The notes under the pieces are model-generated. The model did not search any database, was not told the DNA's origin, and saw only the letters and a program-made list of their open reading frames with translations. Positions 1 through 64,000 of a stretch of 64,000 bases of DNA are shown here, one piece after another; the first letter of the stretch is position 1, and each line of letters opens with the position of its first letter. The stretch comes from Gloeomargarita lithophora Alchichica-D10 (GTDB lineage: Bacteria; Cyanobacteriota; Cyanobacteriia; Gloeomargaritales; Gloeomargaritaceae), in the NCBI RefSeq assembly GCF_001870225.1, contig NZ_CP017675.1, positions 1,333,531-1,397,530 of the forward strand, given 5' to 3'. Both the position numbers and the translations under genes were made by a program.

Positions 1-317
1 CTCCCCAAATTGAGGGAGGTTTTACGGTGACTTCGCCCCTTTTGCCAGAGTTGATAACCGAGGGAGATTCTATCGAAGAAGTGCTAGAAAATGCTAAAGA
101 TGCCTTTACCACAGTTCTGGAACTATAGCAATCTTAATTGGTTTTAGAATAGCGGTCGCAGGGGCGCCGCCCCCGTCCCTGGTTCTGCGGAATTTCTGTT
201 CACGATTCAAATCATATTGCTATATATCAAAATTTGGGACGAAAATTGCCTATTAACTTACAGCTTTTGGATCAGGATTCTCCGACTTTGTTGACAGCTA
301 TTATTGCTTCGATATGA
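1..317 (+). pseudogene. hicB: hicB antitoxin, split by a 97-bp element (5' end outside window)
   Basis: The left part (bases 3-125) reads GGFTVTSPLLPELITEGDSI, typical of the HicB antitoxin fold. At the TA of a CTA codon (124-125) an inserted element (126-222) brings an immediate stop. Removing the element plus one TA copy rejoins the frame as ELYQNLGRKLPINLQLLDQD and continues to TGA at 315-317, matching a HicB C-terminus. The stop overlaps the hicA start by four bases (ATGA), as in a coupled operon. HicB proteins normally neutralise the HicA mRNA interferase and repress the operon. This copy is broken, so no full antitoxin is expected. The family call comes from motif recognition; the boundaries are read directly. 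Confidence 0.85.
126..222. mobile_element. A-type miniature element (97 bp) in hicB
   Basis: The ends are TAGCAATC and ATTGCTA, inverted to each other and flanked by TA on both sides (124-125 and 223-224). The core contains the GC-rich block CGGTCGCAGGGGCGCCGCCC also found in about 20 other places in the window. There is no coding capacity. A TA duplication with short inverted ends resembles miniature elements mobilised by IS630/Tc1-mariner transposases; that link is inference. Confidence 0.85.
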
Positions 318-693
318 AGTATAGAGAGGTTGCCAAAAAATTGACCCGGCTTGGTTGCGAAGAAGTGGCTCAGAAGGGGGAGGGTTCCCCATAGGAAATG
401 GTTTAACCCTGCCACTCAAAAAGCAACTGTCATCCCGGATTGGGGTAGTAAAGAACTAAAACTATAGAAATATGACACGATTTGCGTTAGCCTGCGTGCC
501 GTAGGCATACAGAAATTCCCCAGAACCAATTACGGGGGCGGTGCCCCTGCGACCGCTGTTCTCATAGCGTTAGCGATAGCGTGCCGTAGGCATTAGCGTG
601 GCGTAGCCATATTCAAATAGGATTGCTATAGGAACACTCAAAGCAGTTGTTAAACAATTAGGATTAGTTTGGCAGGACTTGGAAAAGATATGA
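314..693 (+). pseudogene. hicA: hicA toxin, frameshifted and split by a 164-bp element
   Basis: ATG at 314 opens MKYREVAKKLTRLGCEEVAQ, a HicA start (dsRBD-like mRNA interferase). After GEGS an extra C in the CCCC run near 386-390 shifts the frame; correcting it gives SHRKWFNPATQKATVIPDWG, which holds the catalytic His region of the family. At the TA of CTA (463-464) a second element (465-628) interrupts the gene. Removing it with one TA rejoins KELKL to GTLKAVVKQLGLVWQDLEKI and the stop at 691-693. The toxin is therefore dead twice over, by a point frameshift and by an insertion. Which lesion came first cannot be read; a dead toxin would remove the need for the antitoxin. Confidence 0.87.
465..628. 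mobile_element. A-type miniature element, long form (164 bp), in hicA
   Basis: Begins TAGAAATATGACACG and ends CAAATAGGATTGCTA, with TA duplicated on both sides (463-464, 629-630). It carries the shared GC-rich core and, to its right, stacked short palindromes (GCGATAGCGTGCCGTAGGCA and AGCGTGGCGTAGCCAT). The copy at 33342-33505 has the same length and differs at about three positions. Confidence 0.85.
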
Positions 694-1471
694 TGCAATC
701 CCTTCCAAATTACCCCCCCCAGTGGCAGTGTTTGCTGAAAAATTTGGGCGCATGGCATGGCACCTTTACCGATGGTTCGCCCACAGGGGAATTGGGGCAA
801 GAACGACCCAGTGTGGTGACCCTGGAGGGATTGCAGGAGCATCGGTGTATCCGGCAAACCATCACCGTAGCCGGGGAAAGCAAGGTTCTGGAGTACACAG
901 GGCTGGGGCGGGGCATTTTATTATTTGCCGATGGCGCATTTTCCCAGGGTTCGATGCAGTGGGGGGGCCCTACGGGGATTTTGGGGCGGAATTGGGTTTG
1001 ATCAACGGCGACCAACGGGTGCGCTGTGCCATTGTCTATGCGGATAGTCGGTGCCAGTACATGACTTTGATGCGAGAACAGCGAGGGCAGGGGCAATTGG
1101 GAGACATTAGCACCCCCCGGATTACCCAACTTTATCCCGATTGGCGTACCCCGGCGGCATTGTCCGGTTCCTTTCGCCTAGGCCGGGAAGGGCAACAGGT
1201 CACCCTGCAAATAGAATTGGCCGGGGCACTCTGGGGCTGGACGGGGGGCTATCAGAGCCAAAATATGTATGAACAAGAAAATTACCGACTCCTGGCACTG
1301 ACCCCGGAGATTTGGGTTTTTCTGCCGCCGGTGATACCCAAAGGGCAGGGGTTTTGGTTGGGATTGATTTGGCAGGGTCAGGCACTGCTACGGCGGTATG
1401 ATGGCTCCGGGGCGTGGGTGGATTTGACCCAGATGCAGGGGGTACTTGTCGCCAATTCCCCAGGGCAATAG
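690..1471 (+). pseudogene. DUF3598-family protein, frameshifted in a G run
   Basis: Starts at ATG 690 (or the adjacent ATG at 693), overlapping the hicA stop by four bases. The first ~90 codons read NLGAWHGTFTDGSPTGE and on to FSQGSMQWGG, then hit a stop at 1001. The homologous continuation (PYGDFGAELGLINGDQRVRC to the stop at 1471) lies in another frame. The switch is at seven G (961-967); five G would give QWGPYGDFGAEL in one frame. DUF3598 proteins are common in cyanobacteria, and the family is lipocalin-like with no settled function. Either a real slippage mutation, a phase-variable tract, or a sequencing error. Family call from recognition; frameshift read directly. Confidence 0.7.
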
Positions 1472-1524
1472 TATGATTAAGGATAATTTGTAAACTATTT
1501 TTAGTAAATCGTTGGCACCTACTT

Positions 1525-2262
1525 ATGGCTGATGATCTACGGGCGGTACTGGAGTTGGCCACGGTGGAGGATTTGGAGGATTTGACCCGGATTTTGTTCC
1601 GCCGCCGGTTGAATCCCTTGGATTATCTTTGTACCCCTACGCCGGAGACGGTGCAGGCGCAGGAGCGGCAGGGCTGGTTGGATACCCTGGAAGCCCGTTT
1701 GCGGTTTTTGGCCGCCGATGGCATGACCGTATTGCAGGGGCGGGCGGGGCAGATGAGCTATCACCAAATTTTGGTGCAGGTGTGCCATTACCTCAAACTG
1801 CCCTGCGGGGAGGGATGGAGTGTCTTAGACTTGGAATCAGAGATTTTTCTGCACGTCCTGCAACGTTCTTGGGAAAAACTCCCCGCCCATAAACGACAGG
1901 AATTGCAAGACCAATTGGCGCAGGAGTTGACTGGGCCGTGGCAGCGGGAAGCCCTGCAAATGTTTTTACAAAAAGGGAGTGTGGTGGCGGTGGGTTCGGT
2001 ACTGCGGGTAGTGCTGATCCGCAAATTGGCGGGTTATACGGCGGCGGTACACCTGACCCGCACGGCACTGGTGCAGGGGGCGCGCCTGGTGGCGGTACGG
2101 GGGGCAACGGCATTCCTAGGGCCGGTGCTGTGGGGCTGGTTTTTGGCGGAGTTGAGTTGGAGCACAATCGCCACCAATTACACCCGGGTGATTCCGGCGG
2201 TGTTGACCCTGGCGCAAATCCGTTTACTGCGGGATGAATCCCTCACTTGGGCACCCGCTTAG
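1525..2262 (+). CDS. YaaW-family (UPF0174) protein
   Basis: 245 residues. The N-terminus (MADDLRAVLELATVEDLEDL) and the central pattern of short helices resemble the YaaW/UPF0174 family, whose role is not established. Residues ~150-215 are rich in Ala, Val and Leu with small residues and form two or three hydrophobic stretches (WGWFLAELSW near 205), so membrane association is plausible. The next gene starts with TTG inside its last codons, which suggests translational coupling. No catalytic motif is seen. The call rests on overall resemblance only. Confidence 0.6.
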   Translation: MADDLRAVLELATVEDLEDLTRILFRRRLNPLDYLCTPTPETVQAQERQGWLDTLEARLRFLAADGMTVLQGRAGQMSYHQILVQVCHYLKLPCGEGWSVLDLESEIFLHVLQRSWEKLPAHKRQELQDQLAQELTGPWQREALQMFLQKGSVVAVGSVLRVVLIRKLAGYTAAVHLTRTALVQGARLVAVRGATAFLGPVLWGWFLAELSWSTIATNYTRVIPAVLTLAQIRLLRDESLTWAPA

Positions 2263-3428
2263 ACTGGTTGGGGTTAGGGCTAGGGATTTTGCCCTTCTGG
2301 TCGGGGCTGGGCTTGGCGGTCTGGGCGGGGGGCATGATCTCGGTGTGGGTACGGCGGGGGCGGCTTTTGTGCCGACAGCGGGAAACCTGGCTCTGGGTGG
2401 GACTCACCGGGTTAATGGTCATCAGTTCGCTCCAGTCCCCCGACCCGTTGGGAGCCTTGTTGGGGCTGGGGAATTTTGTGCCTTTTTTTGCTTTTTTCCT
2501 GGCGGTACGCTCCCAGGTCACCCCGGCGCAGCGCTACCAGTGGGTGAAGATCATGGGCGGCACGGGCATGGTCGTGGCTTTGGTGGGGTTGGCGCAGGCG
2601 TTGGGCGGGCAAGGCACCCTCACTTTATTGGGGCTGGAAATGAATTGGCATTCCCGCATTCCCGGACGAGTGGATTCAGTTTTTAGTGATGCCAATGTAA
2701 TGGCTTCCTACTGCGTAATGTTACTGCCGGTGCAATTGGGCTTGACCTTAAACGCTCCATCGGGTTCCCGGCTCCGGTGGGGCTGGGGGGTGGCGACCGG
2801 TATCACATTTTTGGCCTTGCTTCTGACCCGCTCTTTGAATGGCTTGGGGGTGGTGGGGCTGTTGGGCATTGGGGTGAGTTTTCGCCAGCGCCGCTACGTT
2901 TTGAGTGCCGTCATTGTTCTCCTTGGCCTGGGCATTGTGGGGGCGGGGTTGGATTGGCCGGGGTGGCGGGCGGTGTTCCCCGAACTGCTGTGGGGACGGC
3001 TACCCAAGTACCTGTTGGGGCGGGCGGAGGATTTACGCACGGTACAGTGGCAGTTGGCCTGGGATTGGTTTGAACAACGACCCTGGTGGGGGTGGGGGTT
3101 GCGTTATTTCCCAACGTTATACCAACAAAGTACCGATAGTTGGGTGGGACATCCCCACAATTTTTGGGTCATGTTGTTGGTGGAGACGGGGGTTTGGGTG
3201 ACGGGGTTATTCACTTTTTTGGTGGGGCGGGTGGTGGTACGGGGTTGGCACTCCTGGCATAAAACCGGGGATTGGCGGTACGGCGGGATGTGGTTGGCTT
3301 TTGTGGGGGTCACCTGTTTTCATGGTCTGGATGTGACCCTATTTGATGGCCGGGTGAATGGCCTCGCCTGGTTGCTGCTGGCGGGATTGGCGGATGATAA
3401 ACTTAGTTCACAATCAGGGAAACTTTGA
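2247..3428 (+). CDS. O-antigen ligase / polymerase-like membrane protein
   Basis: 393 residues, nearly all hydrophobic, with about ten membrane segments and the short periplasmic motif HPHNFWVMLLVETGV (residues ~305-320) typical of the Wzy/WaaL (PF04932) family. These proteins join or polymerise sugar chains at the outer face of the inner membrane; the cyanobacterial IctB group belongs to the same superfamily. I chose TTG at 2247, which overlaps the YaaW-like gene by 16 bases; the first membrane segment starts at once (LGLGLGILPFWSGLGLAVWA). No other polysaccharide gene adjoins it. Substrate cannot be told. Confidence 0.72.
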   Translation: MGTRLDWLGLGLGILPFWSGLGLAVWAGGMISVWVRRGRLLCRQRETWLWVGLTGLMVISSLQSPDPLGALLGLGNFVPFFAFFLAVRSQVTPAQRYQWVKIMGGTGMVVALVGLAQALGGQGTLTLLGLEMNWHSRIPGRVDSVFSDANVMASYCVMLLPVQLGLTLNAPSGSRLRWGWGVATGITFLALLLTRSLNGLGVVGLLGIGVSFRQRRYVLSAVIVLLGLGIVGAGLDWPGWRAVFPELLWGRLPKYLLGRAEDLRTVQWQLAWDWFEQRPWWGWGLRYFPTLYQQSTDSWVGHPHNFWVMLLVETGVWVTGLFTFLVGRVVVRGWHSWHKTGDWRYGGMWLAFVGVTCFHGLDVTLFDGRVNGLAWLLLAGLADDKLSSQSGKL

Positions 3429-3436
3429 TTTATCTC

Positions 3437-3596
3437 TAGCAATCCTCGTTGAATATGGCTACGCCACGCTAATGCCTACGGCACGCTATCGCTAACGCTA
3501 TGAGAACAGCGGTCGCAGGGGCACTCTAGTGCCGTAGGCATTGCCCCCGTACTTGGTTCCCCTGAATTTCTGTTCGCCAATTGGGTGGGATTGCTG
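3437..3596. mobile_element. A-type miniature element, core interrupted
   Basis: Starts TAGCAATCCTCG and ends GGGATTGCTG followed by TA; the left flank is TC, perhaps a mutated TA. The GC core is split by a short insert (ACTCTAGTGCCGTAGGCAT). Just outside the right end lies TAGAGGTGCCCT, which is the terminal sequence of the C-type elements, so the two kinds abut here. Confidence 0.7.
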
Positions 3597-3612
3597 TAGA
3601 GGTGCCCTCAGG

Positions 3613-4233
3613 TTATTCCTTAATTTCCTTGAGAAATTCGGGGTTGATTTTCCCTGGTTCCGGCACCACCCACAGATAAACCGTCCGCCCATCCACCTGC
3701 CGCACCTCATCGGGTTTCCAGCCCCCCATATCAAAGGCGTGGGAGACAATGCGGGTGCCCGGTTTTAGGCGCAATAGTTTATGCCGCAGGCGCAAGTTCA
3801 CACTCGGCAGAAGGTACATAGTAATAACACTGTATTTGCTCAGGTCAGCGTCAAACAGGTTTTGTTGCATGATTTGCGCCCGGTCTGCAACCCCGGCTTG
3901 TTCGATATTGCGGCGGCTTTCGGCCACCAAACTGGGGTCAATTTCAATGCCAACCGCCCTTTGTACTCGGTAGTTTTTGGCGGCGGTAATCACAATCCGG
4001 CCATCCCCACTGCCCAAATCCAGCAAAACATCCTGGCTATTGACATTCCCCAGTTTTAGCATGGCATCCACCACTTCCTGGGGGGTGGGCACGTAGGGCA
4101 CATCCTTGGCAATGTACTCCCCAAAGCTGGGCAAGACGGGCAAGGCGTGGGCACTGGGGGGTAACAGCAATGGATTCAGGGCTACCAAACTCAGCCCCAC
4201 ACCCGTCAACAGCATCAAAGGTTTCCGTAGCAT
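3613..4233 (-). CDS. Exported class I SAM-dependent methyltransferase-like protein
   Basis: 206 residues from ATG 4233, which is preceded by GGAGG about 10 bases upstream; the longer upstream frame is not supported. Residues 1-28 (MLRKPLMLLTGVGLSLVALN and on to SAHA) form a signal peptide. Motif I is VLLDLGSGDGRIVI (~residue 68), followed by VGIEIDPSLV, the acidic loop that binds the ribose of SAM. The rest is a small Rossmann methyltransferase ending with RTVYLWVVPEPGK. Methyltransferase folds with an export signal are unusual because SAM is cytosolic; similar proteins occur in other cyanobacteria, function unknown. The substrate is not evident. Confidence 0.75.
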   Translation of the reverse strand: MLRKPLMLLTGVGLSLVALNPLLLPPSAHALPVLPSFGEYIAKDVPYVPTPQEVVDAMLKLGNVNSQDVLLDLGSGDGRIVITAAKNYRVQRAVGIEIDPSLVAESRRNIEQAGVADRAQIMQQNLFDADLSKYSVITMYLLPSVNLRLRHKLLRLKPGTRIVSHAFDMGGWKPDEVRQVDGRTVYLWVVPEPGKINPEFLKEIKE

Positions 4234-4280
4234 GATCACACAACCTCCAGATAATGTACTAAAACAATGAGCCAAAGGAT

Positions 4281-5624
4281 TTAGGACGATTTTGGGAGCC
4301 AACTCAAGGGGAATCCGACCGCCAGCACCCCGACTCCCACCAGAGCACCGACCCCGGTGTAGGCCAAACTGGCGTACAGCAGATAGCCGCAGGTGGCACA
4401 AAACACCAGGGGGATGAGGGGATATAAAGGCACCCGAAAAGGCCGCACCCGTTCCGGTTCCCGCCAGCGTAACCCCATCAATGCCACCCCGGCCAAGAGC
4501 ATAAACAGCCAAAACACTGGTGCCGTGTAGTCAACCATCGTAGCAAACCCCTTGCGGGTGAGGGTTGCCAGCCCCACAAGGGCAAAGCAAATCGCCCCTT
4601 GACCGACAAAAGCCCCGACGGGAGAATTGTAACGCCGGTTCCAGATTGCCAACCCCCCCAGAAAACCAAAGTCCTGCCCCAGGGCAAAGTTGGTGCGGGC
4701 ACCGGTGATCAACGTTCCCTGGATGGCACCCAGGGCAGAAATGGCAATAATCCCACTGGTCAGCAGTGCCCCGGAATCCCCCAGGGTTTGCCGCAGGAGG
4801 TCTGCCGCCACCGCCTGGGACTGCGCCACCCCCGCCAACCCCAACCCCCGCAAATAAACCCAGTTCACCAGCAGGTACAGCCCAGTAATCAGCCCTATCC
4901 CCCCCAGGAGGGTACGGGGCATGGTGCGTTGCACATGGCGCAATTCCGCTGAAATATAAGCCGCCTCACTCCAGCCGCCGTAGGTGAACAGCACAAACAC
5001 CATCGCCAACCCCAGGTTGATGCTGGTCGGTTGCGGGGCAGCCACCACCGTCGGCACCGACCCCCGCAGACCCGCCAGGATCACCAACAGCAACCCCAAC
5101 ACCTTTGCCCCGCTCAACCCCGCCTGAACCCACTTGCCCGGGGTCAAACCCAGCACATTACAGCCGGTCAATAAACCCACTGCCACCGCCGCATACAGGG
5201 ACGACCCGTATTCCCCCCAAGGCACCAATTGGCTGAAATAATCGCCAAACACAAACGCCAGCAGGACAATCGAACCGGGTTGGATAATCGTCATCCGCGC
5301 CCAGCCAAACAAAAAGGCCAACCGGGAACCAAAGGTGCGATCCAGATAGTGATACACCCCGCCCGCATGGGGATAGGCCGCCCCCAACTCCGCAAAACAC
5401 AGACCCCCCACCAGGGACAGGACTCCCCCCAGCAACCAGGCCAGTACCACCTGGGACACCGTGCTGAGATTCATCGCCACCAACACCGGCGTTTCAAAAA
5501 TCCCCACCCCCACCACAATACCCACAATGAGGGCAATCCCATCCCCAACCGTCAAGCGGGGCTGGAGGAGGGTCGTCCCCGTCGCCATCGGTTCCGGCTT
5601 GGTCGGACTGTCGGGTAAAGACAT
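4281..5624 (-). CDS. APC-family amino acid permease
   Basis: 447 residues with about twelve membrane segments. The N-terminal helix reads LTVGDGIALIVGIVVGVGIF, the unwound-helix G-rich signature (GxGIF) of the amino acid/polyamine/organocation superfamily. FAELGAAYPHAGGVYHYLDR in segment 3 is also diagnostic. It would import amino acids or related amines across the inner membrane; specificity is not readable. Start taken at MSLPDSPTKPEP; another in-frame ATG lies 24 bases upstream. No convincing ribosome site distinguishes them. Transcribed alone, upstream of the methyltransferase gene with a 47-base gap. Confidence 0.85.
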   Translation of the reverse strand: MSLPDSPTKPEPMATGTTLLQPRLTVGDGIALIVGIVVGVGIFETPVLVAMNLSTVSQVVLAWLLGGVLSLVGGLCFAELGAAYPHAGGVYHYLDRTFGSRLAFLFGWARMTIIQPGSIVLLAFVFGDYFSQLVPWGEYGSSLYAAVAVGLLTGCNVLGLTPGKWVQAGLSGAKVLGLLLVILAGLRGSVPTVVAAPQPTSINLGLAMVFVLFTYGGWSEAAYISAELRHVQRTMPRTLLGGIGLITGLYLLVNWVYLRGLGLAGVAQSQAVAADLLRQTLGDSGALLTSGIIAISALGAIQGTLITGARTNFALGQDFGFLGGLAIWNRRYNSPVGAFVGQGAICFALVGLATLTRKGFATMVDYTAPVFWLFMLLAGVALMGLRWREPERVRPFRVPLYPLIPLVFCATCGYLLYASLAYTGVGALVGVGVLAVGFPLSWLPKSS

Positions 5625-5771
5625 GGTTTTTTGTAACAAAAACGACATAAAATATATCAGTAAGATATACGACCCACTCCACTTTTGACAAGGACAGCCC
5701 GACCGGCTGGGGAGTTATGGGTTTATGGTTCTGAGCTAATTCATTATGCCGTGCTAAAAATCCCGCACTAA

Positions 5772-6011
5772 AGGACATCTTTATTTATTTGAACTATAGC
5801 TAAGTAGGGTAAGGTTGTCGCCTCAAGATACTGGGGAACCAATGCGGGGCTGCGCCCTGCGACCCATATTATGTCAATCTTTGCGTGTTTAGCTATAACC
5901 AAAAATCTCATCGCTGGAATGGAGAAATTACGGAGAACCATACACCGCAGGTGCTTCTGGGGCGGGGGGTGCCCCCTGCGACCGCTAATTTTCAATTAAT
6001 AGAGGTGCCCT
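5772..6011. mobile_element. C-type element with a B-type element nested inside
   Basis: Outer ends are AGGACATCTTTATTTATTTG and TAGAGGTGCCCT. Inside, at 5797-5895, a 99-bp B-type element is flanked by TA. Without it and one TA, the outer element is about 139 bp and resembles the C-type copy at 61617-61773 (both contain AAATCTCATCGCTGGAATG, a CATACACCGCAGGTGCTTCT block and the GC core). Its right end touches the stop codon of the STAS gene. Confidence 0.72.
5797..5895. mobile_element. B-type miniature element (99 bp), nested
   Basis: Begins TAGCTAAGTAGGGTAAGG and ends GCGTGTTTAGCTA, with TA duplicated at 5795-5796 and 5896-5897. Core GCGGGGCTGCGCCCTGCGAC resembles the core of A and C types. 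Diverged a little from the three identical copies at 33640, 38220 and 60943. Confidence 0.82.
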
Positions 6012-6399
6012 AAAACGTATCGGGTTCTTGTCCCTGCTCAAAATGCTCCCGCTTGGTGTAAATGGGGATAAAGCGGTGAATCGCCACGGTTTCCAACAGC
6101 ACCAAAATTTGCGGTTGGGGAGCCACCAAAAATGTTTTGCCCCCCAGGGCTTGGATTTGTTTACTGCAACTGACTAGGGCACCCAACCCCTTGCTGTCCA
6201 TAAAATCCACGGTGCTGAGATTGATGCCCACCACCTGAGCCTGTTTATTTACCAAATCCAAGCACTGTTGCTTGAAGGTTTCCGCCGTCGCCGTATCCAA
6301 CCGGGTCAGGGGAATTTCCAACGTTTGGGGGGGGTAACCAAACAACTCTTTAGTAATCGGGCTAAATAGGATACGTTCCATGTTTTGAGGATACTCCAA
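6010..6399 (-). CDS. STAS-domain protein (anti-sigma antagonist-like)
   Basis: 129 residues. The signature VVGINLSTVDFMDSKGLGAL (~residues 57-76) is the STAS phosphorylation-site region, with Ser in the DS(K/A)GLG motif. Such proteins are phosphorylated by anti-sigma-like kinases and switch partners; in cyanobacteria many STAS proteins act in signalling rather than on sigma factors. A second STAS protein with the same layout is at 27964-28326. A later in-frame ATG (6381, MERILFSP) may be the real start. The last codons lie at the edge of a C-type element. The partner is unknown. Confidence 0.8.
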   Translation of the reverse strand: MEYPQNMERILFSPITKELFGYPPQTLEIPLTRLDTATAETFKQQCLDLVNKQAQVVGINLSTVDFMDSKGLGALVSCSKQIQALGGKTFLVAPQPQILVLLETVAIHRFIPIYTKREHFEQGQEPDTF

Positions 6400-6486
6400 A
6401 TGTAGTCCATTTTAAGCAATCTCACGACCCTTGGGGCGGGTGAGGCTCTCATAGATGTCAGCAACGATGGGCTTGCCGCCGCTGCT

Positions 6487-6567
6487 TCACCCGGTAAACT
6501 CGTAGAGAATCCGATACACCCCCACCCGTAAACTGTAATCGGTTGTCCCTCGAAGTTTTTTCGCCCC
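6487..6567 (-). pseudogene. RelE/ParE-type toxin remnant
   Basis: On the minus strand the frame KKLRGTTDYSLRVGVYRILY ends in EFTG and a stop. This is the central strand pair of RelE-family toxins (compare GDYRVIYAIDD in the intact gene at 13351). There is no start codon or N-terminal helix upstream; that side runs into an element remnant (GCGACCGCTGTTCTAAATTC, ~6568-6606). The stretch 6400-6790 otherwise holds only the petH terminator and short repeats. Confidence 0.5.
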
Positions 6568-6606
6568 GGCGACCGCTGTTCTAAATTCAATTAGGATGGC
6601 TGTAGC
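6568..6606. repeat. A-type element right-end fragment
   Basis: GCGACCGCTGTTCTAAATTC followed by AATTAGGATGGCTGTA matches the right half of A-type elements (core edge, then TAGGATTGCTATA with two changes). No left end remains. It adjoins the RelE remnant, so insertion or decay may have removed the toxin's N-terminus. Confidence 0.5.
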
Positions 6607-6726
6607 AATCTCATCTGATAGCTTGCGTGGCGCAGCCATGTAGCCTTGTTATTCACATAAATCGTCAAGTTGGTGGCGATGGCAGGTTTTGCATCCGCCC
6701 TGGTGACGACAAAATTTTATCTACCC

Positions 6727-6757
6727 AAACAAAAACCCCAGGCCAGCACCCGGGGTT
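6727..6757 (-). terminator. Rho-independent terminator of petH
   Basis: Read on the minus strand, AACCCC pairs with GGGGTT around a 12-base loop, followed by a T-rich tail (TTTTGTTTG). It lies about 35 bases past the petH stop. Confidence 0.65.
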
Positions 6758-6790
6758 AGGTTCAACGCCACAGAACCGTTTAGGCGGTTT

Positions 6791-8044
<1,254 letters not shown>

Positions 8045-8176
8045 CTATATAATGAAGGTTTTTTCGTAATTTACCCCAACAATGACCGCAGTTGGCCTAA
8101 ATTTAACATCTTGATCCAGTTAAGCGGGGGGCGATGAACCAGTTTCCCGGCTTGACGTGTAAAATTGGGTTTGATT

Positions 8177-8250
8177 GGGGCTGTAGCTCAGATGGATAGA
8201 GCGGTCGCCTCCTAAGCGACAGGCCGCCGGTTCAATTCCGGCCAGTCCCG
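8177..8250 (+). tRNA. tRNA-Arg (anticodon CCU)
   Basis: A 74-base cloverleaf: acceptor GGGGCTG pairs with CAGTCCC, D-arm GCTCAGATGGATAGAGC, anticodon stem GTCGC/GCGAC around loop CTCCTAA (anticodon CCT), T-arm CCGG-TTCAATT-CCGG, discriminator G. The 3' CCA is not encoded. It reads AGG codons. Confidence 0.95.
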
Positions 8251-8284
8251 TTTAACTGGATTTATTATAAGACTATTAGTCCAG

Positions 8285-9643
8285 TTGGTTGCCCTTCTGC
8301 TGATGAGCAAAATGAGGTTTTGGCGCCTGCATCCGAGGTATTGGTCAATCACCACCCGATTAACCGTGGTGTTGTTGCTCATGGGTTTGGTGCCGATGGG
8401 GGTGTCGGCGGTTTTGAATCTGCGGGCGAGTATCCGGCAATTGGAGTTGCGGGAACATCGGAGCCTGGAACTGTTGGCCATGAGTACGGCGGCACGGTTA
8501 GACCAACTGCTGGTTGACCATCGAGAATCCGTAGTTGCCCTCAGCCTGCTCCCTGGGGTGCAAAAATTTCTCCAAGGGCAGGACAAGCAACCGGTGGATG
8601 AGTACCAACGGATGGTGACGCATTTGCGTACCTTTGAGCAGATTCACTCGGATTTTGACCTGGTGTTTCTGCTGGATCGTAACGGGGTATGCGTGGCCTC
8701 AACCATACCGGCGATGGTGGGGGTGAATTATGCGTTTCGGGAGTACTACCGGGAGGCGATCAAAGGTCAAATTGCCATCTCTGGGGTCATTTTTGGCCGG
8801 GTGACGGCGCAACCGGGGGTATTTGTGAGCGCACCGGTGCGGAATGAGCGAGGACAGATGGTGGGCGTGGCGGCTTTGAAAATTAATATCTCTGTCATTC
8901 AGAAAATTGTAGCGGCGGCGCGGGTGGGTCAGCAGGGGCAGGCCTTTCTCGTGGATAGCCATGGGGTGATCATGGCGCATACCAAACCCGAACTGATTTT
9001 CCATAGCTTGGCGCCCCTGCCCGCAGATGTCCAGGAGCAAATTATCAATACCAGTTTAATTCCCTATCTGACCAGCATCCGTGACCTGGATTTGAGTGTT
9101 TTGGCTGACAATCTAATTCAGGCCAAACAACCGGGTTATATCAAACGGTTTACAGACACGAATGGTCAGGCGACAACCCTGGGCTATGCGCCCCTGGAGG
9201 TGGAATCTTGGGTGATGGCGGTGGCAGAACCTCGGTCCCAATTTTTAAGCCCGATTTGGCAGTTGGCCTGGCAGAATGGGTTACAGTTTGTCCTGGTGTC
9301 GGGGTTGTTGGTTGGTGTGGTGGTTTGGGTGGTGCGGAGCATTAGTCGCCCCCTGCGGTTGCTGTTGATGACGGCGCAGGATTTGGAGCAAGGCACCTAC
9401 GATCAGATGGAGCGGCTCCAGGAAATTAGTGAAAAACCGGACGATATTGGCCGCTTGGCGCGGGGTTTGCTCAAGGCCGCCGTGCAAGTGCAAGCCCGGG
9501 AAGAAAAATTGAAAGCGCAGGTGACCAATCTGGTGATCACCATTGACCACCGCAAAAAGGAAACCCACGTGCAAGAAATCACCGGGTCAGATTATTTCCA
9601 AAGTTTGCAAAACCGCGCGCGCACCTTGCGGGAACGGCGTTAG
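8285..9643 (+). CDS. Cache/HAMP-domain membrane sensor without output domain
   Basis: 452 residues. A first membrane helix (~residues 25-45, TTRLTVVLLLMGLVPMGVSA) precedes a periplasmic double-Cache-like sensor (~50-330) with motifs FDLVFLLDRNGVCVAST, NYAFREYYREA and QGQAFLVDSHGVIMAH. A second helix (~340-360) leads to HAMP (VRSISRPLRLLLMTAQDLEQ) and a C-terminal coiled coil. There is no kinase, cyclase or methyl-accepting domain, so it must pass its signal to a partner. A start after the first few residues (MSKMRF) is possible. Its stop overlaps the stop of the convergent peptidase gene (TTAG at 9640-9643). Ligand unknown. Confidence 0.82.
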   Translation: MVALLLMSKMRFWRLHPRYWSITTRLTVVLLLMGLVPMGVSAVLNLRASIRQLELREHRSLELLAMSTAARLDQLLVDHRESVVALSLLPGVQKFLQGQDKQPVDEYQRMVTHLRTFEQIHSDFDLVFLLDRNGVCVASTIPAMVGVNYAFREYYREAIKGQIAISGVIFGRVTAQPGVFVSAPVRNERGQMVGVAALKINISVIQKIVAAARVGQQGQAFLVDSHGVIMAHTKPELIFHSLAPLPADVQEQIINTSLIPYLTSIRDLDLSVLADNLIQAKQPGYIKRFTDTNGQATTLGYAPLEVESWVMAVAEPRSQFLSPIWQLAWQNGLQFVLVSGLLVGVVVWVVRSISRPLRLLLMTAQDLEQGTYDQMERLQEISEKPDDIGRLARGLLKAAVQVQAREEKLKAQVTNLVITIDHRKKETHVQEITGSDYFQSLQNRARTLRERR

Positions 9644-11001
9644 GAAGCCCGTTGGGAGAAGGTGCGTTCCCGATTTTGTTGGGCATACATTTCCCGCAGC
9701 ACAATCGCCGGGTCAATCCATCGCCCCGCATGGCGCAAACCCCAATGCAGGTGGGGGCCAGTGGTGCGCCCGGTCATCCCCACCCGGCCAATCCGCAGAC
9801 CGGCGGTGACCCATTGCCCTTGGCGAATGCTCAAACCGCTATTGGCATCCAGCAGATAAACCCCCTGGCTATCCTTGGCGGCTCGCCCCCGCAGGTGACA
9901 ATAAATGTGCTCCCATTGCCCCGACTGGACAACGATCCCCGTGCCACAGCCCGCATCGTTGAAAATTTCCACCACCCGGCCATCCCACCAACTGCGGATG
10001 TAGCTTCCTTCCGGGGCGGCCAGGTCAAGGCCGTAGTGGAACCGACCCCAGCGGGGGCCAAAGGGCGAGGTGTAGGTCTGGAAATTTTCCACCGGGAAAG
10101 AACCCAACGCCCAGGATTGGGGTTGCATCTCCGGGCGTAAAATCGCCACCGGCTCCGGGTTGGCGGCAATCCCCCAATGGTCGGGAGCGGTCACCGGACT
10201 GGGCTGGGTGGCGACAACCGGCGGGGTCTGCCCGCCCCGCACCAACATCACGCCCCCCATACGCCCAATTTGTTGCACCTGCACCTGCCACTGGGTTTGC
10301 CCCGGTTGCACCTGGAGCACGATCCGAGTCACGGGCGGTTGATTGGCCACCTGCACCACCCGCATATTTTGTACCCCCAACTGCGTCAACTGGGGCAACG
10401 GCTGGGGCTGATAGCCGGGGGACAAAGCGGTGTTGCCCAGGTCAATCCAAACCTGCCGTCCATCCGCACTGCGTTGCACCCGGGTCGCCCCGGTTTGCCC
10501 CTGGGTTTGCAGAAAAATACCACCCTCTATCGCCCGCACCCCCCGCAGGATGGCACCCGTACCTTGATTTGGTTGATTTTGTAATAATTCCGGTTGCACG
10601 GGAGCCGCCGCCACCACCCCACCGGGCAGTTGCAACCGCCAGCGACCCTGACCCACCGCCTGTACCTGCACCTGTTGTGCCTGCACCGTCTGACCGGGGT
10701 GAAACTCCACCACCACCCGGGTCGTGGTTTCATCAAATTGGGCGACCCGCACCTGGCGCACCTGCCCCCGCTGAAAATTCTGAATTTCTCGACCCACCGG
10801 CCACTGGGTACTCGGCAGGTCAACCACCACCCGGGTGGGTTGCGCCAAAACCTGCACCCTCGGTGCGGCGGTACTCTCCGTCGTTAGTTCGAGTACATGG
10901 GTATCCGGATTAAATTGCCAACGGTTTAACTGGGCGGCTTGGGCGGGAAAGGCCAGTAATAAACATCCCACCGAACCCGGCAGTATCCAGGTAGGTTTCA
11001 T
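9640..11001 (-). CDS. AMIN-domain M23 metallopeptidase (LytM/NlpD-like)
   Basis: 453 residues. Residues 1-22 are a signal peptide (LLLAFPAQA). AMIN-like modules follow (~25-120, RVVVDLPSTQWPVGREIQNF; a second ~170-245), which localise cell-wall enzymes to peptidoglycan or the division site. The C-terminal part (~305-445) is an M23 peptidase with HYGLDLAAPEGS and GPHLHWGLRH, the His/Asp/His zinc ligands. It should cut or regulate cleavage of peptidoglycan cross-bridges in the periplasm. A shorter paralogue of its peptidase domain is at 48505-49053. Stand-alone transcription unit. Confidence 0.9.
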   Translation of the reverse strand: MKPTWILPGSVGCLLLAFPAQAAQLNRWQFNPDTHVLELTTESTAAPRVQVLAQPTRVVVDLPSTQWPVGREIQNFQRGQVRQVRVAQFDETTTRVVVEFHPGQTVQAQQVQVQAVGQGRWRLQLPGGVVAAAPVQPELLQNQPNQGTGAILRGVRAIEGGIFLQTQGQTGATRVQRSADGRQVWIDLGNTALSPGYQPQPLPQLTQLGVQNMRVVQVANQPPVTRIVLQVQPGQTQWQVQVQQIGRMGGVMLVRGGQTPPVVATQPSPVTAPDHWGIAANPEPVAILRPEMQPQSWALGSFPVENFQTYTSPFGPRWGRFHYGLDLAAPEGSYIRSWWDGRVVEIFNDAGCGTGIVVQSGQWEHIYCHLRGRAAKDSQGVYLLDANSGLSIRQGQWVTAGLRIGRVGMTGRTTGPHLHWGLRHAGRWIDPAIVLREMYAQQNRERTFSQRAS

Positions 11002-11139
11002 AAAAAAGTTATCCCCCTATCGCTGAGAAGCTGGGCGGCTGAGGGTGAGAAGCTTTTGCGAACAAATGTTGCCTCTAACAATAACATAATTCGTCAAGCC
11101 AGGCAACCCTGCGCCGGGGTAGAGGGAATTCTGGGTTGG

Positions 11140-11619
11140 TTATGGTTTGTTAAAAATGATTGGTGAAACATGGCAATCCGAGATGGCTATCGGTTCGGCA
11201 AATATCTGCGCTTTTGAAAAGGGGCATGATGGGGGAAGTTGTGCCGGGTCGAGGGGGGTTTCCCGGTTGACCAAGTTCAGACCATCTCGATAACCTTTCT
11301 GGATGGCTTCGGCAAGATAGGGTTGGAGACTGGGATTTTCCTCCAGATGTTCTTGGATGCGTTCCCTTTGTTCTTGAATGGTCGCTTGCCAGCTTTTAGA
11401 ACGGGCTGAGGGTTGGTATGTCCATTTCAGGAGATGACCGAGCAAAATTCCCAGGCGGTGCCGCAGTTCTCGCTTTTGCTGTTTCCCCAAGGATGCGATT
11501 TCCTCGCACAGATGGTCAATGTCGAGTAGATGAAATTGCTCCGTGCGTAGATAGGCCACCTGGGTCTGAGTCCAAGCATAAAAGTCCCGGTCATAATCAG
11601 TGGTGGCCTGCGGCTCCAT
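11140..11619 (-). CDS. DUF29-family protein
   Basis: 159 residues. The start (TTDYDRDFYAWTQTQVAYLR) and the segment HLCEEIASLGKQQKRELRHR are the hallmark of the DUF29 family, small helical proteins that are abundant in cyanobacteria and have no known role. The helical middle (LLGHLLKWTYQPSARSKSW) is also family-typical. It is a single gene between the peptidase and the LpxB-like gene, divergent from the latter by 66 bases. Confidence 0.9.
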   Translation of the reverse strand: MEPQATTDYDRDFYAWTQTQVAYLRTEQFHLLDIDHLCEEIASLGKQQKRELRHRLGILLGHLLKWTYQPSARSKSWQATIQEQRERIQEHLEENPSLQPYLAEAIQKGYRDGLNLVNRETPLDPAQLPPSCPFSKAQIFAEPIAISDCHVSPIIFNKP

Positions 11620-11685
11620 GGGGGAGATTCTGCGGTAATATCAGTCCATTCCTAATCATAATTTATTTACCCTGTCTCCACATCC

Positions 11686-12882
11686 ATGCGGTTATTGTGT
11701 TTGAGTAATGGGCACGGGGAAGACCGGATCGCCGGGACGATTTTGGCGGCCTTACAGCGGGAACAGCCCCCCCCGACCCTGCGGGCTTTGCCCTTGGTGG
11801 GTACGGGGCACACCTACCGGCAGATGGGAGTTCCTTTGGTGGGGCCAGCTCGGAATTTGCCTTCGGGGGGTTTTTTACAAACCGGGTTGGCGCAGGATGT
11901 GCGGGCGGGGTTGTGGGGTTTGGTGGGGCAACAGCGGCGGGCGGTGCGGGAGTGGGCGCAGACGGCACCCCGGGGGCTGGTTTTGGCGGTGGGGGATGTT
12001 TGGCCCTTGTGGTTGGCCTGGCAGAGTGGCCGGTCGTTTATTTTTGTCGCTACAGCCAAATCGGAATACCATCTCCGGGACGAAAAGGGGCGATTGCCCA
12101 AAACCCACGGGTTGGAGGGGTGGGCGGGTTCGGTGTTTTATCCCTGGGAACGCTGGTTGATGGGGCGGTCGGTGGCGACTTTTCCCCGGGATGAGTTGAC
12201 AACGATCTGGTTAAAACGCTGGCGATTGCCGGTGACCTGGGTGGGCAATCCCATGATGGATGCCCTGGAAGCACCGGGGCAACTGCATATTCCGGGATTT
12301 AGCGAGGCGATGGTAATTGTGTTAATGCCGGGTTCCCGTGCCCCGGAAGCCTACCGGAATTGGGAATTGATCCTCAAGGCACTGCCGGGGGTGATCGAGA
12401 GCTTGAGTGCCCCGCAGATTTTGTTTTTGGCGGCGATTGCGCCGGGATTAGACCGCACCCAAATTGAGGCGACCCTGCAAAAGTATCGCTGGCCGACCTT
12501 TCCGGGGGTGGGGTTTGGCTACGACCAGGTGGGGCTGGTGGTCACCCAGGCGCATTTTAATGATTGTTTGCATTTGGCTCATGCGGGGATTGCCCTGGCG
12601 GGGACGGCGACGGAACAGTTGGTGGGGTTGGGCAAGCCGGTGGTCAGTTTTCCGGGGGGCGGTCCCCAGTACACCCGCCATTTTGCCCGTTACCAACAGC
12701 GGTTACTTGGTCCTTCTATGCGGTTGGTGGATAAGCCAGAAGCGGTGGGGCTGGTATTGCAAGAAATCCTGACCGACCCGGATGAGTTGAATTTCATCGC
12801 TCGCAACGGTCGCCAACGCCTGGGGACAGCGGGTGCCAGTGTTACCATTGCCCGGTTAATTGGGCAATACCTGGGGCGTTAG
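11686..12882 (+). CDS. Lipid-A-disaccharide synthase-related glycosyltransferase
   Basis: 398 residues. The start MRLLCLSNGHGEDRIAGTIL carries the SNGHGED motif of the LpxB-related family (TIGR03492 type) common in cyanobacteria and plastids. The C-terminal half has a GT-B donor-site pattern (MPGSRAPEAYRNW, GTATEQLVGLGKPVVSFPGG). True LpxB joins two acylated glucosamines; whether this relative does so is not known. Start ATG 11686 is adopted because the motif begins immediately. Confidence 0.82.
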   Translation: MRLLCLSNGHGEDRIAGTILAALQREQPPPTLRALPLVGTGHTYRQMGVPLVGPARNLPSGGFLQTGLAQDVRAGLWGLVGQQRRAVREWAQTAPRGLVLAVGDVWPLWLAWQSGRSFIFVATAKSEYHLRDEKGRLPKTHGLEGWAGSVFYPWERWLMGRSVATFPRDELTTIWLKRWRLPVTWVGNPMMDALEAPGQLHIPGFSEAMVIVLMPGSRAPEAYRNWELILKALPGVIESLSAPQILFLAAIAPGLDRTQIEATLQKYRWPTFPGVGFGYDQVGLVVTQAHFNDCLHLAHAGIALAGTATEQLVGLGKPVVSFPGGGPQYTRHFARYQQRLLGPSMRLVDKPEAVGLVLQEILTDPDELNFIARNGRQRLGTAGASVTIARLIGQYLGR

Positions 12883-12894
12883 GGGCGAAAGTAT

Positions 12895-13041
12895 CGTAAT
12901 CCTAATCTGATTACAAAATCATAATGGTAATATCACGATTTACGTTAGCCTGCGTGCCGTAGGCATACAGAAGTTCCGCAGAACCATTGACAGGGGTAGT
13001 GTCCGGCGATCTGTAATTTTTAATAGGGTAGCGGTGCCCTT
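12895..13041. repeat. Degraded A/C-type element
   Basis: Contains TATCACGATTTACGTTAGCC and TGCGTGCCGTAGGCATACAG, as in the left half of the long A copies, and ends near TAGCGGTGCCCT, which resembles a C-type end. The core is decayed (GACAGGGGTAGTGTCCGGCG). Confidence 0.6.
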
Positions 13042-13079
13042 TACAATAAATGCTAAATCTTAAAATTGTAAAGTGAGCA

Positions 13080-13358
13080 ATGAGTACTACAGATAACCCC
13101 CAGATGGATGATGGTTCGGTAAGCGACTTGGCATCTGTGGCGGAGTTACAGAACCAGCTTAATAACCTACTCAAACAACTATCCCCTGAGCGGCTCCAGG
13201 TGCTGACTGATTTTGCCGCTTACTTGGCAAATGCTGAAAGCGAAACTGCGACCCAAGAACTTTTGGCAATTCCTGGATTATTAGAGCGAGTCAAGCAAAA
13301 TCAAGCAACCCCTAAAGCCGAGTACACCCGTTGGAGAACCCTTCGCTCCGATGTATGA
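13080..13358 (+). CDS. Antitoxin of a RelE-type module
   Basis: 92 residues, acidic in the first third and helical. The stretch LNNLLKQLSPERLQVLTDFA followed by AYLANAES resembles small cyanobacterial antitoxins of the DUF2281-like kind; the C-terminal tail (PKAEYTRWRTLRSDV) would wrap the toxin. Its last eight bases overlap the toxin start, so the two are translationally coupled. It should bind and neutralise the toxin and probably repress its own promoter. No clear operator was seen in the element-derived upstream DNA. The family is inferred from size and partner. Confidence 0.72.
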   Translation: MSTTDNPQMDDGSVSDLASVAELQNQLNNLLKQLSPERLQVLTDFAAYLANAESETATQELLAIPGLLERVKQNQATPKAEYTRWRTLRSDV

Positions 13359-13614
13359 AGTTCTTCTCCATCCCGATGCCCAAAAAGTTTATATTAACGC
13401 CGATCAAGCCTTAGCGAAAAAAATTGCTCGATGTTTGCAACAGCTAGAACAAACTCCCCGTTCACACCCTAATATCAAAGCTCTCAAGGGAGATTATGCA
13501 GGCTACTATCGCTACCGTTCTGGGGACTACAGGGTGATCTATGCCATAGATGATAAATTGGTTCAGGTGTTGGTTGTGGCGATCGCCCATCGCAGTACAG
13601 CCTATGAAACATAG
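13351..13614 (+). CDS. RelE/ParE-family toxin
   Basis: 87 residues with the full family plan: N-terminal strand and helices (YEVLLHPDAQKVYINADQAL), then IKALKGDYAGYYRYRSGDYR and VIYAIDDKLVQVLVVAIAHR. RelE toxins cleave mRNA on the ribosome; ParE relatives act on gyrase, and the sequence alone does not decide. The stop TAG (13612-13614) coincides with the TA target of an A-type element: the insertion split the stop codon and recreated it, so the protein is unchanged. Confidence 0.87.
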   Translation: MYEVLLHPDAQKVYINADQALAKKIARCLQQLEQTPRSHPNIKALKGDYAGYYRYRSGDYRVIYAIDDKLVQVLVVAIAHRSTAYET

Positions 13615-13710
13615 AGCAATCCTAACTGAGTTTGGAACAGTGGTCGCAGGGGCGCCGCCCCCGTACTTGGTTCTTCTGAATATTTGTTCGCCAATCGGGT
13701 GGGATTGCTA
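13614..13710. mobile_element. A-type miniature element (97 bp) in the relE stop codon
   Basis: Left end GAGCAATCCTA (one change from TAGCAATCCTA), right end GTGGGATTGCTA, TA at 13612-13613 and 13711-13712. It has the same length as the copies at 126 and 61356. The remaining DNA to 13853 has no recognisable gene. Confidence 0.8.
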
Positions 13711-13853
13711 TAGAGACAAATTGACCGGTCTGGTTACGACCTAGAAACACTGCATAACAAGTCCCTCATAGCGGACGGAACAGAAATCTGGGCTGTGTCG
13801 TAAAGTTATTTACAGTTGTTGAACGGGAGCGGTTTGCCAAATACCAGCAGGGT

Positions 13854-14276
13854 TTAAGGACAAATCTGCCCTGTCCAAAGTTGGGGATTGGGGGTGCGGC
13901 GACAGCGGTTTTGGCGACCAGCGGCCACCAGCACCCACCGGTCTTGGCGCAACCGCATTTCCAGACGATAACGCAGGGCGGCCACCGAGTCATCGGCCAG
14001 GCCATTGACCGTCAATTCCACCACCGCCCGTTCGGGACTGACATAGTTCACGGTCAGGGTTTCGGAACGCAGTCCTTCGGGAAATGCCCCTTCCCGTTTC
14101 CCCAAGGTGCGAATCGCTAGCAACAAGGGGTTGGGGTCGCTTTCGTTGCGAAATGGGGCAATATCCACCGGGGCATAGGTGCGGGGAATGGCCTGGACAA
14201 CCGGGGGTACGGTCAATCCCAGCCATAACCAGCCCAGTAGAAAAACCCAGCGATACAGATGGGGGCGAAATTTCAT
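13854..14276 (-). CDS. Secreted protein of unknown function
   Basis: 140 residues. Residues 1-29 (FLLGWLWLGLTVPPVVQA) are a signal peptide. The mature part starts IPRTYAPVDIAPFRNESDPN and contains LTVNYVSPERAVVELTVNGL and LRYRLEMRLRQDRWVLVAAG, alternating strands of a small beta domain. The terminal QNRCRRTPNP leads to TGQICP, and the two Cys could form a disulfide outside the membrane. I do not recognise a named family. It is divergent from the kinase gene at 14420. Confidence 0.7.
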   Translation of the reverse strand: MKFRPHLYRWVFLLGWLWLGLTVPPVVQAIPRTYAPVDIAPFRNESDPNPLLLAIRTLGKREGAFPEGLRSETLTVNYVSPERAVVELTVNGLADDSVAALRYRLEMRLRQDRWVLVAAGRQNRCRRTPNPQLWTGQICP

Positions 14277-14419
14277 CTCGGTAGGGCAATAACAATCTGC
14301 AAGGGCTGACGTTCCCCAATTTTAGGGGGTTCCGGGTGGGGCGAGGGAAATCTGACTAGAATACAGTTAATCTGGTTCCATCCCCCCTATTATTTCTTGG
14401 AGCAATAGGCTCACAATTC

Positions 14420-15781
14420 ATGGACTTGTATTGTACCCGCCCTGGCTGTCCTAGCCCGCTCAATCGGGTGGATATTGACGAGGAACAACTCCGCAGTATC
14501 TCACAAATCCATTGCCGTGCTTGTCAGATGCCCTTGATTTTGGCCGGGGCTTATCTGCCGATTAAACCCCTCGGCCAAGGGGGTTTTGGGGCGACCTTCC
14601 TCGCCGTTGACCGCTATTTACCCAATATGGAACATTGTGTGGTCAAACACTTTCGCCCGGAGGGCATGAATGAGGAAGAAATTGTCATGGCGCGGCGGTT
14701 ATTCACTCGCGAAGCCACGGTATTACAAAAAGTGGGCAATGACCACGATGCTATCCCGGATTTATACGCTTATTTCCCGATGGAGGTTACCAAATTGGGT
14801 CAGTCCCACCAGACCCAAGAGCATTTTTATCTGGTGCAGGAATATATTGACGGGGAAGATTTAGAACATGAATTACAACGGTTAGGGGCCTACGATGAGG
14901 GGAAAGTGATTGAGTTGTTAAAATCCCTTTTGCCGATTTTGGAATTTGTCCACGGGCGCAACATTATCCATCGGGATATTAAACCGGCGAATATCATGCG
15001 CCATCGCCAGGGCAAAATTTACCTGCTGGATTTTGGGGCGGTGCGGGATTTGTTTAGCACCTCCAAGTGGACAACGGTGGGCACCACGGGCTATGCGGCT
15101 CCAGAGCAATATCACGGCGGCGATGTGTATCCTTCCACGGATTTGTATGGGTTGGGGGTGACCTGTTTGCGGTTGTTGACCGGCTTGCCCCCGGAGGACC
15201 TCTACGATGCCTACCAGGGGGTGTGGAAGTGGCAGGATCGGGTGCGGCTCAGTCGTGAAACCAGCCAAATTTTGGATCGCATGGTGCGCTTGGTGGTGCA
15301 GGAGCGGTTTAAGAGTGCGAATGATGTGCTGGCAGAATTGCATGGTCTGCCCCGCCGGGTGCAACTGCCGCCGAGTTCTAAGCCTTTGCGCCCTGCCCTG
15401 GCTCCCCAGGCAACACCGATGCCGGTGGTCACCCCGTTACCTTTACCTTTAGCCCAACCCACGCCTGGGGTCTTGCTGGGGCAGATTTTTTTGATTGCGG
15501 CGGAAGTTGGCCTCTGGGTGATGGTCGCCGTGGTGAAACTGGCGGCACCGGTGGGGGTGAGTTTACTTTTGGGGGCACTCCTGGGCGGGTGGGTCTGGTT
15601 TTGGGGGCGGACATGGTTGCGGGTTCCCTGGCTGGCGGGGCTGTGGTTGGCAAGTTTTATCCTGCTGGTGGGGCTATTGCCGGGGGCGGGGCTACGTTTG
15701 GGCTTGGGGTCTTTGACCCTGGGCTTGATCACCCTGGGTATCGTCACCCTGGGGCAATGGTTGCGCCAATCCCTGCGGTAA
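14420..15781 (+). CDS. Membrane-anchored Ser/Thr protein kinase with zinc-ribbon N-terminus
   Basis: 453 residues. Residues 1-40 hold four Cys (CTRPGCPSPLN, CRACQMPL), a short zinc-ribbon often seen before cyanobacterial Hanks-type kinases. The kinase domain (~46-310) has a glycine loop LGQGGFGATF, Lys in VVKHF, catalytic loop HRDIKPANIM, DFG (LLDFGAVRDL) and the APE region (GYAAPEQ). After a Pro-rich linker come about four hydrophobic segments (~350-450), placing the kinase on the membrane with no external domain. It phosphorylates unknown proteins. The photoreceptor gene follows 67 bases on, same strand. Confidence 0.93.
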   Translation: MDLYCTRPGCPSPLNRVDIDEEQLRSISQIHCRACQMPLILAGAYLPIKPLGQGGFGATFLAVDRYLPNMEHCVVKHFRPEGMNEEEIVMARRLFTREATVLQKVGNDHDAIPDLYAYFPMEVTKLGQSHQTQEHFYLVQEYIDGEDLEHELQRLGAYDEGKVIELLKSLLPILEFVHGRNIIHRDIKPANIMRHRQGKIYLLDFGAVRDLFSTSKWTTVGTTGYAAPEQYHGGDVYPSTDLYGLGVTCLRLLTGLPPEDLYDAYQGVWKWQDRVRLSRETSQILDRMVRLVVQERFKSANDVLAELHGLPRRVQLPPSSKPLRPALAPQATPMPVVTPLPLPLAQPTPGVLLGQIFLIAAEVGLWVMVAVVKLAAPVGVSLLLGALLGGWVWFWGRTWLRVPWLAGLWLASFILLVGLLPGAGLRLGLGSLTLGLITLGIVTLGQWLRQSLR

Positions 15782-15848
15782 CCGGCTGACAAAATTACCT
15801 ATCCCCAAAATTACTTATCCTAAAGATGGATCGTTTATGGGGTGGGTT

Positions 15849-16286
15849 ATGGGTTTGTATCGGATGACTTATATCAGTCGGGCGGTGCCGGGTTTGGGGT
15901 ACAACGATTTGCGGGACATCATGGGCAAATCCGAGGTGAATAATAGCCATGTGGGACTCACCGGGCTGTTGTGTTTTGGCAATAGCATTTTTTTGCAAAT
16001 TTTGGAGGGCAGTCGTCAAGCCATCAGCCATACCTACCACCGGATTTTGCAAGACCCCCGCCACCACAGTGCGGAAATCATCGCCTTTGACCCGGTACTC
16101 CAGCGGGAATTTGTCCAGTGGTCTATGAAATTGGTGCAAATTGATGAGGATAGCCCGGAAAAAATGCGCCGCCTGTATCTTAAATACTCCGGCGAGGTGG
16201 CCTTCATGCCGGAAACCATGACCCCGGCGCAATGCCTACAATTTATGATTGACATTGACCCCGCCCGCAGTGGGGTTAAAGTCTGA
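15849..16286 (+). CDS. pixD: BLUF blue-light photoreceptor (PixD-like)
   Basis: 145 residues from ATG 15849 (MGLYRMTYIS), which aligns with known PixD starts; a further ATG lies 12 bases upstream. Flavin-site residues are present: Tyr8, Asn in EVNNSHVGLTGLLCF, and Gln in IFLQILEG, whose hydrogen-bond switch senses light. The C-terminal helices (FVQWSMKLVQ, LKYSG) match the PixD group, in which the decamer with a PixE-type PATAN response regulator controls phototaxis. No PixE is in the window. Convergent with thrC, two bases between stop codons. Confidence 0.92.
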   Translation: MGLYRMTYISRAVPGLGYNDLRDIMGKSEVNNSHVGLTGLLCFGNSIFLQILEGSRQAISHTYHRILQDPRHHSAEIIAFDPVLQREFVQWSMKLVQIDEDSPEKMRRLYLKYSGEVAFMPETMTPAQCLQFMIDIDPARSGVKV

Positions 16287-16288
16287 CG

Positions 16289-17587
16289 CTAAACCAAAAC
16301 CTCCTGCCATTCCAACCGTTCTAGGGTTTGGGAACGTTCCCACGCCCGGGCGAAACTGCCCAACTGCGGCTCGATGGTCAATGGCTCCCCAATCGCCCCC
16401 TGGACGGCTTCCTGGGTTTTTAGGCCGTTACCGGTGATATACACCACGGTCAGGGCATCCGGGTCAATGTGGCCGTTTTTCGCCAATTTTTCTAATACCG
16501 CCACCGTCGTCCCGCCCGCCGTTTCGGTAAAAATCCCCTCGGTTTCCGCCAAAATTTGAATGCCAGCGATAATTTCCGGGTCACTGACGGCGGCAATTTG
16601 CCCCCCGGTTTTCCGGGCTAAATCTAAAGCATACACCCCATCGGCGGGATTACCAATGGCGATGGACTTGGCAATGGTGTGGGGTTTCACCGGGGCAATA
16701 AAGTCCCGCCCCTCCGCAAACGCCTGGGCAATCGGGGCGCACCCCTGGGCTTGGGCACCGTGGCACTGCACCGGTTTATCCGCCACCAAACCCGCCTGGA
16801 CAAACTCCCGGAAGCCCTTGTGAATCTTGGTAAACAGGGAACCGCTCGCCAGGGGAGCGACAATACAATCCGGCAATTGCCAGCCCAACTGCTCCGCCAC
16901 CTCAAAGCCCAGGGTTTTAGAACCTTCAGAATAATAGGGACGCAAATTGATATTCACAAACCCCCAGCCCTGGCTATTGGCCACCTCAGAACAAAGCCGG
17001 TTCACCTGGTCATAGTTGCCCTTCACCGCCATCACCGTGGGGCGATAAACCAACGTGCCCAGGATTTTCCCCGCTTCCAAATCCGCCGGGATAAATACAC
17101 AACACTCCAGCCCCGCATGGGCCGCAATCGCCGCCGTGGAATTCGCCAGATTGCCCGTGCTGGCACAACCCACCGTGGTAAAGCCCAATTCCTTGGCACG
17201 GGTCAAGGCCACGGATACCACCCGGTCTTTGAAACTGAGGGTGGGCATATTCACCGCATCGTTTTTGATCCACAAATTCCGTAACCCCAGCCTCCGCCCC
17301 AACCGCTCCGCCCGGATCAAGGGAGTCATGCCCGTCCCCAGGTCAATGGGTTGCTCGCTTTCCACCGGCAAAAACGCCCGATACCGCCAGATGGAATGGG
17401 GTCCCCGCTCAATGGTTTCCCGGGTCACCTGCGCCCGAATCGCAGCCAAATCGTACTTCACCTCCAAAGGCCCGAAGCACAATTCACACACGTGCATCGC
17501 CGCCAAGGGGTATTGCGCCCCACATTCTTTGCATTGCAGATGGGAAAGGGTTGCGGTCGGGGTTGAGGTGGCCACCATCACATTCAT
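16289..17587 (-). CDS. thrC: Threonine synthase
   Basis: 432 residues. The N-terminus has a zinc-ribbon-like set (CKECGAQYP, CELCFGPLEV) seen in the plant/cyanobacterial type. The PLP lysine is in PTLSFKDRVVSVAL (~residue 120), and the phosphate loop is ASTGNLANSTAA. The enzyme converts O-phosphohomoserine to threonine, the last step of the pathway. Two nearby Met codons exist at the start (MNVMVATSTP). Upstream DNA to 17969 contains a C-type element and no obvious leader or riboswitch. Confidence 0.95.
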   Translation of the reverse strand: MNVMVATSTPTATLSHLQCKECGAQYPLAAMHVCELCFGPLEVKYDLAAIRAQVTRETIERGPHSIWRYRAFLPVESEQPIDLGTGMTPLIRAERLGRRLGLRNLWIKNDAVNMPTLSFKDRVVSVALTRAKELGFTTVGCASTGNLANSTAAIAAHAGLECCVFIPADLEAGKILGTLVYRPTVMAVKGNYDQVNRLCSEVANSQGWGFVNINLRPYYSEGSKTLGFEVAEQLGWQLPDCIVAPLASGSLFTKIHKGFREFVQAGLVADKPVQCHGAQAQGCAPIAQAFAEGRDFIAPVKPHTIAKSIAIGNPADGVYALDLARKTGGQIAAVSDPEIIAGIQILAETEGIFTETAGGTTVAVLEKLAKNGHIDPDALTVVYITGNGLKTQEAVQGAIGEPLTIEPQLGSFARAWERSQTLERLEWQEVLV

Positions 17588-17813
17588 TCCTGGGAAAATG
17601 AGAAATTGGATTTATCGTACACAAAGCCCCGCATTGTCGTCAAATCATACCCGACCAAAAAAGTCGGAATTAAAAATAGGGCGGGGTGCGTGCGGTTGCC
17701 GTTAACATTAGATTAAGAAAAGATTAAAAGATGTTTTAGGATTTTGAGATTCTCCCCAAGCTCCTAGGGATTTTGTCAGGATAAAGGTTATAGGGAACCT
17801 TAAAAAATCCTTA

Positions 17814-17927
17814 AGGGACACTTCTAAAAATTAGGTCGTAGGGGCACCGCCCCCGTACCTGGTTCTTAGTAATACCGGCATTCCAGCGAAATCACTTTCT
17901 GCTGGTGCCAATAGATAGAGGTGCCCT
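17814..17927. mobile_element. C-type miniature element (about 114 bp)
   Basis: Ends AGGGACACTTCTA and TAGAGGTGCCCT are imperfect inverted copies; the core is GGTCGTAGGGGCACCGCCCC. No target duplication can be seen. The rest of the 380-base gap (17588-17969) is AT-rich with no gene. Confidence 0.7.
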
Positions 17928-17969
17928 GAAAAATCTCAGCAATCATCCAAAATGGGAGGGTCAAAGCGG

Positions 17970-18281
17970 ATGAAACTTTCTTACGAGCAATGCGATTTGT
18001 ATTCTTCGCCCATGATTGATGCCGTGCGGTGGCGCAACCGGGGGGCGTTGGAAGAAGAGTTGCACCGGTTAATCCAGTGCTGTGTGCAGGCCAATTTGCC
18101 GATTGGGTCAACGATACTCAAGGTTGTCCAGAGCAATCGGGAATACTGTAGCGTTTGCATCCCAGAGGCGGTGGCTTGGCTCGATGCCGTACTCGATGAG
18201 ATTTTTGAGCCATCCGTCCCCACCGCCAGACCCAGTGCGCTCCGGTCTTGGCCGGAATTATCCTACTGCGAAACCGCCTAG
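17970..18281 (+). CDS. Small protein of unknown function
   Basis: 103 residues from ATG 17970 (MKLSYEQCDLYSSPMIDAVR), with GGGAGGG 14 to 20 bases upstream; an in-frame ATG 18 bases earlier is less likely. Helical, with three Cys near the middle (IQCCVQANLP, REYCSVCIPEAV). It ends in a Ser/Pro-rich tail. I do not recognise the family. It precedes pds on the same strand by 106 bases. Confidence 0.6.
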   Translation: MKLSYEQCDLYSSPMIDAVRWRNRGALEEELHRLIQCCVQANLPIGSTILKVVQSNREYCSVCIPEAVAWLDAVLDEIFEPSVPTARPSALRSWPELSYCETA

Positions 18282-18387
18282 GGTCACCCGTGCCCCTGCA
18301 CCCCCAGGACGGAACCCAACGTTACGGAATTGTTACACGCCCAGTTCTTTGCTTATACTAGGGAGAAATAGCGGCTAGGAATGGGTT

Positions 18388-19794
18388 ATGCGGGTAGCGA
18401 TTGCGGGCGGGGGTTTGGCGGGTTTGGCCTGTGGCAAGTACCTGGTGGATGCGGGGCATGAGCCGGTGATTTATGAGAGCCGGGAGGTGTTGGGGGGCTT
18501 GGTAGCGGCCTGGCGGGACGAGGAGGGGGATTGGTATGAAACCGGTCTGCACGCTTTTTTTGGTGCCTATCCGAATATGTTGCAGTTGTTGGCAGAACTG
18601 GGGATCAGCGACCGTCTGCAATGGAAGCAACACACATTAATTTTTAATCAACCGGAAAAGCCGGGGGTTTTATCCCGATTTGATGTGCCGGATATGCCCA
18701 CCCCGTTTAATATCATCGCCGCCATTTTACGCAACAATGATATGCTCACCTGGGAGCAAAAGTTTCGGTTTGCCGTGGGGCTGACTCCGGCGATGTTGCG
18801 GGGGCAAAAATATGTGGAAGATATGGATAAATATACCCTGCTGGAATGGTTGGAAAAGCAGGGGATTGATGCGCAGGTGAATAGCGATATTTTCGTGGCG
18901 GCTTCCAAGGCATTAACGTTTCTTGACCCGGATCAGGTTTCGGCGACCATTCCTCTGACGGCCTTGAATCGTTTTTTGCAGGAACGCTACGGCTCAAAAA
19001 TTGCCTTTTTGGATGGTTCTCCAACCGAGCGTTTGTGTCAGCCAATAGTGGATTATATTACCGAACGGGGGGGGGAAGTGCATCTATTATCCCCCTTAAA
19101 AGAATATACGTTAAACCCGGATCAAACGGTGGCGGAAATGGTGGTGCGGGGGTTGGATGGAAAACTGGATTACACGGTCAAAGCTGATGCCTATGTATCT
19201 GCGCTTTCCGTTGATCCCCTGAAGGTACTTTTGCCCTCAGCGTGGAAATCTTTACCCTTTTTCCAAAAACTAGAAGGGTTAGAAGGGGTGCCGGTGATCA
19301 ACATTCACCTGTGGTTTGACCGTAAACTCAGCGATGTGGATCATTTGTTATTTTCCCGGTCGCCGGTGTTGAGTGTGTATGCGGACATGAGCAATACCTG
19401 CAAGGAATATAACGACCCGGATCGCTCCATGTTGGAGTTGGTTTTAGCACCGGCGAAGGATTGGATTGACCGTTCTGAAGCGGACATTTTAGCGGTAACG
19501 ATGCAGGAATTGCAAAAGCTATTTCCCCAACATTTGACGGGGGAAAACCCAGCGCAATTACGCAAGTATAAAATTGTCAAAACCCCCCGTTCGGTTTATC
19601 AAGCCATCCCCGGACGGCAGGAATACCGGCCTAACCAAGCCACCCCGATTGCCAATTTCTTTTTGGCGGGCAGTTATACCATGCAACGCTACCTGGGTAG
19701 TATGGAAGGGGCGGTACTTTCTGGTAAACTAGCGGCGCAGGCGGTGGCGGCTCATTTTTCCCAAACAGCGCAGGTTCCCGTCGCAGTGCGTTAA
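18388..19794 (+). CDS. pds: 15-cis-phytoene desaturase
   Basis: 468 residues, the length of plant-type CrtP. Residues 1-35 form the FAD Rossmann motif ([20 protein letters not shown], then [20 protein letters not shown]). [12 protein letters not shown] and the C-terminal [19 protein letters not shown] are diagnostic of the plastoquinone-linked desaturase that converts phytoene to zeta-carotene, as opposed to bacterial CrtI. Four bases separate it from crtB, so the first two carotenoid steps form one operon. Confidence 0.97.
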
Positions 19795-19797
19795 ATT

Positions 19798-20697
19798 ATG
19801 GCGGTGACTTTTCCCCTCCCCGTGGAACTCCAGCCCGATGCGGTGGCGCAGGCCTATGCGGAGTGCGAGCGGGTAACGGCGGCTTACGCAAAAACCTTTT
19901 ACCTGGGTACGCTACTGATGGCTCCGGCCAAACGGCGGGCGGTCTGGGCGATCTATGCCTGGTGTCGCCGCACGGATGAATTGGTGGATGGTCCCCAGTG
20001 TGACAGTACATCGTTAGAAACATTGCAGGACTGGGAAACCCAGCTAGAAAAAACCTTTGCGGGACACCCCCAGGATGTCTATGACCTGGCATTGTATGCG
20101 GCTACCCGGAACTTTCCCTTGGAAATTCAGCCCTTCCGGGACATGATTGCGGGGCAGCGGATGGATTTGTGTCAATGCCGTTACGAAACCTTTGCGGAAC
20201 TGGAAACCTACTGTTACCGGGTGGCGGGGACGGTGGGGCTGATGTCCTTGGCAATTATGGGGGCACGGCAGGATTCGCTGGCGGTACGGCGGGCGGCGGT
20301 GGCCTTGGGGGTTGCCAATCAATTGACCAACATTCTCCGGGATGTGGGCGAAGATTTGCAACGGGGGCGCATTTATCTGCCGATTGCGGATTTGACCGCC
20401 TATAGTTACACGGTTAATGAACTCAAAAATGGGGTAATTAACGGGGCCTGGCGCCGGTTGATGCGGTTTCAAATTGAGCGCGCCCGATCCTATTTCACCC
20501 AAGCAGCACCGGGGGTGAATGAACTGTGTGGGGATGCCCGTTGGCCGGTGTGGACAGCCTTGATGAATTACCGGCGGATTTTAGACCAGATTGAAGGCAA
20601 TGATTATGATGTGTTTAGCCGCAGAGCCTATGTGTCCTTACCCGGTAAATTAGCCCATTTACCCTGGGCGTTATGGCGTTCCTATTGGGGAGTTTGA
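19798..20697 (+). CDS. crtB: Phytoene synthase
   Basis: 299 residues. Two Asp-rich prenyl-diphosphate sites are visible: WCRRTDELVDGPQ (~residue 60) and NQLTNILRDVGEDLQRGRIY (~residue 180). It condenses two geranylgeranyl diphosphates to phytoene, the substrate of the upstream pds product. The start ATG 19798 is three bases past the pds stop. The next gene begins two bases after its stop, so three genes appear co-transcribed. Confidence 0.97.
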   Translation: MAVTFPLPVELQPDAVAQAYAECERVTAAYAKTFYLGTLLMAPAKRRAVWAIYAWCRRTDELVDGPQCDSTSLETLQDWETQLEKTFAGHPQDVYDLALYAATRNFPLEIQPFRDMIAGQRMDLCQCRYETFAELETYCYRVAGTVGLMSLAIMGARQDSLAVRRAAVALGVANQLTNILRDVGEDLQRGRIYLPIADLTAYSYTVNELKNGVINGAWRRLMRFQIERARSYFTQAAPGVNELCGDARWPVWTALMNYRRILDQIEGNDYDVFSRRAYVSLPGKLAHLPWALWRSYWGV

Positions 20698-20699
20698 TC

Positions 20700-21227
20700 A
20701 TGGTACAGGTTCCTGAATCCATCGGTTTTGAACAGGCGATTGACCAGACTCAAACCCTAATTTCATCCCACGTTAACCAGGAAATTACCCCCCAACAATT
20801 TGCCCAAGGGGTGCAGAAATTAGTGCAGAGTGAAAATGGTGCCCGGGGCTTTTTTGTGACCTATTTAACCCTAGAACATGAATTGGCCGACCAACCGGAT
20901 CAGTTCTTAGTTAATACCCTGCAAAATTCCCCGGAAATTGTCAGTGAATTGCTGGTAAAAAATCTGGTCATGTCAACGGCGATGGCGATCACCCACCGGC
21001 GCAACCAGGATGAGGTGATGGCGCAGGGTTCTGACCGGGTACAACGGCGCACTCAAGGGTTAATTCAGTTATTAAATTTACCAGCAATAACCACCAAAGC
21101 CCAGGAACTATACCGAAATGCGGCGGGAACAGCGGGGGTGTACAGCGAGTTTCTCGACCGTTGGGGCTATGATGCGGAGCAAAAGCAGGCCATGCAGGGG
21201 GTTTTACAACCGTGGATTGGTCACTAA
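20700..21227 (+). CDS. Conserved cyanobacterial-type protein, unknown function
   Basis: 175 residues from ATG 20700 (MVQVPESIGFEQAIDQTQTL). All-helical, hydrophilic, without signal peptide or membrane segment. Notable stretches are EITPQQFAQGVQKLVQSENG and VYSEFLDRWGYDAEQKQAMQ. Its position directly behind crtB (two-base gap) suggests co-transcription, but nothing in the sequence links it to carotenoids. Its stop codon overlaps that of the convergent permease gene (CTAA at 21224-21227). Confidence 0.72.
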   Translation: MVQVPESIGFEQAIDQTQTLISSHVNQEITPQQFAQGVQKLVQSENGARGFFVTYLTLEHELADQPDQFLVNTLQNSPEIVSELLVKNLVMSTAMAITHRRNQDEVMAQGSDRVQRRTQGLIQLLNLPAITTKAQELYRNAAGTAGVYSEFLDRWGYDAEQKQAMQGVLQPWIGH

Positions 21228-22564
21228 AACAAGAAAAACCGGATGACCATATACACCGTGATCACCACCAATTGCGCCAACATCACTGGAATCCCGTAGC
21301 GCAAAAAAGTCTGAAAGGTAATCCTGCGCCCATGTTGTTCGGCAATCCCCGCCGCCACAATGTTCGACGAAGCCCCCACCAACGTCCCATTTCCCCCTAG
21401 CGTCGCCCCGTACATCATGGCGTAAAATAACGGCAAAACCACATCGGGAAATTGGCCTTCAAACCCCGGTTGCAAAACCTCAGCCGGAGCCAAACCCACA
21501 TTTACCACATATTGTTTGATCAACGGCACCATCGCTACCACCAAAGGGATATTCGGAATCACGCTCGAAATCAACCCCACAAAAAAGATCAAAACCACCG
21601 CACCCAGCAGGATATTCTTGCCCAGAATAACACTCAATATCCCGGACAAACCCGAAATTACCCCGGTCTTTTCCAAACCACCAATCAACACAAAAATACT
21701 CATAAAAAAAATCAACGTGCCCCAATCCACATCCCGGAGGATATTATTCACATTATCAATGCCGCTATGATGGCTAAGAAATAAGGCCAACGCCGCCCCC
21801 ATCAGAGCCACCGCCGCCGGAGAAATCTTCTGGGGTAAAGACTCACCCACCACAAACATCGTCAACACAAAAATCACAATTACAATGCCCACCAATAGCA
21901 CCCGCGGATGGTTAATTTTGGGGTGGGGTAATGTATCCAAATTAGTCAATTGTTTGCGCCAAATGGTGGGAAATAAAAAAGGCAACATCACCACCACCGT
22001 CGTTACTGCCACCGCACCCCCAAAGCTCAAACGCACCAGATAATCCGTAAAACTTAGATTGATCGCATCCCCCACAATATAGGTCGCCGGGTCACCGACA
22101 ATGGTTAATAAACCAGCGGAATTGGCAATAAACACCATCAAAATCAACAAAGGCACAAAATCCACCCCAATATCCTGGGCAATTGGGGGCAATAGCGGTG
22201 CCAGCAACATCACCGTCGTCGCATTGGGCAATACGGCACAAATGGGGGCTGTAATTCCCACCACCCCCAGCAATAAATTGCGCCCTTTCCCCTTGCCCAG
22301 CAGGACAATTTGCACCGCCAAATAATCAAAAACTTTCGTGGGTTCAAAGGCACGTACCAGCACCATCACCCCAAAAAATAATGCCAAAGTGCCATAACTT
22401 TTGCCGATATAACCAATCGCTTCTCCCAAGGTTAAAACATTCAAAAAAACCAGCAACATCGCTCCCATAAAAGCGGCAATAACCAGATGTATCCATTCCG
22501 TCATCAGCAGGATAATTACACCCAAAAAAATGCCGGAAGCTACGAACTGTTGCCAGGTTGCCAT
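21224..22564 (-). CDS. SLC13/ArsB/NhaD-type ion permease
   Basis: 446 residues, about eleven membrane segments. Two related half-site motifs typical of the ion-transporter superfamily are present: LPNATTVMLLAPLLPPIAQD with VGDPATYIVGDAINLSFTDY, and later VIPNIPLVVAMVPLIKQY with LGGNGTLVGASSNIVAAGIA. Substrates in this group include anions, arsenite and Na+/H+; the sequence does not settle which. I chose MATWQQFVASG (22564); an ATG 24 bases upstream is possible. Single gene. Confidence 0.85.
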   Translation of the reverse strand: MATWQQFVASGIFLGVIILLMTEWIHLVIAAFMGAMLLVFLNVLTLGEAIGYIGKSYGTLALFFGVMVLVRAFEPTKVFDYLAVQIVLLGKGKGRNLLLGVVGITAPICAVLPNATTVMLLAPLLPPIAQDIGVDFVPLLILMVFIANSAGLLTIVGDPATYIVGDAINLSFTDYLVRLSFGGAVAVTTVVVMLPFLFPTIWRKQLTNLDTLPHPKINHPRVLLVGIVIVIFVLTMFVVGESLPQKISPAAVALMGAALALFLSHHSGIDNVNNILRDVDWGTLIFFMSIFVLIGGLEKTGVISGLSGILSVILGKNILLGAVVLIFFVGLISSVIPNIPLVVAMVPLIKQYVVNVGLAPAEVLQPGFEGQFPDVVLPLFYAMMYGATLGGNGTLVGASSNIVAAGIAEQHGRRITFQTFLRYGIPVMLAQLVVITVYMVIRFFLF

Positions 22565-22656
22565 AGGAACTCCTAGAAGCGATAGCATAAAAAAACCAGA
22601 GAAAAATCCCTGGAGCCATCAGATTGGAGCGATTCTAACGCATGGGTTAGGAATTT

Positions 22657-24240
22657 TCAACGCCGACCCGGCCAGCGCGCCAAAATTTTGTCGGCCAATA
22701 ACCCGGTTTCAGGAATGCCACACCGCATAATGATCCCCGCAAACACCAACAAACCGGCACTTCCCGCCACCACCAGCCCCAGTAACGTTCCCAATACCCC
22801 TGCGCCCCAATGCCACAACCCCCAGGCGACCGCCCCCGCCACCCCACTTGCCCCAGTGATTTGGGCCAGGACTCCCAACCAATTGCGCCAGGGCAATATC
22901 TGTAATTTATACTGCAATAATATAAACAAACCAATAAAAGTCACCAGATTCACCCCCGCCGTTGCCAAGGCCAACCCCGGTGCCCCCATCGCCCGGACAA
23001 AAACCCAATTCAGCCCAGCATTCAAGCCAATCCCCAGCAGACTCAACCGAAAGGGCGTTTCCCCGTCCCCCAGGGCGTAAAACACCCGCACCAGCACATC
23101 CCGCCCCAGGTAAACGAACATTCCTATCCCATAGGCGGCCAAAATCCCCCCCACCAAGCGGGAAGCCTCCCCATCAAAGGCATACCGTTCATACACCACC
23201 CGCACCACCGGCAAGGCCAAAACCGCCAACAGCACCCCCAGGGGCACCATCACCAAGGCCACCAGCACCAAGCTTTGGCGAATCCGCTGGGTCAACTCCG
23301 GCCAATCCTGGGGGTCGGTCAACCGGGAAAACACGGGCAAATAGGGCACCAAAATCATATTTGACAAAATGCCCAGGGGAGCCTGCACCAGCAAATTCGC
23401 ATAACCCAACGCCGCCGCCGCCTGCGGAATATAGGACGCAAATTGCAGGTCAACATACACGTTAATATGCAACATTCCCGAAGCGAAGGTAGCGGGTAAT
23501 AACACATTTAGTACTGATTGCACCCCCGGATGCCGCCAGTTCCAGCGTAACCGCCCCCAACGGATTCCCATTTTCGCCTGGGGACGCAACTGCACCAGCC
23601 ATTGCCCCACCGCCCCCGCCAGGATACTCCCGGCCAACACCTGCCCCCCCAGCAGGGCAAAATCCGTCTGCCAGAGCCGGTTCCCCAGCCACAGCCACGC
23701 CCCCCCCAGGCCGGCCAACACACTCACACTGGAAAAAATCGGACTAATGGCGGGCAACCAATACTGATCCCGTGCCGTCAGCACCCCAAAGCCAATGCCA
23801 ATCCACCCGGCCAACACCGCCAGGGGTGCCAAAATCCGCAACTGCGCCACCGCAATGGATTGGGTCGCCTGTCCCGCAGTACTTTGGCTCAACCCCGGTG
23901 CCACCAACTGCATCAGCGGCTCTGCCCCCAGCACCATGCCTATGCTAAGTACCAACAAAAACACCGTCACCCAGGTCAACACCGTTTCCACAATCACCGC
24001 CGCTTCGTGTTCCTCATACTTGCTCACCACACTGACAATGGCACTGTGAAACGGCCCATTGATCCCCCCCAACAAAATCAGCAAAAACCCCGGAATCACA
24101 TAGGCATAACTGTAGGCATCCGCCACCGCCCCCACCCCAAATGCGGCGGCAATCGCCTGTTCCCGGAACAATCCGAGGAGCTTACTCAAAAACGTAGCGA
24201 CTGCCACCAACCCCGCAATTCGAGCCAAGGAACGAGTCAT
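22657..24240 (-). CDS. murJ: Lipid II flippase MurJ
   Basis: 527 residues, about fourteen membrane segments, matching family length. The N-terminus MTRSLARIAGLVAVATFLSK followed by LLGLFREQAIAAAFGVG is diagnostic, as are FVYLGRDVLVRVFYALGDGE and TPFRLSLLGIGLNAGLNWVF in the second half. MurJ moves the undecaprenyl-linked peptidoglycan precursor across the inner membrane. Single gene; the 228 bases upstream hold nothing recognisable. Confidence 0.95.
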   Translation of the reverse strand: MTRSLARIAGLVAVATFLSKLLGLFREQAIAAAFGVGAVADAYSYAYVIPGFLLILLGGINGPFHSAIVSVVSKYEEHEAAVIVETVLTWVTVFLLVLSIGMVLGAEPLMQLVAPGLSQSTAGQATQSIAVAQLRILAPLAVLAGWIGIGFGVLTARDQYWLPAISPIFSSVSVLAGLGGAWLWLGNRLWQTDFALLGGQVLAGSILAGAVGQWLVQLRPQAKMGIRWGRLRWNWRHPGVQSVLNVLLPATFASGMLHINVYVDLQFASYIPQAAAALGYANLLVQAPLGILSNMILVPYLPVFSRLTDPQDWPELTQRIRQSLVLVALVMVPLGVLLAVLALPVVRVVYERYAFDGEASRLVGGILAAYGIGMFVYLGRDVLVRVFYALGDGETPFRLSLLGIGLNAGLNWVFVRAMGAPGLALATAGVNLVTFIGLFILLQYKLQILPWRNWLGVLAQITGASGVAGAVAWGLWHWGAGVLGTLLGLVVAGSAGLLVFAGIIMRCGIPETGLLADKILARWPGRR

Positions 24241-24468
24241 TATTTTTTTAGGTCAACAAACATACCCAGCCTACCCCACCCCGGTTCACGGATTTTTGTG
24301 GCGCTATTGATCCCCGGAAGTATCCTTTTGTAACAGACTTTTGCAACAGAGTTTAAGAAATATCCCAGTTGAATGAACCCACCTAAATAAACGCAAAATT
24401 AGCGACAAATACGCCCCCAGAATCAAAAATTTAGGGCTAAATAAAAATACTTTGATGGGGAGGGAGCC

Positions 24469-24672
24469 ATGCCCAATCAATTAACCCATGCCTTACGTGA
24501 CCGGGATATGCAAGCCGCTACCGCCATTCTCGCCGAAATGCAACAGGTAATGACCCCCCGCCAGATGATGGATCACGTTTTGGTGGCCGCCGAACGATTG
24601 GCCTGGGATGAGGGGGATGCCCAGGTCGCCCGGTGGTTGCTGAGTAATCCAGCCCAGCGCTGGTACGGCTGA
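24469..24672 (+). CDS. Small protein of cyanobacterial type, unknown function
   Basis: 67 residues (MPNQLTHALRDRDMQAATAI and on), preceded by GGGGAGGGAG 3 to 12 bases before ATG, a good ribosome site. Helical, no membrane segment, ends LLSNPAQRWYG. I do not recognise a named family. It converges on ndhM, with ten bases between stops. Confidence 0.65.
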   Translation: MPNQLTHALRDRDMQAATAILAEMQQVMTPRQMMDHVLVAAERLAWDEGDAQVARWLLSNPAQRWYG

Positions 24673-24682
24673 ATCTGCCTGA

Positions 24683-25027
24683 TTAACCTGGCTGTGCCGT
24701 TTCCAACCGGGGTCGCCCCATGCTGTAATTCAGCACCCGGCTATTCAAGTTGTAGGCAATTTCCCCCTTTTGCAACATCCCCCGGATCAGGTGTTCCAGG
24801 TCAGAACCAATTCGCCGCAGGGTGTAATCGGTCAAATCGGCTCCCTGGTACGCCTTGACCAATTCGGCGAACTTCCCATGCACCCGTGCCAAGGTTGCTT
24901 CCGTCCAGTTGAACTCATTGTCCGGGTCAACATCCACGGTCAATTCCGTATCGCTGGGCATGAGGACACCCTCCTGCACCGTAGCGGCAAAAATCCGAAT
25001 GTGACGGGTGGTACATTTGATGAGCAT
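24683..25027 (-). CDS. ndhM: NDH-1 subunit M
   Basis: 114 residues. MLIKCTTRHIRIFAATVQEG, VDVDPDNEFNWTEATLARVH and YTLRRIGSDLEHLIRGMLQK match the oxygenic-photosynthesis-specific NdhM subunit closely. NdhM sits on the cytoplasmic side of the thylakoid NDH-1 complex near the ferredoxin site and is needed for cyclic electron flow. Single gene. Confidence 0.95.
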   Translation of the reverse strand: MLIKCTTRHIRIFAATVQEGVLMPSDTELTVDVDPDNEFNWTEATLARVHGKFAELVKAYQGADLTDYTLRRIGSDLEHLIRGMLQKGEIAYNLNSRVLNYSMGRPRLETAQPG

Positions 25028-25079
25028 GACGAGTTCTCCGGGGATTTGACCCTATTGTACGGCACCCCCACGCCAGAAG

Positions 25080-25610
25080 TTAGGAACCCTGGGGCAAGCT
25101 GTGGCTGAGGGTAAATAAAATCTCCAAAGCCGCCCGTGCCTCCTCCCGTGCCGTTGCATTTTGGGGGCTGATTTTGCTAGTAAATAAACAATTTTGCGCT
25201 ACCGTCAATACGGGTTTCATCCCACTGTTGGTGATTTTGTAATTTTCGTAGGTCAAATACCGGGTTTCTAATATCATCCCCCGGGCTGGGCCAGCCATCA
25301 AACACATCGGGCTACCCGGTTGTCCCACCTGAATCCCCCCCGATAAACTGTCATAGCTAAAACTACGCCGCAGACCCTCCAACCGGCGGGCTAGTTCTGG
25401 GTTGATTGGCACATTTTGGCCGTCAATGGTGAGGGTAAATTGCTCATCCACCGCACTGGTATTGGGGTCAATATCCGTGCCATAAAAACGAATGTCTCGC
25501 ACGACTTGGTTATCGGACTGGAGTTTGAGTTTCAGGAGTTCTACGGGGGTTTGTGCCATCGCCATCTGGGGTATGAATGCGAGAAAAATTGCGAGCGTAG
25601 CTTTGACCAT
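25080..25610 (-). CDS. Secreted protein of unknown function
   Basis: 176 residues. Residues 1-19 (LAIFLAFIPQMAMA) are a signal peptide. The mature part contains VVRDIRFYGTDIDPNTSAVD and FTLTIDGQNVPINPELARRL, beta-rich, and Cys in MCLMAGPARG and AQNCLFTSK that could pair outside the membrane. No family recognised. Confidence 0.65.
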   Translation of the reverse strand: MVKATLAIFLAFIPQMAMAQTPVELLKLKLQSDNQVVRDIRFYGTDIDPNTSAVDEQFTLTIDGQNVPINPELARRLEGLRRSFSYDSLSGGIQVGQPGSPMCLMAGPARGMILETRYLTYENYKITNSGMKPVLTVAQNCLFTSKISPQNATAREEARAALEILFTLSHSLPQGS

Positions 25611-25732
25611 CGGTACTTATTTTTGAGATTACTTCATTACAGACGACTACGGGTACTGCCCGGTTCCGATAAAATGAAATCAAAGGCTTTACCCAAGTTA
25701 TTTCGTCCCTGCGCTCGTCTCGCATCCCTATT

Positions 25733-25957
25733 ATGATACCCGAAACCCTCTTGACCCAACTCCAATCCCTGCCTCCGAAACAAATACAAGTGGTGAGCGA
25801 CTTTGTGGAGTTTTTACATCAAAAATATGGCATATCCGCAAATCCATCTCCTCAGGAGCAGTCACCGCGGTCGCTGGGATTATATCAAGGTATGGGTTGG
25901 ATCAGTGAAGATTTTGATGCACCGCTGACCGATGAATTTTGGCTGGGAGAGGCATGA
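25733..25957 (+). CDS. VapB-type antitoxin (DUF2281-like)
   Basis: 74 residues. LLTQLQSLPPKQIQVVSDFV followed by EFLHQKYG is the DUF2281-like helical start; the tail GLYQGMGWISEDFDAPLTDE would insert into the toxin's groove. Its stop overlaps the toxin's ATG by four bases (ATGA), the usual coupling. It is expected to inhibit the PIN nuclease and may repress the operon. Confidence 0.85.
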   Translation: MIPETLLTQLQSLPPKQIQVVSDFVEFLHQKYGISANPSPQEQSPRSLGLYQGMGWISEDFDAPLTDEFWLGEA

Positions 25958-26340
25958 AACTATTGCTTGATACTCACATTTTAATCTGGAGTGTACTTGA
26001 ACCCGATCGATTATCGGAGCGAGTGGTTGACTTATTGATAGATAGAAATAATGACATATTTCTCAGTCTGGTGAGTATCTGGGAAATGCAAATTAAAATT
26101 CAGCTTGGCAAGTTGAACTTTACCGTGCCACTCTCTGAAATTATTGCCAGTCAGCAACACGCCAATGATTTGCAACTTTTAGCCATTACTGACAGGCATA
26201 TCTACGCCTTGGAACATTTACCCAACCACCATCGCGACCCCTTTGACCGCCTGTTGGTTGCCCAAGCCATGACTGAACGAATGCCCTTGCTGAGTGCTGA
26301 TGCCACGTTAGATGGTTATCCGATTACCCGGTGGTGGTAA
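25954..26340 (+). CDS. VapC-type PIN-domain toxin
   Basis: 128 residues from ATG 25954. The PIN acidic residues are in place: Asp in LLLDTHILIW, Glu in VSIWEMQIK, Asp in HRDPFDRLLVAQA and Asp in LLSADATLDGY. PIN toxins cleave RNA (tRNA or rRNA) in a metal-dependent way. The module is intact, in contrast to the vapC remnant near 38 kb. Confidence 0.9.
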   Translation: MKLLLDTHILIWSVLEPDRLSERVVDLLIDRNNDIFLSLVSIWEMQIKIQLGKLNFTVPLSEIIASQQHANDLQLLAITDRHIYALEHLPNHHRDPFDRLLVAQAMTERMPLLSADATLDGYPITRWW

Positions 26341-26383
26341 GTAAAAGAATGCCCTTTTTCGATAAGTGCTTTCGGTTACGCCC

Positions 26384-27967
26384 ATGACCCTGCACCGGCT
26401 TGCCCCAGAACTGATTGAACGGATGGCCGCTGGGGAAGTGATTGATTCCCTGGGGGCGGTGGTGCGGGAATTGGCGGAAAATGCCCTGGATGCCCAGGCG
26501 ACCCATCTCCATCTGCGGGTTCAGCCGGATGCAGTACGTCTAGCGGACAATGGCTGGGGCATGACCCCCGAAATGCTTACCCTGGCGGCCACCGCCCACA
26601 CCACCAGCAAAATTCAACACCCGGCGGATTTCCATCGCATTCAGACCCTGGGGTTTCGGGGTCAGGCGCTCTACAGTGTGGCGCAATTGGCCGACCTGAC
26701 CATCGCCAGCCGTTGTGCCTCTGCGCCCCAGGGGTGGCAGGTGCAGTACGATTCCCAGGGGCAGGTGCGGCAGGAAAAGATGACCCCCTTGGCTCCCGGC
26801 ACGGTGGTAACGGTAAATCGCCTGTTTGCGGATTGGCCGCAACGCCAGCAGGGGTTACCCAGTTGGCCGCAACAATTGCGCCAGATTCAACTTTGGATTC
26901 AGCAAATGGCTCTGTGTCACCCCCAGGTCACCTGGCAGGTGGAATTTCCCGGCAAAACCTGGCACCTCTGGCCGGGCACCGTCACCGACCGCTTGACCCA
27001 AGTTATGCCCCAGGTGGCGGACACCCAACTCCAAACCGGTGTTCAAGAAGACCTGACCCTGGTTTTTGGCCTCCCCGACCAGCACCACCGTCCCCGCCCC
27101 GACCGGATTTGGTTGGCCGTGAATGGCCGTTGTGTGGAACTGCCGGAAATCAGCACCGCCATCCTCCAGCATTTTCAACGGCTATTGCCCCGGAATCGGT
27201 TTCCCCTGCTATTTGCCCATTTCCAGATTCCCCCGGCGCAGGTTGACTGGCATCGCCACCCGGCCAAAACCCAACTGTACTTAAAAGATTTAGAACATTG
27301 GCAAGGGCAATTACTGCATTTGTGTGACCAGGGATTGGGGGTAACTGTCCCCAGCAAAACCGATTACCCCAGGGTGCAAAAGTTCATGCAGGTGGCGGAA
27401 ACCTCTGCCCCTTACCACACCCGCCCCACCCTCAAAGCCCTAGCGCAGATTCATCGCACCTATATCTTGGCGGAACATCCGGCGGGGTTGTGGTTGGTGG
27501 AACAACACATTGCCCACGAGCGGGTATTGTATGAACAACTACAGTCCCAATGGCAGTTGGTGTCCCTGGAAAGTCCGGTGATTATTACCCCCCTCAGCCC
27601 GGAGCAGGTGGAACGGTTGACCCAGTATGGCCTCGCCCCCGAACCCTTTGGTCCCCAGCAATGGGCGGTGCGCCACATCCCCCAAGTTTTGGCCGAGCAA
27701 CCGGCGGCATGGGCGGCGGCACTCCTGGAACTGAGTCAATTTACCGACCGGGAGCAAGCCACGGTGGATTTAGCCTGTCGCAGTGCGATCCGCAACGGCA
27801 CGGCATTGACCCTGACCCAGATGCAAACCCTCCTGGAGCAATGGCAGGCCACCCGCGCCCCCCGCACCTGTCCCCACGGGCGACCAATTTGCCTCACCCT
27901 GGGAGAGACCCAACTGGCACGGTTTTTTCGGCGGCATTGGGTAATTGGCAAAAGCCACGGGATTTAA
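26384..27967 (+). CDS. mutL: DNA mismatch repair protein MutL
   Basis: 527 residues from ATG 26384 (MTLHRLAPELIERMAAGEVI). GHKL ATPase motifs: ENALDAQATHLHL, RLADNGWGMTP and TLGFRGQALYSVAQL. The C-terminal part has VEQHIAHERVLYEQL, the counterpart of the endonuclease metal motif DQHAxxExxxxE but with Glu for Asp and Ile for Ala, and the end motif CPHGRPICLTL. MutL couples mismatch recognition to strand removal. The stop overlaps the convergent STAS gene's stop (TTAA at 27964-27967). Confidence 0.93.
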   Translation: MTLHRLAPELIERMAAGEVIDSLGAVVRELAENALDAQATHLHLRVQPDAVRLADNGWGMTPEMLTLAATAHTTSKIQHPADFHRIQTLGFRGQALYSVAQLADLTIASRCASAPQGWQVQYDSQGQVRQEKMTPLAPGTVVTVNRLFADWPQRQQGLPSWPQQLRQIQLWIQQMALCHPQVTWQVEFPGKTWHLWPGTVTDRLTQVMPQVADTQLQTGVQEDLTLVFGLPDQHHRPRPDRIWLAVNGRCVELPEISTAILQHFQRLLPRNRFPLLFAHFQIPPAQVDWHRHPAKTQLYLKDLEHWQGQLLHLCDQGLGVTVPSKTDYPRVQKFMQVAETSAPYHTRPTLKALAQIHRTYILAEHPAGLWLVEQHIAHERVLYEQLQSQWQLVSLESPVIITPLSPEQVERLTQYGLAPEPFGPQQWAVRHIPQVLAEQPAAWAAALLELSQFTDREQATVDLACRSAIRNGTALTLTQMQTLLEQWQATRAPRTCPHGRPICLTLGETQLARFFRRHWVIGKSHGI

Positions 27968-28326
27968 GTCCCCACATTGTTGGCAAAATCTTCGCTACTG
28001 GCATAAACCATCAGCACCTTATCCAGGGAAGTCATTTGCAGTAGGCGCAAAATCACATTCCGGGGAGCGATCAGACCCATTTGTCCCCCCAACGCCCGCA
28101 CGTGTTTGTGGCAGGCCACCAAAGCCCCCAACCCCGCACTGTCGAGAAACTCCACCCGCGAAAGATCAATCCCCAAATGGCAGGCTTGACCAGCGACCTG
28201 CGCTTCGTATTGTTGCTTAAAGCCGGTCACCTGGGTACTATCCAGGCGGGTCATGGGCAGGGTAATAGTGGTCGGCGGCTGGCCGTAACTTTCTTGCGTA
28301 GCGGGGGTAAGAATCAAGAGTTCCAT
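27964..28326 (-). CDS. STAS-domain protein (anti-sigma antagonist-like)
   Basis: 120 residues from ATG 28326 (MELLILTPATQESYGQPPTT); an ATG 12 bases upstream is possible. The signature LGIDLSRVEFLDSAGLGALV (~residues 53-72) has the phosphorylatable Ser. Layout and motifs (TRLDSTQVTGFKQQY) parallel the STAS protein at 6010-6399, so the two are paralogues that may share an upstream kinase/phosphatase. No such partner is adjacent. Confidence 0.83.
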   Translation of the reverse strand: MELLILTPATQESYGQPPTTITLPMTRLDSTQVTGFKQQYEAQVAGQACHLGIDLSRVEFLDSAGLGALVACHKHVRALGGQMGLIAPRNVILRLLQMTSLDKVLMVYASSEDFANNVGT

Positions 28327-28382
28327 GATGAAGATCAATGCAGGGGATCACTAAAGTAAAGTATCACAGGCCACCGGTTCAA

Positions 28383-28581
28383 ACCTACGCTGTTCAATCC
28401 CATCGTTCAGTTTGAGATTAAACCCACGGGTCGGGTCGGGTTTGTCAATTCCCGTGACCCGCACGCCCTGCACGGCGCATCTGGCCGCCGGTCAAGCCCG
28501 CTATCGGTGGTACTTGCCCATGCTGGATCAATTCGGTGATATGCGCTACTGGGGCACCAATCGGGGTATTTCAGTGCCATG
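28383..28581 (+). pseudogene. Orphan open frame, possible gene remnant
   Basis: A frame without a start reads AAGQARYRWYLPMLDQFGDM and then RYWGTNRGISVP before TGA at 28579-28581, directly upstream of proB. Codon composition resembles coding DNA, but I recognise no family. The other frame upstream (EIKPTGRVGFVNSRDP) also looks coding-like, so a frameshift may separate two parts. Confidence 0.3.
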
Positions 28582-28624
28582 ATTGGTGCATCGTTTATTC
28601 CTATTGAGGTGGCTCAAAATAGCG

Positions 28625-29743
28625 GTGAGTCAAACGATTGTCGTCAAAATCGGCACGTCCAGCCTCACCCAGGGCAGCACGGGAACTTTAGCCTTGGCGA
28701 CCCTGGGCAATCTGGTGGAAACCCTGTCGAGTCTGCGCCAACAGGGTCAGCGGTTGGTGTTGGTGTCTTCCGGTGCGGTGGGGGTGGGTTGTCAACGGCT
28801 GGGATTGACCGAGCGGCCTCAGAATTTGGCGACCCGGCAGGCAGTAGCCGCCGTAGGCCAAGGCCGGTTGATGCGGTTGTACGATGACCTATTTTCCGTC
28901 CTGGGTCAACCGATTGCCCAGGTGCTCCTGACCCGGGAAGACCTAAGTGAACGGCATCGGTATATGAACATTCTTAATACATTGACGGAACTGTTACACC
29001 TGGGAATCATCCCGATTGTCAATGAAAACGATACGGTGGCGGTGGAAGAATTACGCTTTGGGGATAATGATACCCTGTCGGCACTATTGGCGAGTTTGTT
29101 AGGGGCAAATTGGTTGATTTTACTCACCGATGTGGATCGGTTGTACGCCAGCGACCCCCGCCATGACCCCCAGGCACAGCCGATCCCTTTGGTCAATCGG
29201 GTGGCGGATTTGGAGTCCCTGGGGGTACGGGTGGGCACGGCGGGTTCCGGTTGGGGCACCGGCGGGATGGTGACCAAAATCACGGCGGCACGCATGGCGA
29301 CGGCGGCGGGGGTACGCACGGTGATCACCGAGGGACAACAGCCCCAGCATCTCCACAAAATTCTGGCGGGGGAACTGATCGGCACTCATTTTTTACCCCA
29401 CCCCCAACCGGTACGGGCGCGTAAACGTTGGCTAACCCATGGTTTAGTGCCGGTGGGTCGCCTAGTGGTAGATGCGGGGGCGGTGCGTGCCATCCAGACC
29501 CAGGGGAAATCCCTGCTGGCGGCGGGTATTGTGGCGGTTGAGGGGGAATTTCCCGCCCAGTCGGCGGTGCAGGTGGTGTCTGGGGCGGGGGAGGAAATTG
29601 CCCGGGGCTTGGTCAATTACAATAGCGACGAGCTAAGGCAAATCCAGGGCTGTCGCTCGGAAGCCATTGCCGAACGCTTGGGCTACGGGGGACCCGAAAC
29701 CGTGATTCATCGGGATAATTTAGGGGTGATGGAAATCACCTGA
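28625..29743 (+). CDS. proB: Glutamate 5-kinase
   Basis: 372 residues from GTG 28625, just before [15 protein letters not shown]; a longer frame from TTG 28583 adds 14 unlikely residues. GAGG lies about 14 bases upstream. The kinase domain has [30 protein letters not shown] and [18 protein letters not shown]; the C-terminal PUA domain (~280-365) includes [11 protein letters not shown]. It makes gamma-glutamyl phosphate in proline synthesis; the product proline usually feeds back on this enzyme. Confidence 0.95.
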
Positions 29744-29952
29744 ACAACGGTTATTCTCGCAAGACGACCCGGAATATCTATAAAATTCATTGGTTTAGCT
29801 TGATCCCCACCCGTTTTATGTCAATAGGTTTCGGGGATTCTTTAGATTTTTCACGGAATCTCGAAAAAAAGATTAAGAGAATTAGCCTACGGGGATCAAG
29901 GCAATATTATCTAAAACAGGTCAGAAATTCATTTATTAAGGGTTGTACCGCT

Positions 29953-30228
29953 ATGTCGTTCCCCAGTACGGATTGGTCGGGTTCCGCCTGTCGCTGTTGT
30001 CGTCATTACAGTCCTGAGGGGCGACGGGGTGGCCATTGTGCCCTCCTGGGGGTGGAGGTGCAGGGGGATTGGTTGGCCTGTCATTTTGCGGTACCGCCCT
30101 TTGCCCCCTCGTGGGAACGGCTGGAAGGCTTGGGGATGCCCTCGGCACCGGGGGGCGTGTGGGGAACTGTGGCGGTGAAAACCCACTGGCAGACGGGTTT
30201 AGAGCAACCGGCGGGGATGCGGGGTTAG
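29953..30228 (+). CDS. Small Cys-rich protein, unknown function
   Basis: 91 residues from ATG 29953 (MSFPSTDWSGSACRCCRHYS). Cys at CRCCRHY, GHCALLG and ACHFAVPPFAPSW could bind metal or form a zinc-ribbon-like fold. The pattern looks like a conserved cyanobacterial protein, but I know no role. An open frame extends upstream to 29800 without a ribosome site. Its stop overlaps that of the next, convergent gene (TTAG at 30225-30228). Confidence 0.7.
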   Translation: MSFPSTDWSGSACRCCRHYSPEGRRGGHCALLGVEVQGDWLACHFAVPPFAPSWERLEGLGMPSAPGGVWGTVAVKTHWQTGLEQPAGMRG

Positions 30229-30824
30229 CCCCTGAGGCTGGGAAGTAGGGGTAAGTGCACGGCGTTTTTTTTGCCACTGGCGGGGGTAACGGGGGTGGCC
30301 GGGGGCGGTTCCATCAGTGCCGTGGGTTCCGAGTTGGTCAGTTCTGGCTCAACTGTGTCGGCGGAGACAACCTGCCAGGGCGGGATGGGGTCTTGATATA
30401 GGCGAGCCTGCGGTTCCCAGTCGGTGTTGGGGGCGTGGGTGCGGAGTAATTGGCGTAGCTGGAGGTTTTCCTGCTGTTGGCGGTAAAAACGGCCTTCCAA
30501 TTCCTGCCGGTGTTGTTGCTCCTGGATCAGTGCCGCCTCCTGCTCCTGGAGCCGCTTTTGCTGAAAGGACTGGTTTTGCTCCAGGTGATGCGCCTGCTGT
30601 TGGGATTGCTGAAGCTGGGTCGCTAGGGTTTCAATCAAGCGTTGCTGTTCGTTGGCCGTGTGTTGACACATCTGGAGTTCCTGTAAGAGACATTCCGCCT
30701 GTGCCCGCAGGGTAGCCAATTCCGTATGCAAATCCGAGGGGGATTCGGGGACGGGTTCCAGGGTAATATCGGCGAGGTTAAAGCCCGGTATTGGGGTGAA
30801 TGTGTGCTCCTGTTGAACTGACAT
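30225..30824 (-). CDS. Coiled-coil protein, unknown function
   Basis: 199 residues. Residues ~30-130 are a Gln/Glu/Leu-rich coiled coil (TLRAQAECLLQELQMCQHTA, QQSQQQAHHLEQNQSFQQKR). The C-terminus is Pro/Thr-rich and disordered, ending KKNAVHLPLLPSLRG. No enzymatic motif. Such proteins are often scaffolds; this is inference from composition only. Confidence 0.72.
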   Translation of the reverse strand: MSVQQEHTFTPIPGFNLADITLEPVPESPSDLHTELATLRAQAECLLQELQMCQHTANEQQRLIETLATQLQQSQQQAHHLEQNQSFQQKRLQEQEAALIQEQQHRQELEGRFYRQQQENLQLRQLLRTHAPNTDWEPQARLYQDPIPPWQVVSADTVEPELTNSEPTALMEPPPATPVTPASGKKNAVHLPLLPSLRG

Positions 30825-30958
30825 AGTACCTCTTTTGTGAATCCTTTATTTCAGCTTATCCTGGGGATAGGTTCTTGACTACTACTTATGGCATAAATTC
30901 CCCAAAAATCACCCATTTTTATCCCGGAGTTAACCCGGAGGGCAAAAATCATTCGAGT

Positions 30959-32674
30959 TTAGGAAACCAGCGGTATATCCAGGTGGGGAATGGCTTGGAT
31001 TAAACTCTGGGTATAGGGGTGTTGGGGGTGGTGGTAAATTTGGTCGGCTGACCCGATTTCTAGGATTTGACCCTGGTTCATGACCATGATTCGGTCACTC
31101 ATAAAGTGAACCACACTCAGGTCGTGGGAAATAAACAGGTAGGTGAGTTGAAATTCTGTTTGTAATTGTTTGAGTAGGTTAAGTACCTGGGCTTGAATGG
31201 AAATATCGAGAGCCGAAACGGATTCATCACAGATAATAAAATCCGGGCTGGTGACCAAGGCACGGGCAATCGCCAACCGCTGTCTTTGGCCTCCAGAAAA
31301 TTGATGGGGATAACGGGGTAAGGCGGCGGCATCCAATCCCACCCGTTCTAACAACGTAACAACTTGAGCGAGGGCGAGCCGGTGAGACTGGCGGGGCGAA
31401 TGGATACGAAGGGGTTCGAGGAGTGCCTCCCGCACGGTCATCCGGGGGCTGAGGGAGCCAAGGGGGTCTTGGAAAATCAACTGCATCCGGCGACGCAAAG
31501 GACGCAGTTGTGCCGCTGAGCGATGGGTAATGTCTTGGCCGTCAAAAAAAATCCTGCCGCTGTGGGGGGGCAGTAAGCGCAGTACCGCCCGAGCCAAGGT
31601 ACTTTTGCCGCACCCGGATTCCCCCACCAGTCCCAGGGTTTCCCCCCGGTGGATGGCAAAGGACACCCCATTAACCGCTAAGGATGCCTGTCCCTGGCGG
31701 CGATAGGCTACCCGCAAGTCCTGCACCTGGAGCAAAACCGGCTGGTGTTGCAGATGGCTTAACCGTTGGGCGGTCACGGCGGCGGGAATGGGTGGCGGCA
31801 GAGGGCGGTTCTCTAGAAAATCTGCCAGGGTGGGTAAGGCCGGGAGCCGGTGGCGGGCAGTGGGGCGACAGACCAGCAAACCCCGGGTGTAGGGATGCTG
31901 GGGCTGGTGAAAAATGGCTGACTTATCACCGGATTCCACCACCGTTCCCTGGTACATGACCAGGACATGACCCGCCAAATCCCCCACTACTGCCAGGTCA
32001 TGGCTAATGAGAATAGTTGCCATCTGGCGGTGCTGGCACAAGCGTTTCAGCAGGGTTAAAATTTCCGCCTGAATGGTCACATCCAGAGCCGTGGTGGGTT
32101 CATCGGCCAGGAGCAACCAGGGGTCACTGGCCAGGGCTATCGCCAGCATCCACCGTTGCAGTTGTCCCCCGGAAAACTGATGGGGATAGCGGTTGAATAG
32201 ACTCTGCACCATCGCCCCAGGAGCATCGGGGGGTAACAGTTGCACTTCTTGGAGCAGTTGCACCTGCCGCTGGCGTACTTGGGCAGGGGTGAGGGGTTGG
32301 TGCGCCCGACAAGCCTCCGCCAATTGCCAGCCACAGGGATAGACGGGATTGAGGGAACTGGCGGGTTCTTGAAACACCATCCCCATCGCCCGCCCCCGAT
32401 AACGCGGCCAGGATTGGGGGGTGAGGGTGCCCAAATCCACCGCTGGTTGCTGGGGCGGCGACCATGCTAAACATTCGGCTTGAACTATCCCCGGCGCAGG
32501 CACCAACCCCATCAAGGCCAAAGCCGTCAGGGATTTTCCCGAACCAGACTCCCCGACAATCCCCAATACTTGCCCTGGTGCCAGACGAAAAGACACCCCC
32601 CGCACCGGAGTATGGCCGGGGAAACGTACCTCTAAGTTCTGCACATTCAACAAGGGTGGCATGGGGTTTCGCAT
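30959..32674 (-). CDS. Fused double ATPase of a peptide/nickel-type ABC importer
   Basis: 571 residues with two complete nucleotide-binding domains. Domain 1 (~8-260): Walker A GIVGESGSGKSLTALALMGL, signature QFSGGQLQRWM, Walker B LLLADEPTTALD. Domain 2 (~300-565): Walker A GLVGESGCGKSTLARAVLRL, signature HQFSGGQRQRLAI, Walker B FIICDESVSALD. In domain 2 the usual DEP is DES. The layout is that of DppD-DppF fusions (GsiA/YejF type), which energise uptake of oligopeptides or glutathione. No permease or binding protein is adjacent, so the partners are elsewhere. Confidence 0.92.
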   Translation of the reverse strand: MRNPMPPLLNVQNLEVRFPGHTPVRGVSFRLAPGQVLGIVGESGSGKSLTALALMGLVPAPGIVQAECLAWSPPQQPAVDLGTLTPQSWPRYRGRAMGMVFQEPASSLNPVYPCGWQLAEACRAHQPLTPAQVRQRQVQLLQEVQLLPPDAPGAMVQSLFNRYPHQFSGGQLQRWMLAIALASDPWLLLADEPTTALDVTIQAEILTLLKRLCQHRQMATILISHDLAVVGDLAGHVLVMYQGTVVESGDKSAIFHQPQHPYTRGLLVCRPTARHRLPALPTLADFLENRPLPPPIPAAVTAQRLSHLQHQPVLLQVQDLRVAYRRQGQASLAVNGVSFAIHRGETLGLVGESGCGKSTLARAVLRLLPPHSGRIFFDGQDITHRSAAQLRPLRRRMQLIFQDPLGSLSPRMTVREALLEPLRIHSPRQSHRLALAQVVTLLERVGLDAAALPRYPHQFSGGQRQRLAIARALVTSPDFIICDESVSALDISIQAQVLNLLKQLQTEFQLTYLFISHDLSVVHFMSDRIMVMNQGQILEIGSADQIYHHPQHPYTQSLIQAIPHLDIPLVS

Positions 32675-32727
32675 ACCCGTAGGGTTTAACGCATAATTAA
32701 AGCATTCTTCGCCCTCAGTGTGTAGGT

Positions 32728-33258
32728 ATGGATTCCAACGCTAGCCTGGCTTTGGCTCCGCTGGTACCGTCCGACGGCCTGCCCCGGATTGGTCGCTTGC
32801 AGGTATATACCGCCCCCCAACGCACTTTTTTTGCCGAGGTGATGGCCTTGGCGATCCGCAGTGCCGGTCATGGCCAGAGCGTCCTGATTGTGCAATTTCT
32901 CAAGGGGGGCATTGGTCAAGGGGCACGCCACCCAATGAAATTGGTCCAACATCTGGACTGGATTCGTTGTCCCATTCCCCGCTGTATTGATACCCCCGAT
33001 GTCCAGGAGGAGGAAGCCCAAGCCATTAACCAACTCTGGCAATCCACCCAGGACTTGGTGCTGAGCGGTCGCTACCCGTTGGTGGTTTTGGATGAACTGA
33101 TCCTGGCGGTGCATTTGGGGTTGCTGGGGCTGATTGATGTGGTGAGTTTTTTGCACCAACGCCCGCCCATGATTGATGTGATTATCACCGGCACCACCTT
33201 GCCAGCGGAAATTTTAGCCTTGGCCGACCAGGTGACCGAATTGCGCCACCCTGGGTAG
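32728..33258 (+). CDS. CobO/BtuR-like protein lacking the P-loop
   Basis: 176 residues. SAGHGQSVLIVQFLKGG, PLVVLDELILAVHLGL and PPMIDVIITGTTLPAEILAL with LADQVTELR align with ATP:cob(I)alamin adenosyltransferase (CobO). The place of the family's GNGKGKTTA nucleotide loop is taken by YTAPQRTFFA, so the Walker A Lys/Ser are missing, and the C-terminal segment that follows ELR in CobO is also absent. It may therefore be a non-catalytic paralogue. The fold assignment is firm; the activity is doubtful. Confidence 0.75.
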   Translation: MDSNASLALAPLVPSDGLPRIGRLQVYTAPQRTFFAEVMALAIRSAGHGQSVLIVQFLKGGIGQGARHPMKLVQHLDWIRCPIPRCIDTPDVQEEEAQAINQLWQSTQDLVLSGRYPLVVLDELILAVHLGLLGLIDVVSFLHQRPPMIDVIITGTTLPAEILALADQVTELRHPG

Positions 33259-33341
33259 GGGTGACGTTCTCAATCACCCGCTGAAGATAATCCTAGACAT
33301 TCACAGATAACCTTTTGGCGTCGGATGCATTGGGGTTGTTA

Positions 33342-33505
33342 TAGCAATATGACACGATTTGCGTTAGCCTGCGTGCCGTAGGCATACAGAAATTCCACGG
33401 AACCAATTACGGGGGCGGTGCCCCTGCGACCGCTGTTCTCATAGCGTTAGCGATAGCGTGCCGTAGGCATTAGCGTGGCGTAGCCATATTCAAATAGGAT
33501 TGCTA
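33342..33505. mobile_element. A-type miniature element, long form (164 bp)
   Basis: TAGCAATATGACACG to CAAATAGGATTGCTA with TA at 33340-33341 and 33506-33507. It is nearly identical to the copy in hicA. The surrounding gap 33259-33819 also holds short repeats (AGCTTGCGTAGCGTGTCCGC near 33535) and a B element, with no gene. Confidence 0.85.
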
Positions 33506-33639
33506 TATCTACTCACCAGATTTTAATCCCATAGCTTGCGTAGCGTGTCCGCAGGACATAGTCATAGCATGTTATCCGACAGTTTCCTAATTCAGAAGAT
33601 AATCAGATACATCAAATTGTAAAAGTGTCTTTATTACTA

Positions 33640-33741
33640 TAGCTAAGTAGAGTAAGGTTGTCGTCTCAAGATTTCGGAAAACCAATGCGGGGCGGTGCCC
33701 TGCGACCCATGTTATTATGTCAACCTTTACGTGTTTAGCTA
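33640..33741. mobile_element. B-type miniature element (102 bp)
   Basis: TAGCTAAGTAGAGTAAGGTT to TTTACGTGTTTAGCTA with TA on both sides (33638-33639, 33742-33743). Identical base for base to 38220-38321 and to the reverse complement of 60943-61044. Confidence 0.88.
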
Positions 33742-33819
33742 TACTTAATGCTTCGTTCTTTCAAAGTTGGTTTGCCAAATGCTGTTATTGTACCCCTTAA
33801 TAAATGAAAAGGCTGTAGT

Positions 33820-34626
33820 TCACGTGCCATAGGAAAATCCTAAAATTTGTTGCCCGGTATCAAGACTCGCAAGACGTTCCTCGGCAATAGAAACAAACTC
33901 TGCTTTCATCTCAAATGCTATAAAATTACGGCCATGACGTTTGCAAACAACAGGGCAGGTTCCGACACCAGCAAATGGGTCCAGAACCAAATCTCCTGGG
34001 TCTGAACTAGCTAAAATGATTCGCTCAATTAGCTTCTCTGGTTTTTGGATTGTATTGAGTGCTTCCCTAGAAACAAGTTCCTTTGATTGGTAGGTTAATT
34101 GTTTAATATCACCCCAGACATCTCCAGGATTCTTGCCGTCTTCATTGAATTTTGTCCTGCTGTATTGACCATGCCGAACCGAAGGAACATTTTCACACCT
34201 GCGCCTGTGTTCAATCTTTACCAGTTGCGCCACATGAATGGCATCAAGGTTATAGCTTTTTGGTCGCTTGCCTTTGATAAAATAGTGGATCACATCATAG
34301 TTATTAGTGTAGTTCAAACGCCCCTGAGCCAGCCTACTTGGCTGATAACAAACAATTCGTGAACGCAGATTTAGGAAGGGGCGATAGTCAATAAAATCCA
34401 GACAGTCCGGCTTGCCAAAAAGATATAGGGCACCACCATCTTTAAGTTTTGGTGTGAAGCAACGAATCAGATCAAGATTAAAGTCCTGAATTGATAGGAT
34501 GCGATCCCAATCATTCTTGGTTACACCGTATGGACTATCACAAACAATCAGAACAACGCTTTCGTCTTCTACTTTTTTGAATAGGTCAAAGGCGTTGCCA
34601 CAATGGATTATATTTTGAAGTAGCAT
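33820..34626 (-). CDS. Site-specific DNA methyltransferase (N6-adenine/N4-cytosine)
   Basis: 268 residues. Catalytic motif IV is CDSPYGVTKNDWD (~residue 29), with Ser in the second position of the usual (D/N)PP(Y/W). The SAM site, motif I, is VLDPFAGVGTCPVVCKRHGR near the C-terminus. This order (IV before I) marks the beta class. The middle holds the target-recognition part (VRHGQYSRTKFNEDGKNPGD). No restriction gene adjoins it, so it is an orphan or part of a decayed system. Base composition is lower in GC than neighbouring genes, a hint of transfer. Target sequence unknown. Confidence 0.88.
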   Translation of the reverse strand: MLLQNIIHCGNAFDLFKKVEDESVVLIVCDSPYGVTKNDWDRILSIQDFNLDLIRCFTPKLKDGGALYLFGKPDCLDFIDYRPFLNLRSRIVCYQPSRLAQGRLNYTNNYDVIHYFIKGKRPKSYNLDAIHVAQLVKIEHRRRCENVPSVRHGQYSRTKFNEDGKNPGDVWGDIKQLTYQSKELVSREALNTIQKPEKLIERIILASSDPGDLVLDPFAGVGTCPVVCKRHGRNFIAFEMKAEFVSIAEERLASLDTGQQILGFSYGT

Positions 34627-34648
34627 AAATTTCTGACCAATACCCCAC

Positions 34649-35963
<1,315 letters not shown>

Positions 35964-37775
35964 CTATTCGGTTTTCAGGTTCAAAACCGCCATAAACGCT
36001 TCCTGGGGTACGTCAACATTGCCCAGGGCTTTCATGCGTTTTTTGCCCTCTTTTTGCTTGTCTAAGAGTTTACGTTTGCGGCTAATATCACCGCCATAAC
36101 ATTTGGCCAACACATTTTTGCGGAGGGGGGCGATGGATTCACTGGCAATCACCCGGCTCCCAATACTGGCTTGAATGGGAACTTTGAATTGGTGGCGGGG
36201 AATAAGTTCTTTTAATTTTTGCACCAACGCCCGCCCCACATTGTAGGCTTTATCTCGATGCACAATAGTTCCCAACGCATCGGCGGGTTCATCGTTAATT
36301 AAAATATCCAATTTCACCAAATCATTCACCCGGTAGCCCAGCCATTGGTACTCCATGCTGGCATAGCCGCGGGAGCGGGATTTCATCTGGTCAAAAAAGT
36401 CCGTTACCACCTCAGACAAGGGGATTTCATAGACCAAAACCGTGCGTTCCGGGGTGAGATAACGCATATCCTTAAATTCCCCCCGCCGGGATTGCGCCAA
36501 CTCCATCAATGTCCCGACGTAGGTTTCGGGGCTAATCATTTCCACCTTCACATAAGGCTCTTCAATTTGTTCCCGTTCGTTGGGATTGGGCAAATCGCCA
36601 GGGTTATCAATTTCTACTACGGAATGGTCATTTAAGGTCACCCGATAAACCACCGAAGGAGCCGTCACTATCAGATTTAAGTTATACTCCCGCTCCAGGC
36701 GTTCCTGGACAATTTCCATGTGCAAAAGACCCAAAAATCCACAGCGAAATCCCATCCCCATCGCCGAAGAAGTCTCCGGTTCGTAGTGCAAAGCGGCATC
36801 ATTCAATTTCAATTTGCCCAGGGCATCCCGTAGGTCAGCATAGTCATCCGCATTGATAGGAAATAGGCCACAAAACACCATCGGTTTAGCTTCTTTATAG
36901 CCCGGTAATGGCTCTTTGGCCGGACTGTAGGCCAGGGTAATCGTATCCCCCACCCGCGCATCCTCCACGGTTTTGATCGCCGCCGTAAAATAGCCCACCT
37001 CCCCGGCCTGTAAATCCGGCACCGGCACCTGTTTGGGAGACATCACCCCCAATTCATCAATTTCGTATTCTTTTCCGGAAATCATCAACCGCACTCGGTC
37101 GCCTTTTTTGAACCCCCCATCCATCACCCGCAAATAGACCACTACCCCCCGATACGGATCGTAATAACTATCAAAAATTAACGCCCGCAGGGGTTGTGCC
37201 CGTTGGTCTTGGGGCGATGGAATCCGTTGTACCACCGCTTCTAAAATATCCCCAATCCCAATCCCTTCCTTGGCAGAAGCCAAAATTGCCTGGGAACAAT
37301 CCAAACCAATCACATCTTCAATTTCCTGCTTCACCCGTTCGGGATTTGCCCCTGGTAAATCAATTTTGTTAATCACCGGAATAATTTCCAAATCATGCTC
37401 CAAGGCCATATACACATTCGCCAGGGTTTGGGCCTCTACCCCCTGGGACGCATCTACGACTAATAACGCCCCCTCACAGGCCGCTAACGAGCGAGAAACT
37501 TCATAGGAAAAATCCACATGGCCGGGGGTATCAATCAGGTTCAAAACGTAGTTTTCCCCATCTTTGGCCTGGTATTTCATGCGGGCAGCTTGGAGCTTAA
37601 TTGTAATTCCCCGCTCCCGTTCCAAATCCATATTATCTAGGAATTGCTCCCGCATTTGCCTTTGCTCCACCGCCCCCGTCACCTGGAGCAACCGGTCAGC
37701 CAGGGTAGATTTGCCGTGGTCAATGTGGGCAATGATGCAAAAATTCCGCAGGCGGTTCACAGGGGTATCGGTCAT
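35964..37775 (-). CDS. lepA: Elongation factor 4 (LepA)
   Basis: 603 residues, the family length. G1 is [21 protein letters not shown]3 [14 protein letters not shown]4 INKIDLPGA. The C-terminal LepA-specific domain ends [20 protein letters not shown]. This translational GTPase back-translocates or remodels stalled ribosomes. It lies 57 bases upstream of pyrH on the same strand, so lepA-pyrH-frr is a plausible translation-linked cluster. Confidence 0.97.
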
Positions 37776-37997
37776 GGGGGCATCCGGTGACGGTCATGCT
37801 CTATTGTGCCATTTCCACCCCAGGGGCGGTGGTTTCGGAATCATTCAATCGCCTCAACAGGGGATATGGACTGTGTGCTTTAGTGCTTAATTGCTCATTT
37901 TCGCAGGTCAACAGAACTTTGCCAGGCCAGCGATGGGGTATGGAATACGCTGAGATACTAATTTTTGGTTTGGTGCAGAATTACATTACCCTTTATC

Positions 37998-38106
37998 CTA
38001 GGGAATAATTACATCCTGAAGCATGGGAAAATGTTTTCGGTTGAGCGTCACCAGCGGGACATTTCCAATCACCCGCCGCCAGTAATCTTTCAACGATGGG
38101 GTACAT
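37998..38106 (-). pseudogene. VapC-type PIN-domain remnant (C-terminus)
   Basis: The minus-strand frame reads DYWRRVIGNVPLVTLNRKHF followed by PMLQDVIIP and stop. LVTLNRKHF is the typical C-terminal strand of PIN toxins. No start or catalytic N-terminus is left. The rest of 37776-38154 holds nothing I can identify. Confidence 0.55.
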
Positions 38107-38154
38107 TGGGGGGTGTTGGGATGCTACAAGCATTATTGTCTTTTAACACCCGAT

Positions 38155-38578
38155 CTACAGATATTCCTGCGTAAGAATTAATCTGATTTCGGCATCTAGT
38201 GTAGGGATTTTGTTGACTATAGCTAAGTAGAGTAAGGTTGTCGTCTCAAGATTTCGGAAAACCAATGCGGGGCGGTGCCCTGCGACCCATGTTATTATGT
38301 CAACCTTTACGTGTTTAGCTATAGTTGTGAATTAATCGATCACGCATCCCAGCCATCGCCCGCCACTCGATAGCATCATATTTTTGACACAACCCATCGG
38401 GTAACTGTTTGACAGCTTCGCCGATGACTTCGATACTACGAACATAAGCACGCTTCAGCGTTTCATCTTGCACAAATTTCGCTTTGTCTAAACTCGTAGA
38501 ACTCGTCATCATGTAGGTCGTTTCATCAAGAATGTGCTGTAAGTATTCACGAGCCGACCGAGACATACTCGACCTCAT
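38155..38578 (-). pseudogene. HepT (HEPN) toxin, truncated by a B-type element
   Basis: The 5' part (38326-38578) encodes a DUF86/HepT protein up to the RNase motif RDRLIHNY (RxxxxH pattern). A 102-bp element then brings a stop. Beyond it, the minus strand continues with VNKIPTLDAEIRLILTQEYL and a stop at 38155-38157, a credible HepT C-terminus in another phase. About ten residues that normally join the two parts are missing, so element insertion went with a small deletion, or deletion followed. Overlaps the antitoxin gene by 32 bases. Confidence 0.78.
38220..38321. mobile_element. B-type miniature element (102 bp) in hepT
   Basis: Identical to 33640-33741. TA flanks at 38218-38219 and 38322-38323. 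Confidence 0.88.
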
Positions 38579-38861
38579 CTAAAATATGTGGGCCAATATA
38601 AGGACTTAATGACTCTGCTGTGATGAGGTCAACTGCTCTGCCAAAAATATCTTCTAGAAAAAATGATAGATGTATAAAGTTATCAAACGTTTTTTGATCT
38701 GGCTCAAAAGCAACCAAAATATCAACATCACTTTCAGGGTGAATTGCAGTGTCACGGGCAAAGGAGCCGAACACGCCGCAACGTTTCACTCCAAAGCGTT
38801 GTAACTCCTGGTAGTACTCATGGAGCAGAGCTATCACTTGGGCTTTCGTTTGTACTGGCAT
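38547..38861 (-). CDS. MntA-type nucleotidyltransferase antitoxin
   Basis: 104 residues. The minimal nucleotidyltransferase motif is intact: GVFGSFARDTAIHPESDVDI followed by LVAF, giving GSF and DxD. MntA partners AMPylate or otherwise block HEPN toxins such as HepT. The toxin downstream is broken, so this antitoxin now has no working partner in cis. No frameshift in the gene itself. Confidence 0.88.
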   Translation of the reverse strand: MPVQTKAQVIALLHEYYQELQRFGVKRCGVFGSFARDTAIHPESDVDILVAFEPDQKTFDNFIHLSFFLEDIFGRAVDLITAESLSPYIGPHILDEVEYVSVGS

Positions 38862-38979
38862 CGCTTGTATAGACTATTTATCTGATGCTGAGTCTATCAC
38901 AGACCGAGAGGCTCACAAATGGCACTCAAACACTGTCCCAAACAGGATATAAAGTAGCCCAGTTTAACGAACGTGTATT

Positions 38980-39050
38980 TTGCAGAACCATACACCGCAG
39001 GTGTTTCTGGTACGGGGGCGGTGCCCCTGCGACCTATTTTTAGAGGTGTT
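38980..39050. repeat. C-type element right half
   Basis: CATACACCGCAGGTGTTTCT, core ACGGGGGCGGTGCCCCTGCG and end TAGAGGTGTTCTT match the right side of C-type elements. Its end meets the stop codon of the FHA-ABC gene. Confidence 0.6.
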
Positions 39051-39051
39051 C

Positions 39052-41472
39052 TTAATAAATATCCTTACGTTTTTGCACCCCCAGGGTAATGCCTAAATAA
39101 ATCAGCGTATGTAATAGCAAAATCGCCCAATTCAAACCCAAATTCGGCAGGGTAGCCGTGAACATCGCCATTTCTTTAATTGGAATGGTATCCGGGTCAG
39201 TGCCAGCGGGGATTCCCGGCACTAGAGAATTGACATCCGCCAATGCCCCCAACGCCCCCACCGCCCAGCGACTCAGCATCAACCAGGAAATAAACCGGCC
39301 TTGATTGCCCAAATCAAATAAAATTCCTGCAAAAATAATTTGGGGTAATAATAACAGGGGCAAAGCACTATTTGCTTGCGCTGAATTGCGTACCATTGCT
39401 GATACCATCAACCCCAAGGAAACCGAAGTTAAAATAGTTAGAAATATAGTAATAAATACCCCCAAAAACCAAGGAAAATAGTTGGGCAAACATAACGCAT
39501 CCGCACCGCACAATCCCGGCGGCCAACTAAAGCCAATCAGGATCACTGCTGTAATGAGTAAACTCTGCACTATTGCTAACCCCCCCAACGTTACCAACTT
39601 AGAACCCAAGTAGGCAAACAATCCCAAATTCACCAAACGCTCTCGGAGATAGATGGCCGATTCCTTGACAACTTCCTGCAAAGAACTGGCAAAACCCGCC
39701 CACAAAGCGGCACAAACAATCACAAAAATCACCCGGCGTGCCAAGGAAGCCAAGACATAATCCGGTGCCCCCACAAAAGGATTTTGGGTTTGTATCGCCA
39801 AGCGGATCAAAATAATACCCAACGGTGCCGTAGCTAGGGATAAAAATAAATAAACCGGGTCACGTTTCAACAGTTGCCCATACCGCCCCACCAACACCCA
39901 CAACTGCCGCCAAAACGAAGCCTTAACTTTTTCTGGTCGAAACGGTTGTTCATTCACCTGTCCAATCAAGCGTTCTTGAATGAATTTTTGGTACGGTTCC
40001 GACTGGTGAAATCGCTCTGCTTCTTGCACTACAGCATCACGGGTTTCTAGCTTGATATAAATATCAGCAAAATCCTGGTTCTCCATATCAAAAAACTGTC
40101 CAGCTTCACTGGGAGGCCCGAAATAACATAGATTTCCCCCCAAACCCATAAATACCAAGCGGTCGCATAGGGTTACATTCGTAGTGGCATGGGTGACGAG
40201 GATAATTGTGCGCCCCTGATCCGCCAATTTACGTAACAATTGCATGATTTTTTTATCCAAACCGGGGTCGAGTCCCGATGTAGGTTCATCTAGGAAAAAT
40301 AATTTCGGGTCAGATAACAATTCCACTCCAATACTCACCCGTTTCAACTGCCCCCCACTCAAACTCCGCACCAACGTATCCTGTCGCTCCGTTAATTCAA
40401 CCTGGCTCATCACCTGTTGGATAATTTCTTCACTGTTTACATCCCTCGGCAAGCGTAATTTTGCCGCATAATTTAATACCTCTTTTACCGTTAAATTGGT
40501 GTGAATAATATCGCTTTGGGGCACATAACCAATAATGCTCCGGTACATATTAAAATAATTGCGTAAATCATCCCCATTCAAATAAACGGAACCTTGGCTG
40601 ACGGCTTCAATTCCCAACAAACTTTTCATCAAGGTAGATTTTCCCGCCCCGCTTCCCCCGACTAATGCGACAAATTGCCCTGGCTCAATTACCAGAGAAA
40701 TATCATTCAAAATCCGAATTTTCTGGCCTTTTTTACCCGTTACCACTCTGGCTAAATCCTTGGCATCCAAACGAATCCGATCCCCCTGGTCGGACAGCAC
40801 CAAGATGTCTCCTTGCAATACCAAGCGATAGGGTCCTAAAGTGATTACATCCCCATGATTTAAGGGAGCAGTTGTCACTACCTTTTTACCGTTGATAAAC
40901 ACCCCATTCACACTACAATCCCGGATGGTATAACGCCCTTGATGGTCTGGAAAAATCACCGCATGGGAGCGGGAAATCGTTGGGGCATCCAATTGTAAAT
41001 CCGCCTCCTGTCCCCGTCCTAAAATCACCGATGAACGTCCTTTCAAAGATAGGGAACGCTTTTTTGGCGTGATAGATTTAATCTGCTGAGAAGGGTCATG
41101 ATAGGTAATACTAATGGCCGTTTTCGGGTCAGTGCCAACGGTGATTTCATCCCCCGGATGCAACATATATCCCTGCACCGGCGTGATAATCGCATGGTTA
41201 ATAAATAAGCGATTCATACTGGAAGTTTGCCCATCCCCATCATGGATGGCATACTGTTCTCCGACCCGCCGAAACGTGGCCTGTACCCGGCTGATATGCA
41301 CCCATTGGTCAGGAATCACCAAACCTTCTGGGGGGGATTTTCGGGGTGCTCGCCCCAAAATGTGATGGGTTTCCGTAAGCTGAAAACGGAGTATTTCCCC
41401 GTGATTATTCACTTCAATTTCCGGCCCTAGATTCACAATCGTATCGGATACCACAATCGTTCTATTCGACAT
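39052..41472 (-). CDS. FHA-domain ABC transporter (ABCG-like half transporter)
   Basis: 806 residues from ATG 41472. Two FHA domains come first (~30-125 and ~140-220; HHILGRAPRKSPPEG, SVILGRGQEADLQLDAPTIS then RSHAVI), binding phospho-threonine. The ATPase (~245-460) has Walker A LVGGSGAGKSTLMKSLLGIE, signature RSLSGGQLKRVSIG, Walker B LFFLDEPTSGLD. About six membrane segments follow (~540-800). This is an exporter-type half transporter gated by phosphorylation, so a Ser/Thr kinase should be upstream in signalling. Its start overlaps the radical SAM gene's end by 11 bases, a strong sign of shared function. Confidence 0.92.
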   Translation of the reverse strand: MSNRTIVVSDTIVNLGPEIEVNNHGEILRFQLTETHHILGRAPRKSPPEGLVIPDQWVHISRVQATFRRVGEQYAIHDGDGQTSSMNRLFINHAIITPVQGYMLHPGDEITVGTDPKTAISITYHDPSQQIKSITPKKRSLSLKGRSSVILGRGQEADLQLDAPTISRSHAVIFPDHQGRYTIRDCSVNGVFINGKKVVTTAPLNHGDVITLGPYRLVLQGDILVLSDQGDRIRLDAKDLARVVTGKKGQKIRILNDISLVIEPGQFVALVGGSGAGKSTLMKSLLGIEAVSQGSVYLNGDDLRNYFNMYRSIIGYVPQSDIIHTNLTVKEVLNYAAKLRLPRDVNSEEIIQQVMSQVELTERQDTLVRSLSGGQLKRVSIGVELLSDPKLFFLDEPTSGLDPGLDKKIMQLLRKLADQGRTIILVTHATTNVTLCDRLVFMGLGGNLCYFGPPSEAGQFFDMENQDFADIYIKLETRDAVVQEAERFHQSEPYQKFIQERLIGQVNEQPFRPEKVKASFWRQLWVLVGRYGQLLKRDPVYLFLSLATAPLGIILIRLAIQTQNPFVGAPDYVLASLARRVIFVIVCAALWAGFASSLQEVVKESAIYLRERLVNLGLFAYLGSKLVTLGGLAIVQSLLITAVILIGFSWPPGLCGADALCLPNYFPWFLGVFITIFLTILTSVSLGLMVSAMVRNSAQANSALPLLLLPQIIFAGILFDLGNQGRFISWLMLSRWAVGALGALADVNSLVPGIPAGTDPDTIPIKEMAMFTATLPNLGLNWAILLLHTLIYLGITLGVQKRKDIY

Positions 41473-42913
41473 GGCTGCCCCCAAAAACTTCTGAGTGATG
41501 ATAGGGATTCAAAGCACCATCGGCATAGTCTAAAGTTGGGAAGGGAATATGATCCGGATGGTGAAATTGTTGGGCGACTTCATCGGCAAAAAATGCCCCC
41601 AGGGGAGTTAATTCGATTTTATCCGCATCTTCGGTGAGTAAACCGTGGGTTTTTAGGGCATTAATTTTGGGTTGAAATATGTCGTTTAACGAGTAACCAG
41701 TTACTTGCTGGAAATAACTTTTCCACACCCTTCGGTTCTTCAAGGGTAGGATAATTGCCCAGCGAATTTGCTCATCCAAACTGCGAACAAGACCCCGATT
41801 CAAAGGCAATTGACGGTTGGCAATGAGTTGGTAATACTCATCAAAATTTTGTGTGTTTAAGCCAAATCGGTCTCGCAAACTGCTAAACGCCGTCAAACCA
41901 AACCCCAATTGATCCAACAAACCACAGCATTGATTGTCCGCGTAGTGGGAATAATGTTCCGATTTTTTAGAAAATACCCGCCGGAGGTTTTCCGTATATC
42001 CATGAGCATTCAGGATATTAATAGCCGCCTGCTTCATTGCCAGGGTTTCTGTCACCGTTGGCACCACTTCGGGATGACGTTCTCGCTGGTGTTTAATTGG
42101 CCCTTGAAAATCCCCATAGGCTTCAAATTTCAAGCGGTATAATTGAATTTCCTCCACCCCCAAACCCACCGCCTGTTCAATAACTTGAATCCAATCTTCT
42201 AGGGTTTGTCCCAGATAGCCAAAAATAAATTCGATATTCACCTGAAATCCAAATTTTAGAGCGTCTGCAATTGCCTCTAATGCCTGCTCTGGCCCATGAT
42301 GGCGGTTCATCAATTTTAGCGTAGATGGGTTCAAGGACTGTACCCCAATGGTGAGGCGATCTACCCCATAATCCCGCATGATTTTTAAGCGTTCATTCCC
42401 CTCTTTGCCAATTAATGTCACCGGGTCAACATCGTAGTTATATTGGGTACATTCACTGCGGTCAATCCGGGTATCTAAAATTTGTAAAAACCGCTCCAAT
42501 TGGTCTAAGGCCAGATAGGTAGGTGTGCCACCCCCCACTAAAATTGAACGGGCTTTTAAGTGCGTATATCCCAGCAATTCCATGTAAATATCCATCTCCT
42601 GCTCATAGGCAGAAAGATATTGGTCTTTTTCGGTGCTGCGCTCGCCCAGTTGCACGGGGTAATGGCAAAATAAACACCGTTGCCGACAGAATGGCACATG
42701 GGCATAAATGTCAAATTTATTGTCCGCCGGGGGGGTATAGGTCGCCAGTAATTCCCCTGGGGTCAGGGTAGGATACATGGTAATCGGCGGGTAATGCACG
42801 GAAGGGAAAAAATCCCCCGACCGCATGATAAACCCCAGGGATTGTAAGTGTTCATATTGAGCCAGTCGTTCGGAGATATATTCCATATACCGGGATGTCT
42901 TGAAGACCAACAT
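41462..42913 (-). CDS. HemN/HemW-like radical SAM protein
   Basis: 483 residues. The Fe4S4 motif is HVPFCRQRCLFCHYPV (CxxxCxxC, ~residue 75), followed by ILVGGGTPTYLALDQLERFL and GVDRLTIGVQSLNPSTLKLM as in the coproporphyrinogen oxidase/HemW family. The C-terminal winged-helix-like part is present. HemN is an oxidase, HemW a heme chaperone; the N-terminal ~60-residue extension and the pairing with an ABC exporter point to a specialised member. The start ATG 42913 is adopted; no other good start is near. Confidence 0.85.
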   Translation of the reverse strand: MLVFKTSRYMEYISERLAQYEHLQSLGFIMRSGDFFPSVHYPPITMYPTLTPGELLATYTPPADNKFDIYAHVPFCRQRCLFCHYPVQLGERSTEKDQYLSAYEQEMDIYMELLGYTHLKARSILVGGGTPTYLALDQLERFLQILDTRIDRSECTQYNYDVDPVTLIGKEGNERLKIMRDYGVDRLTIGVQSLNPSTLKLMNRHHGPEQALEAIADALKFGFQVNIEFIFGYLGQTLEDWIQVIEQAVGLGVEEIQLYRLKFEAYGDFQGPIKHQRERHPEVVPTVTETLAMKQAAINILNAHGYTENLRRVFSKKSEHYSHYADNQCCGLLDQLGFGLTAFSSLRDRFGLNTQNFDEYYQLIANRQLPLNRGLVRSLDEQIRWAIILPLKNRRVWKSYFQQVTGYSLNDIFQPKINALKTHGLLTEDADKIELTPLGAFFADEVAQQFHHPDHIPFPTLDYADGALNPYHHSEVFGGSHVE

Positions 42914-43014
42914 AGACCGCTCCCTTTATGTTTTCATAGGTGAAAAATGTTAAATTTACATATACCACGGGGGCTAATCTATTTGGTGATTTCCCAGAAA
43001 AATTTCAACTTTTC

Positions 43015-43066
43015 CTAAAAACATTTCTAAAAATAGATCACAGGGGCACCGCTTCCCCTTGACCAA
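43015..43066. repeat. C-type element fragment
   Basis: TTTCTAAAAATAGATCACAG and CAGGGGCACCGCTTCCCCTT resemble the left side of the C-type element at 17814. No right end. It touches the GT9 stop codon. Confidence 0.4.
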
Positions 43067-43067
43067 G

Positions 43068-43937
43068 TTATCCCAACGCCTGCACCACCTGCGCCGGGGT
43101 AATCTCGGCCAAAGTGGGGGCGCACAGGGGAATACACAGTTCTGAGGTCGGTAAAACCCGTTGGGGCGTGGCCGCCGATAACAAAGCCACCACCGGAGCC
43201 TGCACCGCTACCGCCAATTGCAAAAGTGTCGGTTGGGCTTCACTAACCACCACCAAAGTTGCCCCCGCCAAAAGTGCCGCCTGCTGCCCCTCATCCGCCG
43301 GGGTAAGCGTGGCAATTGCCGCCCTGTCCCCCAAGGCCACCAGGGGCAAATCCGGTTGTTGCTGTTGTAATTGCGCCACCACCTGCGCCCAGTGGGGATA
43401 CTGGTCATCCCATACCACCAGGGCATACCCGGATTGGAGTCCCAACTGCTGTTGCTGGGTTTCCGCCCAGGCCACCGCCGCCGCCGGGATTTGCACCGCC
43501 ATTGCCCCACAGGGCACCCGCAGACCCAACCCGGCCACCAAATCATGGTAAAACTCCGGCGGATATTGCTGGGGTTTTGGGGTCACCACCTGGGTCAACC
43601 ACCGCTGTCCCGCCCCGGCAAACCCCACCCGCTCCCGCACCCCGCTCAGCCATAACAAAAAACTCAAATTGCCACTCGGACGGGTCACCACCACCCCATC
43701 GTAATAGCCATCCCGCACCGCCCCCAACAAATTCACCCACTCCGTCAAACTATTGCGACTGTCATACTCGTAGCGCAGTACCCGCGTCACCCAAGGGCAC
43801 AGCTTGTAAAGCGACATCACCGCCGGTGCCACCACCACATCCACCTGCGCCGGGACTTGGCTCAAACTGTATAGGGTAGGAAACAGCCACAACTGCTCCC
43901 CACTCGTACCCGGCGACAACACCAGAAATCGCAACAT
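43068..43937 (-). CDS. Glycosyltransferase family 9 (heptosyltransferase-like)
   Basis: 289 residues, shorter than most members (~340). MLRFLVLSPGTSGEQLWLFP opens the first Rossmann domain with the GxxGD-like acceptor loop altered to GTSGEQ. DGVVVTRPSGNLSFLLWLSG and RERVGFAGAGQRWLTQVV match GT9. The donor-domain motif is weak, with a very Gln/Ala-rich middle (ETQQQQLGLQSGYALVVWDD). It probably adds a sugar to a cell-surface glycan; sugar unknown. Confidence 0.72.
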   Translation of the reverse strand: MLRFLVLSPGTSGEQLWLFPTLYSLSQVPAQVDVVVAPAVMSLYKLCPWVTRVLRYEYDSRNSLTEWVNLLGAVRDGYYDGVVVTRPSGNLSFLLWLSGVRERVGFAGAGQRWLTQVVTPKPQQYPPEFYHDLVAGLGLRVPCGAMAVQIPAAAVAWAETQQQQLGLQSGYALVVWDDQYPHWAQVVAQLQQQQPDLPLVALGDRAAIATLTPADEGQQAALLAGATLVVVSEAQPTLLQLAVAVQAPVVALLSAATPQRVLPTSELCIPLCAPTLAEITPAQVVQALG

Positions 43938-43978
43938 GGTTCTCAGGCTCCGCAGACACCACTCCAGTTATACCCCGC

Positions 43979-44179
43979 CTACCGGGGCACCCGAAATAGG
44001 GTATCCAAATAAACCCTGGCCACCCGCCGGTCACTCTCCGCATTCTGGAGCAAAAACAACGACAACGCCGCACTGCACACCCGGTGCATATCCCAGTCCG
44101 GGTGGTTGGCCAAATACCCCTCCAAACTCTCGTGCAACTCCCCCGGAATCTCCGCCCGCACCAGCACCCGACTATTCAT
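43979..44179 (-). CDS. DUF2811-family small protein
   Basis: 66 residues. LVRAEIPGELHESLEGYLAN with HPDWDMHRVCSAALSLFLLQ and ARVYLDTLF matches DUF2811, a small family found in cyanobacteria, perhaps ribbon-helix-helix-like. It lies immediately left of the DnaA-box cluster and is transcribed away from it. Function unknown. Confidence 0.85.
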   Translation of the reverse strand: MNSRVLVRAEIPGELHESLEGYLANHPDWDMHRVCSAALSLFLLQNAESDRRVARVYLDTLFRVPR

Positions 44180-44364
44180 GCCCTTCGCCTCATAATGTTA
44201 CAAATCTTTTACAAAATCTCCCGCCCTCACTTGAAGCTATTTCAGCCGAAACCAAGGCGGGCTGTCAAATTCACCGGATTTATCCTTTTTGTAATAATTC
44301 TTTACACTCAACGCAGGCGGGGGCTTAACGGCGGATTTTTGTTACATTTTGTTACAGGGCAAAG

Positions 44365-44470
44365 TTATCCACAGCGGAGTCTGAAATGGGGATAATAACG
44401 CTGGAGCCTGTGGATAACTGGGGGCAACCTGTGGATAACTTGGGGATAACTGGGGATAACCTGGGGATAA
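44365..44470. other. DnaA-box cluster, candidate replication origin
   Basis: Within 106 bases there are six DnaA-type boxes. TTATCCACA at 44365-44373 is perfect. TGTGGATAA at 44409-44417 and 44430-44438 are perfect in reverse. TGGGGATAA at 44441, 44451 and 44462 each have one mismatch. The last four start 11, 10 and 11 bases apart, one helical turn. To the left, 44190-44360 is AT-rich with repeated TTGTTACA. Genes from 33.8 to 44.2 kb run leftward, and most genes to the right run rightward, as expected around an origin. dnaA itself is not in the window. The first codons of the next frame lie in the cluster. Confidence 0.7.
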
Positions 44471-45642
44471 CTGGGTCGGAATGTGACAAATTGTTACAAG
44501 TACCCCTGCGGCCTGGGACGGTGGCGGAATTGGGGGATACTCTGCGGCAGGGTGGGGGGCAGGCGGTGGGGTTGCAGGGGCAAAACAGCAAGGCTCACTG
44601 GGGAAATCCCAGGAATGGCGGTTTAACAATTATTAGTACAGCCGCATTAAATCGTATTTTAAGCTACGAGGTGGCGGATTTGGTGGTCACGGTGGAAGCC
44701 GGGGTGAAGTGGGTAGATTTACAGGGGATGTTGGCGGAGCGGGGGCAATTTTGGCCGGTGTATCCCCTTTATCCTGACCAGGCCACCATCGGGGGGATGA
44801 TTGCGACGGCGGACGGGGGAGCGTGGCGCCAGCGGTACGGCGGGGTGCGGGATGGGGTGTTGGGATTGCATTGGGTGCGCCCGGACGGTGCCGAGGCCAA
44901 GGCGGGGGGGCGGGTGGTGAAAAACGTGGCGGGTTACGACCTGATGAAGCTCTTGACCGGGGCTTGGGGCACCTTGGGCTGTATTACCCAGGCCACCTTG
45001 CGCTTGTATCCTTTGCCCCCGGTGACCCGCAGTTTTTTGGTGCAGGGGGCGGATTTGGCTGTTCTGCGCCAGGGGCTATTGGACTCGGCACTGCAACCCA
45101 CCGCCTGGGATGTGTTGTCAACGGCTTTGGTAGGCCAATTGGGCTATCCGGCGCGGGTAAGTTTGTGGTTAGAATTGCGGGGGACTGGGGTGACGGTGGC
45201 GGAACAGGTGGAGCGGTTGGCAGTGCTATGCCCAGGGGTCACGATTAAGGAAATTGCCCCGGAGACGATCGATCAATTAACCAAAATCCTTAGCCTACCG
45301 GGGACGCAACCCCAGGTTTTGTTAAAAATAGGCGTACTGCCCGCCCGCACCGTCGCATTGGCAGAGTATCTCCAGCAGATTGTTCCCCAGGCGTGGGTGC
45401 AACTGCACAGCGGGGTGGGGTTGGGGCGATGTGTGCTGGCTGCGGTGCCCGCCAATTTCCCAGAATTAGTGACTCAAATCCGGGAATTTGTCCAGCCCCA
45501 GGGGTTTGTGAGTGTGGTAGCCGGCCCGAATATCCCTGACCGCTGGGATGTGCGGGGCAATGGTTTATCCCTGATGCGCCGGGTCAAGGAGCAACTCGAC
45601 CCCCAACACCGGCTGAATCCAGGGCGTTGGTTGTGGGATTAG
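44386..45642 (+). CDS. FAD-binding oxidoreductase, GlcE-like
   Basis: Up to 418 residues. The FAD-binding (PCMH-type) part is clear: GLQGQNSKAHWG, LVVTVEAGVKWVDLQGMLAE, FWPVYPLYPDQATIGGMIAT and GGRVVKNVAGYDLMKLLTGA. The C-terminus ends HRLNPGRWLWD, as in glycolate oxidase subunit GlcE. It probably acts with GlcD/GlcF-like partners on glycolate or lactate; none adjoin. The annotated ATG (44386) would translate the DnaA boxes (EPVDNWGQPVDNLGITGDNL), so the true start is likely later, for example TTG 44491-44493 or nearby. Confidence 0.83.
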   Translation: MGIITLEPVDNWGQPVDNLGITGDNLGITGSECDKLLQVPLRPGTVAELGDTLRQGGGQAVGLQGQNSKAHWGNPRNGGLTIISTAALNRILSYEVADLVVTVEAGVKWVDLQGMLAERGQFWPVYPLYPDQATIGGMIATADGGAWRQRYGGVRDGVLGLHWVRPDGAEAKAGGRVVKNVAGYDLMKLLTGAWGTLGCITQATLRLYPLPPVTRSFLVQGADLAVLRQGLLDSALQPTAWDVLSTALVGQLGYPARVSLWLELRGTGVTVAEQVERLAVLCPGVTIKEIAPETIDQLTKILSLPGTQPQVLLKIGVLPARTVALAEYLQQIVPQAWVQLHSGVGLGRCVLAAVPANFPELVTQIREFVQPQGFVSVVAGPNIPDRWDVRGNGLSLMRRVKEQLDPQHRLNPGRWLWD

Positions 45643-46301
45643 GGGTTCCATACATCCCCCCCAAAACCGGCTGGGAAGTAGCTTTGCAGATAACTTAAAG
45701 CCAACCGTTTGGTTTCTTTGACTAATTGTTGCCGAAATGCGGGTTTTTGACCGAGGGAGAGCCACAGTAACGTCCCGATGGCTTTCACTAACACAAAGGC
45801 CATGACTTGATCATTGGCTGGCTCTAAGTTGGCAGACCATCGGGCTAAAGCCTGGGATAAATCCCGAATTAACTTGGCATCGGTTGCCTCATCAATGGCT
45901 TCCAATTCACGGATAGTTCCCTGCACCTCCATAAAAATGGCATAGTAGCTGGGGTTCTCGGAAAAAAAGCGGTCGGTGGTGTCAATCAACTGCTCCACAT
46001 AATCCGCTAGGGAAGTTGGGACTGGCTGTATCTCATGGATCGCCGTCAACTGTTGATGGAGCATTTCCCCGTAGCGTTCGGCTAAGGCTTGCAGAATCGC
46101 CGTCTTATCGGGGAAAAACTGGTAGAGCGACCCGATGGGGACTTGGGCTTGAGCGGCAATCCCATTGGTCGTCGTTGCGGCGTACCCCTGCTGAGCAAAC
46201 AATTCCTCCGCCACATCCAAAATCCGATTCACCCGCTCCTGACTGCGAGCTTGCCGGGGCTGGCGGCGCATTCCACTTGCGGTTGCGGGGCGATCAGCCA
46301 T
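45639..46301 (-). CDS. TetR-family transcriptional repressor
   Basis: 220 residues from ATG 46301 (MADRPATASGMRR). The N-terminal helix-turn-helix is RILDVAEELFAQQGYAATTT followed by NGIAAQAQVPIGSLYQFFPD (~25-70). The rest is the helical ligand domain. It is divergent from the Coq4-like gene, and three matching dyads lie in the 137-base gap, so it probably represses both itself and that cluster. The ligand is unknown. Its stop overlaps the glcE-like stop (TTAG at 45639-45642). An open frame continues 39 bases upstream but would include operator 1. Confidence 0.92.
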   Translation of the reverse strand: MADRPATASGMRRQPRQARSQERVNRILDVAEELFAQQGYAATTTNGIAAQAQVPIGSLYQFFPDKTAILQALAERYGEMLHQQLTAIHEIQPVPTSLADYVEQLIDTTDRFFSENPSYYAIFMEVQGTIRELEAIDEATDAKLIRDLSQALARWSANLEPANDQVMAFVLVKAIGTLLWLSLGQKPAFRQQLVKETKRLALSYLQSYFPAGFGGDVWNP

Positions 46302-46329
46302 TGGTGTTCTCCTGGGTTTTAACAAAAAA

Positions 46330-46403
46330 GTGAGCATCACTCATATATTCCTTGACAAAACATGAGAGTTACTCGTATTGTAATAAACATGAGGAAAACT
46401 CAT
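46330..46403. promoter_or_regulatory. Three TetR-type operator dyads
   Basis: GTGAG-N5-CTCAT at 46330-46344, ATGAG-N5-CTCGT at 46362-46376 and ATGAG-N5-CTCAT at 46389-46403. All have the same 15-base layout and arm sequence. They fill the gap between the divergent repressor and the Coq4-like gene. Confidence 0.75.
46352..46381 (+). promoter_or_regulatory. Sigma-70-like promoter of the Coq4-like cluster
   Basis: TTGACA at 46352-46357 and TATTGT at 46376-46381 are 18 bases apart. Operator 2 fills the spacer and operator 3 sits just past the -10, which would block polymerase binding. Confidence 0.6.
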
Positions 46404-46437
46404 ATTTACTTTAACCTGGGAAAGACCCAATAAAACC

Positions 46438-47094
46438 ATGATTGCCGAAACAGCAAACCTAGCACCGATGATGGCCTTACAACCCTACCTTGCCCTGCTT
46501 GCGGGGGATGTAGAGCTAAATGTGGTGGGAGAAATGAGCGATGCTTTGCTAAACACATCTTCTTTTGCATTGGCGGTGAGACATTTGCAGGCCAATGATC
46601 AATGTGCCGAGTTGATTGCCGAACGCTACATGGCAGAGGATCACGACATCGCCCATCTTTTAACTTACCCGACCGATTCCTTGGGATTTATCTATGCCCA
46701 ATCCATGCAAGCCAAGGGGTTTCGGGCAGAGGATTTGTATAAAGATGTGCCAATTTATTCTGATGCCAGCTATGTGGAAGCACGCCTCAGCCAAACCCAT
46801 GATATTTGGCATATCGTCACCGGTTTTGGGGTTTCTGAAATCGAAGAGATTGGCCTCCAAGCCTTTCATTTACCCCAATTTCCCTATCCTTTGGCGGTGT
46901 CTTTACTTTCCAGTAGTTTGATGTCCAGTTTACTGTTTGCTCCTGACCAGTTACCCGATTTGTTGTCAGCGATCCACACCGGATGGGTGATGGGAAAAAC
47001 CGCAAAATCCTGCTTTGCTCAGAAGTGGGAAGAGCGTTGGGACAAGCCTTTAGCCGAATGGCGGCACGATTTGCAGATTTCACCGCTGATCTAA
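46438..47094 (+). CDS. Coq4-family protein
   Basis: 218 residues. QTHDIWHIVTGFGVSEIEEI (~residue 120) carries the HDxxHx11E zinc motif of Coq4, recently linked to decarboxylation/hydroxylation of the quinone ring in ubiquinone synthesis. Cyanobacteria make plastoquinone, not ubiquinone, so the substrate here is unclear. C-terminal HTGWVMGKTAKSCFAQKWEE is also family-like. First gene after the TetR operators; the small membrane gene and ABC membrane gene follow on the same strand. Confidence 0.85.
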   Translation: MIAETANLAPMMALQPYLALLAGDVELNVVGEMSDALLNTSSFALAVRHLQANDQCAELIAERYMAEDHDIAHLLTYPTDSLGFIYAQSMQAKGFRAEDLYKDVPIYSDASYVEARLSQTHDIWHIVTGFGVSEIEEIGLQAFHLPQFPYPLAVSLLSSSLMSSLLFAPDQLPDLLSAIHTGWVMGKTAKSCFAQKWEERWDKPLAEWRHDLQISPLI

Positions 47095-47217
47095 TTTGTG
47101 ATTTTACCCTAGCGTTGTTGATGACTAGGATGATTCTGTATGTTTTTTCCAAGGATAGATTCATGCCTGTTTTCAGCAACGCTTTTCCCCCTCGTCCCAA
47201 TGGGAAATAGAACTACC

Positions 47218-47418
47218 ATGAAGTACCTGATTTATCTATCGCAAGTTGCGAATAAAGTGGCGATTGATTTTGAATTATGGGCAGTTTATGAATCTAGCCT
47301 AATTGAGGCTTTGGCTGGATTACTGATTTATCAGTTTTTGGAAGACCTCATTTTCCATATATTTAAGCAGAAGGAATATAGCAATCCCCCCCAATTGGCG
47401 TTAGCCTGCGTGCCGTAG
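47218..47418 (+). CDS. Small membrane-associated protein, 3' end altered by an element
   Basis: ATG 47218 opens MKYLIYLSQVANKVAIDFEL. Residues ~27-50 (ALAGLLIYQFLEDLIFHIF) form one amphipathic or membrane helix. The frame today ends at 47416-47418 inside an A-type element. Removing the element plus one TA makes the codon after KQKE a TAG, so the natural protein would be about 53 residues and the insertion extended it by about 13 (YSNPPQLALACVP). Family unknown; spacing suggests an operon with the ABC gene. Confidence 0.55.
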   Translation: MKYLIYLSQVANKVAIDFELWAVYESSLIEALAGLLIYQFLEDLIFHIFKQKEYSNPPQLALACVP

Positions 47419-47496
47419 GCATACAAATATTCAGAAGAACCAACAACGGGGGCGGCGCCCCTGCGACCGCTATTCTAAACCCAATTAGGATTGCTA
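47379..47496. mobile_element. A-type miniature element (118 bp)
   Basis: TAGCAATCCCCCCAATTGGC to CCCAATTAGGATTGCTA with TA at 47377-47378 and 47497-47498. It lies in the stop codon of the small gene and eight bases before the ABC start. Confidence 0.85.
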
Positions 47497-47504
47497 TAGA
47501 TGCT

Positions 47505-48447
47505 ATGGTTCGTTTGCTTAGTAGAATTTTTAACACGAACTATCCATCTTTGCTTGTCACCTATGGACTAACATTACTAGAAAATATCCTGGAATTGCTT
47601 TATCCTCTGCTAATTGGACGGGCAATTGATGATCTACTCCAGGAAAAATACATGGGCATTATTTCTTTGGCTAGTTTGTGGCTTCTTCACACGGGCATCG
47701 AAGTGGCTAGGAATATTTTTGACACGATTACATTTACCAGAATTTACAATAATTTAGTAGTCTCCGTCGTTTTAGATCAGCATCGAAAAGGAGTTGCATC
47801 TTCACAAATTGCCGCCCGCTCGGCATTGTCTAGGGAATTTGTAGATTTCTTTGAGCAAGATGTTCCTAATTTAGTGACTTCTATATTTGGTTTAATTGGG
47901 TCGTTGGTTATGCTTTTATTGTTTGACTTACGGATAGTCGGCTATTGTCTGCTGATAATTATTCTTATTACTTTGATGCAAAAATTTTTTATTAAAAAAT
48001 ATCTTGGTTTTAACTATAGCTAAACACGCAAAGGTTGACATATATGGGTCGCAGGGCGCAGCCCCGCATTGGTTCCCCAGCATCTTGCGGCGACAACCTT
48101 ACCCTACTTAGCTATATCTACTCAATAATCAGTTAGAAAAGGAAGTGGAAATCCTAACAAAAGGCAATCCAGGATCAATAAATAAACACTACAAAGTTTT
48201 AGCTGACAACCGCATCAAATTATCTAATATGACTGCGCTCAACTCCAGTGTAACAGAGCTGTTCATTATTCTAATGTTTATGATAATTCTTTTGCGGACA
48301 AGATTCTTAAATCTGCACACGGGGGATGTCTATGCAGTCATTGCTTACGCTTGGAACTATCGCCAATCATTAGATATATTACCGGTCAGTATTCAGCAAC
48401 TCAGCCGCTTAAAAGATATTGGCAAAAGATTGAGAGTTAATGAATAA
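47505..48447 (+). pseudogene. ABC transporter membrane domain, split by a B-type element
   Basis: The first part (172 codons) has membrane segments NYPSLLVTYGLTLLENILEL, ISLASLWLLHTGIEVA and LVMLLLFDLRIVGYCLLIII, ending LGFNYS* inside the element (48017-48114). With the element and one TA removed the frame continues LGFNYLLNNQLEKEVEILTK to the stop at 48445-48447 (about 281 residues), giving LFIILMFMIILLRTRF and LHTGDVYAVIAYAWNYRQSL. This is a six-helix ABC membrane subunit without an ATPase domain. It is probably inactive unless the element is lost. An intact ATPase partner is not adjacent. Confidence 0.8.
48017..48114. mobile_element. B-type miniature element (98 bp) in the ABC membrane gene
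   Basis: TAGCTAAACACGCAAAGGTT to CCTTACCCTACTTAGCTA with TA at 48015-48016 and 48115-48116. It is reverse-oriented relative to the copies at 33640 and 38220. Confidence 0.87.
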
Positions 48448-48504
48448 TGTGTCTTTCAAGAATCATATTACATATTCGCCCCTCAAGTAGTCCCCATTTT
48501 GTAT

Positions 48505-49053
48505 TCAACCTTGCCCCCGCCGTTGACCGTACATCACCCGCAGGATGCTGGCCGGGTCAATCCACCCGCCGTCGTACTTCAAGCCCCAATGCAAGTGCGG
48601 CCCCGTGGTACGCCCGGTCATCCCCACCCGTCCCACCCGGGCGCCCGTCGCCACCCATTGCCCCTCCCGGATCACCAGACCACTGCCGGGGTCATCTAAA
48701 TAATTTACCCCTTTCACCGCCACCGCCCGCCCCCGCAAATGACAGTAAATATGCCGCCACTGCCCGGAAGCGATGATTAACGTTGTACCGCACCGACCAT
48801 CTTGACTGACCTGCACCACCTGACCCACCCACCAGTTGCGGATGTAACTACCCTCCGGGGCGGCAATGTCCAGCCCGTAGTGAAAATCCTCCCCCCGTGG
48901 ACCAAAGGGCGACGTATAACTGACAAACTGCTCCACCGGAAAGGAAGCCTGATGCCAAGCCCCGGTTGCCACCTTTTGGGGCTGACTCGCTCCCGGCCAA
49001 CCCACTACCCCCGCTGTCACCAGCAGGCCAATCATGCCACGCCACCACCGCAT
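48505..49053 (-). CDS. M23-family metallopeptidase
   Basis: 182 residues from ATG 49053 (MRWWRGMIGLLVTAGVVGWP, signal peptide). FHYGLDIAAPEGSYIRNWWV and TTGPHLHWGLKYDGGWIDPA carry the zinc-binding residues. It parallels the C-terminal half of the AMIN-M23 protein at 9640-11001 almost motif for motif, including the YTSPFGPR approach segment, so it is a paralogue lacking AMIN modules. Exported peptidoglycan hydrolase. An ATG 30 bases upstream is also in frame. Confidence 0.88.
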   Translation of the reverse strand: MRWWRGMIGLLVTAGVVGWPGASQPQKVATGAWHQASFPVEQFVSYTSPFGPRGEDFHYGLDIAAPEGSYIRNWWVGQVVQVSQDGRCGTTLIIASGQWRHIYCHLRGRAVAVKGVNYLDDPGSGLVIREGQWVATGARVGRVGMTGRTTGPHLHWGLKYDGGWIDPASILRVMYGQRRGQG

Positions 49054-49242
49054 GAAAAACACATCCTGGATTTTCCAGGACACCCCTAAATTGTTGACAC
49101 CAACCAGAAGATCGCCGCAAAAAACCAGTCAGGAGAATGGAAGACGCAGGAAAAACCCTACGCTCATCGCTTCTCAACACAATGGGAGCCTCGCCCAAAA
49201 CTATACCGCAGGACGGGCTGAAATTCAATGGGATAAAGGAAA

Positions 49243-49932
49243 TTAAGCCGGTACCAACTCCGGGCGCCGGGAATGGCGAATCCCCTCGATGGCCGTGCGA
49301 TAATCCGGGGCTTTGAACACCGCCGAACCCGCCACAATCGCATTGGCACCCGCTTCCAGGACTTGCCAGGTATTGTTCGCTTTCAAACCCCCATCCACCT
49401 CGATCCAGGGGTCAAGCCCCCGTTCGTCACACATTTGCCGCAGTTGGCGGACTTTGGGCACCATCTGGGGAATAAAACCCTGGCCGCCAAACCCCGGATT
49501 GACGCTCATAATCAGCACCAAATCCACCACATCCAACACATAGCTAATTAAATCTAAAGAACTGGCCGGGTTCAACACCACCCCCGCCTGCTTACCCAGT
49601 TCTTTGATTTGGTTCAACGCCCGGTGCAGGTGAATCGTGGCACTGCTTTCGGCATGAACGGAAATTATATCCGCCCCCGCCTTGGCAAAATCCGCCACAT
49701 ACCGTTCCGGCTCCACAATCATCAGATGCACATCCAGGGGTTTGGCCGTCACCGGGCGCAGGGCTTCGACGATCAATGGCCCGATGGTGATATTGGGGAC
49801 AAACCGGCCATCCATCACATCCACATGAATCCAATCCGCCCCGGCATGATCCACCGCCTGCACCTCCGCCCCCAAGCGACTGAAATCCGCCGATAGGATA
49901 GACGGCGAAATGACCACGGATTTTTTTGCCAT
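49243..49932 (-). CDS. rpe: Ribulose-phosphate 3-epimerase
   Basis: 229 residues, a TIM barrel. [40 protein letters not shown] and [14 protein letters not shown] hold the metal site; [11 protein letters not shown] and [20 protein letters not shown] follow. It interconverts ribulose-5-P and xylulose-5-P in the Calvin cycle and pentose phosphate path. Divergent from the R3H ATPase gene. Confidence 0.97.
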
Positions 49933-50126
49933 ACCCTCTGCCCCAATGGTTACCCCTCCAGTGTAGTGAAAGATAGAGCAAATCTAAAGTTTTTCCCCGC
50001 CGGTTGCCCCTGGGGATCAGGGGATTCCCCATCCGTTTGGGCGATGGCTGGCCTGGGGTGGAGGGAGAAACCGGGGCAAAAATTTTGGGTCACGCCCTGG
50101 TCGAAATTCCGCCAATAGTGCTAAAT

Positions 50127-51863
50127 ATGATAAGTAATACTGACCAGCTCACCCGTGGGTGCGAAGGCATGGTTCATTCCCCCGCCCATCCCGAACATTT
50201 GACCGTTACCGACGACCTGGAACAATTACTGGTCATTATTCCGCCCCCGATTCGCCAGCCCCTGGAACAGCACCCCCAACTCCAGCAGATTATCGAAATT
50301 GTCTTGGATTTGGGGCGACAACCGGAAGCGCGGTTCCCGGAACACACGGAATACCTGCACCCCGACCCGGTGACCCAGCAGGATTTGGACTACGCCATCG
50401 CCCAGGTGGGGGAATTTAGCGGCGACAACCGGGCAGGCATTGAGCGCACCCTGCACCGGATCAGCGGCATCCGCAACCGGCAAGGAAAAATCATTGGCCT
50501 CACCTGTCGGGTGGGGCGGGCGGTATTTGGCACCGTGAGTTTGATCCGGGATTTGGTGGAAACCGGCCAGTCCATTCTTTTGCTGGGGCGACCGGGGGTG
50601 GGCAAAACCACCGCCCTGCGGGAAATTGCCCGGGTGTTGGCCGATGACCTGCACAAACGGGTGGTGATCATTGACACCTCCAACGAAATCGCTGGCGATG
50701 GAGACATTCCCCACCCCGCCATTGGCCGTGCCCGCCGGATGCAGGTCGCCCGCCCCGAACTCCAGCATCAGGTGATGATCGAAGCGGTGGAGAATCACAT
50801 GCCCGAAGCGATCATTATTGACGAAATTGGCACGGAACTCGAAGCCCTGGCCGCCCGCACCATCGCCGAACGGGGGGTGCAATTGATCGGCACAGCCCAC
50901 GGCAATCAGATTGAAAACCTGATGAAAAACCCCACCCTGGCCGATTTAATTGGCGGCATCCAGGCGGTGACCCTGGGGGATGACGAAGCCCGCCGCCGGG
51001 GTACCCAAAAAACCGTTTTGGAGCGTAAAGCCCCCCCCACCTTTACCATCGCCGTGGAAATGCAGGAACGGTATCGCTGGGTGATCCACGAGCAGGTGGC
51101 CGATACGGTGGACAACCTCCTGCGGGGACGCAAAGGAGCCACCCAACTGCGTACCCTGGGGGAAGGGGGGCAGGTGCTCACCACCCACGAACTGCCCGCC
51201 CCCGAACCCCAGCCCCCCACCCAACTGCGGCGGTGGCGGCGGGCGGGACGCATGGTAGCCCTCCCCGAAAACTCCGAAGCCGGGGAAGAATTTGCCCAAC
51301 TGCTCGACCACGCCATCAACGAAGACCCCCTGCCTTTTGAGGGCTATTTGCAACGGGAGGGGGACGACCCGGTGCATCTTTACCCCTACGGCGTGAGCTT
51401 GGAATTGCTCAACCAGGTGGTGATGGCCTTGGATTTGCCGGTTATTTTGGTGCGGGACATTGACCAGGCGGATGTCCTGCTCACCCCCCGGGTACAGGCG
51501 CGGCAAAACCCCAAGGTGCGCCAGATGGCCAAGTCCCGGCAAATACCCGTTTACACCGTCAAAGGCAATACCCTGCCCCACATCACCCGCGCCCTGCGGC
51601 GGTTACTGCGCCTGGATGAGGGGGAACCGGGGGAGGACTGGCCGCTACTCACCCAGGGACGGGAGGAGGACGAGGTGGAAGCCTTAGAAGAAGCCCGCCT
51701 CGCCGTGGAGCAGATTGTCATTCCCACCGGCCAACCCGTGGAACTGCTGCCCCGCCCCCCCGCCATCCGCAAAATGCAACACGAACTGGTGGAGCATTAC
51801 CGCCTGCGTTCCGACAGCTTTGGGGAAGAACCCAACCGCCGTCTCCGTATTTTCCCGGCCTAA
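50127..51863 (+). CDS. R3H-domain AAA ATPase (Ycf45/SpoIIIAA-like)
   Basis: 578 residues from ATG 50127 (MISNTDQLTRG); MVHSPAHP at 50169 is an alternative. The ATPase core (~125-300) has Walker A SILLLGRPGVGKTTALREIA, Walker B EAIIIDEIGTELEALAARTI and TAHGNQIENLMKNPTLADLI. The C-terminal ~90 residues (IRKMQHELVEHYRLRSDSFG) form an R3H single-strand nucleic-acid-binding domain. The family is shared by plastids (ycf45) and cyanobacteria; its role is not settled. Confidence 0.92.
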   Translation: MISNTDQLTRGCEGMVHSPAHPEHLTVTDDLEQLLVIIPPPIRQPLEQHPQLQQIIEIVLDLGRQPEARFPEHTEYLHPDPVTQQDLDYAIAQVGEFSGDNRAGIERTLHRISGIRNRQGKIIGLTCRVGRAVFGTVSLIRDLVETGQSILLLGRPGVGKTTALREIARVLADDLHKRVVIIDTSNEIAGDGDIPHPAIGRARRMQVARPELQHQVMIEAVENHMPEAIIIDEIGTELEALAARTIAERGVQLIGTAHGNQIENLMKNPTLADLIGGIQAVTLGDDEARRRGTQKTVLERKAPPTFTIAVEMQERYRWVIHEQVADTVDNLLRGRKGATQLRTLGEGGQVLTTHELPAPEPQPPTQLRRWRRAGRMVALPENSEAGEEFAQLLDHAINEDPLPFEGYLQREGDDPVHLYPYGVSLELLNQVVMALDLPVILVRDIDQADVLLTPRVQARQNPKVRQMAKSRQIPVYTVKGNTLPHITRALRRLLRLDEGEPGEDWPLLTQGREEDEVEALEEARLAVEQIVIPTGQPVELLPRPPAIRKMQHELVEHYRLRSDSFGEEPNRRLRIFPA

Positions 51864-51903
51864 ATTCGGGTATGATATGACCTGGTAACCATTGGGGACG
51901 CTC

Positions 51904-52044
51904 ATGGCCGACTCAGAATCCCGGCAAAGGCAAATTCAGGAACACCTGCGCCGCACCACGGACATCAACCTTCAACGCACGGCCAGCGACCGAGATGCCC
52001 GCAAACAAAAGGTGTTTGAGCATATCCAGCACAGCTTAGGTTAG
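51904..52044 (+). CDS. 46-residue protein of unknown function
   Basis: ATG 51904 to TAG 52044: MADSESRQRQIQEHLRRTTD followed by INLQRTASDRDARKQKVFEH and IQHSLG. Highly charged and helical. It lies 41 bases after the ATPase gene and 5 bases before cutA on the same strand, with coding-like composition, so it is likely real and co-transcribed. Family not recognised. Confidence 0.6.
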   Translation: MADSESRQRQIQEHLRRTTDINLQRTASDRDARKQKVFEHIQHSLG

Positions 52045-52048
52045 GGCG

Positions 52049-52363
52049 ATGGCGGAAGCACTGATTGTCCTGGTCACGGTGGGGGAGCGGAGCGAGGCGG
52101 ATAACATCGCCCAGGCGTTGGTGGGGGAAAAGCTGGCCGCCTGCGTGGGGATCATGCCGATTGAGTCCGTTTACCTGTGGGAGGGGGAGTGGGAAAACCA
52201 GGTGGAATTTCAACTGGTGATCAAGACTGTAAAAAGCCGTTATCCCCAGGTGGAAGCCAAGATATTGGAACATCACACCTACGAAATTCCCGAAATTATT
52301 GCCCTGCCCGTGGTAGCCGCCTCGGAACGCTACTTAAATTGGGTTATCCAACAAACCGGTTAA
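52049..52363 (+). CDS. cutA: Divalent-cation tolerance protein CutA
   Basis: 104 residues. ALIVLVTVGERSEADNIAQA, LAACVGIMPIESVYLWEGEW and HTYEIPEIIALPVVAASERY are diagnostic of the trimeric CutA1 family, PII-like in fold. Long linked to copper tolerance in E. coli, but the role in cyanobacteria is uncertain. Five-base spacing from the gene before. Confidence 0.95.
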   Translation: MAEALIVLVTVGERSEADNIAQALVGEKLAACVGIMPIESVYLWEGEWENQVEFQLVIKTVKSRYPQVEAKILEHHTYEIPEIIALPVVAASERYLNWVIQQTG

Positions 52364-52369
52364 CGCCCC

Positions 52370-53140
52370 ATGATTAAATTTGGGTTAAAAATTGGCTTGA
52401 CCGGCATCCTGGCCTTGGGCTTAACTGGCTGTGGATTGCTCGACACAATCCGGGGCTACGTCCGTTCCCAGCCTCAGGAACAAGCCATCGAAACGCCGAC
52501 CGCCTTTGTCCCCACCGGAACAGAAGCCATTCCGCCCCAATTTGCCTTTGTGGGGGAATTTGACGATACCGGTCTGGCACCCGCCGCTGTCCCTGACCCA
52601 CAAAATAAAGACCGCAGGCTGTGGGGCTTTATCAACACCCAGGGGGAAATGGTGATCGCCCCCCAGTTTCAGTGCGAATACGGGGAAGATGAAATTCCCT
52701 GCGGCCCTTTTGTGGACGGCATTGCCCGGGTGGTACGGGAGCGCAAAACCGGGGATAAACCGGAAGATAGCATCATAGAATTTGGGTTTATCAACCGCAC
52801 GGGCACCTTTATTGCCCCGCCCCAATTTATCTACGCCAACGACTTCAGCGATGGACTAGCGGCAGTGACCGTGGGCAAAGACTTTCAGGCCGCCAAGGTG
52901 GGGTATCTCAATGCCCAGGGAGAACTGGCGATCCAACCCCAATTTCTCTCGGCGGGGAGTTTCCAGCAGGGCTATGCCCCAGCGTGCCAAGGGCCGGACT
53001 ACGAACGGGCGAAATGCGGGGTGATTGACAAAACCGGCAAGTTTGTGGTACCCCCCAAATACGATTGGATTGACATGAATGGCTACCAGAATGGCCTCCT
53101 CAAGGTGATGCTGAATGAAAAGTGGGGCTTTATCCGTTAA
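52370..53140 (+). CDS. WG-repeat lipoprotein
   Basis: 256 residues. The N-terminus GILALGLTGCGLLDTI has a lipobox (LTGC), so the protein is a lipid-anchored exported one. At least four WG-type repeats follow (LWGFINTQGEMVIAPQFQ, FGFINRTGTFIAPPQFI, VGYLNAQGELAIQPQFL, CGVIDKTGKFVVPPKYD) ending KWGFIR, which form a beta-propeller-like or solenoid surface. Binding partner unknown. Follows cutA by six bases, so probably co-transcribed. Confidence 0.88.
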   Translation: MIKFGLKIGLTGILALGLTGCGLLDTIRGYVRSQPQEQAIETPTAFVPTGTEAIPPQFAFVGEFDDTGLAPAAVPDPQNKDRRLWGFINTQGEMVIAPQFQCEYGEDEIPCGPFVDGIARVVRERKTGDKPEDSIIEFGFINRTGTFIAPPQFIYANDFSDGLAAVTVGKDFQAAKVGYLNAQGELAIQPQFLSAGSFQQGYAPACQGPDYERAKCGVIDKTGKFVVPPKYDWIDMNGYQNGLLKVMLNEKWGFIR

Positions 53141-53216
53141 TATGCCCCCTATACATTTCCATTTTGTACTGCTAAGCTAAAAGATAAATTGGCCTTTGTG
53201 TGGGGAGTGGTCAGCA

Positions 53217-53657
53217 ATGAAACGCATAAAATACGGGATTTTGGTAGCGGTTGGAATGCTGGGTACAGTTCTATCTGTACCGCCAATGTACGCTCAAGCC
53301 GAACGTTCGATTGAGTATCAATTAGCCCTATTGGGCAATGAACAACCCACCCAGGCGGTAGCTTCCGCCAATTCCGTTTCCCGGTTTCGCACGGTTTTGG
53401 ATGAACTGTCCCTAAGTTATCGCCAATCCCGGGAAGAGATGGGCTATAGCACCATTGCCATGTGGAAAAAACTCCAGGAGCAAAAAGTCACCGCCAATTT
53501 GATGGAAATGCTGGACGGCATGAACCTGGTCGCCAGTGGAGAAGCGGGCAAACAGGATTTTATGCGGAATATGACCCTCTATTATGCGCTCCGTAGCCGG
53601 GGAATGTCCCACAAACAAACCCTGCGCCAGATGCTCCTGCTCACGGCTACCAAGTAA
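53217..53657 (+). CDS. Secreted protein of unknown function
   Basis: 146 residues from ATG 53217 (MKRIKYGILVAVGMLGTVLS, signal peptide ending MYAQA). A GGGGAGTGG ribosome site is 8 to 16 bases upstream. The mature part is helical (LDELSLSYRQSREEMGYSTI, YYALRSRGMSHKQTLRQMLL). No recognised domain; the pattern is consistent with a small periplasmic helical protein. Confidence 0.68.
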   Translation: MKRIKYGILVAVGMLGTVLSVPPMYAQAERSIEYQLALLGNEQPTQAVASANSVSRFRTVLDELSLSYRQSREEMGYSTIAMWKKLQEQKVTANLMEMLDGMNLVASGEAGKQDFMRNMTLYYALRSRGMSHKQTLRQMLLLTATK

Positions 53658-53669
53658 TTAGGGATTTAC

Positions 53670-54758
53670 TTAATAGCGATAGATGGCGGCCAACCCGCTG
53701 GTAGTGGGCATCCGTTCCCCTGGCACCACCACCACATCGCCCCCCATTTTTAGCACCCATTCCGCCAGGTCATCCAACTGGTCATCAATGGTGGGGTCAC
53801 TCAGGTCAGCCGCCTGGATCGCCCCGGTAGTGGGGTCAATCCGCCCCGGCATCACCTGGTCGCTGTCAATGAGCAGGGTGCCAATCCGCCCCGCCACCGC
53901 CGCCCGTGCCGCCTCCGCCAAATCCCCCGTGCCCTGCTCCCGTGCCAGTGCCGTGCCAAAATGTTCCCGCAGTTGCGCCAGCCGCGCCAGGTAGTAGGAC
54001 TCCATCACCGCCCAAGACCGTTGGCGCAGGGTTTCCGTATCCAGGGCAAAGGGGTCGCCCACCAGGGTTTCTGGCAGTAGATGGGGGTTTTTCGCCCCAC
54101 TCCGAAACGGGGTCACATTTTCGGGCAAGGCCGCCAACAGCATGGGCAATTCGCTGGGCTGGGAAACCGCCGCCGTCACCACCCGATCTACTTCCCGAAA
54201 ATAGGCCGCCATTCCCTCCCCGGTCACCACCTCCGCCCGGGGGTCGGAACCCGCTGGAGTCCGTACCGACCCGGTTAAACTTGGCTCAGGGATGGGGTCA
54301 AGGGCATACCGATTGCCCTCAAATAGGGCGTACTTATCCTCCGCCACCGCCAACACATGGTACCGATCCGCAGACTGACTATAGCGCAACAGCGGTTTCA
54401 GGTGAAAAGAATCCGCCACCACCACCCGTTCTGGCACCGAGCGGGGCAGTGTGAACACGTCAAACCGGCTGGGGGAAGCCAACACCGCCAACCCGTCTAG
54501 GGTCAGATGCCAAAATTCTTCGTCGTTCTGCAGTCGCTCCCAAGGCTCTAACCAGGGTTGCCGCTCCCGCCCTGAATAGGACTGCGCCAGGGACTCATCT
54601 ACCTGTTTGACCAAATTTTTGAAGCGAATTGGGTCTTGCAGATTATCCGGGTGGCTCCGATGGGTGGGGAGATAAACCGAAATACAGGGGGTTTCCAGGG
54701 GAGCCAACACCGTGGCGAGATAACGCTGGCAGGGAATGGGCATGGCATTTTTTTGCAC
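53670..54758 (-). CDS. Bacterial release-factor-like protein (baeRF family)
   Basis: 362 residues. ETPCISVYLPTHRSHPDNLQ near the N-terminus, GLAVLASPSRFDVFTLP, LKPLLRYSQSADRYHVLAVA and the C-terminal GTLLIDSDQV with GGDVVVVPGERMPTTSGLAAIYRY-like end (GLAAIYRY) follow the bacterial archaeo-eukaryotic eRF1-like (baeRF) family. Members are predicted to act on stalled ribosomes or peptidyl-tRNA; direct function is unproven. A start at MPIPCQRY (54743) is possible. Confidence 0.78.
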   Translation of the reverse strand: MQKNAMPIPCQRYLATVLAPLETPCISVYLPTHRSHPDNLQDPIRFKNLVKQVDESLAQSYSGRERQPWLEPWERLQNDEEFWHLTLDGLAVLASPSRFDVFTLPRSVPERVVVADSFHLKPLLRYSQSADRYHVLAVAEDKYALFEGNRYALDPIPEPSLTGSVRTPAGSDPRAEVVTGEGMAAYFREVDRVVTAAVSQPSELPMLLAALPENVTPFRSGAKNPHLLPETLVGDPFALDTETLRQRSWAVMESYYLARLAQLREHFGTALAREQGTGDLAEAARAAVAGRIGTLLIDSDQVMPGRIDPTTGAIQAADLSDPTIDDQLDDLAEWVLKMGGDVVVVPGERMPTTSGLAAIYRY

Positions 54759-54858
54759 ATCACAATCATCTTACCCCCTGGATAGCCTCCGAACCATCTT
54801 GCTAAATCATAGTCGTTATGAGTATGATTAAAACAGAGTCGAATACCAAAGGTACGGG

Positions 54859-55119
54859 ATGCAGATCATGGAGTTGCCTTTAGCCCAGATTCGGCGGCCA
54901 TTGCCCCGGCGCACTGACCCGGCAAAAGTCAGGCAGTTGATGGCTTCCATCAGTACAATTGGGCAGCAGGAACCGATCGAGGTGCTGGAGGTGAATGGCC
55001 AGTACTACGGGTTTTCCGGGTGTCATCGTTACGAAGCCCTGCAACGGCTGGAGCGTCCTACCATTCGCTGTCGGGTGCGGCGGGCGACCCCGGAGGTACT
55101 GCGGCTCCATCTGGCCTGA
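54859..55119 (+). CDS. srx: Sulfiredoxin
   Basis: 86 residues. QYYGFSGCHRYEALQRLERP contains the FSGCHR active site whose Cys attacks the sulfinic acid of over-oxidised 2-Cys peroxiredoxin; IGQQEPIEVL and IRCRVRRATPEVLRLHL complete the ParB-like fold. An alternative ATG (54868, MELPLAQI) is in frame. The dps-like gene follows 71 bases downstream, so this is an oxidative-stress pair. Confidence 0.9.
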   Translation: MQIMELPLAQIRRPLPRRTDPAKVRQLMASISTIGQQEPIEVLEVNGQYYGFSGCHRYEALQRLERPTIRCRVRRATPEVLRLHLA

Positions 55120-55190
55120 TACCATCGAGAGAGAAGCCCACAGGTGTTTGTCGGAACGGTTGTTTATTTTATTTAAGGAGTACCCAAACC

Positions 55191-55691
55191 ATGCCTACCC
55201 AAGTAAAGCCTGCACTATACCCAACCCGGTTGGATTTGCCCACCGAGGTGCGGGTGCCGGTGATTGAGATTTTGAACCAAGCCCTGGCGCATACCTTTGA
55301 CCTGTACAGCCAGACCAAGCAAGCCCATTGGAATGTGAAAGGGTCGGATTTTTTTGCCCTGCACGAATTGTTTGATGCCATGAGCGGCGAATTGCTGGCC
55401 TACGTGGATGATTTGGCCGAGCGGGTGACGGCTTTGGCCGGGGTTGCCCTGGGGACGTTACGGACGGCGGCGCAGGCATCCCATTTGCCCGCATATCCCC
55501 TGGATGCGGTCACGGGTAAAGACCATCTGATTGCCCTGGCGGACCGCTACGCCCAGTATGCCAAGCTCGTGCGGCAGGCCATTGACCAGACCGCTGCCCT
55601 GGGGGATGCGGATACGGCGGATTTGTTCACCGGCATTTCCCGCACGGCGGACAAACGGCTCTGGTTTTTGGAATCCCATTTGCACGGTTAA
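55191..55691 (+). CDS. dps: Dps-family ferritin-like protein
   Basis: 166 residues from ATG 55191, with TAAGGAGTA nine to seventeen bases upstream. SQTKQAHWNVKGSDFFALHE has the inter-subunit ferroxidase His/Asp, and ELFDAMSGELLAYVDDLAER continues it. Dps forms a 12-subunit shell that oxidises Fe(II) with peroxide and protects DNA. Shares the strand with srx. Confidence 0.93.
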   Translation: MPTQVKPALYPTRLDLPTEVRVPVIEILNQALAHTFDLYSQTKQAHWNVKGSDFFALHELFDAMSGELLAYVDDLAERVTALAGVALGTLRTAAQASHLPAYPLDAVTGKDHLIALADRYAQYAKLVRQAIDQTAALGDADTADLFTGISRTADKRLWFLESHLHG

Positions 55692-55807
55692 ATTCAGCCA
55701 GCGGGTTATCCAGGGTGGGTCGCCCGTTGGTTGGGGGGTGGCACCGTTAAGCGTTATAAGAAAAGTAACCCTTGTACGCAAAATGCCGACCACAAATGCA
55801 GACCACC

Positions 55808-56359
55808 ATGACACGATTGATCGCCTGGGTATTGGTGTTCCTCCTCACCTGGGGCGGGTTCAGCCCCCCCGGTTGGGCGGGGTTACAGGATGACCGCTTT
55901 GATGGCAATATCTTTGCCCTATATGCGGGGAATGGTTCCCTGGTGCCCCCGCGGGTGACGCTCCAGGATGCGCTGACACTGCCCGAACGTCCGGCCATGC
56001 TGGTCTATTACCTGGATGACAGCCGGGATTGTAAAGTTTTTGCCAGTACAGTATCCCAGGTGCAACGCTTCTATGGGCGGGTGATTGACATCATTCCCAT
56101 CACCGTAGATAGTTTGCTACCGGCGGCACATCCTGACCCCACCAATCCCATCCGTTACTATCGGGGGCGGGTTCCCCAGGTGGTGCTTTTAGGGGGAAAA
56201 GATGGGGAAAACCATATCCTTTTGGATGAAATTGGGCAGGTGTCCTTAAATCATCTGGACGAAGTTTTAGCAAATTGGTTTGGCATCACGCCCCGACAAC
56301 CCGTACCCGTTGCGCCCCGGCAATTTAATGATGTAAATGTGGAACTGGCACCCTCATAA
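55808..56359 (+). CDS. Thylakoid membrane photosystem I accumulation factor
   Basis: 183 residues from ATG 55808. Residues 1-24 (LIAWVLVFLLTWGGFSPPGW) form a signal/anchor. QDDRFDGNIFALYAGNGSLV with PPRVTLQDAL is characteristic of the cyanobacterial PSI accumulation factor with a thioredoxin-like fold; the YYLDDSRDCKVFASTVSQVQ region follows, with Cys in a Sec-like position but no CxxC. It aids assembly or stability of photosystem I in the thylakoid. Upstream of an ABC-2 permease, gap 27 bases, possibly one operon. Confidence 0.83.
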   Translation: MTRLIAWVLVFLLTWGGFSPPGWAGLQDDRFDGNIFALYAGNGSLVPPRVTLQDALTLPERPAMLVYYLDDSRDCKVFASTVSQVQRFYGRVIDIIPITVDSLLPAAHPDPTNPIRYYRGRVPQVVLLGGKDGENHILLDEIGQVSLNHLDEVLANWFGITPRQPVPVAPRQFNDVNVELAPS

Positions 56360-56386
56360 GATAAATTCCCTGGTGGAGGTGAGGCG

Positions 56387-57160
56387 ATGAATTTCATTCG
56401 GACTTGGGCGGTCAGCAAACACGTCTTTTTAGAACTTCTGCGGGAGCGATTGCTCTATTTGGCCGGATTGTACGCCATTGGCTTGGTGGCGGGGGGGGCA
56501 TTAATTACCGAAGTGGCGGCGGCGACGGAAAATAAAATCATCACCGATTTTGGCCTGGCCATGATGCTGATTTTTGGGTTGATCATTGTGATTTTTACCA
56601 CCCCGAATTTATTGGCACGGGAAGTGGAAAAACGCACCATTTTTATTGTCATTGCCAAACCGATTAGTCGCTTGGAATTGGTCGTTGGCAAACACTTGGG
56701 TTTGTTGGGGGCTTTGGCTCTGCTGGTGTTGGTCATGTCGGGATTGTACCTGGGTTATTTAGCGATTCTCAAAATTTCTTACCCGCTGGTGCCGGTTTTA
56801 ACCACCATTGGATTTATGCTGATTGAATTTGCGTTGCTCACGGCGGCGGCGTTGTTGTTTAGTATTTTTACAAGTCCCTTGATTGCTATTTTTTTAACCC
56901 TAGCCACCTTTTTTATTGGTCATTTGAGTTCCGATGTGGTCACCTTGGGGCGGGTGATTCGCAATCCGCAGTTATTGGCACTACTAAAGGGCTTTTTCTT
57001 GGTGGTGCCGGATTTATCTCGATTAGACCTGAAAAACACGGCGGTTTATGGCTTGCTACCCGATCCTGGGGTATTGGTAGCTAGTGCTGCTTATGGCATT
57101 TTATACACGGTATTTTTGTTAGCATTAACCGTGTTTATTTTTGCTCGCAGGGAGTTTTAA
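56387..57160 (+). CDS. ABC-2-type permease
   Basis: 257 residues, six membrane segments. FTTPNLLAREVEKRTIFIVI and AKPISRLELVVGKHLGLLG are the cytoplasmic coupling region shared by ABC-2 permeases such as NatB/CcmB-like proteins. TTIGFMLIEFALLTAAALLF and LAALTVFIFARREF-type stretches follow (actual C-terminus TVFIFARREF). It needs an ATPase subunit, which is not adjacent. Substrate unknown. Ribosome site GGTGGAGGTG is 6 to 15 bases before ATG. Confidence 0.85.
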   Translation: MNFIRTWAVSKHVFLELLRERLLYLAGLYAIGLVAGGALITEVAAATENKIITDFGLAMMLIFGLIIVIFTTPNLLAREVEKRTIFIVIAKPISRLELVVGKHLGLLGALALLVLVMSGLYLGYLAILKISYPLVPVLTTIGFMLIEFALLTAAALLFSIFTSPLIAIFLTLATFFIGHLSSDVVTLGRVIRNPQLLALLKGFFLVVPDLSRLDLKNTAVYGLLPDPGVLVASAAYGILYTVFLLALTVFIFARREF

Positions 57161-57164
57161 CAGG

Positions 57165-57286
57165 AGGGCATCTCTACTTATTTGAACCCGCAGAAAGTCA
57201 TCTCGCTGGAATACCGGTATTGTCGAGAATCAAGTATGGGGGCGGTGCCCCTGTGACCAGTTTTCAAAATCCAAATAGGATTGCTA
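57165..57286. mobile_element. Mosaic element: C-type left end, A-type right end
   Basis: Left AGGGCATCTCTACTTATTTG belongs to type C; right CCAAATAGGATTGCTAT belongs to type A; the middle has the shared core (TGGGGGCGGTGCCCCTGTGA). It lies between the permease and GT4 genes. Confidence 0.65.
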
Positions 57287-57305
57287 TCGTGCTAAGCTCT
57301 AATCC

Positions 57306-58571
57306 ATGAAGATTTTACATATCAATCAATCGGATTTAGCCGGGGGTGGTGCCATTGCTGCCTATCGTTTACACCAGGGTTTACGGAAACAAGGGCTTGC
57401 CTCCAAACTTTTAGTGGGTCAGGTGACTCAATCCGACCCGTTGGTTGCCCTCACACCCATCATACCCTTTCGCAAAAAACTCAAAAATCTGGCGGATATT
57501 TTGGGCTTAAATTATGTCACCCAATGGGGCACTCAAGCGATAAACCAACACCCTTTTTATCAAGAAGCAGATATTTTGAATTTCCATAACCTGCATGGGG
57601 GTTATTTTAATTATCTATTCATTCCCCAATTAACCCGCCATAAACCGACCATTTATACCCTCCATGATATGTGGAGTTTTACGGGGCACTGTAGCTATAG
57701 TTTTGGCTGTCAACGTTGGCAAAAAGGCTGTGGAAAATGCCCTTATCCTAATACTTATCCGGCGATTAAAAGAGATAGTACCGCCCTTGAATGGAAGTTA
57801 AAAAATTGGGTTTATCACCAAACGCATCTCACCATTGTTACGCCAAGTCAATGGTTGATGAATCAAGTCAAATTAAGTATGTTAAATCATTTGGATATTT
57901 GCCATATACCCAATGGAGTAAACCTTGATATTTATCATCCCCTAGACCAGCAAATTTGTCGTTATTTTTTAGGAATTAGCCATAAAAAATATGTTTTACT
58001 CACTTCATCAATCAATTTCCATGACCCCAGAAAAGGTAGTGACTTACTGATTCAAGCATTGAATTTATTGCCCAATGCCATTAGAAAAGAAACTATTTTG
58101 CTGGCGATGGGAGTGGCGGGAAATGTCTTAGAAAAAGCGGTGGATATGGCGGTTTATTCCTTGGGATATATTCACTTAGACCAACTAAAAGCGGGTGTTT
58201 TTGCCGCCGCTGATGTGTTTGTTCTGCCGACGCGAGCGGATAATTTGCCCCTGGTGCTTCAAGAGGCGATGGCCTGTGGGACACCCCTGGTGTCTTTTGC
58301 GGTGGGGGGGGTGCCGGAACTGGTGCGACCGGGAGTCACCGGCAGGTTAGCTGAACCGGAAAACCCCCAGAGTTTAGCGCATCAAATCGAGCAGATATTG
58401 GTCAACAGGGAATATCGTCAGCAAATGGCGCAAAAATGCCGAGAAATTGCCCGACAGGAATACGATTTATCCCAACAAGTTCAACACTACAAACAACTTT
58501 ATCAGCAGGTGCAAAACCCATTGCCGCCGAAATTACAATCAGACACCGCCATAGCAATCCCACCCGATTGA
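57306..58571 (+). CDS. Glycosyltransferase family 4
   Basis: 421 residues. MKILHINQSDLAGGGAIAAY opens the acceptor domain; TLHDMWSFTGHCSYSFGCQR with KGCGKCPYPNTYP is typical of WcaC-type GT4 enzymes. The donor site is in VFVLPTRADNLPLVLQEAMA, CGTPLVSFAVGGVPELVRPG (EX7E region). It likely transfers a sugar to an extracellular polysaccharide. The last nine codons (TAIAIPPD) come from the left end of a mosaic element, so the native C-terminus was altered. Confidence 0.92.
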   Translation: MKILHINQSDLAGGGAIAAYRLHQGLRKQGLASKLLVGQVTQSDPLVALTPIIPFRKKLKNLADILGLNYVTQWGTQAINQHPFYQEADILNFHNLHGGYFNYLFIPQLTRHKPTIYTLHDMWSFTGHCSYSFGCQRWQKGCGKCPYPNTYPAIKRDSTALEWKLKNWVYHQTHLTIVTPSQWLMNQVKLSMLNHLDICHIPNGVNLDIYHPLDQQICRYFLGISHKKYVLLTSSINFHDPRKGSDLLIQALNLLPNAIRKETILLAMGVAGNVLEKAVDMAVYSLGYIHLDQLKAGVFAAADVFVLPTRADNLPLVLQEAMACGTPLVSFAVGGVPELVRPGVTGRLAEPENPQSLAHQIEQILVNREYRQQMAQKCREIARQEYDLSQQVQHYKQLYQQVQNPLPPKLQSDTAIAIPPD

Positions 58572-58648
58572 CGAACAGAAATTCTGGAGAACCAGATACG
58601 GGGGCGGCGCCCCTGCGACTCCTCATTCTGAATTTATAGAGGTGTCCG
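58552..58648. mobile_element. Mosaic element: A-type left end, C-type right end
   Basis: Left TAGCAATCCCACCCGATTG is type A; right TTTATAGAGGTGTCC is type C; core ACGGGGGCGGCGCCCCTGCG. It is the converse of the mosaic at 57165 and flanks the same GT4 gene. Confidence 0.68.
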
Positions 58649-58667
58649 ATAGGATAGAATTGACCTA

Positions 58668-58865
58668 ATGGCATCTCAGGCGCAACCCATGACCCAAGTT
58701 CCCCAGCCCAGTAAAACGCCGCAATTGGACGAACCGAAATTAGGGTTTAACCTGTACAGCGAACGTCTGAATGGGCGAGCCGCTATGGTGGGCTTTGTGG
58801 TGGCAATTGGGATCGAGTTAGTCACGGGCAAAGGCGTGCTGACTTGGTTGGGCTTGATCCCCTAG
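58668..58865 (+). CDS. High-light-inducible (Hli/SCP) protein
   Basis: 65 residues. ERLNGRAAMVGFVVAIGIEL carries the chlorophyll-binding ExxNxRxAMxGF helix of the LHC superfamily. Hli proteins bind chlorophyll and carotenoid as dimers in the thylakoid and help pigment handling and photosystem II repair. The N-terminal 30 residues are hydrophilic. Another in-frame ATG is 21 bases on. Divergent subtypes cannot be told from this length. Confidence 0.93.
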   Translation: MASQAQPMTQVPQPSKTPQLDEPKLGFNLYSERLNGRAAMVGFVVAIGIELVTGKGVLTWLGLIP

Positions 58866-58912
58866 GCTAGAATCAGAAAACATTCCCCCGTTCCCTAATT
58901 TTTGGCTACTTC

Positions 58913-59194
58913 ATGTCCCTATCCCGGCGCATCCGTTCCTATTACAGCCGTTACCCGGTGGTCAGCGTGGTGGTGACGGCGGGGGTGATTGATATGGTCA
59001 TCGGCGGTACGACCCCGGCCTGGTCGCTGTTTTGGCTGGGATTGATGGCGGCCACCGGCACTTTGGGCTGGCGTTGGCTGGCGGGTCGCCGGGAAATTCC
59101 CCCTAGGCCGGAACCACCCCGCCGTTACCTAACCAGCGAATCCAGTGCCAGTTCCTTGCCCATGTTACGCATAGACCGCCGCCAAAACCCATGA
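58913..59194 (+). CDS. Small membrane protein, unknown function
   Basis: 93 residues. Two hydrophobic segments ([20 protein letters not shown] and [18 protein letters not shown]) are followed by a Pro/Arg-rich tail. No recognised family. Its stop overlaps the prfC start (ATGA, 59191-59194), suggesting translational coupling. Confidence 0.7.
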
Positions 59195-60801
59195 CCGAAG
59201 TTCAGGCTACTGTGGCCGAAATCCAGCAGGCGGTGCAAAAACGGCGGAATTTTGCCATCATTTCCCACCCGGATGCGGGGAAAACCACCCTCACGGAGAA
59301 ACTCTTGCTCTACGGGGGTGCCATCCAGGAAGCGGGGGCGGTGCGGGCGCGCCGGAATCAGCGTCATGCCACGTCCGACTGGATGGAACTGGAAAAACAA
59401 CGGGGCATTTCCATTACGTCAACTGTATTACTTTTTGAGTATGATGGCTTTACAATAAATTTACTGGATACGCCGGGTCACCAAGATTTTAGCGAAGACA
59501 CCTATCGCACCTTGGCGGCGGCGGACAATGCGGTAATGCTGATTGACGTGGCGAAGGGGTTGGAACCCCAGACCCGCAAGTTGTTTGAGGTATGTCGGTT
59601 GCGGCGGTTACCGATTTTCACGTTTGTGAATAAACTCGACCGACCGGGGCGACCGGCCTTGGAATTGCTGGATGAAATTGAGCAGGAATTGGGGTTGACC
59701 CCCTGTGCCATGAATTGGCCGATTGGCATGGGGGATCAATTTCAGGGGGTTTATGACCGACAAGGCCATCAAATTCATCTATTTGAGCGGGGGGAACGGG
59801 GGCGAAAATCCGTGGGGGAAACGGTGATCAACCAAGGTGACCCGCGGGTGGAACAATTCCTTGATTCCTATCTCTATCATCAACTCAAAGATGATTTGGA
59901 ATTACTGGACGGGGTGGCTCCCGCATTTGATGTATTGGCATTGCATCGGGGGGAAATGACTCCGGTTTTTTTTGGCAGTGCCATGACCAATTTTGGGGTG
60001 GAATTATTCCTGCGTTATTTCTTAGAATTTGCCGCCCCACCGGGGGAACATGAAAGTACCCAGGGGTTGATTCCGCCGGATTGTCCCGAATTTAGTGGTT
60101 TTGTATTTAAGCTCCAGGCCAATATGGACCCCAAACATCGGGACCGGGTGGCCTTTATTCGGGTGTGTTCCGGGAAATTTATCAAAGATATGACGGTACA
60201 GCATCCCCGCACAGGCAAAACCATCCGCTTGAGCCGTCCCCAAAAATTATTTGCCCAGGAGCGGGAGTCGCTTGAGGTAGCCTATCCGGGGGATGTGATT
60301 GGGTTAAATAATCCGGGGATGTTTGCCATTGGGGATACGGTTTCTACGGGGGGTAAATTTCGGTTTCCGGGGATTCCGAGCTTCTCGCCGGAGCTATTTG
60401 CCTACCTAAAAAACCCCAATCCTTCTAAGTCGAAATCCTTTCAAAAAGGGGTCACGGAATTAAGCGAAGAGGGGGCGGTGCAAATGCTTTATTCTACGGA
60501 TGAAAGCCGCCGTGATCCGATTGTGGCCGCCGTGGGACAATTGCAATTTGAAGTGGTGCAATTTCGCCTGCAAAGTGAGTACGGCGCAGAAACCATTTTG
60601 GAACCTTTGCCCTACAATTTGGCGCGCTGGGTAGTGGGGGGGTGGCCTGCTTTAGAACGGGTGGGGCGATTGTTTAATACGGTGGTCGTTAAAGATGGAC
60701 AAGAGCGACCCGTACTGTTATTCAAAAATACCTGGAATTTGCATCAGGTGCAGGAAGACCACCCGGATTTAGAACTTAGCCCGGTATCCCCATTGGAGTA
60801 G
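59191..60801 (+). CDS. prfC: Peptide chain release factor 3
   Basis: 536 residues. G1 is [20 protein letters not shown]; the RF3-specific stretch [20 protein letters not shown] precedes GISITSTV; G3 [15 protein letters not shown]4 [10 protein letters not shown]. This GTPase removes RF1/RF2 from the ribosome after termination and helps post-peptidyl-transfer quality control. Start at ATG 59191, overlapping the preceding small membrane gene. Confidence 0.96.
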
Positions 60802-60840
60802 GGAAAACCAGTGGGTTAGCTATTGCCCACACCGGCAATG

Positions 60841-61065
60841 TAGCAATTCCATTTGAATTACAAGAAACGGTCGCCGGGGCACCACCCCCGTAATTGGTTC
60901 TCCTGAATACAAGGCTTCTAGCCAGATAATTTTCTGTCATTATAGCTAAACACGTAAAGGTTGACATAATAACATGGGTCGCAGGGCACCGCCCCGCATT
61001 GGTTTTCCGAAATCTTGAGACGACAACCTTACTCTACTTAGCTATAAAAATAAATAGAGGTGTCC
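60841..61065. mobile_element. Mosaic A/C element with nested B-type element
   Basis: A-like left end TAGCAATTCCATTTG, core GGTCGCCGGGGCACCACCCC, C-like right end AAATAGAGGTGTCC. The B-type element 60943-61044 is inserted between core and right end. Confidence 0.65.
60943..61044. mobile_element. B-type miniature element (102 bp), nested
   Basis: Reverse complement of the copies at 33640 and 38220, base for base. TA at 60941-60942 and 61045-61046. Confidence 0.87.
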
Positions 61066-61143
61066 TTTATCGGTTGATTTGTTAGTTGCTCAATAATTGT
61101 TGGAAGTAAGCGATCTGCATCAGAAAGGTACATTATTTATTCC

Positions 61144-61330
61144 TTATTTCTTATTCCTTATTCCTTCTCTTGGCCTAGCTGTTTTGATTTTACACCTTTG
61201 CCTTGAGATTCCGTCTGCTTTTCTAACCGATTCTGGCTCATCGTTGGGGTCTTGGGGCACCAGTTCACCCCGAAAGGATTTAGCGAGGGTAGCTTGTTTT
61301 AAGCGGTCGAGTAATTTATGTAGGCTAACT
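61144..61330 (-). pseudogene. Type I restriction specificity subunit (HsdS) C-terminal remnant
   Basis: The minus-strand frame reads LLDRLKQATLAKSFRGELVP with QDPNDEPESV, the characteristic C-terminal end of HsdS proteins (a long helix followed by AFRGELVPQDPNDEPA-type motif). There is no start or DNA-recognition domain left, and no hsdM/hsdR. It ends in a simple AT-rich repeat (TTATTCCTTATTCC). It indicates a lost type I system. Confidence 0.72.
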
Positions 61331-61355
61331 TACCATAGTGTTTTTACTGGATATA

Positions 61356-61452
61356 TAGCAATCCTATTTGAATCTAGAACAGCGGTCGCAGGGGCACCGC
61401 CCCCGTAATTGGTTCTGGAGAATATCTGTTCGTCAATCGGGTAGGATTGCTA
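61356..61452. mobile_element. A-type miniature element (97 bp)
   Basis: TAGCAATCCTATTTGAATC to GTCAATCGGGTAGGATTGCTA-type right end (…GGATTGCTA), TA at 61354-61355 and 61453-61454. The flanking 61453-61616 region has no gene I can support. Confidence 0.82.
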
Positions 61453-61616
61453 TATAGCTACAGTCTATTTATAAATTAAGGGATACAAAAAGCCTTGATT
61501 ATCCTAAAAACTCAACATGATTGACCTACGGCGAGAGGGATTTCAACTGTATCCCATAACTACTTAAAAGACTGTAAGATTCGTGAAGAACACGCCAAGT
61601 CTTTTAACTATGACTT

Positions 61617-61773
61617 AGGGACATCTCTATTTACTTGAACCAACCGATAGCCTGCGTGGCGTAGCCATAAATCTCATCGCTGGAATGCAGAGATTACGGA
61701 GAATCATACACCGCAGGTGCTTCTGGGGCGGGGGTGCCCCGGCGACCGCTAATTGGCAATTTATAAAGATACC
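61617..61773. mobile_element. C-type element (about 157 bp)
   Basis: AGGGACATCTCTATTTACTT to ATAAAGATACCC. Shares CATACACCGCAGGTGCTTCT and AAATCTCATCGCTGGAATG with the element at 5772-6011. Right end degraded. Confidence 0.65.
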
Positions 61774-61949
61774 CATGTGTTGAATGTTCCAGACTGTCGG
61801 CGGCGGCTCATCTCAACCGTTATGCCGCAAGTCCTCGGCGGAGGCGTAACCGCAAGATTGTCGATCAGGCGGTGCTTTCAGCGTAACAGCGAGATAAGCA
61901 GGGCAATCTACTATACTAAGAGCAAAAGCTCAGTTCCTTAATTAAAATC

Positions 61950-62513
61950 ATGACTGCCTCTCTAACCCAAATTATTACGGTTGAGGAATTTCTCAAGCTT
62001 CCATACATAGAGGAATCCCCAGCCTGGGAATATGTAGATGGGGTTGCTATTCAAAAGCCAATGCCCAAAACTCGACACTCTTTTTTACAAAAGCGACTGT
62101 TGACTGAGGTTGATAGTAATAGTAAAGCATACACAGCACTACCTGAACTGCGCTGCACTTTCGCTGGACGATCTGTTGTTCCTGATATTGCAGTAATTGC
62201 ATGGAATCGAATTCAAGTGAACGAGGTGGGAGAGCCAGAGGATAATTTTATCGCAGCCCCTGATTGGTCAATCGAAATCCTTTCACCTGATCAGAAAGCG
62301 AATCGCGTAATTGATAACCTTTTGCATTGCCTAAAACATGGTTGTCGGTTGGGGTGGATGCTTGATCCAGATGATTATTCTGTCCTGATTTTTGCTCCAC
62401 ACCAAGAACCCAATGTTTGTAGAGGTATTTGCCAGCTTCAAGTACTGGAGGGAGTCCATTTAGAACTAACAGCCGAGCAAGTTTTTGCATGGCTGAAAAT
62501 AGATAAGCGTTAA
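61950..62513 (+). CDS. Uma2-family (PD-(D/E)XK-like) protein
   Basis: 187 residues. ITVEEFLKLPYIEESPAWEY with VDGVAIQKPMPKTRHSFLQK and VVPDIAVIAWNRI plus APDWSIEILSPDQKANRVID match Uma2, a family amplified in cyanobacteria with a predicted restriction-endonuclease-like fold (Asp in PDIAV, Glu in IEILSP, Lys in QKAN). Cellular role unknown. It is the last gene before the CRISPR array and is not a recognised cas gene. Confidence 0.87.
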   Translation: MTASLTQIITVEEFLKLPYIEESPAWEYVDGVAIQKPMPKTRHSFLQKRLLTEVDSNSKAYTALPELRCTFAGRSVVPDIAVIAWNRIQVNEVGEPEDNFIAAPDWSIEILSPDQKANRVIDNLLHCLKHGCRLGWMLDPDDYSVLIFAPHQEPNVCRGICQLQVLEGVHLELTAEQVFAWLKIDKR

Positions 62514-62662
62514 TCCCTACAGGCAAAGAATATGATAGTTGCGGCGGCATAACAACCCCAATGCACCCGACTGCGGAGAAGTTGTCCGTGAGTGTTCAAG
62601 TCTTTCTACAGCGGGTGAGTTTAGCCGTTAGCTGGCTTTGTCTTCCTTCGCGGGCACAATAT

Positions 62663-64000
62663 GTTTCAATCCTCATTCACTCCCATAGTGAAGCGTGGCA
62701 AAGCCATAGAATGAATGCAATCGCAAGCGACCTACGATGCACTCTACGACCTCAACCAGTTTCAATCCTCATTCACTCCCATAGCGAAGCGTGGCAAAGC
62801 CATAGAATGAATGCAATCCTGGGTATTCCCGGCGGCTAGGGGCGGGCCAATGTTTCAATCCTCATTCACTCCTAAGAATGAATGCAATAGTCGGACTTTG
62901 GGCTGGTCGCAAAAATTAAGGACGTTTCAATCCTCATTCACTCCTAATGGGACTTTATAAGTTTTAAGCCCTAAAACAGGCTCAAGCTCAAGCAAGACAG
63001 GCAAAACACATCGGCAAGGTAATAATGGCTGGAACCCAGTCGCATCAAGAAAATATGCTGATCGAGGTAAAACAATTGCTGTGTCTAGGTCTGAGGCCGT
63101 TTAGGAGCCAGTTTCTCTCAAAGTCCCACTAAGAATGAATGCAATATTTGGAGAACCTGGTGGGGCGCAGGACCAGGAGAGTTTCAATCCTCATTCACTC
63201 CTAAGAATGAATGCAATAATCAATCACCCGCCCGGTCGGACTGGGGAACACCAGTTTCAATCCTCATTCACTCCTAAGAATGAATGCAATTTTGCTTAGG
63301 CGGCCTACAGTTTCAGTTCATTAACGTTTCAATCCTCATTCACTCCTAAGAATGAATGCAATCAGCATTTCCCCGACCTCGTACAGCCGGTCAAAGGTGT
63401 TTCAATCCTCATTCACTCCTAAGAATGAATGCAATCCGGAGTTTAATAATACGGAATCCCTGCTCAATGTTTCAATCCTCATTCACTCCTAAGAATGAAT
63501 GCAATTCGGATTGCAATCCGATTGTCAACCTCCTGCTACCGTTTCAATCCTCATTCACTCCTAAGAATGAATGCAATAATACCCCAACTCAAACCATCAC
63601 CGAGACTCCCAGCGTTTCAATCCTCATTCACTCCTAAGAATGAATGCAATATTTCCCGCCGTTTTGATCCTGATAATCCACATTGTTTCAATCCTCATTC
63701 ACTCCTAAGAATGAATGCAATCGTTATGGCGGTTCGTTCCCCACCGGCCAGGTAATGTTTCAATCCTCATTCACTCCTAAGAATGAATGCAATAACGCGC
63801 AATTTATGCCCCGCCGATATTAGGGGTTTCAATCCTCATTCACTCCTAAGAATGAATGCAATTCAGAAATTTCCATGGCTTCCTCCTGGTAGTCAACTAG
63901 TTTCAATCCTCATTCACTCCTAAGAATGAATGCAATGATCCAGACATGAACGAAAAATCGTTGGCGAACCTGTTTCAATCCTCATTCACTCCTAAGAATG
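62663..64000 (-). CRISPR. CRISPR array (16 repeats seen, continues beyond the window)
   Basis: The repeat is 37 bp: it begins GTTTCAATCCTCATTCACTC and ends CTAAGAATGAATGCAAT, with an ATTCA/TGAAT dyad. Repeats start at 62663, 62759, 62852, 62924, 63181, 63254, 63326, 63399, 63469, 63541, 63614, 63685, 63757, 63826, 63900 and 63972 (cut by window end). Fifteen spacers are 32-37 bp, all different. The reverse strand ends in ATTGAAAC, the usual crRNA 5' handle, so transcription is probably leftward and the leader lies to the right, outside. The left repeats carry damage: a 22-bp net insertion in the first two and a 181-bp element in the fourth. No cas gene is in the window. Confidence 0.97.
62948..63128. 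mobile_element. Miniature element (181 bp) inside a CRISPR repeat, CTAA duplication
   Basis: Perfect 9-bp inverted ends TGGGACTTT and AAAGTCCCA, flanked by CTAA at 62944-62947 and 63129-63132. Removing it with one CTAA rebuilds a perfect 37-bp repeat. It shares nothing with types A, B or C. A 60-codon open frame (LIEVKQLLCLGLRPFRSQFL in it) spans the right part and might be a transposase relic; not recognised. Confidence 0.82.

What the first reader, a model, noticed from the sequence alone, without database searches (positions are those of the whole stretch)
46330..46403. Three matching operators positioned to repress a divergent pair
Dyads RTGAG-N5-CTCRT at 46330, 46362 and 46389 lie between TetR and the Coq4-like gene. 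The second fills the spacer of a TTGACA/TATTGT promoter, the third follows the -10, and the first faces the TetR start. This predicts autoregulation plus tight control of the cluster.
Basis: partly seen in the sequence, partly recalled or inferred. Interest (0 to 1): 0.55.

Follow-up and report, generated by a model that had tools for sequence, protein, structure and literature searches.

The report
Three conserved repressor sites beside Coq4
Three copies of a short DNA palindrome between a TetR repressor gene and a Coq4-like gene are kept at the same spacing beside related repressors in other cyanobacteria, so they are very probably its real binding sites, an ordinary kind of switch with an unusually clear evolutionary record of how site and protein differ together.

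Summary
The three dyads are exactly where stated, and a motif built only from relatives scores them far above anything else in the window. In the 3.05-Mb genome the flanked motif, at up to 3 mismatches, occurs at these three sites only. TetR orthologs in other cyanobacteria carry the same array: 28 of 46 rows of the same helix-turn-helix type, usual spacing 26 and 32 bp, around a TTGACA-18-TATTnT promoter of the divergent gene. That gene is most often Coq4-like (40 of 130 loci), otherwise Rieske, P450 or FAD oxidase. Repression of the Coq4-like gene by this TetR is therefore well supported, though no binding was measured. Two details change. The operator nearest tetR (O1) is probably not the autoregulatory one: 26 of 28 loci of the Arg46 clade lack it, and three target arrays in two genomes keep it where no tetR starts beside it. 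And no larger cluster is visible. Beyond the finding, TetR residue 46, aligned with the base-reading Arg28 of TetR(Tn10), differs together with the operator bases at +/-2 and +/-3, though as a single event on the tree.

The parts
45639..46301 (-). TetR-family repressor gene (220 aa from ATG 46301); N46 in helix 2
   Evidence: Pfam TetR_N 8e-16, TetR_C_15 1e-20; AlphaFold model pLDDT 81.3, TetR-type fold hits; start conserved in relatives
46308..46313 (-). likely ribosome-binding site of tetR (AGGAGA)
   Evidence: sequence; 6 nt from ATG 46301 (inference)
46330..46344 (.). operator O1 GTGAGCATCACTCAT, between the divergent -35 and tetR
   Evidence: 29.5 bits; part of the triple in 28 of 46 Asn46 rows, not in the Arg46 clade
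46352..46357 (+). -35 TTGACA of the Coq4-gene promoter
   Evidence: exact TTGACA in 38 of 41 anchored Asn46 loci (the anchoring itself favours near-matches)
46362..46376 (.). operator O2 ATGAGAGTTACTCGT in the -35/-10 spacer
   Evidence: 23.9 bits; found at the anchor in 41 of 46 Asn46, 28 of 28 Arg46, 33 of 34 His46 and 8 of 8 Asp46 rows
46376..46381 (+). -10 TATTGT of the Coq4-gene promoter, spacer 18 nt
   Evidence: spacer 18 in 35 and 17 in 6 of 41 anchored Asn46 loci
46377..46382 (-). candidate -10 TACAAT of tetR, overlapping the divergent -10
   Evidence: at least 4/6 to TATAAT in 35 of 41 anchored Asn46 loci against 4.4% of random hexamers of the upstream regions; the two -10s overlap and the element is AT-rich, so this is weak; inference
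46389..46403 (.). operator O3 ATGAGGAAAACTCAT, at the likely Coq4 transcription start
   Evidence: 30.1 bits; 0 mismatches to the flanked consensus
46438..47094 (+). Coq4-like gene (218 aa), with HDxxH-x11-E metal motif
   Evidence: Pfam Coq4 3.2e-19; PDB relatives 3msq and 6e12/Alr8543; motif read from the translation, definition from passages of PMC9774615

Best explanation
The three dyads are operators of the TetR-family protein encoded next to them, and the region is a one-region repressor switch. Without its (unknown, probably lipophilic) effector, TetR dimers occupy O2 inside the -35/-10 spacer and O3 at the start site, with O1 just upstream of the -35, and block RNA polymerase at the promoter of the Coq4-like gene. 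The same O2/O3 pair flanks an overlapping -10 that points at tetR and most likely gives negative autoregulation. Effector binding releases the protein and the oxidative gene is expressed; in relatives a Rieske, P450 or FAD enzyme can take its place. Shown here: sites, their conservation, promoter geometry, partner genes, and that residue 46 and operator differ together. Inferred: binding, repression, effector class, autoregulation, which operator serves which gene.
For: Sites. Same operators upstream of orthologs of 57-76% identity; automatic count 28 of 46 Asn46 rows triple, 20 of all 30 triples with spacing 26/32. Phylum search: 7 genuine arrays in 386 genomes, 7 of 7 beside the TetR ortholog. 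Promoter geometry. Arrays at target promoters without a neighbouring tetR start: Coq4 in L272 (no TetR match better than E 0.057 in 7.5 kb), and in L271 before a fatty-acid-hydroxylase gene and before an L-PSP/FAD-oxidase pair. Residue 46 against operator: anchored O2, Asn46 rows pos 5 G 93%, pos 6 C 47%/T 27% (37 sites); Arg46 rows pos 5 A 93%, pos 6 C 93% (28 sites); the operator finders score no particular base at pos 5 or 6. In TetR(Tn10), Arg28 hydrogen-bonds guanine +2 of tetO (passages of PMC7102968); AmtR His43 corresponds to Arg28 and faces G3 (passage of PMC2723105); N46 is the second residue of helix 2 in the model.
Against: No binding, footprint or RNA data. The residue-operator association holds in 70 of 70 scored rows (43 Asn/G, 27 Arg/A) but needs one change on the (quick) tree, so it is one event. 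18 of 46 Asn46 rows fail the automatic triple test: some by finder noise or one decayed site, but L158, L163 and L164 show no array and L006 only one operator. The tetR promoter has no -35 that I could see. Coq4 is not the constant partner: 30 of 130 loci have none of the six gene types tested. A further trans array that I first counted (L273, P450 + MFS in G524) has a broken tetR beside it and was withdrawn as evidence on O1.
Confidence: 0.87

Rival explanations
1. The dyads bind a different regulator; the TetR next door is a bystander.
For: No binding data; short palindromes are bound by many families (general knowledge).
Against: The array accompanies this TetR family in other genera and on plasmids, and the operator type differs between TetR sub-clades that differ at the base-reading residue.
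Confidence: 0.04
2. O1 is the dedicated autoregulatory operator of tetR, and O2/O3 serve Coq4 only.
For: O1 ends 28 nt before the tetR ATG, upstream of its RBS, and is kept beside tetR in 28 of 46 Asn46 rows.
Against: 26 of 28 Arg46 loci have only the O3-O2 pair; arrays in L272 (Coq4) and two in L271 keep O1 at 32 and 31 bp with no tetR starting beside it. These could still be recent copies of a tetR-linked promoter: the array in L273 does have a broken tetR beside it.
Confidence: 0.2
3. The TetR activates, or both activates and represses, the Coq4 gene through upstream O1.
For: O1 lies upstream of the -35, where activators often sit (general knowledge); FasR, a fold neighbour of the model, is named an activator by NCBIfam.
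Against: O2 in the spacer and O3 at the start are classic blocking positions and are the more widely conserved.
Confidence: 0.06
4. Chance palindromes in AT-rich promoter DNA.
For: The bare core occurs at 9 places in the genome, no more strand hits than its reversed control.
Against: Motif scores, genome-wide uniqueness of the flanked sites and conservation in position.
Confidence: 0.01

Closest known systems
TetR(Tn10)-tetO (divergent tetR/tetA control region)
   Same: Divergent repressor/target pair (recalled), 15-bp operator, base-reading residue at the start of helix 2 (Arg28, passages of PMC7102968)
   Different: Three operators; target is an oxidative enzyme, not an efflux pump; Asn at the Arg28 position and TGAG/CTCA half-sites
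PfsR of Synechocystis PCC 6803 (sll1392), a TetR-family autoregulator
   Same: Cyanobacterial TetR-family protein reported to bind its own promoter, in the region 99 bp upstream of the start (PMC4092027, passages seen)
   Different: Studied for iron homeostasis; of 11 promoters tested it bound only its own; whether its operator or sequence matches this family was not tested
FasR, SaFadR, FrrA, EthR (among the nearest solved folds)
   Same: TetR-type fold; FasR, SaFadR and FrrA entries hold acyl-CoA or flavonoid ligands by their titles
   Different: 16-25% identity; operators and targets not compared
Coq4 family protein Alr8543 (PDB 6E12)
   Same: Sequence relative; HDxxH-x11-E metal motif
   Different: Regulation of alr8543 not examined here

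Membership tests
TetR-family regulator | N-terminal TetR_N HTH and TetR-type C-terminal domain | tested here: met
   PF00440 8e-16 and PF17918 1e-20, both above cut-off
TetR-family regulator | All-helical TetR fold | tested here: met
   AlphaFold pLDDT 81.3, pTM 0.75; 357 PDB matches at E <= 0.001, the 50 listed including FasR, EthR, FadR and FrrA by title
TetR-family regulator | Binds palindromic operators overlapping its target promoter | tested here: inconclusive
   Sites present and conserved; binding not measurable here
TetR-family regulator | Released from DNA by a small ligand | not testable with these tools
   Ligand unknown
Named NCBIfam TetR equivalogs (ScbR, PsrA, FasR, KstR, AcrR and others) | Score above the curated cut-off | tested here: not met
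   24 families matched at E <= 0.01, best 44 bits against a cut-off of 150; none reaches its cut-off
PfsR (sll1392) | Orthology and same operator | not tested
   Sequence not compared; paper passages only
Coq4 family | Pfam Coq4 domain above cut-off | tested here: met
   69.6 bits against 22.9
Coq4 family | HDxxH-x11-E metal motif | tested here: met
   HDIWH-IVTGFGVSEIE-E in the translation; motif as given in passages of PMC9774615
Coq4 family | Role in ubiquinone synthesis | not testable with these tools
   That cyanobacteria lack ubiquinone is recalled, so the substrate is probably another compound

The most novel reading that the evidence does not exclude
A cyanobacterial TetR family forms a natural series of repressor-operator pairs in which one helix-2 residue (46: Asn, Arg, His, Asp) sets the operator: Asn goes with G at +/-3, Arg reads the G-C pair at +/-2 as TetR Arg28 does, and the His and Asp clades use 16-bp dyads. 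Swapping that residue alone, or with the neighbouring position 56, would switch operator choice and give orthogonal repressors controlling a sensor regulon of oxidative enzymes.
Probability: 0.35. Interest if true: 0.6.

Novelty: new member of a known kind. Interest (0 to 1): 0.42.

Why it matters
It turns a sequence-only guess into a well-supported, directly testable repressor-operator pair in a cyanobacterium. It places a group of bacterial Coq4-like proteins in a regulatory setting shared with P450, Rieske and FAD enzymes and MFS transporters, which suggests an inducible response to a lipophilic compound rather than housekeeping quinone synthesis (inference). The series of operator types gives a clean case for testing how a TetR protein and its site change together.

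Tried and rejected
Chance palindromes: rejected. GTG 46340 as tetR start: rejected, because ATG 46301 aligns with relatives and the stretch upstream is operator DNA. A wider regulon in this genome: none found at up to 3 mismatches with the flanked consensus; the second Coq4 gene (G000:C1:1974884) has no site better than 7 of 10 core positions in 400 nt upstream. A sigma-70 -35 for tetR: not seen by eye. Independent repeats of the residue-operator switch: sought on a tree, only one change found. Papers: eight searches listed nothing by title or opening of abstract on this TetR/Coq4 pair or its operator; only listings were seen, plus passages of five papers (PMC4092027, PMC4150764, PMC7102968, PMC2723105, PMC9774615).

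Rows dropped before counts: of 157 loci used (158 TetR hits), 28 hits were set aside as over 97% identical, leaving 130. The loci came plus 80 regions fetched; not every match listed was fetched (some at contig ends, some partial, many of the lowest-scoring), and that list was itself cut. L011 was left out (no upstream DNA). In one search rows with tied or fewer than 2 G/A counts were not used (70 of 87 rows bear both traits). In one search the anchored count covers 41 of 46 Asn46 rows (37 with 15-bp sites), 28 of 28 Arg46, 33 of 34 His46, 8 of 8 Asp46; its anchor is a near-match to the divergent -35, so the -35 figures are biased upward.

Full report
What is there. The window is part of a 3,049,282-base, single-contig genome; size and relatives fit Gloeomargarita lithophora (name recalled, not given by a tool). 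A TetR-family gene (45639-46301, minus strand) and a Coq4-like gene (46438-47094, plus strand) diverge from a 136-bp gap. In it lie the three dyads of the finding, exactly as described, around TTGACA (46352) and TATTGT (46376) spaced by 18 nt.

Not chance. The bare core is common: 9 distinct places in the genome, 11 strand hits, the same as the reversed control. What is unusual is the clustering and the flanks. The 6 other places are all inside predicted ORFs. The flanked consensus AAAYATGAG-N5-CTCATRTTT at up to 3 mismatches hits only these three sites in the genome; the reversed control counts 1 on each strand. A matrix from relatives alone scores them 30.1, 29.5 and 23.9 bits, next best in the window 6.7, maximum of 20 Markov-simulated windows 15.5.

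Conservation. One search found 12 cyanobacterial relatives of the TetR (57-75% identity, L011 partial). Of the 11 with upstream DNA, 9 carry three operators, L007 two and L006 one; 8 of the 9 have TGTCAA (the divergent -35 read backwards) between O2 and O1, and L010 has CGTCAA. A triple-pattern search of 386 genomes hit 16: 7 with a genuine array (the window's included), each beside the TetR ortholog; the others, by eye, are tandem coding-type repeats; the reversed pattern hit 4 genomes. A profile search found the wider family in 120 of 388 genomes of the class at E <= 1e-40. From these and earlier loci I assembled 130 non-redundant TetR genes with upstream DNA. Among the 46 with Asn at residue 46, 28 pass an automatic triple test, 10 more show the O3-O2 pair and 8 neither; of all 30 triples, 20 have spacing 26 and 32. 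In 41 anchored Asn46 loci the divergent -35 is exactly TTGACA in 38 and the spacer is 18 in 35 and 17 in 6 (the anchor favours near-matches to the -35).

What is controlled. The first recognised divergent gene is Coq4-like in 40 of 130 loci, Rieske in 32, P450 in 13, FAD amine-oxidase type in 10, GNAT in 4, MFS in 1, none of these six in 30 (representatives confirmed by Pfam). An MFS gene was found in the held stretch of 12 loci, 10 of them with Coq4 and 1 with P450 (many stretches are too short to show it). Named examples: Gloeothece verrucosa PCC 7822 plasmid (Coq4), Synechocystis PCC 7339 plasmid (P450 then MFS), Nostoc NIES-3756 plasmid (Coq4, two operators). The system is accessory: none of the 6 congeners of the window's genome has the TetR at E <= 1e-40, and plasmids carry it.

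Arrays away from tetR. In G431 a triple array stands before a Coq4 gene (L272, Pfam 7.7e-24) with no TetR match better than E 0.057 in 7.5 kb; that genome's listed TetR matches lie on other contigs. In G523 (L271) two further arrays, 2.9 and 0.8 kb from tetR, precede a fatty-acid-hydroxylase gene and an L-PSP gene followed by a FAD oxidase. All three keep the O1 equivalent, at 32 and 31 bp. A P450+MFS array in G524 (L273), which I first counted here, has a broken tetR beside it. In the window itself, Coq4 is followed by a 92-aa ORF without Pfam match and an ABC-transporter membrane gene split by a repeat of about 105 bp; I see no larger regulated cluster.

How it probably works. O2 in the spacer and O3 at the start would block RNA polymerase at the Coq4 promoter (inference from position). 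The AT-rich element between O3 and O2 also reads as a -10 towards tetR (at least 4/6 to TATAAT in 35 of 41 anchored Asn46 loci, against 4.4% of random hexamers; the two -10s overlap, so this is weak). In the Arg46 clade 26 of 28 loci have only O2 and O3; of the rest, L181's third site is a poor match and L098 has two sites 32 bp apart. So O2/O3 probably serve both genes and O1 is an extra upstream site of the target promoter. The effector is unknown; the partner genes suggest an oxidisable lipophilic compound (inference).

Residue and operator. At residue 46, Asn goes with TGAG half-sites and Arg with TGAAC (anchored O2: Asn, 37 sites, pos 5 G 93%, pos 6 C 47%/T 27%; Arg, 28 sites, pos 5 A 93%, pos 6 C 93%); anchored sites are 16 bp in 33 of 33 His rows and 8 of 8 Asp rows. 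TetR(Tn10) Arg28 reads guanine +2 of tetO (passages of PMC7102968). I align Arg28 with residue 46 by eye through the preceding threonine, from a recalled TetR sequence; the AmtR table in PMC2723105 lists the Thr27/Arg28 pair of TetR against Thr42/His43 in the same way. By symmetry, C at pos 6 is a G at +2. Residue 46 is the second residue of helix 2 in the model. The association holds in 70 of 70 scored rows but is one change on the tree (Arg46 clade support 84), so it is suggestive, not proof, and Lys46 rows with mostly TGAG sites (15 G to 3 A) show that the code is not simply a matter of charge.

Verdict. It is a new, well-documented member of a known kind; the most interesting part is the series of operator types, which is outside the original claim.

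Noticed in passing
window 48015-48122 and 5795-5865: A repeat of about 105 bp splits an ABC-transporter membrane gene (47505-48447); 45 matches to it in the genome, most at 85-99% identity (40 of 87 first-look candidates were scored). Looks like a MITE-type element.
   Followed up: partly
G000:C1:1974884-1975327 (L049): A second Coq4-family gene in the same genome, with no operator of this type in 400 nt upstream.
   Followed up: partly
L271:2297-5226 (G523:C9): Operator arrays of this type occur three times within 3 kb: before a fatty-acid-hydroxylase gene, before an L-PSP gene followed by a FAD amine oxidase, and between a DUF2721 gene and tetR.
   Followed up: partly
L273:3232-3692 (G524:C221): A tetR homolog in two frames, so apparently broken, beside an intact-looking triple array before P450 and MFS genes; other listed TetR matches of that genome lie on other contigs.
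   Followed up: partly
G024:C59:12623-15050 (L097, L132): Two TetR homologs close together with different operator types: Arg46 with TGAAC dyads and His46 with RTGAC-type dyads, possibly insulated paralogs.
   Followed up: no
window 45639-45642: The ends of tetR and of the convergent GlcE-like FAD oxidase gene (44386-45642) overlap by 4 bp.
   Followed up: no
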